Below are positions 1 to 59,391 of a stretch of DNA of 59,391 nt, one piece after another. The translations under genes and the position numbers were made by a program. Source of the DNA: Marinobacterium rhizophilum DSM 18822 (lineage in GTDB: Bacteria; Pseudomonadota; Gammaproteobacteria; Pseudomonadales; Balneatricaceae); the NCBI RefSeq assembly GCF_000378045.1, contig NZ_KB899117.1:1-59391 (forward strand), written 5' to 3'. Every line of letters begins with the position of its first letter. Position 1 is the first letter of the stretch. Under the pieces are notes generated by a model. It was not told the DNA's origin and searched no databases. It was given only the letters and a program-made list of their open reading frames with translations.

Positions 1-1006
1 CGAACTTCTCCGCGACCAGATCGCTGTATCCCTTGGAGGTGGCCCAGGTAACGAACTCGGTGGCGGCGTCCTTGGCATCGGAGCTGGCCGGAATCGCCAG
101 CGCCCAGGACCAGAGCCAGCCGGCGCCTTTCTCGGTTACCTGCTTCGGAGCCAATGCAAAGCCCACCTTGTCTGCAACCACGCTCTCCTTCGGGTCGGTG
201 ACGAAGGAACCAGCCACGGTGGCATCGACCCACATGGCACACTTGCCGGAGTTGAACAGTGCCAGGGATTCGTTGAAGCCGTTGGAGGATACTCCCGGCG
301 GGCCGTACTTGTTCAGGACATCGACATAGAACTCGATCGCATTGGTCCAGGCTTCGCCGGTGAACTCCGGCTTCCAACCCTCGTCGAACCAGCGTGCACC
401 AAAGCTGTTGGCCAGGGTCGTCACGATCCCCATGTTCTCGCCCCAGCCCGCCTTGCCACGCAGACAGAGACCGTACTGATCCTGCTCCGGCTTGTGCAAC
501 GCCTTGGCGAAGTCGCGCATCTGCTCCCAGCTCGGCTGTTCGGGCATGCTGAGGCCTGCCGCCTCGAACAGGTCCTTGCGGTAATAGGTCATGGAGCTTT
601 CGGAATAGAACGGCAGCGCATAGAGCGTGCCTTCTGCCGACAGGCCGTTACGCACCGACGGGAAAATATCCTCAAGGTCATAGTCCGCCGGCAGGTTGTC
701 CATGGGCTTGAGCCAGCCTTTTTTGCCCCAGATCGGGGTTTCGTACATGCCGATGGTCATGACATCAAACTGACCGCCATCAGTGGCGATATCGGTGGTC
801 AGACGCTGACGCAGCACGTTCTCCTCCAGCACCACCCACTCCAGCTTGATGTCCGGGTTGGCCTGTTCAAAGGTGCTGGACAGCTCCTGCATGCGGATCA
901 TGTCGCCGTTGTTCACGGTGCCGATGGTCACAGTGGCGGCGCTGGCGCCCAGGGATGCCAGTGCCATGGAGGATGCCAGCAGCGTGGGAATAAGACGTGG
1001 TTTCAT
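1..1006 (-). CDS. ABC transporter sugar/polyol-binding protein (5' part only)
   Basis: This is the periplasmic solute-binding subunit of a family 1 sugar ABC importer. About 335 codons are visible and the C-terminus runs off the window. The N-terminus is a clear Sec signal peptide (MKPRLIPTLLASSMALASLG, cut after about residue 23). The body has the family pattern: an early FDVMTIGMYE stretch, a YYRKDLFEAAGL motif, and a late stretch with CAMWVDATVAGSF. It resembles SmoE/MtlE sorbitol-mannitol binding proteins. The start at 1006 has an AGGAGT ribosome site just upstream. It is divergent from an AraC regulator of the MtlR type, which supports polyol uptake; permease and ATPase genes would lie before the window. 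The family is certain; mannitol or sorbitol as substrate is inference. Confidence 0.85.
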   Translation of the reverse strand, partial: MKPRLIPTLLASSMALASLGASAATVTIGTVNNGDMIRMQELSSTFEQANPDIKLEWVVLEENVLRQRLTTDIATDGGQFDVMTIGMYETPIWGKKGWLKPMDNLPADYDLEDIFPSVRNGLSAEGTLYALPFYSESSMTYYRKDLFEAAGLSMPEQPSWEQMRDFAKALHKPEQDQYGLCLRGKAGWGENMGIVTTLANSFGARWFDEGWKPEFTGEAWTNAIEFYVDVLNKYGPPGVSSNGFNESLALFNSGKCAMWVDATVAGSFVTDPKESVVADKVGFALAPKQVTEKGAGWLWSWALAIPASSDAKDAATEFVTWATSKGYSDLVAEKF

Positions 1007-1516
1007 TGAGCTACACTCCTGTACTGATTCGCTGATCAGCCTTGTTGTTATATTTCTTGTCTTCCCTCCTCTGCGTAATCAGGTCATGCAGTGGGGAGCG
1101 AGGGTGTGTCCATTACACGCTTGCGCGCCGATCAAAACAAATGCAAAAACCACCCGATTTCTATACTTTTTTGCACTCCTGAAAAGTAGAAGATCCAGAA
1201 GAAAACAAAAAAAGTTAAACTTATACCTTTTATTTCAATTAGTTATCGAAACGAAGGGGGGTGACTCTAAAAAATGAAGTGTACAGGTTATCGACGCTGC
1301 GCTAGTCTGAAGCCGTTTCCCGCTTAGCGCCCGAGCTGCCTGTCAGGCTTGACCGGTCGTAACGAGGGAAAGTCCGTTTTGAGGCAGTTTTTGAGCTCTT
1401 TTGAGGCGAATAGTGGTTCTATTTAACAAAAAAGAGGACAAAAAATGACCAGAATCGGCTTTTCCGCAGTAGATCAGTGTTAAGTCCGACAGGCTGCCAG
1501 GAGGCCCGTTCAAGCC
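1007..1516. promoter_or_regulatory. Divergent promoter region between binding protein and AraC regulator
   Basis: This is a 510-base non-coding stretch, notably AT-rich from about 1130 to 1290 against a GC-rich background. It holds an inverted repeat, TGCAAAAA at 1142-1149 and TTTTTGCA at 1168-1175, about 140 bases upstream of the binding-protein start. That is a reasonable place for the regulator to bind, but AraC proteins usually bind direct repeats, so the assignment is weak. No ORF or RNA gene is recognisable. Confidence 0.45.
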
Positions 1517-2413
1517 ATGTCCCAGCGTGCCGATCGACAGGCAGATCCTGCCTACGAACTCATCAATCCCCTTGAGCATAGCTCGATCATGTACCGCCAG
1601 CATGGTTTTCCCCATCCACTGGTACGCTGGCATTATCACCGCGAATACGAACTGCACCTGATCACACAGAGCTCTGGCAAGGTCTTCGTGGGTGATTACA
1701 TCGGCAATTTTTACCCCGGCAACCTGATCCTCACCGGCCCCAACCTGCCCCATAACTGGATCAGCCAGACCGATAATGGCGAAACCTTCGACGAACGCGA
1801 CAGGGTCGTCACCTTTACCGATGAACTGATCCAGTCGGCTCGCGCAGTATTTCCGGAGATCACCTCCCTCGACGCCCTGCTGCAGCGTTCAAGGTTCGGC
1901 ATTCAGTTTCAGGGCCCGGCGCTGATCAGCCAGGTTAGCGCGCTGATGCAGGAAATATCGCAAACCGAAGGCCTCAGACGATTGGCGGCCTTTTTAAGTT
2001 TAATGAGCCTGCTGGCGGAATCCGATCAGTACAATCTGCTGTCCAGCGATCAGTACCAGCGCCTTGGCGGCGAGAAAAACCAGCACCGGGTCAATCTGGC
2101 GGTGAACTACATTGTCGAACATTACAACCGCGACCTGGGTCTGGACGAAGTCGCCGAACACCTGGGGATGCAACCGACCTATTTTTCGAAGTTCTTTCGC
2201 CAGGCCACAGGGCGGCGTTTCGTCGAATTTATCAACAGCCTGCGCATCACGCGGGCCTGCGACCTGCTGGCCCACAGCGATCTGCCCATCACCGAGATCT
2301 GCTTCGATGTGGGCTTTACCAACATCTCCAACTTCAATCGCCGCTTCCAGGCACTCAAGGGCATGACGCCATCGGACTACCGCAAACTGGCGCCAGTCGC
2401 CAGCGCGACCTGA
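1517..2413 (+). CDS. AraC-family regulator, MtlR-like
   Basis: This 298-residue transcription activator has an N-terminal cupin sensor domain (about residues 25-110; WHYHREYELHLI and the LTGPNLPHNW turn) and a C-terminal double helix-turn-helix (about residues 185-290; ending with the NISNFNRRFQALKGMTPSDYR signature). It is divergent from a polyol-type ABC binding protein, the arrangement known for mannitol/arabitol operon activators in pseudomonads, so control of that transporter is likely. The start at 1517 has AGGAGG about 12 bases upstream, a slightly long spacing. The effector is not readable from sequence. Confidence 0.85.
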   Translation: MSQRADRQADPAYELINPLEHSSIMYRQHGFPHPLVRWHYHREYELHLITQSSGKVFVGDYIGNFYPGNLILTGPNLPHNWISQTDNGETFDERDRVVTFTDELIQSARAVFPEITSLDALLQRSRFGIQFQGPALISQVSALMQEISQTEGLRRLAAFLSLMSLLAESDQYNLLSSDQYQRLGGEKNQHRVNLAVNYIVEHYNRDLGLDEVAEHLGMQPTYFSKFFRQATGRRFVEFINSLRITRACDLLAHSDLPITEICFDVGFTNISNFNRRFQALKGMTPSDYRKLAPVASAT

Positions 2414-2432
2414 GGCTTGCCGAGCGCAAGCC
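2414..2432. terminator. Small hairpin between convergent genes
   Basis: GGCTTGC (2414-2420) pairs with GCAAGCC (2426-2432) across a 5-base loop, directly after the AraC regulator stop and before the hutG stop. There is no strong T-run, so termination is only suggested. Confidence 0.35.
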
Positions 2433-2465
2433 CGCCCGCCGGTAATAAAATCTGCTGACCCGCGA

Positions 2466-3257
2466 TCAGTGCCCTTTCCAATCCAGCGCCGCCTGCAGCA
2501 GCTGCCTGAGGACCTGCCGAGTGGGTTGTGCCAGATCCGGGCGAAAGCCAAAGGGTTCGGTTTCATCCATGTAGGTACATTGCGCCAGTTCCAGCTGAAC
2601 GGCGTGAATACCCGCCTGCGGATCGCCATACTGGCGGGTGATATAGCCGCCCTTGAAGCGACCGTTAAATACGTGGCTGTAGTCCTTTTGCTGTGCGCAC
2701 ACCGCCTGCAACCGCGCCGCCAGCTCAGGATTGCAGCTGGCACCACTGTTGGTGCCCAGGTTCAGGTCCGGCAGGCGGCCGTCGAACAGGCGCGGGACCT
2801 GCGATCGGATGGAATGTGCATCCCAGAGCAGCGCATAGCCGAACTCGGCCTTGAGGCGCTGCAACTCCGCCTGCAGGGTCTGGTGATAGGGAGTCCAGAT
2901 CTCTGCCAGGTAACGGGCACGTTCCTGTGCAGACGGCGCCAGCCCGTCGCGGAACAGCGGACGGCCATCGAACAGCGTATTCGGGTAGAGCCCGGTGGTG
3001 GCCGTGGCGTACAGCGGCGTGTCGTCGGCCGGGCGGTTGAGATCGATCACATAGCGCGAATAACGTGCCTCCAGCACACTGGCCCCCAGCGCGCCTGCAA
3101 AATCGTACAGCTCGGGAATGTGCCAGTCGGTATCGGCGAGATTCATCGCCTCGGGCACCAGCCCCGCCTCGACAGCCGGTGTCAGGCATGTACCGGGATG
3201 CGGCATGCTGATCAGCAGCGGCACTCGACCGCGCGTGAAATTTAGAACGTTCTCCAT
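2466..3257 (-). CDS. hutG: N-formylglutamate deformylase (HutG)
   Basis: HutG hydrolyses N-formyl-L-glutamate to glutamate and formate, the last step of the five-step histidine pathway in pseudomonads. It has 263 residues, normal for the family. The N-terminus carries the SMPHPGT motif (residues 17-23), and further on come YVIDLNRP and the metal/active-site segment LLWDAHSIRS. The start at 3257 is set by GGAGG seven bases upstream. It lies on the same strand as hutD, and hutF is divergent from hutD; together these genes finish formimidoylglutamate breakdown. A HutC-like palindrome about 150 bases upstream suggests its own regulated promoter. Confidence 0.93.
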   Translation of the reverse strand: MENVLNFTRGRVPLLISMPHPGTCLTPAVEAGLVPEAMNLADTDWHIPELYDFAGALGASVLEARYSRYVIDLNRPADDTPLYATATTGLYPNTLFDGRPLFRDGLAPSAQERARYLAEIWTPYHQTLQAELQRLKAEFGYALLWDAHSIRSQVPRLFDGRLPDLNLGTNSGASCNPELAARLQAVCAQQKDYSHVFNGRFKGGYITRQYGDPQAGIHAVQLELAQCTYMDETEPFGFRPDLAQPTRQVLRQLLQAALDWKGH

Positions 3258-3407
3258 GGATACCTCCGTATGCTCCGTTTATGTTTGCGGATGCTGCGTG
3301 GCAACCGGGCCTGCCCGTAAAACGGCCTGGCCGGCGGCACACGCAAAGCCGCTCCAGACCGGGGAAAAAACAGGACCAAGCCGGCTGGCCGGGCTTCACA
3401 CTCTAAA

Positions 3408-3417
3408 TGTATATACA
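3408..3417. promoter_or_regulatory. HutC-like operator upstream of hutG
   Basis: The 10-base perfect palindrome TGTATATACA lies in the 288-base gap between hutG and hutD. The identical site occurs at 4267-4276 before hutF. It resembles the HutC (GntR family) core known from pseudomonads, so urocanate-responsive repression is the likely role. HutC itself is not encoded in this window. The rest of the gap shows no ORF. Confidence 0.65.
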
Positions 3418-3545
3418 AATATCTTTACAGGCCACTGAACATCACAGATGCCAACTCTGCACACCGTCTCGATACTATCCGCTTCGACAGCATCCGATTA
3501 AAAGCCAAGCGGGCCGGGCTCAGAACAGCGTCTGCTCACCCGGTG

Positions 3546-4130
3546 CTAAAGGGGCGTCAATTCAATCAGGCAGCAGTTCAGCGCCACCGGCGCCGACAGC
3601 GTCAGTTCCAGCAGCTTCCCGTCGCCGCCGATGCCAAGACAGTCGTAACGTCCCAGCACACCGCAGTCGTCTCCTTGCCGGTTAACCTGCAGGCCCTCGC
3701 CAGCGCTGAACAGCAGGACGGTTGCTGCCGAGCTGAACAGCCGCTGGGCCTGCTCTATGCGCAGCCACTGCAGGCGCGCGCTATAACGCTGGGGCGCATA
3801 GATCAGGTTGAAATCACGGATTGCACCGTTCAGCAGGCGACACTCCACCCGGCTGTCTCCCGCAAAGGCATAGGGATCAAAGGCGCGCAGCGGGCGAGAA
3901 TCGGCACCGTCGACGCTCAGGCACATACCCTCTCCCTCCAGCACACTGATGATGCGTTGGTATCCGGCGAACGACGAAAAGGCGCCCGCCTCGTCGATAT
4001 CCGCGATCGATACGCGCCAGCCAAACCCATCCAGGTTCACGCCGGCATCGCGCATGATTTCCAGCGTGGTGCCTGCACCGTTTTTCCAGGGCATGCGCGG
4101 ATACCCTGGCGCGCGCAAAAGTTGAATCAT
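3546..4130 (-). CDS. hutD: HutD family protein
   Basis: HutD is a bicupin accessory protein of histidine utilisation. It is thought to limit hut expression or bind formylglutamate or a related metabolite; it is not a core enzyme. The 194 residues match the family length. The start MIQLLRAPGYPRMPWKNG at 4130 is typical of HutD and has GAAGGAAAGG just upstream; the frame is open further upstream, but those residues do not look like HutD. Later signatures include GWRVSIADIDEAGAFSSF and the glycine-rich VLEGEGM turn. It is divergent from hutF, with the HutC-like sites between them. Confidence 0.9.
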   Translation of the reverse strand: MIQLLRAPGYPRMPWKNGAGTTLEIMRDAGVNLDGFGWRVSIADIDEAGAFSSFAGYQRIISVLEGEGMCLSVDGADSRPLRAFDPYAFAGDSRVECRLLNGAIRDFNLIYAPQRYSARLQWLRIEQAQRLFSSAATVLLFSAGEGLQVNRQGDDCGVLGRYDCLGIGGDGKLLELTLSAPVALNCCLIELTPL

Positions 4131-4254
4131 GATCGAAACCTTTCCTTCAGGCTGTGACACATCCTCGAACACTGCAGGTGCGTATTGAACAGGCGTATCG
4201 TTAAGCCCCATGATTGAGCCGTGAAAATAGCAGTTTACGCACCTTGAAAACACA

Positions 4255-4276
4255 TGTATATATCTATGTATATACA
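4255..4276. promoter_or_regulatory. HutC-like operator pair in hutD/hutF divergent promoter
   Basis: The perfect palindrome TGTATATACA at 4267-4276 is preceded by a half-like TGTATATA at 4255-4262. It lies 22 bases before the hutF start and between the two divergent genes, so one repressor could control both. The full palindrome is identical to the site at 3408-3417. Confidence 0.65.
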
Positions 4277-4297
4277 ATTGAAAACACGAGGACCAGG

Positions 4298-5665
4298 ATG
4301 CCAACCTATTACGCTGAACGCGCACTACTTCCACAGGGCTGGGCCGATGCGGTGCGCATCGAGGTGTCATCCGACGGCTTTATCCAGGATATCCAGACAC
4401 GGGCGAGCAGCGACGGCGCACACACTCTGAAGGGGCCCGTGCTGCCGGGGATGCCCAACCTTCACTCCCATGCGTTTCAGCGCGCCATGGCGGGTCTGGC
4501 CGAAGTGGCCGGCAACCCGCAGGACAGTTTCTGGACCTGGCGCGAGTTGATGTACAAGCTGGTCGGCCGCATAACCCCGCAACAGCTGGAGACCATCGCC
4601 TGCCAGCTCTACATCGAAATGCTCAAAGCAGGCTATACCCATGTCGCCGAATTCCACTACGTGCACCACGATCCGCACGGCCACCACTACAGCGAACCGG
4701 CAGAGCTGGCCCTGCGGATCAGCCGGGCGGCCGAAAGCAGTGGCATTGGCCTGACCCTGCTGCCGGTGCTGTACAGCCATGCGGGATTCGGCGGACAGCC
4801 AGCGCACGATGGACAGCGCCGTTTCATCAATGATGTTGACGGCTACCTCAGTTTGCTGGAGTCCATACGCGCGCACCAGAGCGCACACACCAGCCAATCC
4901 ACGGGGCTCTGTTTCCATTCGCTGCGTGCGGTAACACCCGAGCAGATGACGCAGGTGCTGGCGGTCGACACCCGCCGCTGTCCTATCCATATTCACATCG
5001 CCGAGCAGCAGCAGGAAGTTGACGACTGCCTGGCCTGGAGCGGGCGCCGGCCACTGCAATGGCTTTACGAGAATGTACCGGTGGATGATCGCTGGTGCCT
5101 GGTGCATGCCACCCATGCCACGGCGGACGAAGTGACATCCATGGCCCGCAGCCGGGCGGTGGTTGGGATATGCCCGACCACCGAAGCGAATCTCGGCGAC
5201 GGCATTTTCCCGGCGACCGATTACCTGGCCCAGGGCGGGCGTTTTGGCATCGGCTCGGACAGCCATGTATCGCTCAGCGTTGTGGAAGAACTGCGCTGGC
5301 TGGAGTATGGGCAGCGTCTGCGCGATGAGAAGCGCAACCGCCTGTATCGCCAGGACAACCCGATGATTGGCCGCACGCTTTTCGATACGGCGCTGGCCGG
5401 TGGCGCCCAGGCGTCAGGTCAAGCCATCGGCGCTCTCGCCGTCGGCAAGCGCGCCGACCTGCTGGTACTGGACAACAACGACCCCTACCTGGCGACCGCC
5501 CAGGGCGACGCACTGCTCAATCGCTGGCTGTTCGCCAGCAGCAGTAACCCAGTGAAAGATGTGATGGTTGCGGGGCAATGGGTGATACAAGAGGGTCATC
5601 ACCCGCTGGAAGAAACCAGCGCGACCCGCTTCAGACAGGTACTCAAGTCGCTGTTGGACGCCTGA
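4298..5665 (+). CDS. hutF: Formimidoylglutamate deiminase (HutF)
   Basis: HutF converts N-formimidoyl-L-glutamate to N-formyl-L-glutamate and ammonia, feeding HutG. It has 455 residues and belongs to the amidohydrolase superfamily. Metal-binding motifs appear in order: NLHSHAFQRAMAG (HxH) about residue 50, HIHIAEQ about residue 230, VHATH about residue 270, and GSDSHVSLS about residue 320. The ATG at 4298 gives the normal family N-terminus (MPTYYAERALLPQGW) and has GAGGA six bases upstream; the frame is open further upstream, but that extra sequence covers the operator. It forms the five-step pathway with hutG; hutH, hutU and hutI are not in the window. Confidence 0.93.
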   Translation: MPTYYAERALLPQGWADAVRIEVSSDGFIQDIQTRASSDGAHTLKGPVLPGMPNLHSHAFQRAMAGLAEVAGNPQDSFWTWRELMYKLVGRITPQQLETIACQLYIEMLKAGYTHVAEFHYVHHDPHGHHYSEPAELALRISRAAESSGIGLTLLPVLYSHAGFGGQPAHDGQRRFINDVDGYLSLLESIRAHQSAHTSQSTGLCFHSLRAVTPEQMTQVLAVDTRRCPIHIHIAEQQQEVDDCLAWSGRRPLQWLYENVPVDDRWCLVHATHATADEVTSMARSRAVVGICPTTEANLGDGIFPATDYLAQGGRFGIGSDSHVSLSVVEELRWLEYGQRLRDEKRNRLYRQDNPMIGRTLFDTALAGGAQASGQAIGALAVGKRADLLVLDNNDPYLATAQGDALLNRWLFASSSNPVKDVMVAGQWVIQEGHHPLEETSATRFRQVLKSLLDA

Positions 5666-5791
5666 CGGCTTAATGACGACCAGCCTGAACATTAAGGCCG
5701 GGATAAGCCTGCGATACACTCAGGGTGTTGTGCTGGCGCACAGCGCCCCGTCATCGCCAAGCCACAGAGCAGCTCGGCGCTTTCGCCCCTG

Positions 5792-5828
5792 CAGCAGGTT
5801 GGGCTTCTCTGGCGAAGCCAACCTGCTG
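5792..5828. terminator. Long hairpin between convergent hutF and cupin genes
   Basis: A 15-base-pair stem with one bulged G: CAGCAGGTTGGGCTTC (5792-5807) pairs with GAAGCCAACCTGCTG (5814-5828). It sits between two convergent genes. No U-tract follows on either strand, so it may be a processing or transcription-blocking hairpin rather than a classical terminator. Confidence 0.5.
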
Positions 5829-5838
5829 ACACGAAGTC

Positions 5839-6183
5839 TTAAGCGAAGACGAAGTACTTGCGCACTGTCTCCACGACTTCCCAGGTGCCCTTCATACCGG
5901 GTTCGATCACGAATACATCACCGGCCTTGAGGTGTACCGGCTCCTCGCCTTCGGGAGTGATGATGCAGTAGCCGTCGAGAAAGTGGCAGAATTCCCACTT
6001 GTCGTAATCCACTTCGAATTTGCCTGGGGTGCAGATCCAGGTGCCCATGATCTTGCTGCCGTCCTCGGAGAGGTAGGCATTGAGGTTCACGGTATGCGGG
6101 TCGCCGCCGATACGCTTCCACTTGGTGGCGTCAACAACCGGAGTGGGGCAGGTTTCGCGCATTACGGTGATGAAATCGGACAT
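5839..6183 (-). CDS. Small cupin domain protein
   Basis: This 114-residue single-domain cupin is of the EutQ / ureidoglycine-aminohydrolase-like type (cupin_3). The second cupin half reads EFCHFLDGYCIITPEGEEP followed by LKAGDVFVIEPGMKGTWEV. The family's conserved surface is present, but the usual metal-binding histidines are sparse. The start at 6183 has GGAG a few bases upstream. Such cupins often bind or tautomerise small amine metabolites; no specific substrate can be read. It is separated from the aminotransferase operon by a repeat block, so co-function is not implied. Confidence 0.8.
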   Translation of the reverse strand: MSDFITVMRETCPTPVVDATKWKRIGGDPHTVNLNAYLSEDGSKIMGTWICTPGKFEVDYDKWEFCHFLDGYCIITPEGEEPVHLKAGDVFVIEPGMKGTWEVVETVRKYFVFA

Positions 6184-6383
6184 GTCAGCTCCAAAGCGAT
6201 CTGATGAAAGATCGGCCATTGTAGGTCCAGTGCCGGTGCGGTGATTGTCTGGTTCCGACACCGAACGCGCAAAAACGCGCATGCATACGCGAGCCTGTGG
6301 GTGGCCTGCGCGTGAGCCGCAGTGAATGCAGCAACTGCGGCTTATGCAGCAAACAATAAACGGCCCATGCACCCGCAGGATGA

Positions 6384-6555
6384 CCGCCAAGGATGGCGGA
6401 AATGGTATTTTTGCAGGAGCAAAAAATACCAAAATACGTCCCTGTATAAACCCTGCTCCTGCACATCCATGTGCTCGCAGGATAAATACGTCCATGTATA
6501 AACCCTGCTCCTGCACATCCATGTGCTCGCAGGATAAATACGTCCATGTATAAAA
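6384..6555. repeat. REP-like block with 52-base tandem repeats
   Basis: Two small hairpins (CCGCC at 6384-6388 with GGCGG at 6395-6399; GGTATTTTTGC at 6404-6414 with GCAAAAAATACC at 6419-6430) precede a 52-base tandem repeat with copies starting at 6432 and 6484 and a partial third at 6536. Each full unit has an internal dyad, CACATCCATGTG, flanked by CTGC and GCAG. The block is non-coding and lies beyond the terminator of the aminotransferase operon. It looks like an interspersed REP-type element. Confidence 0.75.
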
Positions 6556-6578
6556 AACCGCCGAACGGAGTCGGCGGT
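6551..6578 (-). terminator. Rho-independent terminator of gabD-aminotransferase operon
   Basis: On the minus strand ACCGCCGA pairs with TCGGCGGT (6557-6564 with 6571-6578, 6-base loop) and is followed by a run of T. It lies about 90 bases after the aminotransferase stop. Confidence 0.85.
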
Positions 6579-6665
6579 GAAAGGTGATCGGGATGCAAGA
6601 CCGATCTGAGTGCAGTAACCCCTTCGAAGGCGTCGGCAAGGGTCACCGTGGAGAAACGATCAAAT

Positions 6666-8015
6666 TCAGGCCACGAGCTGTTCCCGGGTGACGAAATCCT
6701 GGGTGTCGGCCAGAGCCCTGCCGAACTTCTCGATGATTTCATCGACCTGGGCTTCGGTGATCACCAGCGGCGGGCAGAACGCCAGGCTGTTACCGGCCAC
6801 TGCACGCAGTATCAGGCCATGCTGTTCACAGGCACGCTGGGCAAAGGCGCCCACGCTACCGCCCGCGAAGCTCTTGCCGGTAGCCTTGTCCGCCACCAGC
6901 TCGATTGCACCGATCAGGCCGCTGCCGCGCACCTCGCCCACCAGCGGATGGTCGCGGAACTCAGCCAGACGACGCTGCAGGTAATCGCCCATTTTGGCGG
7001 CACGCTCAAAAATATTATCGCGCTGGTAGATCTCCAGCACTTTGAGCGATACCGCACAGGCCACAGGATGACCGGAATAGGTGTAGCCGTGACCGAATAC
7101 GCCGAGCTTATTGCTCGTATCGATCATCGCTTCGTACAGGTCTCCGCGAATCACCGAGGCGCTGATCGGTATATAGGCCGAAGACAGCTGCTTGGCCAGG
7201 GTCATCAGTGCCGGGCTTTCGATGCCCATGGTGTTGCAACCGAAATCCTGTCCGGTGCGGCCGAAACCGGTGATCACTTCGTCGGCCCAGAACAGGATGC
7301 CGTACTTGTTGAGGATGGCCTGCACTTTCTCGTAGTAGCCGGCCGGCGGCACGATCACCCCACTGGCGCCGGTGATCGGCTCGGCGATAAAGGCGGCGAT
7401 GGTATCCGGCCCTTCACGCAGGATCAGCTGCTCCAGGTTGTTGGTAATACGGGTCACGAAGTCCGCTTCGCTCTCGCCTGGCAGCGCGCCCCGGAAATAG
7501 TGCGGCGCATCGGTGCGCAGAATACCCAGCGCCTCGACCGGCAGGTCGAAGTTGGTCTGATTGACCGGCAGACCGGTCAGCGAAGCCGACGCCACGGTGA
7601 CACCGTGGTAGGAGCGCTCGCGGGCGATGATCTTGCGCTTTTGCGGCTGGCCGATCGCATTGAAGTAGTAGCGCAACAGCTTGATGTGGGTATCGTTGGC
7701 ATCGCTGCCGGAGCTGCCAAAAAACACCTTGGCGTTCTCGACCGGTACCATCTCGGCCAGCCGTTCTGCCAGTTCGATACCCGCACGGTGCGTCTTGCCA
7801 CCAAACATGTGCGAGAACGACAGCTTGCCCATCTGCTCGGCAGTGGCCTCGATCAGCTCCTTGTTGCCGTAGCCGAGCGACGTGCACCACAGGCCTGCCA
7901 TCCCCTCGAGATACTGCTTGCCCGTGTTGTCATAGACATAGACGCCTTCGCCACGCTCGATGGTCAGTTGCTCGGTCGCGGTGAAATTGGTCGTCGGGTA
8001 AATGATTGAACTCAT
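6666..8015 (-). CDS. Class III omega-amino-acid aminotransferase
   Basis: This 449-residue PLP-dependent aminotransferase of the omega-amino acid / diamine-pyruvate group (SpuC-like) carries LWCTSLGYGNKELIEA near the N-terminus, FFGSSGSDANDTHIKL for cofactor phosphate contact, the PLP-aspartate region FWADEVITGFGRTG, and the Schiff-base lysine in LAKQLSSAYIP. The start at 8015 has GAGGAAC upstream. It is the second gene of an operon 26 bases after gabD. The pairing suggests that an amine donor (putrescine, GABA or similar) is turned into an aldehyde that the dehydrogenase then oxidises. The exact amine is not readable. Confidence 0.88.
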   Translation of the reverse strand: MSSIIYPTTNFTATEQLTIERGEGVYVYDNTGKQYLEGMAGLWCTSLGYGNKELIEATAEQMGKLSFSHMFGGKTHRAGIELAERLAEMVPVENAKVFFGSSGSDANDTHIKLLRYYFNAIGQPQKRKIIARERSYHGVTVASASLTGLPVNQTNFDLPVEALGILRTDAPHYFRGALPGESEADFVTRITNNLEQLILREGPDTIAAFIAEPITGASGVIVPPAGYYEKVQAILNKYGILFWADEVITGFGRTGQDFGCNTMGIESPALMTLAKQLSSAYIPISASVIRGDLYEAMIDTSNKLGVFGHGYTYSGHPVACAVSLKVLEIYQRDNIFERAAKMGDYLQRRLAEFRDHPLVGEVRGSGLIGAIELVADKATGKSFAGGSVGAFAQRACEQHGLILRAVAGNSLAFCPPLVITEAQVDEIIEKFGRALADTQDFVTREQLVA

Positions 8016-8041
8016 GACTTGTTCCTCAATATCGCCTGTAG

Positions 8042-9505
8042 TTACTGGCCCAGGCCGCCCATGCAGATGTATTTGATTTCCAGGTAGTCATCCAGGCCGT
8101 ACTTGGAGCCCTCGCGGCCCTGGCCGGACTGTTTCATGCCGCCGAACGGCGTCGCATCTGAACCCAGGGCGATTTCGTTGACCCCGACCATGCCAAAATC
8201 GAGTCCCTCGCTGACACGCCAGACACGGCCCACATCACGGCTAAACACGTAGGCCGCCAGGCCAAATTCGGTATCGTTGGCCATCTCAATGGCCTGGGCT
8301 TCGGTATCGAAACGGAAGATCGGCGCCACCGGGCCAAAGATTTCTTCCCGCGCAACCCGCATGCCTGCAACCACGTTGCTCAGTACCGTGGGCTGATAGA
8401 AGCACTCGCCCTGGGCGTCTGCCGTGCCGCCGGTTTCAACCCGCGCGCCCTTGGCCACGGCGTCATCCACCAGCGACTGCACGTTGCGCACCGCCTTGGC
8501 GGTGATCAGCGGTCCGTGGGTCGAGTCCGCGTCCAGACCATTGCCCAGGTGGAAACCGTTCACCTTGGCGGTAAATTTTTCCACGAAGGCGTCATAGATG
8601 CTGCTCTGCACCAGAATGCGGTTGGCACAGATACAGGTCTGGCCGGAGTTGCGGTACTTGGCGGCGATGGCGCCATCCACGGCCGCCTCCAGGTCCGCAT
8701 CATCCAGCACGATCACCGGCGCGTTGCCGCCCAGTTCCATCGAGGTGCGCTTCACGGTGTCGGCACTCTGCTTCATCAGCAGCTTGCCCACCGGCGTGGA
8801 ACCGGTGAAGGTCACCTTTTTGACCGTGGGGTTGGAGGTCATCTCGCCGCCAATGGCCGGGGCGTCATCCCCCGGCACCATGTTAAGCAGGCCCGCCGGC
8901 ACACCGGCGCGCTCTGCCAGTTCGGCCATCGCCAGCGCGGACAGCGGCGTTTCGGCCGCCGGCTTGACGACAATGGCACAACCCACGGCCAGTGCCGGCG
9001 CCACCTTGCGGGCAATCATGGCATTGGGGAAATTCCAGGGTGTAATTGCCGCCACGACGCCCACCGGCTGCTTGATCACGATGGAACGGCGATCACTCTG
9101 CGACGGGATCACATCGCCATAGACACGCTTGGCTTCCTCGCCAAACCACTCCACAAAGGAGGCGCCATAGGCGATTTCGCCGCGGGACTCGGCCAGGACT
9201 TTGCCCTGCTCCAGCGTCATCAGCAATGCCAGGTCTTCCTGGTTGGCCATGATCAGCTCGTACCAGCGACGCAGCACGACTGAACGAGACTTGGCCGGCA
9301 GGGCTTTCCAGTCCTGCATTGCCAGCTCAGCCGCCTCGATGGCGCGACGGGTTTCAGCCGCCCCGACCGATGCCACATCGGCCAGGTGCTCGCCCGTAGC
9401 GGGGTTCGTGACAGCGAAGGTCGCGCCGTTATCAGCGTCGACCCACTGGCCATTGATGTAAGCCTGGGTTTTCAACAGACCGGGATCTTGCAGTTTGATA
9501 CTCAT
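8042..9505 (-). CDS. gabD: Succinate-semialdehyde dehydrogenase (GabD-like)
   Basis: This 487-residue NAD(P)-dependent aldehyde dehydrogenase oxidises succinate semialdehyde (or glutarate semialdehyde) to the acid. It shows the Rossmann/substrate loop TPWNFPNAMIARKVAPALA, the catalytic glutamate in MELGGNAP, the catalytic cysteine in NSGQTCICANRIL, and the C-terminal GLDDYLEIKY tail typical of GabD. The start at 9505 has AAGGTGG seven bases upstream. It leads the operon with the class III aminotransferase, and a divergent LysR regulator lies 160 bases away. Confidence 0.92.
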   Translation of the reverse strand: MSIKLQDPGLLKTQAYINGQWVDADNGATFAVTNPATGEHLADVASVGAAETRRAIEAAELAMQDWKALPAKSRSVVLRRWYELIMANQEDLALLMTLEQGKVLAESRGEIAYGASFVEWFGEEAKRVYGDVIPSQSDRRSIVIKQPVGVVAAITPWNFPNAMIARKVAPALAVGCAIVVKPAAETPLSALAMAELAERAGVPAGLLNMVPGDDAPAIGGEMTSNPTVKKVTFTGSTPVGKLLMKQSADTVKRTSMELGGNAPVIVLDDADLEAAVDGAIAAKYRNSGQTCICANRILVQSSIYDAFVEKFTAKVNGFHLGNGLDADSTHGPLITAKAVRNVQSLVDDAVAKGARVETGGTADAQGECFYQPTVLSNVVAGMRVAREEIFGPVAPIFRFDTEAQAIEMANDTEFGLAAYVFSRDVGRVWRVSEGLDFGMVGVNEIALGSDATPFGGMKQSGQGREGSKYGLDDYLEIKYICMGGLGQ

Positions 9506-9621
9506 GTTCGTACCACCTTAATGGTTTGGCGGGCCGGCGCCTGTGGGGAGGCGCGGCCTCAAAATCAGGGTTACAGTTATAAGGCAGGCTTGCCTTGCTT
9601 AATATGATTATTTAAAGAATC

Positions 9622-9645
9622 ATACATTTGTATATTCAATTGTAT
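9622..9645. promoter_or_regulatory. Candidate LysR operator between gabD and lysR
   Basis: ATACA (9622-9626) faces TGTAT (9629-9633), and a second TGTAT follows at 9641-9645, within the 160-base divergent promoter. The layout fits a LysR-type recognition site, but it also resembles the HutC-like sites in half-site sequence. Confidence 0.4.
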
Positions 9646-9665
9646 TAATCGACTTCAGGTGCACA

Positions 9666-10604
9666 ATGGGCAAGCGGAAAACGGCAATCAGTAGTCAGCT
9701 GGCCGACATGGACCTGCGCCTGCTGCGGGTGTTTAAAACTGTAGCTGACTGTGGCGGCTTTACCGCCGCCGAAGTCGAGCTCAATCTGGCCAACTCGACA
9801 ATCTGCAACTACATGGCGGATCTGGAAAAGCGCCTCGACATGCGCCTGTGTGAACGCGGCCGGGCGGGCTTTGGCCTGACCGAACAGGGCAAGGTGGTGT
9901 ATGACGCGACCCAGGAACTGCTGTCGGCGCTGGATCAGTTTCGCAACCGGGTCAACCTTTCGCACGATCGCATTCTGGGCCATCTGCACCTGGGCTGCGC
10001 CGAGCACATGCTCGGCCTGCCGCGGGCCTTTATTGTCGATGCGCTGGGCAGCTTCGCCGACAAGGCACCGGATGTGCGCATGCGTATTTCCACCATGGCC
10101 TCGGACGACGTGCTGCCGGCGGTGCTGGACGGTCGCGTGCAACTGGGCATTACGGTACTGCACAGCGACATGCCAACGCTGAACAGCCTCAAGCTTTACG
10201 ACGAGGAAATGTCGCTGTATTGCGGCCGGGGTCACCCGCTGCACGGGCAACGAGATGACCAGATCGCTTTCGATGACCTGCAGCAGTACAACTTCGTCGA
10301 GTCGCCGCGACTGCAGCCGGGGCGGGAACTGATCCCGGGCATGGCGGCCTGGAACAAGCAGGTCTCAGCCCATCACCAGGAAGCCCGCGCCACGCTGATC
10401 CTCACTGGCCACTATCTCGGATTTCTGCCCCGCCACCTGGTGAAGAACTGGGGCTGGGGCGACGCCTTGCAGCCGGTCCTGCAGGACCAGCTCAGTTACA
10501 GCAATACCTTTTGCGCCATTACCAAGCCCCAGACCGAGCGCAACCTGGTGGTCGAGGCGTTTCTGGGTTGCCTCAAGGAAGCCGTGGCCAGGAACGCCAG
10601 GTAA
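9666..10604 (+). CDS. LysR-family regulator divergent from gabD
   Basis: This 312-residue LysR regulator has a winged HTH at about residues 14-75 (DLRLLRVFKTVADCGGFTAA) and a periplasmic-binding-protein-like effector domain from about residue 100. It is divergent from the gabD-aminotransferase operon, the usual arrangement for a LysR regulator of its neighbour. The start at 9666 has AGG about eight bases upstream. The unusual N-terminal extension (MGKRKTAISSQ) before the HTH seems real. The inducer is unknown, likely an amine or semialdehyde. Confidence 0.88.
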   Translation: MGKRKTAISSQLADMDLRLLRVFKTVADCGGFTAAEVELNLANSTICNYMADLEKRLDMRLCERGRAGFGLTEQGKVVYDATQELLSALDQFRNRVNLSHDRILGHLHLGCAEHMLGLPRAFIVDALGSFADKAPDVRMRISTMASDDVLPAVLDGRVQLGITVLHSDMPTLNSLKLYDEEMSLYCGRGHPLHGQRDDQIAFDDLQQYNFVESPRLQPGRELIPGMAAWNKQVSAHHQEARATLILTGHYLGFLPRHLVKNWGWGDALQPVLQDQLSYSNTFCAITKPQTERNLVVEAFLGCLKEAVARNAR

Positions 10605-10607
10605 CGA

Positions 10608-10630
10608 CCGGCAGGCCGGTAACTTTTCCT
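10608..10630 (+). terminator. Weak terminator after lysR
   Basis: The compact palindrome ACCGGCAGGCCGGT (10608-10621) is followed by AACTTTTCC. The stem is short (6 bp, 2-base loop), so termination efficiency is doubtful. Confidence 0.4.
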
Positions 10631-10674
10631 GACACCCCAGGCCTTTGCGGGCGGAACCGGGCTGAATTGCCAAG

Positions 10675-10691
10675 TTCTAATACATAGAACG
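10675..10691. promoter_or_regulatory. Dyad upstream of KaiC-like operon
   Basis: GTTCTA (10675-10680) and TAGAAC (10686-10691) form a perfect 6-bp inverted repeat with a 5-base spacer, about 110 bases before the KaiC-like gene. It is a possible operator; no regulator can be named. Confidence 0.35.
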
Positions 10692-10799
10692 AGTAAAACC
10701 GGAACTGAGTGATGCAATGACCCCAGGGCAGTCCGTGTAAGGGCTTCGTCGAGTACACAGGACCTTGCCTGCATGTAGCGGCCATTGCAGGGGCCCTTA

Positions 10800-12308
10800 A
10801 TGAACGAATCGGGAAAAGTCGCGAAAATGAATACTAAAGTCGCGAATGTTATTGAAAAAGACGCTATATTACCGGAACGCATCAGCACCGGGGTATCCGG
10901 GCTAGAGGAAATACTGGGGGGCGGCTTTATTCCCCAGGGCGCCTACCTGGTACGCGGCGCGCCGGGCAGCGGCAAGACCATGCTGGGATTGCACTTTTTG
11001 ACGGCCGGCACGCAAAAGGGCGAGCAGTGCCTGTTCATCACCCTGGGTGAAACCGAACAACAGATTCGCAAGAATGCCGCCTCGCTGGGTTTCGACCTGC
11101 AAGGCGTCTCCTTTCTGGACCTGAGCCCTTCGCCTGAGTTTTTCACCGAGGACCAGAGCTACGATATCTTTCACCCCGCCGAGGTGGAACGCGAGCCGAT
11201 CACCCGCAAGATCATCGAGCAGGTCGTGGCCATCAGGCCCCGCCGGGTTTTTCTCGATGCCCTCACCCAGTTCCGTTATTTGTCGACCGACCAACTGGAA
11301 TTTCACAAGCAGGCATTTTCGTTCCTGCGCTATCTGCGCGAATCGGGCGCCACGGTGGTCTTCTCCTCGGACAGCAGCCCGGAGGCCCCCGATGACGACC
11401 TGCAGTTCATGAGTGACGGCATTATCCAGCTGGAATGCAGCGATATGGAGCGTCGCCTTTTCGTCACCAAGATGCGCGGCTCGAGTTTTCGCATGGGCCA
11501 CCATACCTTTCGCCTGACCGCCAGGGGCATGGAAGTATCACCGATCCTGGTACCCGACAGCCTGCACGAAGGGAAGGCACCGGTCGTTAGCGGCGAAATG
11601 ATTGCCTCTGATATACCGGAGCTGGATGCGCTGTTGCACGGCGGCCTGGACCAAGGCTCGACAACGGTACTGACCGGCCCCAGCGGCGTGGGCAAGACCA
11701 CCGTCGGCGTGCAGTTCATGCGCGCTTCCGCCAGCCGGCAGGAGCGAGCGGCCCTTTATATCTTCGAAGAGGGGCTGGAGTCACTCTTGCGCCGGTGCGA
11801 GGCGATCAACCTGCCTATTCGCCCGTTGATCGACAACGGCTGGTTGAAGATTGTACCCATCGAGCCCCTGAGCTTCACGGCCGATGAGTTCTCCAGCCTG
11901 ATATGCCGGGATGTGGAGGAGTCCAACGTCCGCCTCGTGATGATTGACAGTGTCGCCGGCTACAACATGAGCCTGCGTGGCAAGGACCTCGTCAGTCATC
12001 TGCACGCCCTGACCCGATACCTCAAGAGCAAAGGTGTCAGCACCATTCTGGTCAACGAACTGGAGGCGCTCAGCGGAGACTTCCATATTTCTGAAATCGG
12101 TATCAGTTATCTGGCCGATGACATCATCTTCCTGCGCTATCTGGAGCTCAATGGAGAGCTGCGCAAGGCGATGGGTGTCATCAAGAAACGCGTGGGCGAC
12201 TTCGAAAAAACCCTGCGAGAACTCGAAATCACCCCTGATGGCCTAAAACTCGGCGCGCCAATGACCCGTTTGCGCGGCCTTTTGAGCAGTAGGGCACAAC
12301 TTATTTAG
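10800..12308 (+). CDS. Double-domain KaiC-like ATPase
   Basis: This 502-residue RecA-superfamily protein has two KaiC domains. CI: Walker A GAPGSGKT at 53-60, Walker B RVFLDAL near 149-155. CII: Walker A GPSGVGKT at 293-300, catalytic EE at 323-324, Walker B LVMIDS at 379-384. The CI catalytic pair is GE (83-84) rather than EE. By my alignment to cyanobacterial KaiC, phosphosite S431 is kept (HIS431), T432 is Glu, and T426 is Gly. No KaiA or KaiB is nearby. The ATG at 10800 has AGGGG six bases upstream; a TTG at 10785 is less likely. It leads an operon with receiver, PP2C and STAS genes, so a role in stress or partner-switch signalling is more likely than a clock. Confidence 0.9.
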   Translation: MNESGKVAKMNTKVANVIEKDAILPERISTGVSGLEEILGGGFIPQGAYLVRGAPGSGKTMLGLHFLTAGTQKGEQCLFITLGETEQQIRKNAASLGFDLQGVSFLDLSPSPEFFTEDQSYDIFHPAEVEREPITRKIIEQVVAIRPRRVFLDALTQFRYLSTDQLEFHKQAFSFLRYLRESGATVVFSSDSSPEAPDDDLQFMSDGIIQLECSDMERRLFVTKMRGSSFRMGHHTFRLTARGMEVSPILVPDSLHEGKAPVVSGEMIASDIPELDALLHGGLDQGSTTVLTGPSGVGKTTVGVQFMRASASRQERAALYIFEEGLESLLRRCEAINLPIRPLIDNGWLKIVPIEPLSFTADEFSSLICRDVEESNVRLVMIDSVAGYNMSLRGKDLVSHLHALTRYLKSKGVSTILVNELEALSGDFHISEIGISYLADDIIFLRYLELNGELRKAMGVIKKRVGDFEKTLRELEITPDGLKLGAPMTRLRGLLSSRAQLI

Positions 12309-12324
12309 CGCAAGAGTGGTTCAC

Positions 12325-12732
12325 ATGGTTTCTGAAGACGGCCCCTTGATCTTGGCTGTTAATCACAACCGGCGAAACCTGGATCTATTGAAACAGTTTC
12401 TGAGCGAAGACGGATATCGAATTGTCGCCGCGAGCAGCCTGAAAGAACTCGGCGAGGCATTGAATGCTGAACAACATATCGAGCTGGCGCTGGTGGATGT
12501 CAGCGGCTTTGACCCTGGTATATGGCGCCACTGCGAGCACATGCGTATCAGGCAGTTGCCTTATCTCGTACTGGTATCAAGCAAAGAGGCTGCCGGCAGC
12601 CTGCATCAGGGCTGCTGCCATGGCGCCCGCTATGTGCTGGTCAAACCGATGCGAAAAAAGGAGCTACGCTTGATCCTGAACGGCTGTTGCAGGCATCACG
12701 ATGAACCGGATTCTACTATTACTGGACCATGA
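12325..12732 (+). CDS. Stand-alone receiver domain, degenerate
   Basis: This is a 135-residue single response-regulator receiver domain. The phospho-acceptor is D58 (LALVDVSG) and the conserved lysine is K107 (VLVKPM). The N-terminal acidic pair that binds magnesium is replaced by N13-H14-N15, so phosphorylation by a histidine kinase may be weak or absent. It follows the KaiC-like gene by 16 bases and its end overlaps the next gene by 32 bases, so it belongs to the same transcript. A GTG at 12316 is an alternative start; the ATG at 12325 has the better upstream GAGTGG. Confidence 0.8.
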   Translation: MVSEDGPLILAVNHNRRNLDLLKQFLSEDGYRIVAASSLKELGEALNAEQHIELALVDVSGFDPGIWRHCEHMRIRQLPYLVLVSSKEAAGSLHQGCCHGARYVLVKPMRKKELRLILNGCCRHHDEPDSTITGP

Positions 12733-13831
12733 GGAAAACCGACGCCTGCTGGCACAGTGGCTGGAGCCGCAATACCAGATACTGCCCAACACAACCAACG
12801 CACTGCTGGCGGGCACCTTTGATCTGTGCATTCTCGATGCCCCCGCCCTGAACCGGCTCTGGCAGCAGGTCGAGGCCAGAAAAACGCGGGAACGCCCGCT
12901 ATTCCTGCCGTTTCTGGTGGTCATCTCGCAACGTTACGACCATATGATTACCGGGCTTGTGCGCCAGTGTGTCGATGAGCTCATCAACAGTCCGGTGGAG
13001 AAAACCGAACTGGTCGTGCGACTGGAAAACCTGATGCGCATTCGCCAGCTGTCCCTGGAGCTGGAGGCCGCGAACGCTCAACTGCAGCGCAACCTGCAGC
13101 GCATGAAAGACGACGAAGAAGGCGGCCGCCACATCCAGTTTCAACTGCTGCCCACGCAGAACAAGCAGCTCGGCCCGTATGAATTCAGTCACAGGCTGAT
13201 CACCTCCGCGTACCTCAGCGGCGATTTCATCGACTATTTCGCCATCGACGACCAGCATCTGGGATTCTATATGGCGGACGTCTCGGGTCACGGGGTCTCG
13301 TCGGCCTTCATCACGGTGCTGCTGAAAAGCTATATGACACGCTACCTGGAGGACTATCGGGAGAACCGCGACACAGCCATCCTGCGGCCGCACGAAGTGC
13401 TCGGCCGCCTGAACCATGAGATCTGCAGCGCCCAGCTGGGTAAATACCTGACCATGTTTTACGGCGTGATCAACCAGCCCGACAACCAGCTGCTGTTCAG
13501 CCAGGGCGGCCAGTTCCCCTTCCCCATGCTGTTTGACGGATCCGGCTCGCGCTTTGTCGGCATCAAGAGCCTCCCGGTCGGGCTGTTCGAGTTCGCCGAA
13601 TACGAGACCCTCAGCCTGGAGCTGCCGCCCGCGTTCACCATGGCCCTGATCTCGGATGGCATACTGGAAGTGCTGCCGCACACGCAACTCAAGGACCAGC
13701 TGGCGTTCCTGCTATCCTTAATCAGCAAGAACGACATGACCATAGAGTCGCTGATTCGCGCACTTGCATTGAATAACCAGAGCCCACTGCCGGACGATAT
13801 AACCTTCCTTATGATCCGAAAACGGAGTTGA
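12701..13831 (+). CDS. Receiver-PP2C (SpoIIE-type) serine phosphatase
   Basis: This 376-residue protein has an N-terminal receiver-like domain (1-112; putative phospho-Asp D46), a coiled coil about 115-140, and a SpoIIE/RsbU-type PP2C phosphatase domain (150-374). Metal motifs are intact: GDFIDYF 174-180, ADVSGHG 192-198, ISDGILE, and a terminal DDITFLMI. The receiver lacks the usual lysine (NSPVE in place of the KP motif). The order resembles Pseudomonas HsbR, but there is no C-terminal HATPase kinase domain. The likely substrate is the phospho-STAS protein encoded one base downstream. The start at 12701 overlaps the receiver gene, suggesting coupled translation. Confidence 0.88.
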   Translation: MNRILLLLDHEENRRLLAQWLEPQYQILPNTTNALLAGTFDLCILDAPALNRLWQQVEARKTRERPLFLPFLVVISQRYDHMITGLVRQCVDELINSPVEKTELVVRLENLMRIRQLSLELEAANAQLQRNLQRMKDDEEGGRHIQFQLLPTQNKQLGPYEFSHRLITSAYLSGDFIDYFAIDDQHLGFYMADVSGHGVSSAFITVLLKSYMTRYLEDYRENRDTAILRPHEVLGRLNHEICSAQLGKYLTMFYGVINQPDNQLLFSQGGQFPFPMLFDGSGSRFVGIKSLPVGLFEFAEYETLSLELPPAFTMALISDGILEVLPHTQLKDQLAFLLSLISKNDMTIESLIRALALNNQSPLPDDITFLMIRKRS

Positions 13832-13832
13832 G

Positions 13833-14321
13833 ATGGAAACGGGTACTGTCTTCTATGCCAAACAAGGGCGCACCTACGTGCTGAAGCTGGTCGGCGAGCT
13901 TCGCTACACCCAGGGCGAGAACTTCAATGCGTTCCTCGAGCGGCTGTTTCAGCGCCAGGACTTCGATCAGATTCTGATTGACCTCAGCGGCACGGAATCC
14001 ATCGACAGCACCATGCTGGGGCTGTTGGCCAAGGTCGCCAACTTCATGCGTGACCGCTTCCAGCGCAAGGCCATCCTGGTGTCCACCAACGAGAATATCA
14101 GCCAGCTACTGGATAGCCTGGGCTTCTGCGAAGTGTTCAACGTTTGCGAACAGCCGGACACCGAGACCGGCGCCCTGCAGCCCTTGTCATGCGCCAGCAC
14201 CAGGACAGAGGACATGGCCGCGACCATACTTGAAGCCCATACCATTCTCAGCGAAGTAAAAGACAGCAACAAGGTTCTGTTCAGGGATGTGATAGACGCC
14301 CTGAAAGACTCTACAGGCTGA
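13833..14321 (+). CDS. STAS-domain anti-sigma factor antagonist, HsbA-like
   Basis: This 162-residue protein has an N-terminal STAS domain (about 5-108). The phosphorylatable serine is in place at S59 in the SIDSTMLGLL motif. A C-terminal extension of about 50 residues has no recognised domain. It begins one base after the phosphatase stop, with GGAG six bases upstream. Such proteins switch between partners according to Ser phosphorylation, with the PP2C enzyme removing the phosphate. No anti-sigma kinase is encoded in the operon. The operon ends here, and a hairpin follows at 14432. Confidence 0.85.
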   Translation: METGTVFYAKQGRTYVLKLVGELRYTQGENFNAFLERLFQRQDFDQILIDLSGTESIDSTMLGLLAKVANFMRDRFQRKAILVSTNENISQLLDSLGFCEVFNVCEQPDTETGALQPLSCASTRTEDMAATILEAHTILSEVKDSNKVLFRDVIDALKDSTG

Positions 14322-14431
14322 GCGCGCGCGCCAGTGATGCCTGCCTGGATTCAGAACTGAAGGCCATTGCAGACCCTGCTGCAACAGGATGGTGGCGCGA
14401 CGATAACCGCGGTTCAAAAAGCACACATCAA

Positions 14432-14457
14432 AACGGGGAGGCATCCGCCTCCCCGTT
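14432..14457. terminator. Bidirectional terminator
   Basis: AACGGGGAGGC (14432-14442) pairs perfectly with GCCTCCCCGTT (14447-14457) across 4 bases. It lies between the KaiC-like operon (+) and the SPW gene (-); a T-run follows on the minus strand. Confidence 0.8.
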
Positions 14458-14511
14458 GGTCTATCTCACTGGCTAGTCTTACTGGCTCATCTCACTGACC
14501 GTTGATCGTGG

Positions 14512-14880
14512 TCAGACGGCCTTGTGGCCGCGACCACCCAGCATGACCACCAGCGACCATACCGAGTCGGCTCCAACGAGAAAGCCAACGATTATGCTGT
14601 TCCACATGGCCGCCGCGATGCCGGTATATCCCAGCAGGAACGGTGCGGCGATTAGCCAGGCACCCAGTGCAAGCAGGACCCATTCTTCCCACACCTGCGT
14701 CTTCCTGAGTACGGCGATGGCAAAAACGACCACTGCGACGCCCACGATCACTGAGTTCCACATGACCATCATGGCATCCGCGCCGGTCGTACCGAGCAGA
14801 AAAGGCGATACAACCAGCCAGGCGCCAAACAGCAACATCAGCCAGTCACGCCAACGTTCTTTAAACTGTGCATAATTCAT
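14512..14880 (-). CDS. SPW-repeat membrane protein
   Basis: This 122-residue inner-membrane protein is made of two copies of the SPW unit: RDWLMLLFGAWLVVSPFLLG (about 11-30) and a second with EEWVLLALGAWLIAAPFLLG (about 66-85), each followed by a second hydrophobic helix, giving four TM segments. The family is widespread and of unknown function, often near stress genes. The start at 14880 has GGGAGG nine bases upstream. A 28-base near-palindrome 30 bases upstream may be its operator. Confidence 0.85.
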   Translation of the reverse strand: MNYAQFKERWRDWLMLLFGAWLVVSPFLLGTTGADAMMVMWNSVIVGVAVVVFAIAVLRKTQVWEEWVLLALGAWLIAAPFLLGYTGIAAAMWNSIIVGFLVGADSVWSLVVMLGGRGHKAV

Positions 14881-14909
14881 GGCACACCTCCCACTCTTGA
14901 TCCGGTTAC

Positions 14910-14937
14910 GTTGGACAGTCCAGTCTGGCTGTCCAAC
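14910..14937. promoter_or_regulatory. 28-base near-palindrome upstream of SPW gene
   Basis: GTTGGACAG (14910-14918) and CTGTCCAAC (14929-14937) form a perfect 9-bp inverted repeat with a 10-base spacer that itself contains CCAG and CTGG. It lies 30-57 bases before the SPW start. The size and symmetry fit a dimeric repressor site or a 5' leader hairpin. Confidence 0.5.
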
Positions 14938-15086
14938 AGCATCCAGTACTTTTAATATCCCTACTTAAAAAATAGGATTGTTTTGAGGAATTTCAATGGG
15001 TCGCGCCCTTGCCAGCAGGGGCTTTCGGGGGAGAATGCGGCACGGCATCTTCGTGCAGACGTTGCGCTTTGAGTTACAGCGGCGGA

Positions 15087-15560
15087 CTACAACGCCCTGA
15101 TCAGCACATAGACCGTCATGGCAATGACCGACAACGAACTCCAGGTCCAGCAGAATGCCCGCACATCGTGCAGTTGAGCTGTCACATAGGCGAGAAAATG
15201 CGCGGCACGGGAAATCACGTAGGTCCAGATCAGCACCTGGGCCAGCAGCACCGGCGGTGCCGACAGCACGAACAGAAAGCCTGCCACGAGAAAGCCGGGG
15301 ATACTTTCAAGGTCGTTCAGATTAAGCCTGCGCGAACGCTCCACATACTCGTTGGGCTCCAGCTGCCCCGCTATCGGCGCAGGATTGAGTGGGCTTTTCT
15401 TGGCGTCTTCAGGACTGCGAAAACCACCACCGGCTTTCATCATTCGCACCACCGTCATCCAGGGCTGGAGCATCAGTTTAAGCAACATGATGCTGGCCGC
15501 CACGCTGTACGCCTGGAACACCGGATTATCAAGACTTAACAGAGCAATGCTGTCGGGCAT
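15087..15560 (-). CDS. MAPEG family membrane protein
   Basis: This 157-residue protein has four hydrophobic segments and the MAPEG pattern: a first helix AYSVAASIMLLKLMLQP, a charged loop with ERSRRLNLNDLESIPGF (the glutathione-contacting RxxNxxE-type motif), and a paired C-terminal helix region. MAPEG proteins include microsomal glutathione transferases; bacterial members are mostly untested. The ATG at 15560 has GAGGAG ten bases upstream and AAAGG closer; an in-frame TTG at 15578 is less likely. Its start lies 42 bases after the FtsH stop, so it may be in an operon with ftsH. Confidence 0.85.
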   Translation of the reverse strand: MPDSIALLSLDNPVFQAYSVAASIMLLKLMLQPWMTVVRMMKAGGGFRSPEDAKKSPLNPAPIAGQLEPNEYVERSRRLNLNDLESIPGFLVAGFLFVLSAPPVLLAQVLIWTYVISRAAHFLAYVTAQLHDVRAFCWTWSSLSVIAMTVYVLIRAL

Positions 15561-15602
15561 GACCTTTAAACTCCTCAATGGCGGAACAAGCAGCCTCGCC
15601 GC

Positions 15603-17507
15603 TCAAGTGCTGGCCGGCGGATGGGCCGCGACCAGCTTCTGAATCTCGTCGGCCTCCAGTGTTTCCTTCTCCAGCAACATCTTGGCCAGGGCCTCCAGCA
15701 ATGCCCGATGCCGTTCCAGCAATTGCGCAATGTCTTCCTCGCGGGCCTTGAGCAAGCGACTCACTTCGGCGTCGATCACCTCGGCGGTGTGCTCGCTGAA
15801 ATCCCGCTGCTGGGCCATTTCCCGACCAAGGAAGATATGTTCCTCGCCGCGGCGAAACGCGACCGGGCCAATCCTGTCGCTCATTCCCCAGTGTGTCACC
15901 ATGTGGCGCGCCAGGTTCGTCGCCTGTTTCAGATCCTCCTCTGCGCCAGAACTCACCTCAGAAAAGATAAGCTTCTCGGCACCCCGCCCCCCGAGCATTA
16001 CGCCAATGCGGTCATACAGGTAGCTCTGCTTAAAGTTGTGCCGCTCCACATCAGGAATTTGTTCGGTAACGCCCAGCGCCCGCCCCCGTGGCAGGATGGT
16101 GACTTTATCCAGCGGATCAGCATGGGGCAGCATGCAGGCGGCGACCGCATGCCCCGACTCATGAAAAGCCACCAGATTTTTTTCCTCGTCACTGAGCACC
16201 ATCTCGCGCAAACCGCCCAGCACGACCTTGTCACGGGCTTCGAGCAGCAGCGTCATATCGACATCATTGCGCCCCGTACGGCCGGCCAGCAACGCCGCCT
16301 CGTTAACCAGGTTTTCGAGATCCGCGCCGGAAAAGCCCACGGTTAGCGCCGCGAGGCGCGCCAGATCGGCATCAGCGGCCAACGGAACCTCTCTGGAGTG
16401 AATTTTCAGGATGGCCTCACGGGCAGGCCGATCGGGCAGGTCCAGCGTCACCTTGCGATCAAAACGTCCCGGGCGCATCAGGGCCGCATCCAGCACATCG
16501 GGTCTGTTGGTCGCCGCCAGCACCACGACGGTTTCATGGGGATCGAAGCCATCCATCTCGTTCAAAATCTGATTGAGCGTTTGTTCACGCTCATCATGCC
16601 CCCCGCCGAGACCGGTGCCACGCGCTCGACCCACCGAGTCGATCTCATCGATAAAGATGATCGCGGGCGCTTCCTTCTTGGCGCTCTCGAACATGTCACG
16701 CACCCGGGAAGCCCCCACACCAACAAACATCTCGATAAACTCCGAGCCGCTGATACTGAAAAACGGCACGTCGGCCTCACCGGCCACCGCACGGGCCAGC
16801 AGTGTCTTGCCCGTACCGGGGGGCCCCATCAGCAGCACCCCACGGGGAATCTTGGCGCCCAGTTTGCGGTAGTGTTCCGGATCACGCAGGTAGCCGCTGA
16901 TCTCGCGCAGATCCCGCTTGGCATTGGCGAGCCCCGCCACATCATCGAAAGTGACCCTGGACTGCCCCCTCTCGAAGCGTTTGGCCCTGGATTTGGCAAA
17001 GCCGAACAGACCGCCGGCGCCGCCCCCGCCCATCATGCGCTCCTGCATCCTGGCGCTGGCATACCAGAACAACCCGATGATCAGCAGCCAGGGAATCAGG
17101 CCCACCAGCAATCGCGCCCACCAGGAACCCTCCTCGGCTCGGGCTCGAACCTCCACGCCCTGTTCCTCCAGTAACGGAATCAGCTGCGGATCGTCTATCG
17201 GCGGCAACGTTGTGGTGAAGCGGTTGCTCACGGGCGCCTGGTTTGCCCCCGTCACGGGTTCTGGCCGGTGCAAGGTACCTGTTACCTGCGCGCCCTGCAT
17301 CGTCACCGTGGCCACATCACCGGCACGCACGCGTTCCTTGAACTCCGTATAGGACAGGTCCTGCCGCTGTTGGGTTTGCGACATGTCCAGCCAGAAATAG
17401 GAGAACAGAAACACGGTCAAAAACCAGACGATAAGCCGAATGCCGGAATTCGGAGATTGCGCAGGCCCCGTTCCCGAGGGTGTGTTGACTGGCTGTTTAT
17501 CTGTCAT
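15603..17507 (-). CDS. ftsH: FtsH-family AAA+ membrane protease
   Basis: This 634-residue hexameric zinc protease of the inner membrane degrades misfolded membrane and regulatory proteins. In order: TM1 about 23-41, a periplasmic domain, TM2 about 140-160, Walker A GPPGTGKT, Walker [12 protein letters not shown] motif with [20 protein letters not shown], and the zinc site HESGHA. The start at 17507 has GAAGG ten bases upstream; the frame is open to 17540, where another ATG could serve. It is not next to rlmE or folP, the usual neighbours of the housekeeping gene, so it is probably an extra copy. It may form a stress operon with the MAPEG gene. Confidence 0.92.
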
Positions 17508-17612
17508 GGAGCTGGAACCTTCAGATGTGCCAAATATCATCCCAACAGTGTAGTTGACTGGAGCGTCGCACCGCTGCAACCCGGCGCAGATGAAAATTAA
17601 CACAAACCTAAA

Positions 17613-17627
17613 CGAGAATGATTTGCA
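17613..17627. promoter_or_regulatory. Fur-like site between ftsH and membrane protein gene
   Basis: CGAGAATGATTTGCA matches the 7-1-7 Fur consensus (TGATAAT-N-ATTATCA) at about 10 of 14 positions. It lies in the divergent region between ftsH (start 17507) and the five-TM protein (start 17755), about 128 bases before the latter. Iron control of one or both genes is inferred. Confidence 0.45.
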
Positions 17628-17754
17628 CTACTTTTACCGTGTGTTATATTTCCCGCCCTTCTGCGACCGCTGTTCGGATCAACCGTACGCCGTTGCGGCA
17701 CTGGGCAGAACGAACTCAAAACAATAGAAAGCACCCGAAGTAAAGAAGGCCAAC

Positions 17755-18345
17755 ATGCTGTTTGATATCCACTTCGAATTGAAAACACTCATTAAAATCA
17801 CACATCTTTTAGGCCTGGCACTGGGGGTCGGTGGCGCTCTGTTGCTGGACCTGATCATTCTCAATTTCTTTCACCGGCGTAGCATTACCGAGGAAAAGTT
17901 CGACATACTGCGCCAGTCAACGCGCGTCGTCAGCCTCGGCCTGGGCCTGCTCTGGGTATCCGGCGCCGGTTATCTGCTGCATTACCTCGCCTATTTCGAA
18001 CAGGGACTGCACAACCCCAAGGTCTGGGCAAAAGTTATTATCGTCGCCATTTTGACGCTGAACGGCATGCTGATTCATCACTTGATCCTGCCCCATATAC
18101 AGGCCCGGATCGGCAAGACGCTTTTCCACGACTGCAGTCTGCGCAGACAGATAACCATGCTCAGCGCATCAGCTGTCTCGATTGTGTCATGGCTCACGCC
18201 CATGGCACTGGGTGCGTGCAAGGAAATGAATTTCAGCGTCCACTGGAGTCAGATCCTGCTGGCATATGGGGGCTTGTTACTGCTGGGGATTATCGGCATT
18301 CAGCTGATCAATCATTTCTGGCTCAACCGCCCCAGCCAAATCTGA
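17755..18345 (+). CDS. Five-TM membrane protein of unknown function
   Basis: This 196-residue protein has five predicted membrane segments (about 13-37, 55-80, 90-112, 130-155, 160-185), separated by short basic loops on the inner side. Histidines occur within or near the helices (HLLG, LLHYL, MLIHHLILPH), which could bind heme or metal. I do not recognise the family. The start at 17755 is preceded by AAAGAAGG. A Fur-like site upstream hints at an iron or heme link, which is inference only. It is divergent from ftsH. Confidence 0.8.
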   Translation: MLFDIHFELKTLIKITHLLGLALGVGGALLLDLIILNFFHRRSITEEKFDILRQSTRVVSLGLGLLWVSGAGYLLHYLAYFEQGLHNPKVWAKVIIVAILTLNGMLIHHLILPHIQARIGKTLFHDCSLRRQITMLSASAVSIVSWLTPMALGACKEMNFSVHWSQILLAYGGLLLLGIIGIQLINHFWLNRPSQI

Positions 18346-18713
18346 CCAGGCAGTATTGCAACAACAGCCGGTGAGTAAAGCATTCAGGACATGGCAGCGC
18401 GCATGCATAAGCACTCAAAAAGGTTGTTCGCACAGTAGACGCAAAGCTCGAGACGAAGCCCCGGGGTGCGGCACAACGGCGCCGGGATAAGGGATATCCG
18501 CTTCTGACGCTGTCGGGCGTCGTGACATGCATCTTGGAGTTTCGAACCAGAAACGGGGTATCTAGAATCACGGCTCGGCTGAGCCGCGCCAAGTCCGCTG
18601 TTCAGTGAGAACGGAGCACCCTTGCGGCTCCACCCATTCGGTAAGGTCGCGCGCGAAGCACTGCAAGCTCGCCGTCAGATAGCAGCGGATCAGCCGAACT
18701 AATTAGACACGTG
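18346..18713. other. Non-coding gap
   Basis: These 368 bases lie between the five-TM protein (+) and the MFS gene (-), which converge. There is one short hairpin, CGGCTC with GAGCCG at 18571-18586. No ORF with a plausible start, RNA gene or repeat is recognisable; the small open frames look like chance. Confidence 0.5.
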
Positions 18714-19952
18714 TTAGCCACGCGCGCTGGCGCGCGCCGGGGTACCTTTATCCAGCGCGCGCATGGCCACGATACCGGCCAGGGGGCCAAGCGACAGCAG
18801 GCCGAAGGCGGCGCCCCAGCCGGCGGCCTGCTGAATAACGGGAATAAGCCAGATGGTGGGCACCGTGAGAATAAAGCCAATCGCCAGTTGCAGCGTTAAT
18901 GCCGTACCGACATAGCTTTGATCGGCAACCTCGGTTAACAGCGTGGAAAACTGGGCCGAATCCGCCACCACCCAGAACCCCCAGACCAGCCCCACCAGCA
19001 GCACCAGCAGCACCGGCGCCTGTTGCATAAAACCAATGATCAGCGCACAGCCGCCGGAAATCGCCATGGCGAGCGCCGTCGCCCGTGCCCGTCCCCAGTG
19101 ATCCCCCAGCAGGCCGCCGGCCAGGCATCCCGCCGCACCGGAACCGATAACCGCAAAGGTGCCGAACGCCGCCCACATGCCGGCCTGTTCAACCCCTTGC
19201 AGCGCCAGGGTGCTGGTAAAGAACACCGAAAACCAGGCCCACATGGCATACAGCTCCCACATGTGACCGAAGTACCCCAGGGATGTGAGCAAGACTCGGC
19301 GATCGCTGAACACCTGCCAGGCCTTGCGCGGGTCAAAGGGCGCCCGTGGAAACGGAAAAGGACCGTCGCTTCCCAGGTACTCGGCCACGAGCCCGCCCAG
19401 CAGCGTCAGCAGCGAGGTGACAACTATCACCCGCTGCCACTCGAGCCCCCCCATGCCATTCACCAGATGGGGCGCCGCCGAGCCGAGCGTAAGCGCGCCG
19501 ACCATGATACCCAGCGCCGTACCGCGCTTGAATCTGAACCAGGTTGCCATTGCCTTCATGGCCGGCGGGTATACCGCCGCCAGACAGGCACCGGTAATCC
19601 CGCGCAGCACAACAGCGGTCCAGAGTCCCGGGGCCAGCAGAAGGAACAGGTTGGCCAGCGCCGCAAGTACGGCACCCAGCAGCATGAGGCGCCGCGGCGC
19701 AATCCTGTCGGCCAGGTTCAGCAGCGCAGATCCCAGTGCACCGAGCACAAACCCGAGTTGAACCGCAATCGTCAGCCAGGCCGCCTGGCCGGTCTGCAGT
19801 CCCCAGTGCTGCACCAGTTGTGGCACGACCGCCGTGGCCGAGAACCAGGTGGTCATGGCCAGCAACATGGCCGTTGCCAGCACTGCCAGACCTCGCCAAC
19901 AGCCGGCGGGATCACGGTTCAGGACGCCATTGTCATTGGGTTCGCTCTGCAT
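18714..19952 (-). CDS. MFS transporter (NarK/CynX-like)
   Basis: This 412-residue major facilitator protein has about 12 TM helices. It carries a loop with NLADRIAPRRLMLLG after TM2, the related LLGDHWGRARAT in the second half, and the substrate-pathway segment TWFSATAVVPQLVQHWGL in TM1. It resembles small-anion or aromatic-acid carriers of the CynX/NNP type, but no substrate is readable. The start at 19952 (MQSEPNDNGV) has AAGGAC close upstream and GGGGA nine bases upstream; the longer open frame to 20045 has no hydrophobic or family-like sequence. It stands alone, between two unrelated genes. Confidence 0.85.
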   Translation of the reverse strand: MQSEPNDNGVLNRDPAGCWRGLAVLATAMLLAMTTWFSATAVVPQLVQHWGLQTGQAAWLTIAVQLGFVLGALGSALLNLADRIAPRRLMLLGAVLAALANLFLLLAPGLWTAVVLRGITGACLAAVYPPAMKAMATWFRFKRGTALGIMVGALTLGSAAPHLVNGMGGLEWQRVIVVTSLLTLLGGLVAEYLGSDGPFPFPRAPFDPRKAWQVFSDRRVLLTSLGYFGHMWELYAMWAWFSVFFTSTLALQGVEQAGMWAAFGTFAVIGSGAAGCLAGGLLGDHWGRARATALAMAISGGCALIIGFMQQAPVLLVLLVGLVWGFWVVADSAQFSTLLTEVADQSYVGTALTLQLAIGFILTVPTIWLIPVIQQAAGWGAAFGLLSLGPLAGIVAMRALDKGTPARASARG

Positions 19953-20157
19953 GTCCTTGATCCCCGTGGTTTGGCATAGATTCGAGGCCGTCGGCCACCT
20001 GCACGCGCCCAGCATACCGAGACCGGCACCGCCTGCACAGGCCACCGGGCACCCTCTTTGGTCGCAATAGAAAGCCGGAAGAAACGATCAACCTGGCGAG
20101 CAACCTGATCAGACAGAGCGTCTATACTGCAAGCCACAGCGCAGCAGGGGAAAGGAC

Positions 20158-20583
20158 ATGCCCATGTCACGCCACTATATCCGTCACCCGTCAGAGATAC
20201 CGATTCAGATAATACTGGCCGGCAAACCCCAGATGCACCGCATGTCGAACATCAGCCTCGGTGGACTCTGCGTTCACACCGGCCACTGCCTGCCCAATGA
20301 GACTGAAGTCATCATCCGTATTCCGCTGTTGATACCCCAGTTCAGCGCCAGCGGCCAGGTGCGCTGGTGCCATTACCTGGCGCAGCAGGACGCCTTGCTG
20401 GGTATCTGCTTTCGTGATCCGGAAACAGCCTTTGCGGTACGCATGGTCGAACAGATCTGTCACATAGAAAGCTATCGACGGCAGGCCAGCCGGCAAACGG
20501 GCCTCGACTACAGTAGCGAGCAAGCCGCCGTCGAGTGGATTGCGCGCTACGCCCACTGTTTCCCGGACCTAACAGGTTGTTGA
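20158..20583 (+). CDS. PilZ domain c-di-GMP receptor, 3' end altered by insertion
   Basis: This 141-residue protein is a single PilZ domain. The c-di-GMP-binding motifs are intact: RHYIR (RxxxR, about residues 5-9) and NISLGG (NxSxxG, about 32-37). The domain ends near residue 110 and a helical tail follows. The last residues (TGC) and the stop codon are encoded within a MITE-like element that begins at 20573, so the original C-terminus was replaced or extended. An ATG at 20164 is an alternative start with better ribosome-site spacing. It acts in the cytoplasm as a c-di-GMP effector; its partner is unknown. Confidence 0.88.
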   Translation: MPMSRHYIRHPSEIPIQIILAGKPQMHRMSNISLGGLCVHTGHCLPNETEVIIRIPLLIPQFSASGQVRWCHYLAQQDALLGICFRDPETAFAVRMVEQICHIESYRRQASRQTGLDYSSEQAAVEWIARYAHCFPDLTGC

Positions 20584-20783
20584 AAAGCGTTAGCGAGGCA
20601 GCTAGCGCAAGCGGTGCGCCGCCCGGGCAAAAATCGGCGAAATGAGGGAGTTTATGGAGTATAAATGACCGAATTATTCGCTTCGCTCACCCCTTCGGGG
20701 CCGCATTAAAGTGCGTTCAGGCAAAGCCTGTGAGCCGATTTTTAATGCCGCAATAGCAACGCAGGTAGTTTATCAACAGCCTG
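20573..20783. mobile_element. MITE-like element, 211 bases, with CTAA target duplication
   Basis: The ends are imperfect terminal inverted repeats: CAGGTTGTTGAAAA at the left and, read inward from the right, CAGGCTGTTGATAA (12 of 14 match). CTAA flanks both sides (20569-20572 and 20784-20787). Inside are a perfect 10-bp inverted repeat, AAAAATCGGC (20629-20638) and GCCGATTTTT (20734-20743), and further hairpins. No transposase is encoded. The element inserted into the 3' end of the PilZ gene and supplies its stop codon. Confidence 0.75.
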
Positions 20784-20814
20784 CTAAGCACCTGATAAGA
20801 CACCTGTCGGCACC

Positions 20815-22827
20815 TCAAGCCGAATGCTTGAGGCGCTGCAACTCGTCGCGGTAGTGCCCGGCCAGTTCAAACTCCAGGTTCTTCGAGGCTTCATACATCT
20901 TGTCTTCCAGCTGACTCATCGCCTTGGCAAGCTGCTTGGCGGTCATGGTGGCTGGGTCAAACTGAGTATCTTCTGCCTGGGTGGCCACTTTCCTGGCCCC
21001 GCGCGAGGCCTTGCGCCCCGGAATTGTGCTGGCACCTTCCATGATATCGGCCACCGACTTGTAAATGCCCTTGGGTACAATGCCGTGTTCAAGGTTATAG
21101 GCGATCTGCTTGTCGCGCCGGCGCTCGGTTTCGGTCATGGCCCGCTGCATTGAGCCGGTAATGCGATCGGCATAGAGGATGGCACGCCCATTAACGTTAC
21201 GAGCCGCCCTGCCGATGGTCTGGATCATTGAGGTTTCGGAGCGCAGAAAACCTTCCTTGTCGGCATCCAGAATGGCCACCAGCGCCACTTCAGGCATATC
21301 GATGCCCTCGCGCAGCAGGTTGATGCCCACCAGCACATCAAACTGACCGATTCGCAGGTCGCGAATAATCTCGACCCGTTCCACCGTATCGATATCCGAA
21401 TGCAGGTAGCGCACCCGTACGCCATGCTCGGCCAGGTAATCGGTCAGATCTTCTGCCATGCGCTTGGTCAGCACCGTGACAATAACCCGCTCTTCGTTGG
21501 CCGTGACCTTGCCTATCTCCGACAGCAGGTCATCCACCTGGGTGACGGCCGGACGCACTTCCACCTGGGGATCGACAAGACCGGTGGGGCGCACCACCTG
21601 CTCGGCAATCTGCCCGGCATTGGCGGCCTCATACTTGCTCGGGGTAGCGGAAACAAAAATCATCTGCGGCGCCAGCGCCTCCCATTCCTCGAACTTGAGC
21701 GGCCGGTTATCCAGCGCAGACGGCAGACGGAAGCCATATTCCACCAGGGTTTCCTTGCGCGACCGGTCGCCCTTGTACATGGCCCCCAGCTGCGGCACGG
21801 TGACATGCGACTCGTCAATCACCACCAGGGCGTTGTCCGGCAGGTAATCAAACAGCGTCGGCGGAGGCGCACCGTCGACGCGGCCGGACAGGTAGCGCGA
21901 GTAGTTCTCGATACCGGAGCAATACCCCAGCTCCATGATCATTTCCATGTCGTACATCGTACGCTGCTCGAGCCGTTGTGCTTCCACCAGCTTGTTGTGA
22001 TCGCGCAGCTGCTTGAGGCGCCCGTGCAACTCGTCCTTAATCTTGTCGACCGCCGCCAGCAGCACTTCGCGCGGTGTCACATAGTGGGTCTTGGGGTAGA
22101 TGGTGACGCGGGGCACGCGGCGCAGTACGGCGCCGGTCAGAGGATCAAAGTAGCTGATCTGTTCCACTTCGCTGTCGAACAGTTCAATGCGCACCGCCTC
22201 GGTTTCAGACTCCGCCGGGAATACATCGATAACGTCGCCACGCACTCGGTAGTTGCCCCGGTGCAGCTCGACATCATTGCGCGTGTATTGCAGCTCCGCC
22301 AGACGGCGCAGCACCTGGCGTTGATCAATCTCTTCGCCCCGGTCCAGGTGCAGCATCATCGACAGGTAGGATTGCGGATCGCCCAGACCATAGATAGCAG
22401 AGACCGTTGCCACGATAATGGCATCATCACGCTCCAGCAAGGCCTTGGTGGCCGACAGGCGCATCTGCTCGATATGATCGTTGATGGAAGCGTCTTTCTC
22501 GATAAAGGTATCGGACGACGGCACATAGGCTTCAGGCTGATAGTAGTCGTAATACGAGACGAAATACTCAACCGCATTATCCGGGAAAAACTCGCGAAAC
22601 TCGCCATACAACTGTGCCGCCAGCGTCTTGTTGTGCGCCAGGATAATGGTGGGCCGCTGTATCTGGGCGATCACATTGGCGACGGTAAAGGTCTTGCCCG
22701 ACCCCGTCACACCCAGCAGCGTCTGGGCCACCAGGCCCGACTCAATACCATCCACCAGGGTGGCGATGGCCGTTGGCTGATCTCCTGACGGCTGAAAGCC
22801 CGACTGAATCTTAAATCGCTGTTTCAT
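20815..22827 (-). CDS. uvrB: Excinuclease ABC subunit B (UvrB)
   Basis: UvrB is the damage-verifying helicase-like subunit of nucleotide excision repair. It has 670 residues. Walker A is LGVTGSGKT near residue 40, the beta-hairpin region [17 protein letters not shown] about residue 90, helicase motifs DESHVT and [11 protein letters not shown], and a C-terminal UVR domain binding UvrC ([20 protein letters not shown]). The start at 22827 ([11 protein letters not shown]) has AGG about ten bases upstream. It is divergent from aspC, the same pair as in Pseudomonas. No clear LexA box was seen in the intergenic region. Confidence 0.96.
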
Positions 22828-23113
22828 TAAACTACCTGCCTCACAACGCGACCGCATATTCTAACCTACCTGGACGCCAAGCCCTATGATCTTGCACCAG
22901 GGAAAGGCATTCAAGGATAAACCGGCAGCTCAGCTGAGCGCGCAGACCCGCGCCTGAACCCGACCTTGGCTAAAAGGCCGCGAACCTGCAGCTTTAATGT
23001 GCCAAAAGTCTCATTCTTTTTTACACAAGGATTCAGACTGACACGGGATTCCGCTATCATTGGCCGGCTGGGAACAGCAGCAGATCGAGTACCGACTAAT
23101 AGAGGATTGTGGC

Positions 23114-24301
23114 TTGGACGTTCAACTTTCAGACCGTGTAAATAGTATCAAACCGTCCCCGACGCTTGCGGTTACCAACCGTGCAGCAGAACTGCGCGCG
23201 GCCGGCAAGAACATTATTGGTCTGGGTGCAGGCGAACCCGATTTCGACACCCCGGATCATATCAAGCAGGCCGCCATTCGCGCCCTGAACGAAGGCTTCA
23301 CCAAGTACACCGCCGTCGATGGCACTCCCGGTCTGAAAAAAGCCATTATTAGCAAGTTCAAGCAGGACAATGGCCTGGAATACGCGCCCAACCAGATTCT
23401 GGTGTCCTGCGGCGGCAAGCAGAGCTTCTTCAACCTGTCGCTGGCGCTGCTCAACGCCGGTGATGAAGTCGTCATTCCGGCGCCCTACTGGGTCTCATAC
23501 CCGGACATGGTACTGGTCGCCGACGGCAAGCCGGTCATTGTCACCACCACCCAGGAGCAGCGCTTCAAGATGACCGCCGAGCAGCTGGAAGCGGCCATCA
23601 CAGACCGTACCCGCCTGGTGGTACTGAACAGCCCGTCCAACCCGACCGGCGTAGCCTACAGCCTTGAAGAGCTCAAAGCGCTGGGCGAAGTGCTGAAAAA
23701 ACACCCCGGGGTTCTGGTTGCCACCGACGACATGTACGAGCACATCCTGCTCAACGATCAGCCGTTCTGCAACATCCTGAACGCCTGCCCGGAACTGTAC
23801 GATCGCACCATCGTGCTGAACGGCGTGTCCAAGGCCTACTCCATGACCGGCTGGCGCATCGGCTATGCTGCCGGCCCCGCCAAGCTGATTGGCGCAATGA
23901 AGAAAATACAGTCCCAGAGCACCTCGAACCCGACCTCCATCGCCCAGGTTGCGGCCCAGGCAGCACTGGAAGGCGACCAGGGATGCGTGGCCGAGATGGT
24001 GAAGGCGTTTCGTCAGCGGCATGACTATGTTCTCGAGGCGCTCAATGCCATCGAGGGCGTGGACTGCATTCCGGCAGACGGCACTTTCTATGCTTTCCCG
24101 AGCTTCCAGGGCGTAATTGACGCCGACCCGCGCTTTGAAAACGACCTCGACCTGGCCGAGTTCCTTCTCAACGAAGCCGGCGTCGCACTGGTACCGGGCT
24201 CGGCCTTTGGCGCACCGGGCAACATGCGCCTGTCGTTCGCCACCAGCCTCGAAACACTGCAGGACGCCATCGGGCGCATCCAGAAGGCCCTCGGCGCCTG
24301 A
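23114..24301 (+). CDS. aspC: Aspartate aminotransferase (class I PLP)
   Basis: This 395-residue type I aminotransferase interconverts aspartate plus 2-oxoglutarate with oxaloacetate plus glutamate. It has the GLGAGEPDFDTP motif near the N-terminus, NSPSNPTG for cofactor and substrate binding, and the Schiff-base lysine in SKAYSMTGWRIGY. The start is a TTG at 23114 giving MDVQLSDRV, the normal family N-terminus, with AGAGG eight bases upstream; the open frame extends to 23060 but that sequence has no family match. A terminator follows at 24332. Confidence 0.92.
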   Translation: MDVQLSDRVNSIKPSPTLAVTNRAAELRAAGKNIIGLGAGEPDFDTPDHIKQAAIRALNEGFTKYTAVDGTPGLKKAIISKFKQDNGLEYAPNQILVSCGGKQSFFNLSLALLNAGDEVVIPAPYWVSYPDMVLVADGKPVIVTTTQEQRFKMTAEQLEAAITDRTRLVVLNSPSNPTGVAYSLEELKALGEVLKKHPGVLVATDDMYEHILLNDQPFCNILNACPELYDRTIVLNGVSKAYSMTGWRIGYAAGPAKLIGAMKKIQSQSTSNPTSIAQVAAQAALEGDQGCVAEMVKAFRQRHDYVLEALNAIEGVDCIPADGTFYAFPSFQGVIDADPRFENDLDLAEFLLNEAGVALVPGSAFGAPGNMRLSFATSLETLQDAIGRIQKALGA

Positions 24302-24331
24302 TCCGCCGACACCTTTGCAGCGTTATACCGC

Positions 24332-24360
24332 ACGGGCCCCCAGGGGCCCGTTTTCGTTTT
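24332..24360 (+). terminator. Rho-independent terminator of aspC
   Basis: ACGGGCCC and GGGCCCGT form a stem with a short loop, followed by TTTTCGTTTT. It lies 30 bases after the aspC stop. Confidence 0.9.
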
Positions 24361-24488
24361 CAGCCACATCAAAGCCTGAGCGCCCCACCCGGCCGCACGA
24401 TGCCTGTTCGCTCATAGGATAGCCACCCGAATCCAATAATGGCCCCGCCAACAAAACCGCAATCTTTGCAGGTTTTAATAGACGATCG

Positions 24489-24498
24489 TTAGCGCTAA
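24489..24498. promoter_or_regulatory. Candidate operator upstream of TetR gene
   Basis: The perfect 10-bp palindrome TTAGCGCTAA lies 21 bases before the TetR start and is close to GACGATCGTT. It is a plausible autoregulatory site for the efflux repressor. Confidence 0.35.
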
Positions 24499-24518
24499 AC
24501 TGCCATCTTATTTTTAGC

Positions 24519-25142
24519 ATGACCGGTCTAATTAAAATGAACCGCGGACGCAAACCCGAACACTGCCGCGAAAGCATCCTGGAAATGGGCATGGAGCTGT
24601 TTGATCGCAACGGCTATCACGGTACCGGCCTGAAAGAAATTCTCGACACCTGCCAGGTCTCCAAGGGCTCCTTTTATAATTTTTTTGGCAGCAAGGAAGA
24701 GTTTGCCATCGAGATTATCCGCCACTTCCAGAGCCAGGCCTTTGAATGCTGGAATCAGCAGGCCGACCAGCCCCCGGGGTGTCATGCGGCGCGATTGCGA
24801 CACAAGATTGAGACCGAGATCCAGACCGGCCAAGCGCACTGCTTTCGCATGGGCAGCCTGCTGGCGAACCTGTCCGGTGAGATCGGCGCGGCCTCGGATG
24901 CCTTTCGCAGCGCCATTCTCGACACCACGAACCGCATCCTGGATGCGCTCGAACAGGATATGCTGCAATGCCAGCACGAAGGATCGGTACGCACCGACCT
25001 CGGCGCCCGGGCCCTGGCAGAACTGATCTGGAACTGCTGGCAGGGCGCACTGCTGCGCATGCAGGTGGAGGATTCCACCGCGCCCCTGAGCAACATGGTA
25101 AAGATGCTGTGGGAGCATGTGCTGCCACCGCGCCACATATAG
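24519..25142 (+). CDS. TetR/AcrR regulator of efflux operon
   Basis: This 207-residue repressor has the TetR HTH at about residues 12-60 (GMELFDRNGYHGTGLKEILD, then SKGSFYNFFGSKEEF) and a C-terminal ligand domain of all-helical type with WQGALLRMQVE near the end. It leads an operon with the three RND efflux genes and probably represses them and itself until a toxic compound binds. Two starts are possible, 24519 and 24537 (MNRGRKPEHC); neither has a strong ribosome site. It is similar to AcrR- and NemR-type proteins; the ligand is unknown. Confidence 0.87.
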   Translation: MTGLIKMNRGRKPEHCRESILEMGMELFDRNGYHGTGLKEILDTCQVSKGSFYNFFGSKEEFAIEIIRHFQSQAFECWNQQADQPPGCHAARLRHKIETEIQTGQAHCFRMGSLLANLSGEIGAASDAFRSAILDTTNRILDALEQDMLQCQHEGSVRTDLGARALAELIWNCWQGALLRMQVEDSTAPLSNMVKMLWEHVLPPRHI

Positions 25143-25171
25143 CCCCTCAGCAAGGATGAGAGCCCAACCCC

Positions 25172-26248
25172 ATGAAAGCACGCGATCTGATTTTGCCACT
25201 GCTGCTGGCACTGCCCCCCCTGTCAGCCACCACCTGGGCTGACGAGGAAACGCCGCAAAAATCCGGTGGACTGCCGGCTGAAGTGATTATGCTGAAGGCC
25301 CAGCCACTGACCCCGAAAATCGAGGCCGTGGGCAACTTGCAGGCCAATGAAAGCGTGGTCATACGCCCGGAGCAAAGTGGTCAGATTCGCAAAATCCTGT
25401 TTGTCGAAGGCCAGGATGTCGAGGCCGGCGCTCTGCTGTTTCAGCTGGATACCGCGCTCTATAATGCCGCCCTGACCCAGGCCAGGGCGCGGGTCAACCT
25501 GAGCCAGCAGGAGTACCAGCGTGCCCAGAGCCTGCTGCAGCGCAAGGTCGGCTCACAGAACGACCGCGACGCAGCCCTGGCGCAGCTACGGGTTGATGAA
25601 GCCGAGGCCTCACTGGCGCAGGCACGCATCGATAAAATGAACATCCGCGCCCCTTTTGCGGGCACGACCGGCCTGCGCCGGGTCAGCCCGGGAGACTATG
25701 TCAGCACGGGTCAGGACCTGGTGGACCTGATCGACACCCGCAACCTCAAACTGGACTTTCGCATTCCGGAGATCTACCTGCCCGCCGTCGCGCCCGGTCA
25801 GCAGGTTAGCGTCGCCGTGGATGCCTTTCCCGGACGGATCTTTACGGGCGAAGTCTACGCGCTTTCTCCCAGCGCCGATCCCCGAGCCCACAACCTGGAG
25901 CTGCGTGCACGTATCGATAACAGCGACGGCATGTTGCGCCCCGGGCTCTTTGCCCGCGTTGAACTGCAAGGCAGCAGCGAGGCTAACGCCCTGCTGGTAC
26001 CCGAGCAGGCCATCATCCTGCAGGAAGGCGCTTTCAGCCTGATGCGGGTCAGCAGCGAAAATGCCGTTGAAATCGTACCGGTAACCCTCGGTCAGCGGCG
26101 CCCAGGCCAGGTACAGATACTGTCTGGCGCAGCGCCCGGCGACACCATCGTTACCGCCGGGCACCTAAAGCTCTTTCCCGGCATGCCGGTCACGCCGGTG
26201 TTCGTGGATGGCTCCACCGATGCCGATGCACAGGAAGCCGCACAATGA
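25172..26248 (+). CDS. RND efflux periplasmic adaptor
   Basis: This 358-residue membrane fusion protein links the inner-membrane pump to TolC. A signal peptide (about 1-23, cut after TWA) is followed by the lipoyl/barrel-sandwich domain (GQIRKILFVEGQDVEAGALL, about 70-90), a coiled-coil hairpin (about 95-145), and the beta-barrel region with VEIVPVTLGQRRPG near residue 300. There is no lipobox cysteine, so it is probably not a lipoprotein. It overlaps the pump gene by four bases (ATGA), which suggests coupled translation. Confidence 0.92.
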   Translation: MKARDLILPLLLALPPLSATTWADEETPQKSGGLPAEVIMLKAQPLTPKIEAVGNLQANESVVIRPEQSGQIRKILFVEGQDVEAGALLFQLDTALYNAALTQARARVNLSQQEYQRAQSLLQRKVGSQNDRDAALAQLRVDEAEASLAQARIDKMNIRAPFAGTTGLRRVSPGDYVSTGQDLVDLIDTRNLKLDFRIPEIYLPAVAPGQQVSVAVDAFPGRIFTGEVYALSPSADPRAHNLELRARIDNSDGMLRPGLFARVELQGSSEANALLVPEQAIILQEGAFSLMRVSSENAVEIVPVTLGQRRPGQVQILSGAAPGDTIVTAGHLKLFPGMPVTPVFVDGSTDADAQEAAQ

Positions 26249-29200
26249 TCCTGCCCGATCTCAGCATTCGGCGCCCGGTGTTGGCGACGGTAATGAGCCT
26301 GATGATTCTGCTGATCGGCTTTATCAGCTATGACCGCCTGACCGTGCGCGAATACCCCAAGATCGACCTGCCGGTCGTGACGGTTGAAACCAGCTACCCC
26401 GGCGCCAGTGCCTCCATTATCGAGTCCCAGGTGACACAGGTCATCGAGGACTCGCTGTCCGGTATCGAAGGCGTCGACTTCATGAACTCGATCAGCCGCA
26501 CCGAGAAAAGCCAGATCACCATTACGTTCAAGATCGAACGCGATCCCGACCAGGCGGCCAACGATGTGCGTGACCGCGTTGGCCGCATCCGCGCCGAGCT
26601 GCCCGATGACATCGACGAGCCGGTGGTGGCCAAAACCGAGGCCGATGCGCAACCCATCATTTATCTGTCCTTCGCGTCCGACCACCACAACCCGATGGAA
26701 ATCACCCGCATAGCCGATCAGCAGGTCAAGGACCGGCTGCAGACCGTGGCCGGTGTGGCCAATGTGCTGATCTTCGGCGAGCGGCGCTATTCCATGCGCA
26801 TCTGGCTGGACCCTTATCGCATGGCGGCCTACAACCTGATTCCCGAGGATATCGAAACGGCGTTACGCAAGCAGAACGTCGAAATCCCGGCCGGGCGTAT
26901 CGAAAGCAGGGACCGGGAATTCACCATCCTGACCCGCACCGATACCAACGAGGTCGAGGAGTTTGAGCGCATTATCATTCGCAATATCGACAACTACCCG
27001 GTGCGTATCCGCGACGTGGCCCGAGTGGCAATTGCGCCGCAAAGCGAACGCATTATTACGCGCTTTCGCGGCGAAAGCGCCGTTGCGCTGGGCGTCGTGA
27101 AGCAGGCGACGGCAAACCCACTGGACGTGTCCCAGGGCATCCGCAATGAAATGGTGCAACTGGAAGCCAGCCTGCCCGAAGGCATGCGGGTCGAGGTGGC
27201 CTACGATTCCTCGGTATTTATCGACGAGTCCATCAAGTCGGTCTATCAGACCCTGATGCAAGCCGGCGTGCTGGTCGTGCTGGTCATCTTCTTCTTCCTG
27301 CGCAACCTGCGTGCCACCCTGATTCCGGTGGTGACCATACCGCTGTCACTCATCGGTGCCTTTGCGATGATGTACCTGATGGGCTTCACCATCAACACCC
27401 TGACCCTGCTGGCGCTGGTCCTGGCTATCGGTCTGGTGGTGGACGATGCCATCGTCATGCTGGAGAACATCTACCGCCATGTAGAGGATGGTCTGGACCC
27501 GATCCAGGCGGCATTCAAGGGCAGCAAGGAAATCGCCTTCGCGGTCATCGCCACGACCCTCACCCTGGTGGCCGTGTTTGCGCCAGTCGCCTTCACCGAA
27601 GGGCGTACCGGCCGGCTGTTTACCGAGTTCGCCCTGACACTCGCCGGTGCCGTGGTGGTATCCACCTTTGTGGCCCTGACCCTGTCGCCGATGATGGCCT
27701 CGCGCATGCTGCACCACGAAACCCGCCACTCGACGCTATTCAACCTGATCGAAGGCTGGCTGCATGCGCTGACGACGGGTTACCAGACCCTGCTGGATCG
27801 CACCCTGCACTCCCGTCTGCTGACACTGGTGATCATGCTGGCGAGCATCGGCGCCGGCAGCTTCTTTTACCTGCAGCTACCGGAGGAACTGGCACCCTAC
27901 GAGGACCGGGGCACCATCATGTCGTTCTCCATTGCCCCGGAAGGGTCCACGCCGGACTACGTCGACCGCTATGCACGCCAGATCGAGGACATCATCAGCG
28001 CCGTGCCGGAGCAGAACCGCTACTTTACCGTGGTCGGCTTTCCCACCGAAACCAACACCCTGACGTTTATCGGCCTCAACCGCTGGGAAGAACGGGAGCG
28101 CACGCAGCAAAGCATCGTCGAATCCCTGACACCACAGCTGTACGGCGGCGTGGCGGGCACACTCTCGTTCGCCATGAACCTGCCCTCGCTGGGCCAGAGC
28201 ATTATTTCCCGCCCGGTGGAATTCGTGATCAAGTCCCAGGCCGACTACAGCGAGCTCAAGCGCATCAGCGACGAGCTACTCACGCGGGTGCGGCAGAACC
28301 CGAATTTCATCCAGCCCGACAGCGACCTCAAGCTCAACAAACCGGAGCTGCAGATAGCAGTCAACCGCGACAAGGTGTCGGACATTGGCCTTGAAGTGGA
28401 CAGCATTGGCCGCGCCCTGGAAACCTACATGGCCGGGCGCAACGTGACCCGCTTCAAGCGTGATGGCGAACAGTACGATGTAATCGTCCAGATTGAGGAC
28501 GCCAACCGGCGCACACCGGACGACCTGACCAGCATCTATGTGCGCAGCCCAGCGGGCGACATGATCCAGCTGGCCAACCTGGTGGAGCTGAGCGAAACCG
28601 TGGCCCCGAAGGAGCTGAATCATTTCGACAAGGTGCGCGCAGTGAAGCTGCAGTCCCTGCTGGCGCCGGGCTACAGCCTGGGCGAGGCGCTGGCGTTCCT
28701 GCAGCAGAACCTGGCCGAGATAGCACCCCAGGCAAGCTTTGACTACACCGGCCCCTCGCGGGAATTCAAGGAATCCAGCAGCAGCCTGCAGGTCACCTTT
28801 GCGCTGGCGCTGTGTTTTATCTTCCTGGTACTCGCCGCGCAGTTCGAGAGTTTCAAGAACCCGCTGATCATCCTGCTGTCGGTGCCTCCCGCACTCTGCG
28901 GCGCCCTGCTGGCGCTGTACTACAGCGGCGGAACGCTCAGCGTGTATAGCCAGATCGGCCTGATTACCCTGGTCGGCCTGGTCACCAAGCATGGCATTCT
29001 GATCGTCGAGTTTGCCAACCAGTTGCAGGACCAGGGCATGGCGTTGCGCGAAGCCATCCTGCGGGCCGCAAGCCTGCGTCTGCGCCCGATCCTGATGACC
29101 GCCGGTGCCACCGTACTGGGCGCCCTGCCGCTGGCCATCGCCTTTGGCGCCGGCGCAGAATCGCGCCAGCAGATTGGCTGGGTTATCGTCGGAGGCATGA

Positions 29201-29301
29201 CCTTTGGCACCCTGCTGACCCTGTTCGTGATTCCTACTGTCTATAGTTACCTCGGTAAGCGCACCTTCAAGGATGTTGCCCCGCTTCCCCATACGCAATA
29301 A
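26245..29301 (+). CDS. RND efflux pump permease
   Basis: This 1018-residue HAE1-type proton antiporter in the inner membrane pumps drugs or organic toxicants out through TolC. It has 12 TM helices and two large periplasmic domains. The proton-relay residues are present: the DD pair in TM4 (IGLVVDDAIVMLEN) and the lysine in TM10 (LVGLVTKHGILIVEF). The start MILPDLSIRRPVLATVMSLM is typical of MdtB/MexK-like pumps. It overlaps the adaptor by four bases and is followed 12 bases later by the outer-membrane channel gene, so the three-part pump is complete. Confidence 0.94.
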   Translation: MILPDLSIRRPVLATVMSLMILLIGFISYDRLTVREYPKIDLPVVTVETSYPGASASIIESQVTQVIEDSLSGIEGVDFMNSISRTEKSQITITFKIERDPDQAANDVRDRVGRIRAELPDDIDEPVVAKTEADAQPIIYLSFASDHHNPMEITRIADQQVKDRLQTVAGVANVLIFGERRYSMRIWLDPYRMAAYNLIPEDIETALRKQNVEIPAGRIESRDREFTILTRTDTNEVEEFERIIIRNIDNYPVRIRDVARVAIAPQSERIITRFRGESAVALGVVKQATANPLDVSQGIRNEMVQLEASLPEGMRVEVAYDSSVFIDESIKSVYQTLMQAGVLVVLVIFFFLRNLRATLIPVVTIPLSLIGAFAMMYLMGFTINTLTLLALVLAIGLVVDDAIVMLENIYRHVEDGLDPIQAAFKGSKEIAFAVIATTLTLVAVFAPVAFTEGRTGRLFTEFALTLAGAVVVSTFVALTLSPMMASRMLHHETRHSTLFNLIEGWLHALTTGYQTLLDRTLHSRLLTLVIMLASIGAGSFFYLQLPEELAPYEDRGTIMSFSIAPEGSTPDYVDRYARQIEDIISAVPEQNRYFTVVGFPTETNTLTFIGLNRWEERERTQQSIVESLTPQLYGGVAGTLSFAMNLPSLGQSIISRPVEFVIKSQADYSELKRISDELLTRVRQNPNFIQPDSDLKLNKPELQIAVNRDKVSDIGLEVDSIGRALETYMAGRNVTRFKRDGEQYDVIVQIEDANRRTPDDLTSIYVRSPAGDMIQLANLVELSETVAPKELNHFDKVRAVKLQSLLAPGYSLGEALAFLQQNLAEIAPQASFDYTGPSREFKESSSSLQVTFALALCFIFLVLAAQFESFKNPLIILLSVPPALCGALLALYYSGGTLSVYSQIGLITLVGLVTKHGILIVEFANQLQDQGMALREAILRAASLRLRPILMTAGATVLGALPLAIAFGAGAESRQQIGWVIVGGMTFGTLLTLFVIPTVYSYLGKRTFKDVAPLPHTQ

Positions 29302-29313
29302 AGGACGCCACCT

Positions 29314-30627
29314 GTGAAATCGCTCCCCAATACCGCCCGCCCGCTACTCCTGGCACTGGCCATGGGACTCATCAGCGCCCAGTCCCAGGCTGGCAGCCTG
29401 GCCGACCTCTACCAGCGGGCACTGGAAAACGACCCGCAGCTCAAGTCGGCCGCCGCCAGCCTGCAGGCCGGTCAGGAAGCGCTGCCCCAGGCACGCTCCG
29501 CCCTGCTGCCCGATATTGCCATGGGAGCCGATGCCAACTGGACCGACACCGAAAATGCCGGCAGTAACGACAGCACCGGCGTAACGCTGACACTGAGCCA
29601 GTCGGTGTTCTCCGCTGCACGCTGGTATAACCTGCGCCGCGGCGAGGTACTGTCCGAACAGGCGGGCCTGGTGTTTGATCAGGTCCAGCAGACCCTGGTA
29701 CTGCGCAGTGTCACCGCTCACCTGGCAGTGCTGCGTGCCATCAACAATCTCGACAGCGCCCAGGCCGAAGTGCGCGCCATTCAGCGCCAGCTTGATCAGG
29801 TCAACGCCCAGTTTGAAGTCGGCCTGATTGCCATCACCGATGTACAGGAAGCGCAGGCCAGCTTTGATAACTCCGTGGTGCGCCGCATCGAAGCCGAAGG
29901 CGAACTGGATAACAGCTACGAAGCACTCGAGCGTCTGGCCGGTGTACCCTTTCGCACTGTCGATGCACTCAAGGCCGACTATCCGATAGAAAACCCGACA
30001 CCTGCACAGCCACAGCCCTGGCTTGAAAAAGCCTGGCAAAACAACCTGGGCCTGATGATTGCGGACAGCAGCATCGAAGCGGCCAGGCGCTCAGCGCAGT
30101 CAGCCCGTGCCGGTCACTACCCGACCCTGGACCTCAACGCCAGCTACGACAGTGATACCAGCGGTGTTTCAGGATTTGATGCGGGCGAAACCAGTACCCT
30201 GGGCCTTGCACTGCGCGTGCCCCTTTACCAGGGCGGCCTGACCAGCTCCCAGTCGCGCGAAGCCCAGGCCCTGCTCGACAAGGCTATGCAAGATCGCCAG
30301 GACACCCTGCTGGCGGTTACCCAGCAGACCCGCAGCCTGTTGCGCAACCTGCGCACCAATGTCCAGAGTGTAAAAGCGCGCGCGCAGAGCATCCGCTCCA
30401 GCGAAACAGCACTGCAGGCCACCCAGGAAGGTTTCAATGTCGGCACCCGCAACGTGGTCGATGTGCTGAACGCCGAGCGTACGCTCTATGCCGCCCAGCG
30501 TGACTACGCCAATGCTCGGCTGGACTTCATCTCCAACCTGTTCAACCTGAAACAACAATTGGGTACCCTGAGCCCTGAAGACCTGATGACCCTGGACACC
30601 TGGCTCGAAGCGCCGGACAAAGGCTAG
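29314..30627 (+). CDS. TolC-family outer-membrane channel
   Basis: This 437-residue trimeric channel has a signal peptide (about 1-26, AQSQAG) and the TolC double repeat with long coiled-coil helices (LADLYQRALENDPQLKSAAA and the later QSAEA-like segments; TRNVVDVLNAERTLYAAQRD near residue 385). It completes the tripartite efflux system. The start is a GTG at 29314 with AAGGA about eight bases upstream. The operon appears to end here. Confidence 0.92.
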   Translation: MKSLPNTARPLLLALAMGLISAQSQAGSLADLYQRALENDPQLKSAAASLQAGQEALPQARSALLPDIAMGADANWTDTENAGSNDSTGVTLTLSQSVFSAARWYNLRRGEVLSEQAGLVFDQVQQTLVLRSVTAHLAVLRAINNLDSAQAEVRAIQRQLDQVNAQFEVGLIAITDVQEAQASFDNSVVRRIEAEGELDNSYEALERLAGVPFRTVDALKADYPIENPTPAQPQPWLEKAWQNNLGLMIADSSIEAARRSAQSARAGHYPTLDLNASYDSDTSGVSGFDAGETSTLGLALRVPLYQGGLTSSQSREAQALLDKAMQDRQDTLLAVTQQTRSLLRNLRTNVQSVKARAQSIRSSETALQATQEGFNVGTRNVVDVLNAERTLYAAQRDYANARLDFISNLFNLKQQLGTLSPEDLMTLDTWLEAPDKG

Positions 30628-30737
30628 AAAAAACCAGGAAAGGCCGCCACGGCCGGTGCTACAAAGGATAAGGGAATAACGGATTGCGGCACTACGAACA
30701 TGCCAGCACAAAGCGGCGCGATGAATGCTGAACGTGA

Positions 30738-30759
30738 AACCGGCGCCCAGGCGCCGGTT
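30738..30759. terminator. GC-rich hairpin between efflux operon and small ORF
   Basis: AACCGGCGC (30738-30746) pairs with GCGCCGGTT (30751-30759). On the minus strand it is followed by a short T-run and lies 21 bases after the stop of the 23-residue ORF. It can serve either strand. Confidence 0.6.
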
Positions 30760-30779
30760 ATTCGGTATCATACAGCTAA

Positions 30780-30851
30780 CTAGTTTTCAGACAGCACATA
30801 GACGCTGCCGTCCTCATCGTCATCGGGCGCCAGGCCCTCTTTCTTTTTCAT
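30780..30851 (-). CDS. Very small acidic ORF, 23 residues
   Basis: The frame encodes a basic start (MKKKEG), an acidic core (PDDDEDG) and the tail SVYVLSEN. A strong AAAGGGG ribosome site lies six bases before the ATG, and a hairpin with a T-run follows the stop, so the unit has the layout of a real gene. It is divergent from the 266-residue hypothetical. No function is known to me; it is too short for a fold, and could be a regulatory or protein-binding peptide. Homologues would be needed to confirm it. Confidence 0.5.
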   Translation of the reverse strand: MKKKEGLAPDDDEDGSVYVLSEN

Positions 30852-30984
30852 GTGAAACCCCTTCTTTCTATCTATCGCACTCTGCAATGGCTGAGTGCAT
30901 ACTGAAAGAAATCGACCACTCTGACTAAAACATTAGCGCAACTGAGACAAGATACAACGCAATGCCAGCCACCGGAGAACCGAC

Positions 30985-31785
30985 ATGAGCAACCTGCTAA
31001 CCCGAATTCTCGAAAAAGTACGGGTCACCTATGTGCAGGAAATGCAGGACAACGGCTGCCGGCAACCGTACCTCACCGCCGAGCGCCTGTGTCGTGAAAC
31101 GCTGCACATAGAGGGCGACGCCCTCGCCCAGATTATCGACGAGGACCCCACGCTGCTGGCTGCCCGCGCCGGTGACCTGATAGAGAACCCCGACGAGCGC
31201 GACAATCCTGCCGTCGGCCTGATTATCTGCCGAAATATCATGGCTGCAGCGCTGGATGGCCTGCTTACGGTCGCCGTGGAAAATGAATGGCTGGACGTGG
31301 ACGAAAATGGCAACGTGCTGGTCGATGCAGATGAGCTTGGCGAGCACAGTACGCCCGTCCCCGCCGTCGACTACAGCCGCTCAGCCCGCGCCCTGGAAAA
31401 CGCGGGCAAGGCGGGCGTCAGCAGCCTGACGCAACTGTTCCAGGCGGCAGAGTCCGAATACAGCCGACTGCTGGAGAATGAAGTCCACGACGCCTATCAG
31501 CTGGCCCTGAAAACCTCATCGGACTTTTCTGTGTTCGCACCCGATGACATCGCACCGCTCGTGGCCGAGAACCCGCTGCTGCTGGGCCTGCGACCGGACG
31601 ACCTGGTAGACCCGGACCTGTTCGACGGTGATCCCCCCGCCGGCATCATTATCAGCAGCCACCTGACCCACATGCTGCTGCAACAACTGCTGGAGCTGGC
31701 GTCCGAACGCGGCGCCCTGGCGCGGGACAGCAGCGGCCACCTGATCACGCCGGATGAAAGCGAAGCCCGGCCGCAACTGCATTAA
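30985..31785 (+). CDS. Conserved-looking protein with internal duplication, unknown function
   Basis: This 266-residue soluble protein has no signal peptide. The two halves are related: about 5-115 and about 145-260 share an N-terminal helix, a NPAVGLIICRNIM or DPPAGIIISSHLT core, a following leucine-rich helix (ALDGLLTVAVENEWL or LLQQLLELASERGAL), and a loop DENGNVL or DSSGHLI. This indicates a tandem domain repeat. The protein is acidic. I do not recognise the family. The start at 30985 has CGGAGA seven bases upstream, and a bidirectional terminator follows. Confidence 0.8.
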   Translation: MSNLLTRILEKVRVTYVQEMQDNGCRQPYLTAERLCRETLHIEGDALAQIIDEDPTLLAARAGDLIENPDERDNPAVGLIICRNIMAAALDGLLTVAVENEWLDVDENGNVLVDADELGEHSTPVPAVDYSRSARALENAGKAGVSSLTQLFQAAESEYSRLLENEVHDAYQLALKTSSDFSVFAPDDIAPLVAENPLLLGLRPDDLVDPDLFDGDPPAGIIISSHLTHMLLQQLLELASERGALARDSSGHLITPDESEARPQLH

Positions 31786-31936
31786 ACCCGCAACTGCGCC
31801 TGGCACCGGCCAGGCGCACCGGCACCCGCGAAGCCGCGAAGCCGCGAAGCCGCCAGCGCAGCATCCAATTAAGATAACGGTATAACCGCGCAAATGCGGC
31901 GTTGCCCTCACACCAAAAGGCAAGCCCGCATCAACT

Positions 31937-31968
31937 AAAAAGGCGCTACCCGAAGATAGCGCCTTTTT
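31937..31968. terminator. Bidirectional terminator
   Basis: AAAAAGGCGCTA (31937-31948) pairs perfectly with TAGCGCCTTTTT (31957-31968) across 8 bases, giving T-runs on both strands. It separates the 266-residue gene (+) from the dcd operon (-). Confidence 0.9.
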
Positions 31969-32007
31969 AATCAGTTTCGAGCCCTCAGGCCACGAGGAAT
32001 TGCCTGC

Positions 32008-32685
32008 TCAGTGCATGGTCATGCCGATCGGCGCAACCGCAGCCTTGTCCCGATCAAACGCTTCACGCAGCTCGCTCAGCGGGCGCAAACCATAATCCAT
32101 CGGGTCTGCAGGACGCTCCAGCCAGTCGAGACTCCAGATGCGGGTCATCAGCTCATACTCACCGATCAGCGCGTCAAGGAAGATCATCACGGCCTCGACC
32201 CTTGGGTCCAGGTCCAGTTCCTTGGGCGCGTCGTCCATGTAGACCTCAAGACGCAGCTTGGCATCCACCAGGCGCAACGCGAACCAGTAGTCGCTCAGTT
32301 CGCAGTACTCGTCACCCACATTGATAAACCCGGGAACCGGATCATAACGGTGGTTAAATGCCTTGAACTGGATACCACTGAGCTGGGGAGCCGCGCCGAC
32401 CAGGCTCAACACCATGCCGATGGATTCAGGATAGCCATCACAGCCAAAAATCATCTCAACCGGACCTTCGTCTTCATCACGCTCGAAGTGAAATGTCAGG
32501 TTCGAATCAATCTCGCGCAGAATATCGCTGTACTGGTTAAGCAGCATGTCGGCTTCGAAATGACTTTCCTGCTGACTGTGCAGCAGCAGGTCAATCGTCT
32601 GTTCAACCTGCTGCCAGAACTCGTTAATCTGTTCGCGATTGTGTTTCATGGTTTGATTCGCGTCGACCGCACTGCCTGTATTCAT
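32008..32685 (-). CDS. Unknown protein translationally coupled to dcd
   Basis: This 225-residue acidic, soluble protein has no signal peptide. It has an N-terminal helical region ([20 protein letters not shown]) and a mixed core with [20 protein letters not shown] and [21 protein letters not shown] do not recognise a family. Its ATG at 32685 overlaps the dcd stop as ATGA, which suggests coupled translation; a second ATG at 32649 is possible. The coupling to dCTP deaminase hints at a nucleotide-related role but does not show one. Confidence 0.75.
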
Positions 32686-33248
32686 GTACGAGGGACCACA
32701 ACCCCTGTCTGTCCCTGGTATTTGCCATTGCGATCCCTGTAGGAGGTTTCGCACACTTCGTCGGCACCCAGAAACAGCATCTGCGCCACGCCTTCGTTGG
32801 CATATATCTTGGCGGGCAGCGGCGTTGTATTGGAAAACTCCAGCGTCACATGGCCTTCCCACTCGGGCTCCAGCGGCGTGACGTTGACGATAATCCCGCA
32901 GCGGGCATAGGTACTCTTGCCCAGGCAGATGGTGAGCACGTCGCGGGGAATACGGAAATATTCAACCGTACGCGCCAGCGCAAAGGAGTTGGGCGGAATA
33001 ATGCAAACATCGGACTTCACATCAACAAAACTGCCGGCATCGAAGTCCTTGGGATCAACAATGGTCGAGTTTATGTTGGTGAAGATCTTGAATTCATCGG
33101 CGCAGCGCACGTCGTAGCCGTAGCTCGAAGTGCCATAGGAGACGATCGCCCCGCGGTCGGTATGACGCACCTGACCGGGCTCGAACGGTGTAATCATCTC
33201 GCACTCTTGCGCCTGACGGCGAATCCAGCGATCGGATTTAATTCCCAT
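32682..33248 (-). CDS. dcd: dCTP deaminase
   Basis: This 188-residue homotrimeric enzyme deaminates dCTP to dUTP, the main source of dUMP for thymidylate in gammaproteobacteria. It shows [15 protein letters not shown], the substrate-binding [20 protein letters not shown] region with the catalytic glutamate, and [15 protein letters not shown]. The start MGIKSDRW at 33248 gives the family length; an upstream ATG exists but adds non-family residues. The apbC gene lies upstream on the same strand. Confidence 0.95.
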
Positions 33249-33385
33249 AGGTTGTCCGTATGTCGTGAAATCTGAATGGCGCGACATTCTACCGGTTTGA
33301 GGACCGGCTGAACAGGCCAGTGTGAAGCAAGGCTGCGGGTTACATGGTGCTGTAACCCGCCCTTTCCCCGCGCCGCTGGCGAGAA

Positions 33386-34528
33386 TCAGTCGTTCTGAAC
33401 GGAGATATTGGGGAAGGCGGGACCCTGAGTCGCGTTGCGCTGCGCAATTTTTCCAGCCACACGCCGGGCAATGGCCAGATACGTCTGAGTGGCATGCCCC
33501 TCGGGATCCGCCACCACCGTGGGCTTGCCGGCATCCGTCTGTTCGCGAATCTGCAGCGACAGCGGCAAGGCACCAAGCAGCTCGGTATCGTACTGCGCAG
33601 CAATGCGGGCACCACCACCGGCACCAAATACAGACTCCTCATGGCCGCAGTTGCTGCAGACGTGGGTGCTCATGTTTTCCACCACACCCAGCACGGCAAT
33701 GTCGACCTTGCGGAACATTTCAATGCCCTTCTTGGCGTCCAGTAGCGCAATATCCTGTGGCGTGGTGACCACCACGGATCCGGTGACAGGAACCTTCTGG
33801 GACAGTGTCAGCTGAATGTCGCCGGTACCAGGCGGCATGTCGATGAACAGATAATCCAGGTCATCCCACAGCGTCTGCGTCAGCAGCTGCTGCAGAGCAC
33901 CGCTGACCATGGGACCGCGCCAGACCATGGGCGTGTTTTCGTCGATCAGATACGCCATCGACATGGTCTGCAGACCCTGCGCGATAATCGGTTTGAAGTA
34001 TTTTTCCTTATCCGTCTCCGGATGCACACCCGGCGCCACGCCCACCATCAGACCCAGACTCGGGCCGTAGATGTCGGCATCCAGAACGCCCACCCGGGCA
34101 CCTGCCCGGGCCATCGCCAGGGCCAGATTCACCGTTGTGGTGGACTTGCCCACCCCGCCCTTGCCGGACGCCACGGCGATGATATTGCGCACGCCATCAA
34201 GGTTAGGCAGATTTCGCTGGGCCTGATGCGGCTCGATCTTTTGCAGGATCTCAACTTCGGCATTCAAACCGGTTTCATTCTTGATCAGCTGCGCAAGTTC
34301 ACCGCTCAGCACAGTGGCGATATCGGCACAGGGGTACCCCAGCGTCAGGGTTACGGCGATACGATCGCCGTCTTCGCGAACAGAACTGATGGCACCGGCA
34401 CTGACCAGGTCCGTACCCAGATAGGGATCCTGGTGCTGACTCAAAACGGCTTCGATGCGCGCGCGGGATTGCTGCATGGGGGATTGGGCTCCTGTCGCCT
34501 TGCGGCGGCCAAATAGTTTATCGAACAC
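33386..34528 (-). CDS. apbC: Mrp/ApbC iron-sulfur cluster carrier
   Basis: This 380-residue P-loop ATPase binds and transfers [4Fe-4S] clusters. An N-terminal DUF59/MIP18 domain (about 20-95) is followed by the deviant Walker [16 protein letters not shown] (about residue 122), the switch region DADIYGPS, and the cluster-binding CSNC pair near residue 290. The start is a GTG at 34528 with AGGA ten bases upstream. It lies with dcd, as in Pseudomonas; metG, often the third member of that group, is 17 kb away here. Confidence 0.94.
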
Positions 34529-34621
34529 GATGCTATATCCTACTCTTTTGCTCAGGAATTATTCACGTTTTACGCGCTGCCGTCCAGCCGACATCGGACC
34601 AATTCCGAATAAAAGGAGCGT

Positions 34622-37600
34622 CTACGCACAGCTCACCACTGCATTGCCGGCCTCTTCACTGAGCTGCTGAGCACAGGCCCGGGCGGCGCCAAAATCACGC
34701 TTTCCACTGCCCAGCAGGGGGATCTCGTCCACGGCATAAATCTCGGATGGCCGCATCATCGGCGTCACCGTCTCGCTCAACCGGCTACGAACCTGCTCGG
34801 GCTTTAACTGGGCACCCGCCATCAGCAGCACCACACGTTCGCCCTTGCGGGCATCGGGCAGCGCCACCGCCAGCAGTGCGCATTCGGTACTGTCCAGGCC
34901 CGCCGCCACCGCATCCTCCACCGCCTGCAGGCTGATCATCTCGCCGCCAATCTTGGCAAAGCGCGCATAGCGATCCAGAATACTGAGAAAACCTTCCTCA
35001 TCCAGCCGGCCCTTGTCTCCGGTGTTATACCAGCGCAGACCATCCCGCTCGATAATGGCTTGGGCTGTGCGCTGCGGATCATTCAGGTAGCCGCGCATGA
35101 TCTGGGTACCACCGATCAGCACCAGCCCCGCCTCGCCGGTGGGCAGCTCATCCAGGGTTACCGGATTCACGATGCGCACCGTGGAACCCGGCAGGGCCAG
35201 GCCGACAGTGCCCGCCCGCGTGCCGGTCTGCACGGTCCACCAGCTTGTATCCAGATGATTCGGCAGGTTAACCGTGGCCACAGGCGTCGTTTCGGTGCAC
35301 CCGTACCCCTCCAGCACGGGTACATGGAAACGCGCCTCGAAGGCTTCATGTACGGCGGGATCCAGCCGTTCAGCGCCGGCCACCATCAGGCGCAGCGACT
35401 GAAACATCAGCGGATGCAGTTTTTTATTGCGCAGATAGAGCCGCATGAAGGTTGAGGTTCCACACATCAGGGTGGCTCTGAAACGCGCCACGCCCTTGCC
35501 AATGTTGACTGCATCGGTGGGATCCGGATGACAGACGACAGGTATGCCCTCGATCAGTGGCAACAGGCAGGTAACCGTCAGCCCGAAGGCATGAAACAGG
35601 GGCAGGGTTGCCATCCAGCAGTCATCGTCACGTACATTGAGTACATCACCGATCTGTTTGATATTGGAAAGAATATTCCGATGACTCAGCATGACGCCCT
35701 TGGGCGCCCCCTCGCTACCGGAGGAAAACAGTATGGCCGCCGTGTCATCAACCCGGGCATGCCTGCACAACCAGCCCTGTAACAGCATCACCGGCAGTAC
35801 TTTCACAGCCACCAGCATGGCCAGGGCTTCAAACGTGCCAATCGACGCTTTCAGGTCCTCCATGTACAGCACGGTACGCCCGACAAACAACGCCTGAGTA
35901 TCAATACCCCGGGACTCCAGGCGCACCAGAAACTGGCGCGACGTGACAATCGTTTCCAGTGCGGCCCGGTCGGCGGCCGCCAGCAGCGCCTGGGGCGACG
36001 CCGTGAAATTCAGGTTGACCAGTGTTTTTCCCGCCATCAGCGCCGCCATATTGGCGATCGCACCGGCACTGGATGTCGGCAGCAGCAACCCAATATTGGC
36101 GCCACCTGTACGCCGGAAACGCCGACTGAACAGCCCACAGGCACAGAGCAGGCGCGAATAACTCATCGGCGCGCCCCGCACGTCGCTGATCGCCCACTCC
36201 GCCGGCGCCTGGCGCGCCGTGCGGATAAAGGCCCTGGGCAGGGTCTCCAGCGTATCGGTATAGGAGTTCCAGGTATGGATCGACAGCTCGAATACACGCT
36301 TTTTAACCTGCTCGGCCGTACTGTGCAGTGGCATCGGCGCGCCAAAAGCGACAATAAGATCCCGTTTGAGTCCCTGACGGCGGCTGGCCTGCAAACGACT
36401 GCTGGAGCGCGAAAAGCGACTGCCCCATAAACCACGCAGATAAAACGGCACTATAACGGCCCCCACATCCTCGGCGAGGCTTTCACAGGCGTGCTGAAAG
36501 CCTTTCTTGAAGCTCCCCAGCTGACCGGTGTGACTGATGGAGCCCTCGGGAAACAGGCAGACTACCTTGCCGGCCTGCAGCAGTTCAGTAACCCGTGCCA
36601 GGGCCGCGCGGCTGTTACCGCCGGAAATCGGTATCACACCAAACAGGTCGAGGAAGCGACGCAGATACCAGCGTTCGTAAATGCTGCGCTCCATAACAAA
36701 GTGCACGTGGCGCGGGCAGGCCATCTGAACCATGGCCCAGTCGAGCCAGCTGATATGGTTACCCAGCAGCAACGTGCCACGCCCATCCTCGGGTATATGT
36801 TCAAACCCCAGCACCTGCAGCCGATACTTGCGCTTGAGCACCATGGCTACCATCAGGCGAATCAGCGCTTCTGGCAACGTGATAATGGCGAACAGGGCAC
36901 CGGCCACTGCCAGTATCGCCAGGCCATACAGCAACCAAAGACCGGAAATACCCGCAGACGCACACAGCACGGTCAGGCCAAGAAAACTCAGCATGGCCAC
37001 ATTCTGAATAAAATTGTTGCCTGCCAGAATGCGCCCGCTGTCGTGTCGATCGGCATTGAACTGGATCAGTGCATTGAGTGGAATGATCATCAGGGCGCCA
37101 AACAGGCCAATCATGAGAAACAGCACTGCCGAGAAACCCAGTGAGGCGGCGTGCGGCAGCAACACCAGCCCCAGCGCAACACCCGCTGCACCCAGGGGTA
37201 TGAGGCCGGTATTGATATGGTGGCGCGACAACCGCCCCGCCAGCATGGAACCGACCATAATGCCGATGCCGGCCAGCGCCATGGTGCCCTGGATCACAAA
37301 GGTGTTCTGCTCCCCGAGCGACGCCTTGGCAAAGGCCGGAAAGACCGCCAGCATCACCTGACTGATCGACCAGAACAGCGCCAGCCCGATGATCGACAGC
37401 CAGATGGGCCTGATTCTGGCGATATGGGACAGATTGGTCGCCAGGGTGCGACCACGCCGATAGGCAGACCAGTCAAACTGCAGGCTTCGATCGGTGTTCG
37501 TCAGCGCCGGCAAGCGGTGCGCCAGTACCGTTTCCAACACGGCACCCGCCACCAGAAACCAGCCCAGCGGGGCAATGTGCTGCACCACCCGTGCGGGATC

Positions 37601-38122
37601 CTGCGGCAACTGCAACAGATCAGCCAGGCGCATTTCAAACAGCAGCGAGAACACCATGATGCCCGACAGGATCGCCACCATGGTGGCCGCCTGAATCCAG
37701 CCATTGCCTTCGCTCAGACGGCTGGTGCCCACCAACTCGCGGATATAGCCGTACTTTGACGGAGAATAAAAGGCACTTTGCAGCGCCAGCACGAACGTGA
37801 GCGCGAACGCGGCAACAAACCAGCCCTGGTAGTAACACAGGGTGATGAGCAGCGTCACCAGAACCGCGCCCCAGGCGGAAAAGCGCATGACACGATGCTT
37901 GGGATATTTGTCCGAAATAAAGCCCGCCGGCGTAAACAGCATAATAAAAGGAAGCAGAATCAGCCCATTGACGATAGCGGTGAGCAGTATTTGCTGCTGA
38001 CCGTCGAAGGTCTTGAAAAGGGTATTCTGAATAATGATTTTATGGCCGAGATCGACAAAGGCATTGATAAAGGCCACCGACACGAAGGCCAGAAAGCCGC
38101 GCAGCTTGAAAAGTTCACTCAT
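34622..38122 (-). CDS. aas: LplT-PlsC-acyl-ACP synthetase fusion (Aas type)
   Basis: This 1166-residue triple fusion works in lysophospholipid repair. It has an N-terminal MFS flippase domain like LplT (about 1-400, 12 TM), a PlsC-type acyltransferase with the H(X4)D motif in GNHISWLDWAM (about 440-450), and an AMP-forming acyl ligase (SSGSEGAPKG near residue 820, then NTGDKG). It would flip lysophosphatidylethanolamine inward and re-acylate it. The start MSELFKLRGFL at 38122 overlaps the TetR stop as ATGA and has GGAGAG upstream. Such fusions are known in proteobacteria. Confidence 0.9.
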   Translation of the reverse strand: MSELFKLRGFLAFVSVAFINAFVDLGHKIIIQNTLFKTFDGQQQILLTAIVNGLILLPFIMLFTPAGFISDKYPKHRVMRFSAWGAVLVTLLITLCYYQGWFVAAFALTFVLALQSAFYSPSKYGYIRELVGTSRLSEGNGWIQAATMVAILSGIMVFSLLFEMRLADLLQLPQDPARVVQHIAPLGWFLVAGAVLETVLAHRLPALTNTDRSLQFDWSAYRRGRTLATNLSHIARIRPIWLSIIGLALFWSISQVMLAVFPAFAKASLGEQNTFVIQGTMALAGIGIMVGSMLAGRLSRHHINTGLIPLGAAGVALGLVLLPHAASLGFSAVLFLMIGLFGALMIIPLNALIQFNADRHDSGRILAGNNFIQNVAMLSFLGLTVLCASAGISGLWLLYGLAILAVAGALFAIITLPEALIRLMVAMVLKRKYRLQVLGFEHIPEDGRGTLLLGNHISWLDWAMVQMACPRHVHFVMERSIYERWYLRRFLDLFGVIPISGGNSRAALARVTELLQAGKVVCLFPEGSISHTGQLGSFKKGFQHACESLAEDVGAVIVPFYLRGLWGSRFSRSSSRLQASRRQGLKRDLIVAFGAPMPLHSTAEQVKKRVFELSIHTWNSYTDTLETLPRAFIRTARQAPAEWAISDVRGAPMSYSRLLCACGLFSRRFRRTGGANIGLLLPTSSAGAIANMAALMAGKTLVNLNFTASPQALLAAADRAALETIVTSRQFLVRLESRGIDTQALFVGRTVLYMEDLKASIGTFEALAMLVAVKVLPVMLLQGWLCRHARVDDTAAILFSSGSEGAPKGVMLSHRNILSNIKQIGDVLNVRDDDCWMATLPLFHAFGLTVTCLLPLIEGIPVVCHPDPTDAVNIGKGVARFRATLMCGTSTFMRLYLRNKKLHPLMFQSLRLMVAGAERLDPAVHEAFEARFHVPVLEGYGCTETTPVATVNLPNHLDTSWWTVQTGTRAGTVGLALPGSTVRIVNPVTLDELPTGEAGLVLIGGTQIMRGYLNDPQRTAQAIIERDGLRWYNTGDKGRLDEEGFLSILDRYARFAKIGGEMISLQAVEDAVAAGLDSTECALLAVALPDARKGERVVLLMAGAQLKPEQVRSRLSETVTPMMRPSEIYAVDEIPLLGSGKRDFGAARACAQQLSEEAGNAVVSCA

Positions 38123-38730
38123 GCCCTGCTCTCCCTGTTCAGACCCCAGCCATCGAGGTGATAATCCACCAGCGTAATCAGCATCTGCTCCTGTTTCCCC
38201 TCTGGCGGCAAAAACAGCTTGCCGCGCAACTGCAATACCGCCACCCCGTGCACGCCACACCAGAGCGTACGGGCCGTTAGCGCCAGTTCCGTGGCCGACG
38301 CATCGGGCACGAGTTCAGCCAGGCGGCGCTCAATCTGCAAAAACAGCCGTTCGATCGAATCATTTAGCCAGGCCGGCACCTGCAGCGTCTCGGGCGTACG
38401 ATGCTCAAACAGCAGACTCCAGCGCTCGGGCCAGCGGGCTGCAAACGCGACATAGCACAGCGCATAGGCCTTAAGTGCCTCACGCGGCGACTTGTCACCC
38501 AGCGCATCCAGCTGCGCCAGCAACATGGCCAGGGTGCGCGCATTGAGCTGCCAGCACAGATCATCGAAGTTGTTGAATACGGAATAGAGTGATGCCGCGG
38601 AGTATCCGATATCGGCCGCGATACGACGCGTGCTCAGCAACGCCGCACCCTGCTTGTCGAGCAGGCGCTCAGCGGCGCTCAGCGCCAGTTCGGTAAGTGC
38701 TTCACGGGAATGCTCTCGGCGCCGGGCCAT
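38119..38730 (-). CDS. TetR regulator of the aas gene
   Basis: This 203-residue TetR protein has its HTH at about 15-60 (LLDKQGAALLSTRRIAADIG, then SAASLYSVFNNFDDL) and a C-terminal WHG-like ligand domain. The start MARRREHS at 38730 has GGAGG seven bases upstream; an ATG at 38754 is less likely. It overlaps the aas gene by four bases. A 13-bp inverted repeat upstream is its probable operator. A lipid or acyl-CoA effector would fit the partner gene, but this is inference. Confidence 0.88.
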   Translation of the reverse strand: MARRREHSREALTELALSAAERLLDKQGAALLSTRRIAADIGYSAASLYSVFNNFDDLCWQLNARTLAMLLAQLDALGDKSPREALKAYALCYVAFAARWPERWSLLFEHRTPETLQVPAWLNDSIERLFLQIERRLAELVPDASATELALTARTLWCGVHGVAVLQLRGKLFLPPEGKQEQMLITLVDYHLDGWGLNRESRA

Positions 38731-38758
38731 TGAATGCCTCCGCTGATCCGTCATTTAT

Positions 38759-38803
38759 TGAACACTGTTTATTAATTCACGGAAGATTACTAAACAGTGT
38801 TCA
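38759..38803. promoter_or_regulatory. Inverted-repeat operator upstream of tetR-aas
   Basis: TGAACACTGTTTA (38759-38771) and TAAACAGTGTTCA (38791-38803) are perfect inverted copies with a 19-base spacer. Each arm contains AACA-N-TGTT, itself a small palindrome, so two TetR dimers could bind. It lies 29 bases before the TetR start. Confidence 0.65.
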
Positions 38804-39001
38804 GAATGTAAACCCCGCACCTGTGAACCCGCTGCACGGTACAGCGGCCGTGTTTGACGCAGATGGCGGCATAAGGCAACGGTAATTGAATAATCGACGC
38901 TTGATTTTAGGAGTTAAAACCCTGTATTTTTTGCCGAACCCTTCCATAATAGGCGACAGGCATTTTCGCCCCTCGCTGATACCCAATAAAACCGGACATT
39001 G

Positions 39002-39451
39002 ATGAGCAATGACAATATAACCGAGTGGCTCATGTCACTCAGCATGGAAGAACTTCTCGACCTCGATTTCAAGCTGAAGGCGGAAATCAGGCTCATGGCA
39101 CAGGAAAAGGCCGCAGAACAAGAGCGCATCGAACAGGCTCGACTGGAGCAATTGCGCCTGGACAAAGAGCGTCAGGAACGCCAGGAACAGGCTCGATTGG
39201 AGCAATTGCGCCTGGACAAGGAGCGTCAGGAACGCCAGGAACAGGAAGCCCAGCAAAGGGCCAAGGCCATGCCGGGCCCTCGCCCGCTTCCCACCAATCT
39301 CTATGCAAGTGTCGATCAGCTGGCGGCCAACCAGGGCCTGGATATCAGCGGCCTGATGAATGAAATTGCCCGCAAGGCAGCGCAGGCGCAGAAGCCCAAA
39401 ACCAAGCCCAAAACCGGCTCTGGCAACAGCTCGGGAAATGGCCGGCGCTAG
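39002..39451 (+). CDS. Coiled-coil protein with 18-residue tandem repeat
   Basis: This 149-residue protein has a short N-terminal helix (ITEWLMSLSMEELLDLDFKL), a long charged coiled coil (about 35-85) with two copies of an 18-residue unit (QARLEQLRLDKERQERQE), a proline-rich hinge (MPGPRPLPTNLY), and a lysine-rich tail (KPKTKPKTGSGN). The basic tail could bind nucleic acid or a membrane. No family is recognised. The start at 39002 has an adjacent TTG at 38999; no strong ribosome site is seen. The acidic-then-basic layout loosely recalls nucleoid-associated proteins, but that is weak. Confidence 0.75.
   Translation: MSNDNITEWLMSLSMEELLDLDFKLKAEIRLMAQEKAAEQERIEQARLEQLRLDKERQERQEQARLEQLRLDKERQERQEQEAQQRAKAMPGPRPLPTNLYASVDQLAANQGLDISGLMNEIARKAAQAQKPKTKPKTGSGNSSGNGRR
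39131..39238. repeat. 54-base in-frame tandem repeat
   Basis: Two copies (39131-39184 and 39185-39238) differ at only a few positions and encode the coiled-coil unit. Near-identical DNA suggests a recent duplication, and the copy number may vary between strains. Confidence 0.85.
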
Positions 39452-39566
39452 TCCTCTTGCTCAACATGAGCTTTTAGAGCGCCAACGCGACCTGCGTATT
39501 CGGCCAACCCGGTGAGAACCGTTTGCCGGCACGAATGACTGACACGAACGCGGGTATTTTAAAACG

Positions 39567-39596
39567 AAAAAACCGCCGTTCCACGAGGAACGACGG
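39567..39596 (-). terminator. Rho-independent terminator of the ridA-end operon
   Basis: CCGCCGTTCC (39573-39582) pairs with GGAACGACGG (39587-39596; one mismatch). On the minus strand six T follow. It lies 37 bases after the RidA stop. Confidence 0.85.
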
Positions 39597-39632
39597 GGCG
39601 CAAAACCGTATTTTCAGTTTTCAGATGCCGGG

Positions 39633-40022
39633 TTACGAGCCCCGGGTGCCAGGCACCGCCGCATAGGCGACCACTTCGACCAGCATCTCTTCGCGCGCCA
39701 GGCCCGCAATCACCATCGCTGCCCGGTTGGGATAAGGAGCTTCAAAGTACTGCGCGTAGATCTGGTTGAACACCGGCAAAAAATCTCGATCCGTCACATA
39801 GATCAGCACCTGGGTCACATCCTGCATGCCAAGGCCGGCCGCCTCAATGGTATGTTTCAGGTTATCCATCGTCTGGCGGCTCTGCGCTTCGATACCACCC
39901 TCGACAACCTGACCCGCCCTATCGATGGGAATCTGTGCGGTATAGAGGGTTCCGTTACCGATCACTGCCCATTCCAGCGGCGCCTTGGAGGCATACAAGT
40001 CGGTTTTGACAATCTGTTTCAT
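39633..40022 (-). CDS. RidA family enamine/imine deaminase
   Basis: This 129-residue YjgF/YER057c/UK114 protein hydrolyses reactive enamine/imine intermediates made by PLP enzymes or dehydrogenases. It shows GNGTLYTAQIPIDRAGQVVE near the N-terminus, the RQTMDNLKHTIEAAGLGMQD helix, the conserved Arg in NRAAMVIAGL, and a terminal VEVVAYAAV. The start at 40022 is preceded by AGGGCC. It is the last gene of the minus-strand operon ALDH, M19-like, BCCT, RidA, which suggests that an imine intermediate arises in the pathway. Which imine is unknown. Confidence 0.88.
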   Translation of the reverse strand: MKQIVKTDLYASKAPLEWAVIGNGTLYTAQIPIDRAGQVVEGGIEAQSRQTMDNLKHTIEAAGLGMQDVTQVLIYVTDRDFLPVFNQIYAQYFEAPYPNRAAMVIAGLAREEMLVEVVAYAAVPGTRGS

Positions 40023-40107
40023 AGGCCCTGGGCCTCCCAAGTCGGTGTTTCAAAAATGCATTCAGAAGGCGGCAAGCAACGACGTGAATGGCCGCCTGCA
40101 CCCGTGT

Positions 40108-41685
40108 TTAATCGATCAATTTTTGTTCTCGCGCCATCTGACGGGCGATTTTTGGCGCCGTCCACAGTGATGGCAGCAATACCAGGGACACCGGCACAGC
40201 GGTCACCACAATAAAAGACTGCAGTGCCGAAATGCCGCCCGAACCGATCGAAATCAGCAGCGCCGCCACGACACCCATCATGATGCCCCAAAACACCCGC
40301 ACCGCACTTTGCGGATGGTCCGTGCCGGTCATGACCATGGAAACCGCGTAGGTCATGGAGTCACCGGTGGTGGCGACAAAAATGATGGTCAGGATCAGGA
40401 ACAGCACCGAGATAATGAACCCCATGGGCAACTGTTCGGTGATCGCCAGCAATGCCGCCGGCAGGTTGAAACCGGTGAAGGGCTCTGAAATGACTCCCGG
40501 ATTGGCCAGCTCGAACGCCAGCCCGCTGCCACCCACAATGGTGAACCAGAAGCAGGTGATCACCGGCGCCACGACAGAGATCAGCAGCACCAGCTCACGG
40601 ATGGTACGGCCACGGGAGATGCGCGCAACGAACATGGCCATCAGCGGACCGTAGCCCAGGAACCAGCCCCAGAAGAATACCGTCCACCAATCGAGCCAGC
40701 CCGGATCAGCACGGAAGGTTGCCATCGGAATGAACTTGTCCAGGTAGATGCCAAACGCCTGCAGGAAGCCATCGAATATGAACGCCGTCGGTCCGAAGAC
40801 AAGGATGAAGGCCATCAGAATCACCGCCAGAATCACGTTGGCCCGACTGAGTATCTGAATACCTCGCGTCACGCCGCTGACCGCGGACAGCGTGTAGATC
40901 ACCATCAAGGCCACCAGAATAGTCACCTGAGTGCTGTAGGTATCCGGGATACCGAACAGTTTTTCCAGCCCGAAGCTGACCTGCAGACCGAGGAAGCCGA
41001 TAGGCCCCACAGTGCCTGCCACTACCGCCAGCACGCAGCAGGCGTCAACGAAGGTACCCAAAGGCCCTTTCATCACGTAATCACCGAACACCGGATACAG
41101 CAGGGTGCGCGGCTTAAGCGGCAGGCCCTTCTCATAGTGCAGGTACATGTAGACGATGCCGGTCAGACTGCCGAGGATCGCCCAGGCCAGGAAGCCCCAG
41201 TGCATAAAGCTCTGGGCCAGCGCATTGTACGCAGCCTGTGCGGTACCGCTTTCGTTGCCGGCGTCGGCAAACAGCGGTGGCGGCGACGTGAAGTGCGCCA
41301 TCGGCTCGGCCGCGGCCCAGAACACGCCACCACCCGCCAGCAGGGTGCACATGATGATGCAGATCCACTTGAAGGTGGAGATCTCCGGTACCCTGATGCC
41401 GCCGAGGACTACCGCACCGGTGCGACCGATCGCCAGACACAGACCGATGACAAAGGTCAGCAGCAGCAGAACCTGCCAGTAGGCACCGAACATCCTGGTC
41501 GAAGCCGCAAAGGCGCTGTTGACCCAGCCCGACATCAGCTCGATGTCATAGAGGGCAAAGATGACGAACAGCAGCAGCGCGCCGCCACTGAGAAAAAACA
41601 CCGGCAGATCGACATCTGCCAGCAGTTTGTACTTGGGGAGCGGCATATCGACGTTCGCCACCGGGGCCTGATTGTTGTTATTCAT
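40108..41685 (-). CDS. BCCT-family transporter, divergent binding site
   Basis: This 525-residue secondary transporter has 12 TM segments and is of the betaine-carnitine-choline type (FGAYWQVLLLLTFVIGLCLA; GGVFWAAAEPMAHF in the glycine-rich TM; ISRGRTIREL after TM8). By my recollection of BetP numbering, W189, W194, W371 and W373 are kept, but Y197 is L, W374 is F and W377 is Y. The aromatic box is therefore altered, and the substrate may not be a trimethylammonium compound. It lies between the M19-like gene (54-base gap) and ridA (85-base gap). Confidence 0.9.
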   Translation of the reverse strand: MNNNNQAPVANVDMPLPKYKLLADVDLPVFFLSGGALLLFVIFALYDIELMSGWVNSAFAASTRMFGAYWQVLLLLTFVIGLCLAIGRTGAVVLGGIRVPEISTFKWICIIMCTLLAGGGVFWAAAEPMAHFTSPPPLFADAGNESGTAQAAYNALAQSFMHWGFLAWAILGSLTGIVYMYLHYEKGLPLKPRTLLYPVFGDYVMKGPLGTFVDACCVLAVVAGTVGPIGFLGLQVSFGLEKLFGIPDTYSTQVTILVALMVIYTLSAVSGVTRGIQILSRANVILAVILMAFILVFGPTAFIFDGFLQAFGIYLDKFIPMATFRADPGWLDWWTVFFWGWFLGYGPLMAMFVARISRGRTIRELVLLISVVAPVITCFWFTIVGGSGLAFELANPGVISEPFTGFNLPAALLAITEQLPMGFIISVLFLILTIIFVATTGDSMTYAVSMVMTGTDHPQSAVRVFWGIMMGVVAALLISIGSGGISALQSFIVVTAVPVSLVLLPSLWTAPKIARQMAREQKLID

Positions 41686-41739
41686 GCTAGCCTCCTGAGA
41701 GATTCCCGTTACGGGAAAGGGTCACTTTTTCAGTCGGTT

Positions 41740-42729
41740 TCAGCCGCGCGGCTGCAACCCCTGATCCAGAAAATTGAGCCAGTTGAGCCCCATGATCCGC
41801 GCCACATCCTCGGCGCCGAAACCGCGCCTGAGCAGGCCGGCGGTAATGTTGGGGAAGTCGCGGCTATCGCGGAACCAGGACAGTGGCTTGGGCCACTGCG
41901 AATTGGCGGCGGAGCCTTCGCCATAGTCCATGACCTTGGACCAGCGCCCGTTACGCATCCATTCCAGCACCGACAACGGCTGGTCCTGACACAGATCGGT
42001 GCCAATGCCGATCTGCTCGACACCCATGATGTCGGCGGTGCGTGCGACCATGTCGCAGAAATCGTCCAGCGTGCAGTCCGAGCCGTTCCTGAGGTGGAAC
42101 GGGTACAGGCTGAAACCCAGCAGACCACCGGATTCGCCCAGTGCCTGCAGTACCTTGTCGGACTTGTTGCGCTTGGCGGCGTGGAAGAAATCCGGATTGG
42201 CGTGGGAGATCACGATCGGGCGCTGCGAGTACTCGATGGCCTCGAGGGTGCTGCGCTCGGCGCTGTGGGACATGTCCACAATCATGCCGACGCGGTTCAT
42301 CTCGCCGACCACCTGCCTGCCGAAGCGGGTCAGGCCACTGTCGTCCGACTCATAGCAGCCGGTCGCCAGCAGGCTCTGGTTGTTGTAGGTCAGCTGCATG
42401 ATCATGAGATTCAGTTCGCGAAACACTTCGATCAGGGCTATTTCATCCTCGATCGGCGAACAGTTCTGGGCACCAAATATAATCCCGACCTTGCCCAGTT
42501 CCTTGGCACGACGGATATCGCCGGCATGGCGCACCGGCATGATCAGGTCGCCGTGCTGCTCGAAACGCCGATTCCACTCACCCAGGCGGGTCAGGGTTTC
42601 GCGGGCGTTTTCGTGGTACACAACGGTGACATGCACCGCGGTCACACCGCCTTCTTGCAGCTGTTCAAAAATGCCGCGATCCCAGTGCGAGTACTGCAGA
42701 CCGTCGATCACTATCAGTTCGTTATGCAT
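41740..42729 (-). CDS. Peptidase M19-like protein with lost metal ligands
   Basis: This 329-residue TIM-barrel protein belongs to the membrane-dipeptidase family, PA5396-like branch. The usual HxD metal motif is replaced (IDGLQYSHWD) and the bridging glutamate is Q (GAQN); the later His (VDMSHS), His (VISHAN), Arg (RNKSD) and Asp (IGTDL) are kept. Classical dipeptidase activity is doubtful. Related Pseudomonas proteins occur with dimethylglycine catabolism genes. The start at 42729 has GGGG upstream; the frame is open to 42795. It sits in the operon between ALDH and BCCT. Confidence 0.85.
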   Translation of the reverse strand: MHNELIVIDGLQYSHWDRGIFEQLQEGGVTAVHVTVVYHENARETLTRLGEWNRRFEQHGDLIMPVRHAGDIRRAKELGKVGIIFGAQNCSPIEDEIALIEVFRELNLMIMQLTYNNQSLLATGCYESDDSGLTRFGRQVVGEMNRVGMIVDMSHSAERSTLEAIEYSQRPIVISHANPDFFHAAKRNKSDKVLQALGESGGLLGFSLYPFHLRNGSDCTLDDFCDMVARTADIMGVEQIGIGTDLCQDQPLSVLEWMRNGRWSKVMDYGEGSAANSQWPKPLSWFRDSRDFPNITAGLLRRGFGAEDVARIMGLNWLNFLDQGLQPRG

Positions 42730-42819
42730 CGGTTGGCCCCCGTAGAGACAGGTAATTAAGGGCGAGCGAACGCCAGGCGCCGAGCTGTGGGACACAGCGG
42801 CGCCCGGCTCACTGCGCGA

Positions 42820-44262
42820 TCAGGCGCGAATGTAGGTGGTTTTGACCACGGTGTAGAACTCACGGGCGTAGCTGCCCTGCTCCCGCGGACCGAAGCTGGA
42901 GTTCTTGCGACCGCCGAAAGGCACGTGGTAATCGGTGCCGGCAGTCGGCAGGTTGACCATCACACAGCCGGTCTTGGCGCGGCGTTTGAATTCGCTGGCG
43001 TACTTCAGCGACTGGGTCATGATGCCAGCAGTGAGACCAAAATCAGTATCATTAAGAGTCGCCAGGGCTTCCTCGAAATCCTTCACCTTGATCACGCAGG
43101 CCAGCGGCGCAAAGGCCTCTTCACGGTTGACGGTCATTGCATTGGTGCTGTCGACGAACAGCGCCGGCTGCATGTAATAGCCATCGGTGGACGCCTGGAT
43201 ACGCTCGCCACCAAACACCAGGCGGGCACCTTCCTGTTTGGCCAGTTCAACGTAACGCAGGTTCTGTTCCAGCTGACGGGCATCAGCCACGGCACCGATA
43301 TGCATGCCGTCCTCCAGCGGGTTGCCGACGCGAATCTTTTTCAGGCGCTCGATCACGGCGTCGACAAAGCGGTCATGAATGCCCTCGGTGACGATCAGGC
43401 GCGACGACGCTGTGCACTTCTGCCCGGTGCCGAAGAAGGCACCGCTGACCGCACATTCCACCGCCTGCTCAAGATCGGCATCATCCAGCACCACCAGCGC
43501 ATTCTTGGAGCCCATTTCCAGCTGGCACTTGACCAGGTTCACCGCGGTGGCGGCGGCCACCTTGCGACCGGTTTCCAGCGACCCGGTGAACGTCAGTGCA
43601 TTGATGCGCTTGGAGTGGATCAGCGTATCGCCGACCGCCGCACCCGGCCCCATAACCAGGTTAAAGGTGCCCGCGGGCAGCCCCTGACGCGAGATGATCT
43701 CGGTCAGTGCCCAGGCACTGGCCGGCACCTGGTTGGCCGGTTTGAAGACAACCGCGTTACCAAAGGCCAGCGCTGGCGCAATTTTCCAGGCGCCAGTGGC
43801 CACCGGGAAGTTCCAGGGCGTAATGATGCCCACCACACCCACCGGCTCGCGACGGGTTTCTATTTCCACGCCAGGGCGGACCGAGTCGGCGGTTTCACCC
43901 ATCTGACGCAGCACTTCGGCCGCGTAATAGTGGAAGAACTGACCGGAGCGGTAGACCTCACCCACGCCTTCGGCCAGCGTCTTGCCTTCTTCACGGCACA
44001 GCAGGCGGCCCAGCTCGTCCTTGCGCGCAATCAGCTCGTCGCCGATCGACATCAGCACCGAATAGCGCTGTTCCAGACCGCTCTGCGCCCAGGCTTCCTG
44101 GCCACGAACGGCGGCTTCAATCGCCTGCTCGGTCTGAGCGGCATCGGCCTGCGCATAGTGTCCGACCAGATCGCTGATATCGGACGGGCTGATATTGGCA
44201 ACGGTTGAGTGTCCTTCAACCCAGTTGCCGTCGATGTAGTTACGATAAATTGCGTCAGACAT
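42820..44262 (-). CDS. Aldehyde dehydrogenase (2-oxoglutarate semialdehyde type)
   Basis: This 480-residue NAD(P) ALDH has TPWNFPVATGAWKIAPALA, the catalytic glutamate in LEMGSKNALV, the catalytic cysteine in TGQKCTASSR, and a C-terminus with SSFGPREQGSYAREFYT. It is most like 2,5-dioxopentanoate (alpha-ketoglutarate semialdehyde) dehydrogenases. The start at 44262 has AGGAGG six bases upstream. It is the first gene of the operon and divergent from a LysR regulator. The aldehyde is likely a late product of the pathway; its identity is not readable. Confidence 0.88.
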   Translation of the reverse strand: MSDAIYRNYIDGNWVEGHSTVANISPSDISDLVGHYAQADAAQTEQAIEAAVRGQEAWAQSGLEQRYSVLMSIGDELIARKDELGRLLCREEGKTLAEGVGEVYRSGQFFHYYAAEVLRQMGETADSVRPGVEIETRREPVGVVGIITPWNFPVATGAWKIAPALAFGNAVVFKPANQVPASAWALTEIISRQGLPAGTFNLVMGPGAAVGDTLIHSKRINALTFTGSLETGRKVAAATAVNLVKCQLEMGSKNALVVLDDADLEQAVECAVSGAFFGTGQKCTASSRLIVTEGIHDRFVDAVIERLKKIRVGNPLEDGMHIGAVADARQLEQNLRYVELAKQEGARLVFGGERIQASTDGYYMQPALFVDSTNAMTVNREEAFAPLACVIKVKDFEEALATLNDTDFGLTAGIMTQSLKYASEFKRRAKTGCVMVNLPTAGTDYHVPFGGRKNSSFGPREQGSYAREFYTVVKTTYIRA

Positions 44263-44303
44263 AAGCACCTCCTATTCGTTGCTTGCATACTAGAATGGGC
44301 CAC

Positions 44304-44320
44304 TTAATAATAAAAATTAA
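44304..44320. promoter_or_regulatory. Candidate LysR operator in ALDH/LysR divergent promoter
   Basis: TTAAT (44304-44308) and ATTAA (44316-44320), spaced by seven bases, fit the T-N11-A rule of LysR sites. The 90-base divergent region is AT-rich and could serve both promoters. Confidence 0.5.
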
Positions 44321-44352
44321 TAGTAAATATTGCCTGATAAGGAGAACTTATT

Positions 44353-45264
44353 ATGCTGGCCGAACTTAAGATTGCACAGCTGCGTCATTTTGTCTGGGTC
44401 GCCGAGCTGAAAGGTTTCCACGCCGCTGCCGCAAAGGCTCACCGAACCCAGCCTGCCATTTCGCTGTCGATACGGGACCTGGAAAACAAGCTGGGTGAAG
44501 GCCTGTTCGAAAAGCGCAATGCCAAGACCGCCAAGACCGAACTCACGCCCTTCGGGCTGCACTTTCTGCCCCAGGCCAAGGAGCTGATCGCCCACCACGA
44601 CCGTATCGCCGAAGACATGGCGCTGCTGGTGCAGCACAAAACCGGGCATCTTCGCCTGGCGGTGGTGCCGTCTGTCGCCAGCCGCATGCTGCCCAGTATT
44701 CTGCAGCGCTTCATGGCCAACACGCCGGACCTGCACCTGAGCATCTTTGATGCAAGCTCCGATACCGTGCTGGAAATGGTGGAAAGCAGGCAGGTGGATT
44801 TTGGCATCGCCAGCCTGTGGGAGGCCCAGAGCGACAAGACCTTTATACCGGTGTGGGAAGACCGCGTCGGTGTGGTCTGTCACCGCGACCATCCGCTGGC
44901 CGGCGAAACCCACCTCAACTGGAAGCAGCTGCGCGGCCACCGCCAGATCAGCAACGGTACCACCCGCCTGCTGGCCAACAGTGACGCCGAAGAACTGATC
45001 GACAGTGCCCAGTTCTACATCTCCAACATGATCTCGCTGATCGCCATGCTCGACGTCGATATGGGCATCACCACGCTGCCCTGGTTCGCCTTCCCCCAGG
45101 ACAACCCCAACCTGAAGTTCATTCCCCTGGCCGACCCCGAAGTGGTGCGCCAGATCGGCATCCTCAGCCAGGCCCATCGTTCGCTGACGCCGCCGGCCCA
45201 GGCACTGGTGGATTTCATTCTCACGACCGAGGGAAAGCTGGCACCGCCAGAGAGACAGCAGTAA
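44353..45264 (+). CDS. LysR-family regulator of the catabolic locus
   Basis: This 303-residue LysR protein has its HTH at about 6-65 (LKIAQLRHFVWVAELKGFHA; TQPAISLSIRDLENKLGEGL) and its effector domain from about 95. It is divergent from the ALDH-M19-BCCT-RidA operon and precedes, on its own strand, the 576-residue gene, DUF3726 and TauE/SafE, so both arms may be in one regulon. The start at 44353 has AAGGAG about eight bases upstream. A hairpin follows at 45292. The inducer is unknown. Confidence 0.9.
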   Translation: MLAELKIAQLRHFVWVAELKGFHAAAAKAHRTQPAISLSIRDLENKLGEGLFEKRNAKTAKTELTPFGLHFLPQAKELIAHHDRIAEDMALLVQHKTGHLRLAVVPSVASRMLPSILQRFMANTPDLHLSIFDASSDTVLEMVESRQVDFGIASLWEAQSDKTFIPVWEDRVGVVCHRDHPLAGETHLNWKQLRGHRQISNGTTRLLANSDAEELIDSAQFYISNMISLIAMLDVDMGITTLPWFAFPQDNPNLKFIPLADPEVVRQIGILSQAHRSLTPPAQALVDFILTTEGKLAPPERQQ

Positions 45265-45291
45265 GAGACATGCCCGAGCGCTGGCAACCCG

Positions 45292-45310
45292 GCCTTACAA
45301 TAAGTAAGGC
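45292..45310. terminator. Hairpin after LysR gene
   Basis: GCCTTAC (45292-45298) and GTAAGGC (45304-45310) with a 5-base loop, 27 bases after the LysR stop. There is no T-run. The 249-base gap to the next gene shows no other clear signal. Confidence 0.4.
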
Positions 45311-45513
45311 TCGACATTATCCCGATCCACATTTGAAAACCTTATCAAATGATTGAACGAACTGATTTGTACAGCCATCGGAAACGGATGAGTATTCACT
45401 CATAACCTGAACGGGTATTAACACCGCCACCGAACCTGCCGGGCACCCGCCTGGCACACAGGCCCATCCGTCCAATCGAGGGCCTATATTTTAGCTGTAC
45501 GAGGATAACAACA

Positions 45514-47244
45514 ATGATCAATCCTGCTGTCATCCAGGCCGAACTCAAGGGCCCCGGCGCACTCGCCCTCAGACCCGCCAGCCAGGTCATGGATCTCGAG
45601 CGCCTTGGCAGCCTGCATCAGAGCCGCCTGAGCTTTATGCGCACCCTGGTGCGACGCATCATGCGCGAGCGCTGGAGTATCGACGCCGTGCGCCTGGAGC
45701 TGGACTCTGACGGATATGGCACCGTGGTTTATCGCATCCAAACACCCACCAGCCTCTACAGTTTTGTGCTCTTCTCCAGCTATCTGGCCCCGGAAGATCG
45801 TAACGATCGCGTCATCGCCACCCAGTGGGATCTGACCATGGCGCTGTGCGAAGGCGAGGTCGATGATGCCTACGTTGAGCAGCTGCGCCAGAACGTGCCC
45901 AAACAGGAAGCCGGCCGCGTCGATGCCCGCGTGTTTGTACTCTCCAGGGCCAATCGCAGCGCCCGCAACTTCGACTATGTGGTCGATCAACTGGCCAAAG
46001 GCAAACAGCCGGACGTAAAACGCATCACCCAGGTGGGCTATCTGTACCGTACCACTGCGGTCTATGGCAGCGGCAAGCTGGGCATGGCCGACTGGCAGAA
46101 GGTGGCGGCCAGGCACAGTGATTTTGCCAGACCCTTTGCCGCCGAAATGTTTACCTGCTTCATGCTGCGCAACTTCAGCCTGACCCAAGCCGAGCACATC
46201 GCCAGAGCCCGAGCACCCGAACAGGCAGTAGCCATGCAGCCGCAGATCAAACGCTATTTCGGTATCGGCAATTCCACCGGCCTTGGCATGGCGCCCTATC
46301 TGATCAACCATCCGCTGCTGATCAACCGCTGGATCGAAATGCGGGAACTCGCCCTGGCCCGTATTCGCACCTTTGGCGTGCCCGGTCCCGAGCGCCTGAC
46401 CCGCTTCAAGGCACTGGCGGTACGGGCGCATCAGCACACTCGGGAAATCGTCACTGAGGATGACTGGCAGACAGGCAAGAATGGAGAGGTCGTCGCAGAT
46501 CTGGCGGCCCTGCAACACTACCTGGGCGAACATGAACCTCGCGACTGGAACAGCCTGATCGCCTGGGCCGAACAACACTGCAGCCTGCAGGGACAGGAGA
46601 TGGTCAACTCCATTCTCTTCGAGGTCTATCCTGATCTGGTGGACGAACTGGAGGACCACACCGGCGTCACCGAACATCAGGACCTGGCACCCGGCATGTC
46701 GGTAGCCGAGCTCCGGGCACTGATTGAAGAGCGCTACCGCTGGGCGCTGGACATCGACTTCGAGGCCCCGCGCGCCACCGAAACATTCTGGTACCGGTCA
46801 CAGGAAAAACAGGAACCGCGTCTGGGCGGCAGCGAACTCGATTGCGGCCGAGCCAGGCAGATGCCATTGGGCATTGGCCTGCAGGTGGCCCAGTGTTACC
46901 GCAGCCTGTGCGACTATGCCGCCCAGTATCCGGAGCACAGCTGCGCCTACTTCCTGTTCCAGAAACCGGAGTATCGCGGCATCGTGCGGCGCATCCAGAG
47001 CCTGCGGCACTGTGTCTATGGCGACATTCAGGCCAACCTGCTGGATCAGGATGTACTGCCCATGCATCTGCTGCGCTGCAAGCTGGCGTTCTTTGGCGTC
47101 AGCAAGTTCGACCCCCGCTCCCGCCTGTGGGTGCGCAACACCATGTTCCAGGGTGCACCCCTGCTGGATGATATCGGTCAGCCGTTTGACGATGACTGGT
47201 TCCTGCCCCTGACGCCAGCCATCGACACCGAGGAAACCCGCTGA
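45514..47244 (+). CDS. Large conserved-looking protein of unknown function
   Basis: This 576-residue soluble protein has no signal peptide and no TM. A striking central stretch contains GIGNSTGLGMAPYLINHPLL (about residues 250-270), which looks like a binding or catalytic loop; nearby are FFLF-like and LYRTTAVYGSGKLGMADWQK segments. Five or more cysteines and the pair DLDQDVLP/PMHLLRC occur near the C-terminus. I do not recognise a named family. The start at 45514 has GAGG nine bases upstream. The stop overlaps the next ATG by one base, so it is coupled to the DUF3726 gene and probably forms a complex or pathway with it. Confidence 0.8.
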   Translation: MINPAVIQAELKGPGALALRPASQVMDLERLGSLHQSRLSFMRTLVRRIMRERWSIDAVRLELDSDGYGTVVYRIQTPTSLYSFVLFSSYLAPEDRNDRVIATQWDLTMALCEGEVDDAYVEQLRQNVPKQEAGRVDARVFVLSRANRSARNFDYVVDQLAKGKQPDVKRITQVGYLYRTTAVYGSGKLGMADWQKVAARHSDFARPFAAEMFTCFMLRNFSLTQAEHIARARAPEQAVAMQPQIKRYFGIGNSTGLGMAPYLINHPLLINRWIEMRELALARIRTFGVPGPERLTRFKALAVRAHQHTREIVTEDDWQTGKNGEVVADLAALQHYLGEHEPRDWNSLIAWAEQHCSLQGQEMVNSILFEVYPDLVDELEDHTGVTEHQDLAPGMSVAELRALIEERYRWALDIDFEAPRATETFWYRSQEKQEPRLGGSELDCGRARQMPLGIGLQVAQCYRSLCDYAAQYPEHSCAYFLFQKPEYRGIVRRIQSLRHCVYGDIQANLLDQDVLPMHLLRCKLAFFGVSKFDPRSRLWVRNTMFQGAPLLDDIGQPFDDDWFLPLTPAIDTEETR

Positions 47245-47993
47245 TGCGTATTTCACTGAACGAACTGAACGCGACCCTGAAGCGCTCCTTCGAGGGCATG
47301 GGCTACTTCGTTGGCACCTATGAAGACGCCGCCCAGATGGTAAGCTGGCTGGAAATGCATTCAGAACAGGGTTTTAGCGAACTCGAGCGCGCCCTGCCTT
47401 ACGTCAACGATGACGACAAGGCTGCTGTTGAGCTGTTGTTTGAGGATGCCAGTTCCGCCATCGTCGACTGCCATGGCCGCAGCGCCCTCAACAGCCTGGC
47501 ACTGGTGCTGGACCTGGCCCATGCCAAGGCGCTCAAGGCCGGTATAGCGACCCTCAAGGTGCAGCACTGCCACAACCGCAAGTTCATCCTAAAGCTTCTG
47601 GCAGACTGCGGTCGTCGCGGTATCAGCATGATGGCCTACTGGCAGAACGGCACTCAACCCGCGACCGAACATGTCGCCAGCATCGGCGCAGGCGAGCGCT
47701 ATCCGCGCTATAGCGAAGCGGTGCTCAAAACCGGCAGCCGCACGCTGGAAAAACAGACCATGACGCTGATCTGCAGCGACCGGGTCAACATCGCGGCTCA
47801 GCTCATGTCCAGCCCCGATGATCGGGTCAGCTGGCGCACCGTAGAACCCGATGCCTTTGCTGCCACTGGACGTGCCACCCTGGAAAGCGGTATCGAGATC
47901 AGCGAAGTCCTGTGGCAGACCCTCAACCAGCTGGGCGAAAAGGTGCTGGTCGAAAATACCGAACAGTCCCGTCGAGGAGCCGGCGGGCGATAG
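47244..47993 (+). CDS. DUF3726 protein, possibly a degenerate Ldh_2-type dehydrogenase
   Basis: This 249-residue protein matches DUF3726 (MRISLNELNATLKRSFEGMG). By pattern it also aligns to malate/L-lactate-type (Ldh_2) dehydrogenases such as AllD: the N-terminal helix plus GYFV-type A-V-L block, HSEQGFSELERAL in place of the SHG segment, and AIVDCHGRSALNSLALVLDL with GIATLKVQHCHN and RGISMMAYW in the core. The C-terminal NAD-binding part of Ldh_2 is missing. It is translationally coupled to the 576-residue gene. A redox role on a keto or imino acid is a hypothesis only. Confidence 0.8.
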   Translation: MRISLNELNATLKRSFEGMGYFVGTYEDAAQMVSWLEMHSEQGFSELERALPYVNDDDKAAVELLFEDASSAIVDCHGRSALNSLALVLDLAHAKALKAGIATLKVQHCHNRKFILKLLADCGRRGISMMAYWQNGTQPATEHVASIGAGERYPRYSEAVLKTGSRTLEKQTMTLICSDRVNIAAQLMSSPDDRVSWRTVEPDAFAATGRATLESGIEISEVLWQTLNQLGEKVLVENTEQSRRGAGGR

Positions 47994-48060
47994 ACTGGCA
48001 CCGTCCCTGTGGCCCATGCGAAAGTCCAGACTGGCTGACACGTCTGCCAGTCGGCGGGTC

Positions 48061-48066
48061 TATAAT
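48061..48066 (+). promoter_or_regulatory. Candidate -10 box before TauE/SafE gene
   Basis: TATAAT lies 66 bases before the start at 48132. A CTGACA at 48035-48040 is 20 bases further upstream, which is too far for a standard -35, so only the -10 is suggested. Confidence 0.4.
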
Positions 48067-48131
48067 GCGGCTCTCCCTGCACGCCTTGTCGGCTGCAGCA
48101 CCAACTCCGCATCACCGGCAAGGGACCTGCA

Positions 48132-48860
48132 ATGATCTACAGCCTCTGGGATTTACTGGCCCTGGTCATTGTCACCGCGGGCATTGCATTGCAGGGCGTG
48201 GTGGGTATCGGCTTTGGCCTGGTCGCTGCGCCCCTGCTGTTTCTGATCGACCCGCTCTATATCCCGGTGTCGCTCATCATCCTGGGTGCCTTGCTGTCCG
48301 GCTACATGGTGGCGCGCGGCCGGCAGCATCTTTCATGGCGTCGCCTGATGCCGGCACTGATCGCCCGGGTGCCGGGCTCCTGGCTGGGGGCGCTGCTGCT
48401 GGCATCGGTATCCCCGGCAGTACTGAGCCTGATTCTCGGCAGCACTTTGCTGCTGTCGGTCGCACTCAGCTGGCGCAATAGCATCCGCATCAGCATGTCG
48501 ACGCGTTCACTGTCCGTTGCCGGATTTTTATCCGGTCTGATCGGTACTGCAACCTCGGTGGGCGGCCCCCCCATGGCGCTGGTGTACCAGGAGTCCAATG
48601 TGCTGACGGCACGCAGCGAGCTGGCGGCATTTTTCCTGGCGGGCCTGCCCATTACCCTGGCCATGCTGGCATTCACCGGCAGCCTGCCGCTGGCATCCCT
48701 GCTGCTGACACTGAAGATGGTGCCGGGCCTGATTGCCGGCGTGTTTGTTGCACGACGCATCGACCATCACATCGACAAGCGCAGCGCCAAACCCCTGCTG
48801 CTGTCGATCTCGCTGTTCGGTGCGATCATGGTGCTGGTACAGGGCATCCGCCTGCTCTGA
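48132..48860 (+). CDS. TauE/SafE family anion exporter
   Basis: This 242-residue inner-membrane protein has about 8 TM helices and the family's two repeated halves. It shows the first-half GIGFGLVAAPLLFLIDPLYI and the second-half SGLIGTATSVGGPPMALVYQ, typical of sulfite/organosulfonate exporters. It has AGGGA seven bases before the ATG. It is downstream of DUF3726 (138-base gap) with a possible promoter of its own. If it belongs to the locus, it may export sulfite or a related anion, hinting at a sulfonated substrate; this is weak. Confidence 0.85.
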   Translation: MIYSLWDLLALVIVTAGIALQGVVGIGFGLVAAPLLFLIDPLYIPVSLIILGALLSGYMVARGRQHLSWRRLMPALIARVPGSWLGALLLASVSPAVLSLILGSTLLLSVALSWRNSIRISMSTRSLSVAGFLSGLIGTATSVGGPPMALVYQESNVLTARSELAAFFLAGLPITLAMLAFTGSLPLASLLLTLKMVPGLIAGVFVARRIDHHIDKRSAKPLLLSISLFGAIMVLVQGIRLL

Positions 48861-48894
48861 GGCGCTGCCCGTGGCCAGCGGCAGGAAACCTGAA

Positions 48895-49983
48895 TTACCG
48901 GCGCGTGAGGTACACGCCGCATTCCAGATGGTGCGTGTAGGGGAACTGATCGAAGATCGCAAAACGCTCGATGCGATGGCTTTGCGTCAGGGTCGCGAGA
49001 TTGTCCTTCAGGGTCTCGGGATTGCAGGAAATGTAGACGATATGCTGATACTCGCTGACCTGCGCCACGGTATCGGCGTCCAATCCGGAGCGCGGCGGAT
49101 CCACCAGCACCGTGGTGAAATTGCAGCTGGCCAGGTCAAGATGAGCCGTGCGGCGGGCTTCGCGCTCGCCCTTGAGCACCTGGGAAAAATCCTCCGATGA
49201 CATTCGCACAACATCAATATTGTCGATACCGTTCTCGGCGATATTGAATTCGGCCGCGCGTACCGACACCTTGGCAATCTCAGTCGCAACCACACGGCCA
49301 AAATTCTGTGCCAGCGGTAGTGTAAAGTTACCATTGCCGCAGTAAAGCTCCACAAGATCACCACCGGCCCCATCGGTCACATCCAGCGCCCAGCCGATCA
49401 TCGAACGGCAGACCTCGGCATTGGGCTGGGTAAAGCAGTTCTCCACCTGCTTGTAGCGATACTCGCGACCATTGATATTCAGCCGCTCAATCACGTGGTC
49501 ACGCCCCAGCTCTTTTTTACTCTTGCGCGAACGTCCAATGATTTCGATGTCAAACTGCTCGGCCAGCGCCCGGGCCGCCGTTTCCCACTCGTCCTCGATG
49601 GGGCGGTGATACAGCAGCGTCACCAGCAGGTCACCGGACAGAGTGCTGAGAAAATCGATCTGGAACAGGCGAAAACGCAGGGCGGGATCAGCCTTGATCA
49701 CCTCCAGCATCGGGAACATGACATCGTGGATACGGCGCGACACCATGGGACAGTGATCAACACGCACCGGCTGGCGCTTGTTGCCGGGCTCAAACATCAC
49801 ATAGTAAAGATCATCCCCATCGTGCCAGACCCGAAATTCAGCCCGCATCCGGTAATGCTCCGGTGGCGACGGGAAAACCTCAACCTGCGGCAGCGCGAAG
49901 GAAGAGAAGTCCTCGCGCACGGCGTCACACTTCTCGGCCAGAAGCGCCTGGTAGAGGGTCGGGTCAACGTTGGGTAATGCCAT
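48895..49983 (-). CDS. trmA: tRNA (uracil-5-)-methyltransferase (TrmA)
   Basis: This 362-residue SAM-dependent enzyme makes m5U54 in the T-loop of tRNAs. The Rossmann SAM motif is ELYCGNGNFTLPLA (about residue 215), then VDPPRSGLD (about 300) and the catalytic cysteine in YISCNPETL (about 325). The length and order are standard. The start at 49983 (MALPNVDPTLYQALL) has only a weak ribosome site. It converges with the TauE/SafE gene. Confidence 0.95.
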   Translation of the reverse strand: MALPNVDPTLYQALLAEKCDAVREDFSSFALPQVEVFPSPPEHYRMRAEFRVWHDGDDLYYVMFEPGNKRQPVRVDHCPMVSRRIHDVMFPMLEVIKADPALRFRLFQIDFLSTLSGDLLVTLLYHRPIEDEWETAARALAEQFDIEIIGRSRKSKKELGRDHVIERLNINGREYRYKQVENCFTQPNAEVCRSMIGWALDVTDGAGGDLVELYCGNGNFTLPLAQNFGRVVATEIAKVSVRAAEFNIAENGIDNIDVVRMSSEDFSQVLKGEREARRTAHLDLASCNFTTVLVDPPRSGLDADTVAQVSEYQHIVYISCNPETLKDNLATLTQSHRIERFAIFDQFPYTHHLECGVYLTRR

Positions 49984-50127
49984 CAGGGTAGTATCCGGGA
50001 TCTGTCGGGAAAGCGCGGCATTCTATCAGCCCCGCCGCCGCCATCAAAGCGCCTCAAGCATGGCTATGCAGCGCCACTGCGTACTGCCTGACGACGGCCG
50101 ATCATTGCCAGAAAACGGCCACCATCG

Positions 50128-51375
50128 TTAGCGAGAGACCGGGCCGGGTTCGAGCTTGAGCCGGTACTCGTTGGCCATCATCTGCCAGCGCGACAGATTC
50201 TTCGCGATCCCCAGGCGCTCCAGATAGGATTCCGACAACTTGCACGAGAGGTCGGCACCGGGGCCGTTGACCAGGGCAGGCAGGAGCGCGTCGGCCAGAT
50301 GCACCGCAGTCAAGGGCTCAAAACGGCTACTGGGGGATGCGGCCGGAAAATGGTGCAGCAGCACGGCCTCGACCACGCTGAACGGCAAATTCCACATTCC
50401 CAGCAGATAGGCTGCGGCTTCGGCATGGGTGAGCCCCAGGCGCATTTTCTCCATGGCATACATGGGCTGCCCCAGACGCACGGCTTCACCCATCAGGGTC
50501 TGATAAGCCTCCGGGTCCTTGTTGGCCAATACCGAAATGCCAAAATCGTGCAGCAGGCCGGCCAGAAAGGCCTGCCCCTGCTGATTGCGATCCAGTCCTG
50601 CATCCGCACCCAGCTGCTGCGCCAGACGGGCGACCAGCATGGAACGCTGATGTAGCTTGGAGAAGGAGAACGCCGTCCAGGTATCGCGCTGCCGGAAACG
50701 GCTGAACAGGTGCGTGGCCAGCAACAGATCACGGATCATGCGTACACCGATAATGGTCACCGCCTCATCGATACGGCTGATCTGGCGGCGCAGGCCGAAC
50801 AGGGCCGAATTGACCAGCTGCATGATCTTGGCGGCAATGGCCGGATCCTGCTCAATAATACTGGCAATGTTTTTGGCATCGGCCACGTCGGAATTCAAGG
50901 CTTCATTCAGCTCACGATAAACCGTTGGCAAGGTGGGCAGTCGCCCCAGACCACTGATGTAATCCCGAATGGCTGACTTGTTAACCAGACCTTCAATCTT
51001 CAGCGCATATTCGATGGCAGCGCAAATCTCGACACCACTGGCGGTGTCAGGCAGCGTCTGGTGGGCCACTTCCAGCGCCCGCGCGGAACTGGCCGGTGTA
51101 AGGTGTCCGCTGATCAGTATACGCAAGATCCCCGGACGCTCGTCAGCCACCTTTTTCAGCAACCCCAGCGCCCTGTATGGCTGCTGATGAGCCACGACGA
51201 CCAACACCTGGCAGTCGTAGTATTTCATCCGCGTCTGGACCTCACCCTCGTCATCCAGACAAAGTACATCCCAGCCCGCATGCTTGCCCACTTCATGAGC
51301 CGCCCCGCGATGGCTGAGCTTGGAATCACAGAACAGAATTCTGCAGGTTTGATCGCGGCCTGTTGGCGGGCTCAT
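50128..51375 (-). CDS. Receiver-like plus HDOD signalling protein
   Basis: This 415-residue protein has an N-terminal receiver-like domain (about 10-125, with the putative Asp in QVLVVVAHQQ absent or replaced) and an HDOD domain (about 140-345; LPTLPTVYRELNEALNS, ASIIEQDPAIAAKIMQLVNS, FLAGLLHDFGISVLANKD). HDOD proteins act in c-di-GMP or stress signalling without the HD catalytic residues. AGGA lies eight bases before the ATG at 51375. It is divergent from metG; the gap is 145 bases. Its partner is unknown. Confidence 0.88.
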   Translation of the reverse strand: MSPPTGRDQTCRILFCDSKLSHRGAAHEVGKHAGWDVLCLDDEGEVQTRMKYYDCQVLVVVAHQQPYRALGLLKKVADERPGILRILISGHLTPASSARALEVAHQTLPDTASGVEICAAIEYALKIEGLVNKSAIRDYISGLGRLPTLPTVYRELNEALNSDVADAKNIASIIEQDPAIAAKIMQLVNSALFGLRRQISRIDEAVTIIGVRMIRDLLLATHLFSRFRQRDTWTAFSFSKLHQRSMLVARLAQQLGADAGLDRNQQGQAFLAGLLHDFGISVLANKDPEAYQTLMGEAVRLGQPMYAMEKMRLGLTHAEAAAYLLGMWNLPFSVVEAVLLHHFPAASPSSRFEPLTAVHLADALLPALVNGPGADLSCKLSESYLERLGIAKNLSRWQMMANEYRLKLEPGPVSR

Positions 51376-51520
51376 TCAACATCCTTATAGGTGCACAGTG
51401 ATGCACTCTTTTTAGCCGGAAAAACATGCTTTGTCGACCGCGGATCGGTTCATATACAGCGCCAAAAAGCGTAGAATCCGACAACTTTGTTTCAGTCTAC
51501 CAGGTTCCATTAGCCGACTT

Positions 51521-53563
51521 ATGACCCAGAATCCGCGCAAGATCCTCGTTACCAGTGCCCTGCCTTATGCCAACGGCCCCATTCATCTGGGCCATTTGGT
51601 GGAATACATCCAGACCGATATCTGGGTGCGCTTCCAGAAGCAGCGCGGCCATCAGTGCACCTATGTGTGTGCGGATGATGCACATGGTACCCCCATCATG
51701 CTCAAGGCCGATCAGCTGGGCATCAGCCCTGAAGAACTGATCGCCCAGGTCAGTACCGAACATCAGCGCGACTTCGCGGGCTTCATGGTGGGTTTTGACA
51801 ACTACTATTCCACCCACTCGCCCGAAAACCGCGACTTCGCGGCATTGATCTACCAGCGCCTCAACGACGCCGGTCACATCGCCCGCCGCACGATCACCCA
51901 GGCCTATGACCCCGAAAAGCAGATGTTCCTGCCGGATCGTTTCGTCAAGGGCGAGTGCCCCAAATGCGGTGCGGCCGATCAGTACGGTGACTCCTGCGAA
52001 GCCTGTGGCGCCACCTACAGCCCAGTCGAACTGAAGAACGCCTATTCGGCCATCTCCGGTGCAAAACCGGTCGAGAAGGACTCTGAACACTTCTTCTTCA
52101 AGCTCGGCGATTTTGAACAGTTCCTGCGCACCTGGGTCGACAAGCACGTGCAAGAGCAGATGATTCACAAACTCAACGAGTGGTTTGAATCGGGCCTGCA
52201 GCAGTGGGACATCTCCCGCGATGCGCCGTACTGGGGCTTCGAAATTCCCGATGCGCCCGGCAAGTACTTCTACGTCTGGCTGGACGCCCCCATTGGCTAC
52301 ATGGCCAGCTTCAAGAACTGGTGCGAGAAAAACAACGTCGACTTTGACGACTACTGGGGCGCGTCCTCCGACGCCGAGCTGTACCACTTCATCGGCAAGG
52401 ACATCGCCTACTTCCACACCCTGTTTTGGCCAGCCATGCTCGAAGGCGCGGGCTTTCGCAAGCCCAACGGCGTATTCTGCCACGGTTTTCTGACCGTCAA
52501 CGGGCAGAAGATGTCCAAGTCCCGCGGCACCTTCATCATGGCCGAAAGCTACCTCAAGCATTTGCGCCCCGAATACCTGCGCTACTACTTTGCCGCCAAG
52601 CTGGGTTCCGGTATCGACGATATCGACCTGAGCCTGGATGATTTCCGCATGCGTGTGAATGCCGACCTGGTCAACAAGGTGGTGAACATTGCGTCACGCT
52701 GTGCCGGCTTTATCGCCAAGAAATTCGACGGCCAGCTTGGCGCCAGCCTGGTTCAGCCCGAGCTCTATAATGATGCTGTCAAAATGGGCGAAACCATCGC
52801 TCAGGCCTACGAGCAACGCGAATACGCCCGTGCCATGCGCGAAATCATGCATATCGCCGACAAGGCCAACCAGTATATTGATGCCGCCGAACCCTGGGTG
52901 CTGGCAAAACAGCCAGAACGGGCACAGGAGGTTCAGGACAGCTGCACCCTGGGAATCAACCTGTTCCGCGTTATCCTCAGCTACCTGGCACCGATTCTGC
53001 CCCAGGTCGCCGACGAGGCCGCCACGTTCCTGAACATCGACGGCTTCGCCTGGGATGACATCCAGACCCCACTGCTGAACCACCGCATTAACAAGTTCAA
53101 GCCGCTGATGCAGCGCGTTGAGCCCGATGCCATCGACAAAATGGTTGAAGACTCCAAGCAGTCGATACCGGCCCCCGCGCCGGCTACACCGGCCGCACCG
53201 GCTGCGCAAAGCCCGCTGGCGGCAGAGCCCGTGGCGGACACCATCGAGTTCCCTGATTTTGCCAAGGTTGACCTGCGCATTGCCAGAATCGCCAGGGCTG
53301 AGCATGTTGAGGGCGCCGACAAGTTGCTGCGACTGACCCTGGATCTGGGCGGGGAAACCCGCAATGTGTTCGCCGGCATCAAGTCTGCCTACGCACCGGA
53401 ACAGCTCGAAGGCAAGCTTACCGTCATGGTCGCGAACCTGGCACCGCGCAAGATGAAGTTTGGTGTCTCCGAAGGCATGGTGCTGGCCGCCGGGCCCGGT
53501 GGCCAGGATCTGTGGATTCTGGAACCCCACGAAGGCGCCCAGCCCGGCATGCGAATCAAGTAA
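51521..53563 (+). CDS. metG: Methionyl-tRNA synthetase
   Basis: This 680-residue class I synthetase charges tRNA-Met. The HIGH-type motif [12 protein letters not shown] is near the N-terminus, the zinc knuckle CPKCG with CEACG is about residue 145-160, the KMSKS motif is near residue 330, and a C-terminal tRNA-binding EMAP-like domain ([20 protein letters not shown], about 580-600) ends the protein. The start [19 protein letters not shown] at 51521 is the normal family N-terminus. It is divergent from the HDOD gene. Confidence 0.96.
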
Positions 53564-53570
53564 GACTCAT

Positions 53571-53611
53571 CGCGCTTGCCCTGTGATTAGCTGAATTGCA
53601 GGGCAAGCGCG
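53571..53611. terminator. 13-bp inverted repeat after metG
   Basis: CGCGCTTGCCCTG (53571-53583) pairs perfectly with CAGGGCAAGCGCG (53599-53611) across 15 bases, eight bases after the metG stop. No T-run follows, so it may be a strong hairpin rather than a classical terminator. Confidence 0.55.
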
Positions 53612-53943
53612 TGGCTCGATGCCATCAATGACGTTCCCATCCCCCGCAGCCCTGCCTGCTGCCCTCTGCCGTATTCATCCAGTCTTCGACCACAACGAAA
53701 ACCCACGATAGCCCCAAGATCACTCCAGGTCTGCCACACGACAGAGGGCCTACAATTGCGCCGGCAACCTGATCATGGGCCTAACCCGCTCTGTTGACGG
53801 GCAGTTCATCCGCGCCTTCTCTACTGCCGGGCCCCACCCGTGAGCGGTCACCTGTTCGACACATTTTCATCACATGATTCGGCTGCACGCACACTGCAGC
53901 CACCGGCCGGCTCCTTAACGGATATAAATACAGAACTTTCTTT
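53612..53943. other. Non-coding gap
   Basis: These 332 bases lie between metG and the rhodanese promoter. No ORF with a plausible ribosome site, RNA gene or repeat is recognisable. Confidence 0.5.
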
Positions 53944-53964
53944 ATTAGCAAAAACTAATATAAT
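53944..53964 (+). promoter_or_regulatory. Rhodanese promoter with overlapping operator
   Basis: TATAAT at 53959-53964 is overlapped by an inverted repeat, ATTAG (53944-53948) and CTAAT (53955-53959) with a 6-base spacer. Repressors of sulfide or persulfide genes (ArsR family, BigR/YgaV type) bind such AT-rich dyads over the promoter; no such regulator is in the window. Confidence 0.5.
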
Positions 53965-53993
53965 GGTTTTTTTACGCCACCGGAGCCACGCCC

Positions 53994-54518
53994 ATGACCG
54001 CCTCGATTACCACTCTTTCTGCCCAGGATTTTGCTCAACGATGCCATACCGAGGCCTGCACAGTGCTTGATGTTCGCAGCGGCAACGAATATCGCCAGCA
54101 GAATATCCCCGGCAGCCTGCACATTCCGCTGCACGACCTGCAAAAGGAAGCTGACCGTATAGCACAGCTGGCACCGTCCCAAACACTCTATTTACTATGC
54201 CAAAGCGGTGCACGCGCGCAGGCCGCTGCCGAGCAGTTAAGCAAGCAGTGCCCTAATCCGCTGGTCATCATCGAAGGCGGCCTGAACGCATTGCAACAGC
54301 ACACTGCCCAGCAGCAACCGGCAAGCGGCATCAGCCTGGAGCGACAGGTACGCATCGCCGCCGGCAGCCTGATACTGCTGGGGGTTCTGCTGGGCACTGC
54401 GGTGACGCCGGTGGGCTATGCCCTGTCCGCATTCGTCGGCGCCGGGCTAATCTTTGCCGGTGCAACAAACCGGTGCGCGCTCGGCCTGCTGATGGCCCGT
54501 ATGCCCTGGAACCGATAG
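53994..54518 (+). CDS. Rhodanese plus DUF2892 membrane protein, YgaP-like
   Basis: This 174-residue protein has an N-terminal rhodanese domain (about 8-105; active cysteine in LLCQSGARA, about residue 67-72) and a C-terminal DUF2892 tail with two TM helices (ILLGVLLGTAVTPVGYALSA). This is the YgaP layout, a membrane-bound sulfurtransferase for persulfide or thiosulfate metabolism. The start at 53994 has GGAG in the 20 bases upstream. The promoter has an operator-like dyad. It stands alone. Confidence 0.9.
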   Translation: MTASITTLSAQDFAQRCHTEACTVLDVRSGNEYRQQNIPGSLHIPLHDLQKEADRIAQLAPSQTLYLLCQSGARAQAAAEQLSKQCPNPLVIIEGGLNALQQHTAQQQPASGISLERQVRIAAGSLILLGVLLGTAVTPVGYALSAFVGAGLIFAGATNRCALGLLMARMPWNR

Positions 54519-54998
54519 GCCCGCACAGGCTATGCCCGATCACAGCCGCGCATCGCCGCAACGCGGCGCAACCGGTGCCGCATGCGTGATGCGCCTGTCG
54601 TCCTTCACATGAACCGCCCTTAGCCCGGGACCGCGGCTCGACCGTCACCACGACAGCAGAATAGCGCGGTACTTTGCTGAAACAGCCGTGGTGACTGGCA
54701 CGCCAGTATCACCATATTTCGCATGGATATTCTAATCAGGAGACACTGCACGGGGCACTTGGGTCTTTGCCGTAAGTCATTGTACAGGCAAAAAAAGATG
54801 GTCTATCGTTAGGTTGTTTCATCTGTGCGTCTCGTTACAGTGGCGTCTGAAAGGGCTCAGAATCCTGTCGAGACAGCAAGTTGAAGTTGTGGCACGTCAA
54901 TTGCTTTTATTTCCAATTAGAGCGCTCACATCGACCAGCGCATACCCGTCCACCGAATAGAATAAAAATTACATTTCATATCTCAGGAGAACCATTCC
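54519..54998. other. Non-coding gap and aapJ upstream region
   Basis: These are 480 bases with no ORF or RNA gene recognised. A 22-base imperfect dyad (GTGACTGGCAC with GCCAGTATCAC, 54691-54712) could be an operator. The last 100 bases are AT-rich and carry CAGGAGA just before the aapJ ATG, and are probably its promoter and leader. Confidence 0.5.
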
Positions 54999-56015
54999 AT
55001 GATGAAAAAAGCTCTCGCGACAGCCATTGTGATGTCAACCGCCATCTCTGGCCTGGCTGCAGCGGAAGGTACGCTGGAAGCAGTCAAGGCACGCGGCGTA
55101 TTACATTGTGGCGTTACCAGCGGCGTGCCGGGTTTTTCCGTACCGGATGAACAGGGCAACTGGAAAGGGCTCGATGTCGATGTGTGTCGCAGTGTCGCCG
55201 CAGCAACACTGGGCGATGCCACCAAGGTGAAATACATCCCCCTCACCGCCAAGGAGCGTTTCACCGCGCTGCAGTCCGGCGAGATCGACGTACTCTCCCG
55301 CGTTACCACCTGGACCCAGACGCGCGATACCCAGCTGGGCCTGAACTTCACCGGCGTGACCTACTACGACGGCCAGGGCTTCCTGGTTAAAAAGGACCTG
55401 GGCCTGACCAGCGTCAAGGAGCTGGATGGCGCCACCGTCTGTGTGCAGTCCGGGACCACCACCGAACTCAACCTGTCCGATTACTTCCGCGCCAACGGCA
55501 TCACCTTTACGCCGGTGGTGTTCGATACCAATGAACAGGCGGCCAGCAGCTTCGATACCGGCCGTTGCGACTCCTTCACCACCGACCTGTCCCAGGCCTA
55601 TGGTCTGCGCACCCGCATGAGTGATCCTGATGCCGTGGTTGCGCTGCCTGAAGTCATCTCCAAGGAGCCCCTGGGTCCTGTCGTGCGCCAGGGTGACGAT
55701 CAGTGGTTCAACATCGTCAAATGGTCACTCTTTGCCATGCTCAACGCCGAGGAGCTGGGTGTCACTTCAGCCAACGCCGACGAAATGAAATCCAGCGAAA
55801 ACCCCAACATCAAGCGTCTGCTGGGTGTTGATGGCCCCAAGGGCAAGGGCCTGGATATCGCCGATGACTGGTCTTACCAGATCATCAAGCAGGTGGGCAA
55901 TTACGCTGAATCCTTTGACCGCAACGTCGGCAAGGACTCGGCGCTGAAAATAGACCGTGGCATCAACGCCCTCTGGAACCAGGGAGGCTTCCAGTACGCA
56001 CCACCGATGCGTTAA
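54999..56015 (+). CDS. aapJ: General L-amino acid ABC transporter, binding protein
   Basis: This 338-residue periplasmic protein has a signal peptide (about 1-22, cut after LAAA). The AapJ signatures are VKARGVLHCGVTSGVPGFSV, DVDVCRSVAAA, and the late IDRGINALWNQGGFQYAPP. It is the first of four genes of a general L-amino acid importer (J, Q, M, P). AGGAGA precedes the ATG. Two hairpins lie between it and the permease gene, which may favour higher yield of the binding protein. Confidence 0.95.
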   Translation: MMKKALATAIVMSTAISGLAAAEGTLEAVKARGVLHCGVTSGVPGFSVPDEQGNWKGLDVDVCRSVAAATLGDATKVKYIPLTAKERFTALQSGEIDVLSRVTTWTQTRDTQLGLNFTGVTYYDGQGFLVKKDLGLTSVKELDGATVCVQSGTTTELNLSDYFRANGITFTPVVFDTNEQAASSFDTGRCDSFTTDLSQAYGLRTRMSDPDAVVALPEVISKEPLGPVVRQGDDQWFNIVKWSLFAMLNAEELGVTSANADEMKSSENPNIKRLLGVDGPKGKGLDIADDWSYQIIKQVGNYAESFDRNVGKDSALKIDRGINALWNQGGFQYAPPMR

Positions 56016-56029
56016 ACCCGCAGACGAGC

Positions 56030-56079
56030 CGTGCCTGCGGGCCAGGCACGCAAGGTCACTGGCGCTCAAGGGCGCCAGT
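56030..56079. promoter_or_regulatory. Two tandem hairpins between aapJ and aapQ
   Basis: CGTGCCTG (56030-56037) with CAGGCACG (56043-56050), and ACTGGCGC (56058-56065) with GCGCCAGT (56072-56079). They lie in the 142-base gap after aapJ; such stem-loops often stabilise the upstream message or attenuate the downstream genes. No T-run is present. Confidence 0.6.
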
Positions 56080-56157
56080 CGTTAACAAATATCGGTCCCA
56101 GAGCCCGTTGGTGTCGTGATACAGCGTAATGCCAGCGGGGCTCCCACGGAGGACACT

Positions 56158-57366
56158 ATGTCCGAAGACACACCCAAGGCCGACAAGCCGGGCAGCTCGC
56201 GCGCCCCCAGCAGCGAAACCCGCTTCTGGAACGACCCCGCCAAGCGCGCGCTGATCTTCCAGGCCTTACTGATCGGCATTATTGGCTTTTTCCTCTTTTC
56301 CATCGTCAGCAACACCCTGAACAACCTTGAAACCCGCGGCATCACCACCGGCTTTGGCTTTCTGACTGATGAAGCCGGCTTCAGCATTCCCCTTTCCCTG
56401 ATCGATTACACCGCCGCCGACAGCTACGGCCGTACCTTCATCGTTGGCTTGCTCAACACCATTCTGGTATCAGTACTGGGTATTATCGCGGCAACCCTGC
56501 TGGGATTCGTGATGGGGGTTGCGCGCCTCTCCGACAACTGGATGATCGCCAAGCTATCGACCATCTATATCGAAATCTTTCGCAACATACCGCTGCTGCT
56601 ACAGATGTTTTTCTGGTACTTCGCGGTACTGCGCTCACTACCCTCCCCTCGCCAGAGCATCGAGTTCCTTGGCAGCTTTCTGAACGTACGCGGCTTGTCC
56701 GTACCACGCCCGGTGGCGGAAGAGGGTCTGGGCATGGTGTTCTGGGCCTTTGTTGTCGCCATCGTGCTGAGCTTGATACTGGTGCGCTGGGCGCACCGGC
56801 GCCAGGATGCGACCGGGCAGATCTTTCCCAGCGGCTGGGCCAGCACCGGCCTGATTCTGGGGCTGCCGCTGCTGACCTTCGTTATCATGGGCGCACCCTT
56901 GTCACTGGACGCGCCGCAATTGCGGGGCTTCAACTTCACCGGTGGCATGACGCTGATGCCCGAGCTGGTTGCACTCTGGCTGGCGCTGACCATCTACACC
57001 TCGACCTTTATCGCCGAAACGGTACGTGGCGGCATCCTGGCGGTTCCCAAGGGGCAGCTCGAAGCAGCCTCGGCGCTGGGTCTGCCCAAGACACGCACCC
57101 TGCGCCTGATCGTGATCCCCCAGGCCATGCGGGTCATTATCCCACCACTCACCAGCCAGTACCTGAACCTGACCAAGAACTCGTCCCTGGCCACCGCCAT
57201 CGGCTACCCCGATCTGGTATCCGTATTCGCCGGCACGACGCTGAACCAGACCGGTCAGGCCATTGAGGTTATTTCCATGACCATGGCGGTCTACCTGACG
57301 CTGAGTCTGCTCACCTCGCTGTTCATGAACTGGTACAACAAGCGCATGGCGCTGGTTGAACGCTAG
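56158..57366 (+). CDS. aapQ: General L-amino acid ABC transporter, permease AapQ
   Basis: This 402-residue inner-membrane permease has an N-terminal cytoplasmic tail, about eight TM segments, and the coupling EAA-like loop (ETVRGGILAVPKGQLEAASA). The start at 56158 (MSEDTPKADKPG) has GGAGG seven bases upstream; an open frame extends to 56116 but adds no family sequence. It pairs with AapM to form the channel. Confidence 0.93.
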   Translation: MSEDTPKADKPGSSRAPSSETRFWNDPAKRALIFQALLIGIIGFFLFSIVSNTLNNLETRGITTGFGFLTDEAGFSIPLSLIDYTAADSYGRTFIVGLLNTILVSVLGIIAATLLGFVMGVARLSDNWMIAKLSTIYIEIFRNIPLLLQMFFWYFAVLRSLPSPRQSIEFLGSFLNVRGLSVPRPVAEEGLGMVFWAFVVAIVLSLILVRWAHRRQDATGQIFPSGWASTGLILGLPLLTFVIMGAPLSLDAPQLRGFNFTGGMTLMPELVALWLALTIYTSTFIAETVRGGILAVPKGQLEAASALGLPKTRTLRLIVIPQAMRVIIPPLTSQYLNLTKNSSLATAIGYPDLVSVFAGTTLNQTGQAIEVISMTMAVYLTLSLLTSLFMNWYNKRMALVER

Positions 57367-57390
57367 CCAATTGCCGGAGAGCTTCCCTTT

Positions 57391-58491
57391 ATGAAATATG
57401 CTATCGAAGCTGCGCTGCCCCCACCGCCCAATACCGTTGGCGTACTGGGCTGGATGCGGCGCCATCTGTTCAACGGCCCGCTCAACTCGGTGGCCACGCT
57501 GGTCATCGGATTCCTGGCCGTTTACTGGCTGATACCGGTCGTGCAATGGATGCTCATCGACGCCGACTGGGTCGGCGAGAGCCGCGAAGCCTGTACCAGC
57601 GGCGGCGCCTGCTGGGTGTTCATTTCAACGCGCCTGGATCAGTTCCTCTATGGTTTCTATCCATCGGGGGAATACTGGCGCCTGAATCTGTCCTTTATCA
57701 TGCTGGCAATCCTGACTGCCTGGCTGATGCTACCCAACATGCCGTTCAAGGGCTGGGCATCCTTTCTCACCCTGGTGATCTACCCGATCGTCACCTTCTA
57801 CTTGCTCACAGGCGGCGCCTTCGACATGCCCGCGGTGGATACCCACCTGTGGGGCGGCTTCAGTCTGAACCTCATACTGGCCGTCATTGGTATTGTTGCC
57901 GCCTTGCCATTCGGCATTCTGCTGGCACTGGGCCGACGTTCGGAGATGCCAATCGTGCGTTCACTGTCGGTGGTCTATATCGAGATCTGGCGCGGCGTAC
58001 CGCTCATTACGGTACTCTTCATGGCCTCGGTCATGCTGCCGCTGTTCTTTCCCGAAGACATCTCGTTCGACAAACTGCTGCGGGCCATGATCGGCATTAT
58101 CCTGTTCCAGTCGGCCTATATGGCGGAAGTCGTGCGCGGCGGGCTGCAGGCGATCCCCAAGGGCCAGTACGAGGCCGCCGATGCTCTGGGCCTGAGCTAC
58201 TGGAAGAAAATGATTATGATCATTCTGCCCCAGGCGCTGAAGATGATGATTCCCGGCATCGTCAACACCTTTATCGCCCTGTTCAAGGACACCAGCCTGG
58301 TGGTGATTATCGGTCTGTTTGACCTGCTGGCGATTGTTCAGGCGGCAAGCAACGACCCCGACTGGATCGGCTATGCCACCGAAGGCTATATCTTTATTGC
58401 CCTGATGTTCTGGATCTTCTGCTTTGGCATGTCCCGTTACAGCCAGCACCTCGAACGGCTGCTGCATACCGGTCATGGCGGCCGTAACTAA
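57391..58491 (+). CDS. aapM: General L-amino acid ABC transporter, permease AapM
   Basis: This 366-residue permease has TM segments from residue 30 and the coupling loop VVRGGLQAIPKGQYEAADAL. The second large periplasmic loop between the early TMs (GESREACTSGGACW) is typical of AapM. It starts 24 bases after aapQ, with GGAGAG nine bases before the ATG. Confidence 0.93.
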   Translation: MKYAIEAALPPPPNTVGVLGWMRRHLFNGPLNSVATLVIGFLAVYWLIPVVQWMLIDADWVGESREACTSGGACWVFISTRLDQFLYGFYPSGEYWRLNLSFIMLAILTAWLMLPNMPFKGWASFLTLVIYPIVTFYLLTGGAFDMPAVDTHLWGGFSLNLILAVIGIVAALPFGILLALGRRSEMPIVRSLSVVYIEIWRGVPLITVLFMASVMLPLFFPEDISFDKLLRAMIGIILFQSAYMAEVVRGGLQAIPKGQYEAADALGLSYWKKMIMIILPQALKMMIPGIVNTFIALFKDTSLVVIIGLFDLLAIVQAASNDPDWIGYATEGYIFIALMFWIFCFGMSRYSQHLERLLHTGHGGRN

Positions 58492-58512
58492 TGTGTTTGG
58501 AGACTATTTACC

Positions 58513-59274
58513 ATGACTGAGCCACAGATCAAGCAGGCAAACCTGGCCGTCGAGCTGCGCAACCTGAACAAGTGGTACGGCGATTTTCACGTTCTGAAAA
58601 ACATTAACCTGCAGGTCCAGAAAGGCGAGCGCATTGTTATTTGCGGCCCTTCCGGCTCCGGCAAGTCGACCATGATTCGCTGCATCAACCGGCTTGAGGA
58701 GCACCAGCAGGGCGAGATCATCGTCAACGGCATTCATCTGACAGAGGACCTGAAAAAGATCGAGAATATCCGCCGCAACGTCGGCATGGTATTCCAGCAC
58801 TTCAACCTGTTTCCCCACCTGACGGTACTGGAGAACTGCGTACTGGCGCCCATCTGGGTCAACAAGGAGTCTCGCAAGGACGCAGAAGCGAACGCCATGA
58901 AATACCTGGAACGCGTCCGCATCCCCGAGCAGGCCAAGAAGTATCCGGGCCAGCTCTCCGGCGGCCAGCAACAGCGTGTGGCCATTGCACGCAGTCTGTG
59001 CATGAACCCCGATGTCATGCTGTTCGATGAGCCCACCTCGGCGCTCGACCCGGAGATGATCAAGGAGGTACTGGACGTCATGATCGAGCTCGCCCAGGAA
59101 GGCATGACCATGCTGTGCGTGACTCACGAAATGGGCTTTGCCAAAACCGTGGCCAACCGGGTCATCTTCATGGATGCCGGGCAGATTATCGAAGAGAACA
59201 ACCCCCATGAGTTCTTCGATCACCCGCAGCATGAAAGGACCCAGCTGTTCCTGAGCCAGATCCTGCAGCATTAA
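58513..59274 (+). CDS. aapP: General L-amino acid ABC transporter, ATPase AapP
   Basis: This 253-residue ATPase subunit has Walker [14 protein letters not shown] (about residue 50), Q-loop [20 protein letters not shown] signature [16 protein letters not shown], Walker [15 protein letters not shown] and the switch histidine in [10 protein letters not shown]. It starts 21 bases after aapM with TTGGAGAC upstream. The last 20 codons and the following DNA recur imperfectly 101 bases downstream. Confidence 0.95.
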
Positions 59275-59390
59275 GCGATAAGAATCGGCTCATAAATAAG
59301 GTAGCGGGAGTGTTCGATAACCTTCGACAAGACGAAAGGACCCAGTTGCTCCCGAGCCAGATCCTGCAGCATTAAGCGATAAGAATCGGC
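59233..59390. repeat. Direct repeat of the aapP 3' end
   Basis: 59233-59289 and 59334-59390 match at 54 of 57 positions, offset by 101 bases. The second copy can be translated in frame as a related C-terminal tail (ERTQLLPSQILQH stop) preceded by FDNLRQD, close to the FDHPQH of the gene. It is a partial duplicate of the gene end and its 3' flank. Confidence 0.85.
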
Positions 59391-59391
59391 C

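What the first reader, a model, noticed from the sequence alone, without database searches (positions are those of the whole stretch)
10800..14321. KaiC-like ATPase leading a PP2C/STAS partner-switching operon with no Bergerat kinase
Four genes in tight order encode a double KaiC-domain ATPase, a receiver with a damaged acidic pocket, a receiver-PP2C phosphatase and a STAS protein with the phosphoserine in place. The HsbR-HsbA-type module normally has a HATPase anti-sigma kinase; none is encoded here. KaiC-type proteins can autophosphorylate, so the ATPase may supply the kinase or the ATP-dependent switch. This would be a new wiring of partner switching. Seen: gene order, motifs. Known: PP2C and STAS roles, KaiC autokinase in cyanobacteria. 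Inferred: functional link.
Basis: partly seen in the sequence, partly recalled or inferred. Interest (0 to 1): 0.78.

Follow-up and report, generated by a model that had tools for sequence, protein, structure and literature searches.

The report
KaiC-like ATPase operon with phosphatase output
A clock-protein-like ATPase gene that in other microbes usually sits beside signalling kinases is here encoded with two altered receivers, a phosphatase and its likely partner protein, which suggests that one signalling hub can be plugged into different outputs.

Summary
Gene 1 (KaiC-like), gene 2 (Rec1) and the first 130 residues of gene 3 (Rec2) form a conserved module found in cyanobacteria, Chloroflexota, haloarchaea and scattered Proteobacteria. 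Rec2, a divergent pseudo-receiver that Pfam misses in the window protein, is fused to different outputs: histidine kinase, GGDEF/EAL, HD domain, Bat-type HTH or, here, PP2C. A Rec2 gene lies beside KaiC in 74 of 80 KaiC-anchored loci. KaiC lies beside 72 of 80 examined Rec2 places and 0 of 23 ordinary receivers. The PP2C and STAS proteins descend from an RssB/RssC pair, not HsbR/HsbA. RssB ends after its PP2C domain in 29 of 29 loci, so a missing fused kinase is normal and no evidence that KaiC is the kinase. Best reading: KaiC acts through Rec1/Rec2 on the phosphatase dimer, which dephosphorylates the STAS serine. KaiC-histidine kinase neighbourhoods have been in print since 2011; the PP2C/STAS output was not found in our searches. 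Verdict: new variant of a known kind, mechanism inferred.

The parts
10800..12308 (+). KaiC-like double RecA-domain ATPase, 502 aa (CI about 10881-11543, CII about 11601-12287)
   Evidence: Pfam ATPase/KaiC E 1.8e-68, two stretches; NCBIfam KaiC models below cut-off; 82% to Marinobacterium profundum, about 50-59% to many cyanobacteria and Chloroflexota
12105..12110 (+). S436-Y437 of the ATPase, aligned with KaiC S431-T432
   Evidence: S in 117 and Y in 113 of 119 distinct family sequences; alignment to solved KaiC chains
12316..12732 (+). Rec1: small stand-alone pseudo-receiver (Asp61 and Lys110 kept, acidic pair lost)
   Evidence: Pfam Response_reg 30.6 bits; family alignment
12701..13087 (+). 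Rec2: N-terminal divergent pseudo-receiver of gene 3, the KaiC-linked adaptor domain
   Evidence: residues 1-130 match the N-terminus of a gene near KaiC in most loci; receiver fold predicted, mean pLDDT 89.1
13001..13147 (+). predicted continuous helix, residues 101-149, joining Rec2 to the phosphatase
   Evidence: AlphaFold model, block means of pLDDT 87-92
13151..13822 (+). RssB-type PP2C (SpoIIE) phosphatase domain; conserved acidic residues D175, D193, D319, D365, D366 present
   Evidence: SpoIIE 101.8 bits; 228 bits to P. aeruginosa RssB 3eq2; invariant columns over 21 rows
13833..14321 (+). RssC-type STAS protein, 162 aa
   Evidence: STAS 40.5 bits; NCBIfam RssC 129.6 bits, cut-off 250; tree
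14007..14009 (+). S59, expected phosphoserine of the STAS protein
   Evidence: D-S-T motif, aligned column
14432..14457 (.). 11-pair perfect hairpin after gene 4, possible terminator between convergent genes
   Evidence: read directly from sequence; not listed by the terminator scan

Best explanation
The operon is a KaiC-Rec1-Rec2 signalling module whose output has been swapped. The KaiC-like ATPase, probably a ring, reads a cue through ATP turnover and perhaps phosphorylation of S436. It passes its state by contact to Rec1 and Rec2. Rec2 works like a dimerisation adaptor and changes the register of the long helix that leads into the PP2C domain, switching the phosphatase dimer on or off. The phosphatase dephosphorylates S59 of the STAS protein, which then changes partner. 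Shown: the module, its conserved neighbourhood, its varied outputs, and the RssB/RssC kinship of the PP2C and STAS parts. Inferred: physical contact, direction of control, the cue, the STAS target, and the kinase for S59, most likely encoded elsewhere.
For: Rec2 gene within 1.5 kb of KaiC in 74 of 80 KaiC-anchored loci. KaiC beside Rec2 in 72 of 80 examined places from genome searches made with Rec2 (searches; neighbours 20, 39, 44, 51, 54, 74), against 0 of 23 ordinary receivers. Outputs by Pfam on examples: HisKA/HATPase, GGDEF-EAL, BAT/HTH_10, SpoIIE, GGDEF, HD_5. PP2C tree: the three chimeras are one clade and join an RssB row, L222 (100/99); the STAS tree gives the same neighbour (98/86). 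Gene 3 matches RssB only from residue 107 on. Predicted 49-residue linker helix; crossing linker helices of RsbU and RssB are linked to phosphatase control in PMC12143880 (passages). The best solved-sequence match of Rec2 is the second receiver of PleD; that this domain is an adaptor is recalled.
Against: No binding or activity data. The Rec2 profile was seeded from KaiC-adjacent loci, which favours such hits. Eight of the 80 Rec2 places have no KaiC nearby, and of nine further Rec2-like places in named genomes only five have one. The STAS-bearing form is known from three species of one genus. The Verrucomicrobial PP2C form (L035) has a PP2C at most 24% identical to any row of the tree and no STAS gene seen behind it.
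Confidence: 0.6

Rival explanations
1. The KaiC-like ATPase phosphorylates S59 of the STAS protein and so replaces the Bergerat kinase.
For: CII Glu pair and the S436 position are intact; no HATPase in the operon, and the six PF13581 hits over the cut-off are ordinary histidine kinases.
Against: RssB has no fused kinase in 29 of 29 loci, so the lack is usual for this type. The window KaiC has the same residues as relatives beside kinase and GGDEF outputs. Two proteins elsewhere in the genome that read by eye as PP2C-protein kinase fusions are other possible sources.
Confidence: 0.1
2. Genes 3 and 4 act as an RpoS (or other sigma factor) proteolysis adaptor like RssB/RssC, and KaiC gates adaptor function rather than phosphatase activity.
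For: [quoted passage not shown] aeruginosa (PMC12923157, passages); kinship with RssB/RssC.
Against: The RssB receiver has been replaced, and the genome keeps a separate RssB-RssC pair, so the operon copy need not do that job.
Confidence: 0.25
3. The gene order is a chance neighbourhood without a functional link.
For: Only three species of one genus are seen with the PP2C-STAS form.
Against: The KaiC-Rec2 link recurs across phyla, and the four-gene order is kept between the same flanking genes while the operon proteins have diverged to 65-82% identity.
Confidence: 0.03

Closest known systems
KaiC followed by a histidine kinase with a conserved N-terminal domain, Ramlibacter and others (PMC3164672, section 17 read whole; legends in passages)
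   Same: KaiC with residues such as S-Y at the phosphosites, next gene a signalling protein with a weakly receiver-like N-terminal domain proposed to bind KaiC
   Different: Output here is PP2C plus STAS, not a histidine kinase; whether Rec2 is their RtaNt domain was not tested, since that sequence was not in hand
RssB-RssC of Pseudomonas and Azotobacter (NCBIfam NF045505, NF045506; PDB 3eq2/3f7a)
   Same: PP2C domain, linker and STAS partner gene directly downstream
   Different: RssB's own receiver is replaced by Rec2, and KaiC and Rec1 genes precede it; scores below both curated cut-offs
HsbR-HsbA / CrsR-CrsA (PMC6482189, passages)
   Same: Receiver-PP2C with a STAS partner
   Different: No C-terminal kinase/anti-sigma domain; PP2C branches apart from the three HsbR-type rows used
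KaiC-like hubs of archaea (Makarova, Galperin, Koonin 2017, seen only as cited in PMC5847659; the paper itself is not held)
   Same: KaiC-like ATPases tied to two-component proteins; Bat said to have a divergent N-terminal REC (PMC5847659, passages)
   Different: A Rec2 domain shared by bacterial and archaeal outputs is shown here; partner-switching output is not in the passages seen
PleD second receiver
   Same: Best match of the Rec2 profile among solved sequences, 67 bits
   Different: PleD carries two receivers and GGDEF in one chain and is not tied to KaiC (recalled)

Membership tests
Circadian KaiC | Score over NCBIfam KaiC cut-offs | tested here: not met
   237.8 against 408 and 153.7 against 546 bits
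Circadian KaiC | Two RecA-like domains with Walker A and catalytic Glu | tested here: met
   Walker A Lys in both domains and CII Glu in 119 of 119
Circadian KaiC | S431-T432 phosphosites | tested here: not met
   S-Y instead
Circadian KaiC | KaiB and KaiA partners in the genome | not tested
   Only the operon and near flanks were read; no genome-wide KaiA or KaiB search was made
RssB | PP2C domain with conserved acidic residues | tested here: met
RssB | N-terminal RssB receiver | tested here: not met
   Match starts at profile position 128, 267 of 700 bits; note that the genome's own RssB also scores only 254 bits but matches from position 20
RssB | RssC-type STAS gene directly downstream | tested here: met
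   Gene 4
RssB | Presents RpoS to ClpXP | not testable with these tools
   Needs protein-stability assays
HsbR-HsbA | C-terminal GHKL kinase/anti-sigma domain | tested here: not met
   Gene 3 ends after PP2C; only SpoIIE passes a Pfam cut-off
KaiC with N-terminal-domain histidine kinase (PMC3164672) | SY-type KaiC near a gene with a receiver-like N-terminal domain | tested here: met
   identity of that domain with RtaNt not tested
KaiC with N-terminal-domain histidine kinase (PMC3164672) | Histidine kinase output | tested here: not met
   SpoIIE phosphatase output

The most novel reading that the evidence does not exclude
Rec2 is a universal plug that reads KaiC-like ATPase rings in bacteria and archaea. 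Six kinds of output (histidine kinase, GGDEF, GGDEF-EAL, HD, Bat-type DNA binding, and PP2C with STAS) are all driven by KaiC-set dimerisation rather than by phosphotransfer. The divergent N-terminal receiver of haloarchaeal Bat-type regulators is then a KaiC reader, and the window operon is a KaiC-timed or energy-gated partner switch.
Probability: 0.4. Interest if true: 0.78.

Novelty: new variant of a known kind. Interest (0 to 1): 0.6.

Why it matters
How KaiC-like ATPases outside the cyanobacterial clock pass on their signal is open (my judgement). A single adaptor domain shared by unrelated outputs gives one testable handle on it, offers a role for the divergent receiver of Bat, called obscure in PMC5847659 (passage), and suggests how a sigma-factor switch could be tied to an ATPase ring.

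Tried and rejected
HsbR-HsbA membership: rejected, no kinase domain and a separate PP2C branch.

Missing kinase as a clue: rejected as evidence, because RssB ends after its PP2C domain in 29 of 29 loci examined, of 50 places listed.

Recent duplication of the genus's own RssB-RssC: not supported; the operon copies do not group with the six same-genus pairs but with a second RssB-RssC pair of another genus, L222.

Horizontal transfer of KaiC from a cyanobacterial or Chloroflexota donor: suggested by both KaiC trees but not shown. Holding all gammaproteobacterial KaiC together is not rejected (p-AU 0.115; 0.78 on the quick tree, whose free search had missed a better tree). With two subsets p was 0.026 and 0.151.

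One origin of the PP2C output in Marinobacterium and in L035: not supported; the L035 PP2C is at most 24% identical to any row and its branch is very long. The KaiC trees do place L035 near the window, weakly (80, 85/75), together with L079, whose next gene goes on with a PAS domain and is cut by the contig end.

Promoter scan of the operon: 1 found, 1.9 expected. Plasmid search: of the 20 rows listed, of 805 records, four haloarchaeal ones match the KaiC stretch and the others match the gabD stretch. Verrucomicrobiota: 1 of 240 genomes has Rec2, the known L035 one, so no second PP2C case was found there.

BcsE (RecA-like, REC, GGDEF; PMC7439463, passages) was considered as a relative; it is not among the 60 of 128 solved sequences shown for the Rec2 profile, and no direct comparison was made.

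Mended on recount: an earlier count of 118 KaiC rows may have held cut copies of one gene, with near-copies removed, gives 119 distinct sequences. Output changes of 10, 10 and 8 had counted three unclassified rows as a state; without them they are 7, 8 and 5.
Full report
Observation. Pfam gives KaiC at 1.8e-68 with two stretches, Response_reg at 4.2e-7 for gene 2, SpoIIE at 6.2e-29 for gene 3 and STAS at 2.5e-10 for gene 4. It sees no receiver in gene 3 even at E = 1. The same four genes in the same order occur in Marinobacterium profundum (L001) and in a third species of the genus (L247), with the same flanking genes. The window genome is in the same genus as M. profundum: G004, listed as same genus, has its KaiC at the contig number and position of L001. 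The gene is patchy. Of 7 genomes of the genus 3 have it at 81% or more, and one (G003) has only a 30% relative. None of the 29 other-genus genomes of the family has a match at E 1e-40 or better, and 1 of 21 same-order genomes has a 37% relative.

The module. A scan of species genomes with the KaiC-like protein confirmed 90 stretches and kept the best 80 loci. A gene near KaiC, often after a small receiver that follows KaiC, begins with a domain that matches residues 1-130 of gene 3, while the rest differs. I call the small receiver Rec1 and this N-terminal domain Rec2. A Rec2 gene lies within 1.5 kb of KaiC in 74 of the 80 loci: 56 with a histidine kinase output, 7 GGDEF-type, 6 Bat-HTH, 2 PP2C and 3 not classified by my models. 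Of the 3, L027 carries PAS, GAF and HD_5 domains, L079 runs into PAS at the contig end and L021 shows PAS only. Of the 6 misses, L024 and L033 reach the contig end soon after Rec1; L060, L063, L070 and L074 have no Rec2 gene there. Output names were checked by Pfam on examples only: HisKA/HATPase, GGDEF-EAL, BAT/GAF/HTH_10 and SpoIIE, GGDEF and HD_5. The other labels rest on models built here from single members.

Reverse test. A Rec2 profile (A1, 46 of the 76 rows in hand) was run over whole genomes without regard to KaiC. Pseudomonadota: in 369 genomes of the class 62 had a match at E 1e-10, of which 7 scored 72 bits or more and the rest 57 bits or less, ordinary receivers. In 398 genomes of the phylum 4 matched at E 1e-18, one of them the window genome again. 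KaiC is beside 8 of these 10 distinct places; G387 and G054 lack it. Cyanobacteria: 8 of 194 genomes, 13 places, 10 with KaiC, not L203, L207, L208. Chloroflexota: 7 of 201 genomes, 7 places, 6 with KaiC, not L246. Verrucomicrobiota: 1 of 240 genomes, with KaiC. Haloarchaea: 95 of 145 genomes at E 1e-14. All of the 30 best places have KaiC. Of the 95 further places by my count, every fifth was taken and 17 of 19 have KaiC, not L262 and L264; the other 76 were not examined. In sum 72 of 80 examined places. As a control, 23 ordinary receiver hits of the gammaproteobacterial search had KaiC in 0 of 23 loci, with about 1.5 kb of flank. In 35 genomes reached through KaiC loci, 34 had a Rec2 match. 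Nine further Rec2-like places there, weaker or second copies, were looked at apart: five have KaiC beside them (L150, L151, L153, L154 and, as a fragment, L156) and four do not (L149, L152, L155, L157; L155 looks like ordinary receivers and L157 begins at a contig end). The profile was seeded from KaiC-adjacent loci, so some bias remains, and each genome search scores only the best candidates of a first look.

Residues. Over 119 distinct KaiC sequences of the family both Walker A lysines and the second CII glutamate are invariant. The first CII glutamate is E in 114 and D in 5. The position of S431 is S in 117 and T in 2, that of T432 is Y in 113, and that of T426 is T in 105 and S in 14 (first count). 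The window has S431, S436 and Y437 at the places of T426, S431 and T432. Rec1 keeps the phospho-Asp in 40 of 40 rows and Lys in 39 but not the acidic pair; only 30 of those 40 rows are distinct sequences, and two are ordinary receivers by eye. Rec2 keeps Asp46 in 72 of 76 rows, while the acidic pair and the Lys are not conserved. Both are pseudo-receivers by residue. The Rec2 model is a receiver fold (mean pLDDT 89.1; the best Foldseek matches are receivers). The best match among solved sequences is the second receiver of PleD.

Origin of the output. NCBIfam names gene 3 RssB and gene 4 RssC, both under cut-off, and the RssB match starts at residue 107. The PDB search gives P. aeruginosa RssB 3eq2 at 228 bits over 107-373, and the full-length model finds RssB first. 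In a tree of 41 PP2C rows the three chimeras form one clade (100/99) and join L222, a second RssB of another genus (100/99), apart from three HsbR-type rows. The STAS tree of 37 rows gives the same neighbour (98/86), with several long branches and D58-S59 kept in all rows. So an RssB-RssC pair lost its receiver and gained Rec2, or Rec2 lost its former output and gained this one. The genome keeps its own RssB-RssC pair on another contig. In 29 of 29 fetched RssB loci, of 50 places listed, a STAS gene is next to RssB and the PP2C domain runs to the end of the protein. No HsbR-type kinase was found there, but the model matched only its own eight seed rows, two of them one protein seen in two loci. 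L222 has a histidine kinase gene downstream.

Kinase. Four SpoIIE-family proteins were found in the genome: RssB, gene 3 and two that read by eye as a PP2C domain joined to a Ser/Thr protein kinase. The six HATPase_c_2 matches over the cut-off are ordinary histidine kinases; 27 of 33 were not scanned. A kinase for S59 is thus unknown.

Mechanism. Outputs fused to Rec2 mostly act as dimers (recalled). The model of gene 3 has one helix from 101 to 149 into the phosphatase. Crossing linker helices of RsbU and RssB are linked to control of the phosphatase in PMC12143880 (passages). Pseudo-receivers of KaiA and CikA take part in the cyanobacterial clock (PMC12632262, passages). I infer that the KaiC ring controls Rec1/Rec2 contacts and so the phosphatase dimer. 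Cue, direction and STAS target are unknown. RssB and RssC serve RpoS degradation (PMC12923157, passages), so a sigma-factor target is plausible.

Evolution. With the three unclassified rows left out, the fewest output changes are 7 on a quick KaiC tree and 8 on a quick Rec2 tree of 101 rows, and 5 on a careful 40-row KaiC tree (trees). The quick KaiC tree is not the best one. The Marinobacterium KaiC lies among cyanobacterial and Chloroflexota ones, but a single gammaproteobacterial group is not rejected (p-AU 0.115), so horizontal transfer remains a suggestion.

Known work. KaiC genes followed by a histidine kinase with a conserved N-terminal domain, and KaiC near receivers, kinases and GGDEF/EAL proteins, were described in 2011 (PMC3164672, section 17). 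KaiC hubs in archaea and the divergent REC of Bat are also in print (PMC5847659, passages). For KaiC with this output: no paper (KaiC, Pseudomonas, PP2C, STAS) and none (KaiC-like, response regulator, STAS). In one search the only one of the 20 papers shown, of 126, that holds KaiC was PMC11863333, not read. In one search none of the 8 papers holds both KaiC and STAS domain. Searches on KaiC contexts showed no title on such an output. The library lacks most subscription journals.

Verdict. Known parts in a new combination: a swapped output on a conserved KaiC module.

Noticed in passing
L222 (G009), 1330-4158: A second RssB-RssC pair followed by a histidine kinase gene; its PP2C and STAS are the nearest relatives of the window's gene 3 and gene 4 in the trees.
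   Followed up: partly
L198 493-2226 and L199 1207-2976 (window genome, contigs C26 and C5): Two proteins that read by eye as a PP2C domain joined to a Ser/Thr protein kinase, beside transporter-like genes; possible kinases for STAS proteins.
   Followed up: no
L027 2316-4148: Rec2 fused to PAS, GAF and an HD_5 domain in a Chloroflexota genome: a further output class.
   Followed up: partly
L047, L050, L054, L177: Haloarchaeal Bat-type regulators (BAT and HTH_10 confirmed by Pfam for L047, L050, L177) carry Rec2 at the N-terminus and lie beside a KaiC-like gene, which may explain the divergent REC of Bat.
   Followed up: partly
L253 6254-8074 (G055): A more distant KaiC (37%) is followed by a histidine kinase whose N-terminus matches Rec2 only at 5 bits; it may be a sister adaptor.
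   Followed up: partly
L035 8577-9665: A Verrucomicrobial Rec2-PP2C after KaiC, with no STAS gene seen in the short rest of the locus and a PP2C unlike RssB: probably an independent PP2C output.
   Followed up: partly
window 50128-51375 (-): HDOD-domain protein in the same window.
   Followed up: no
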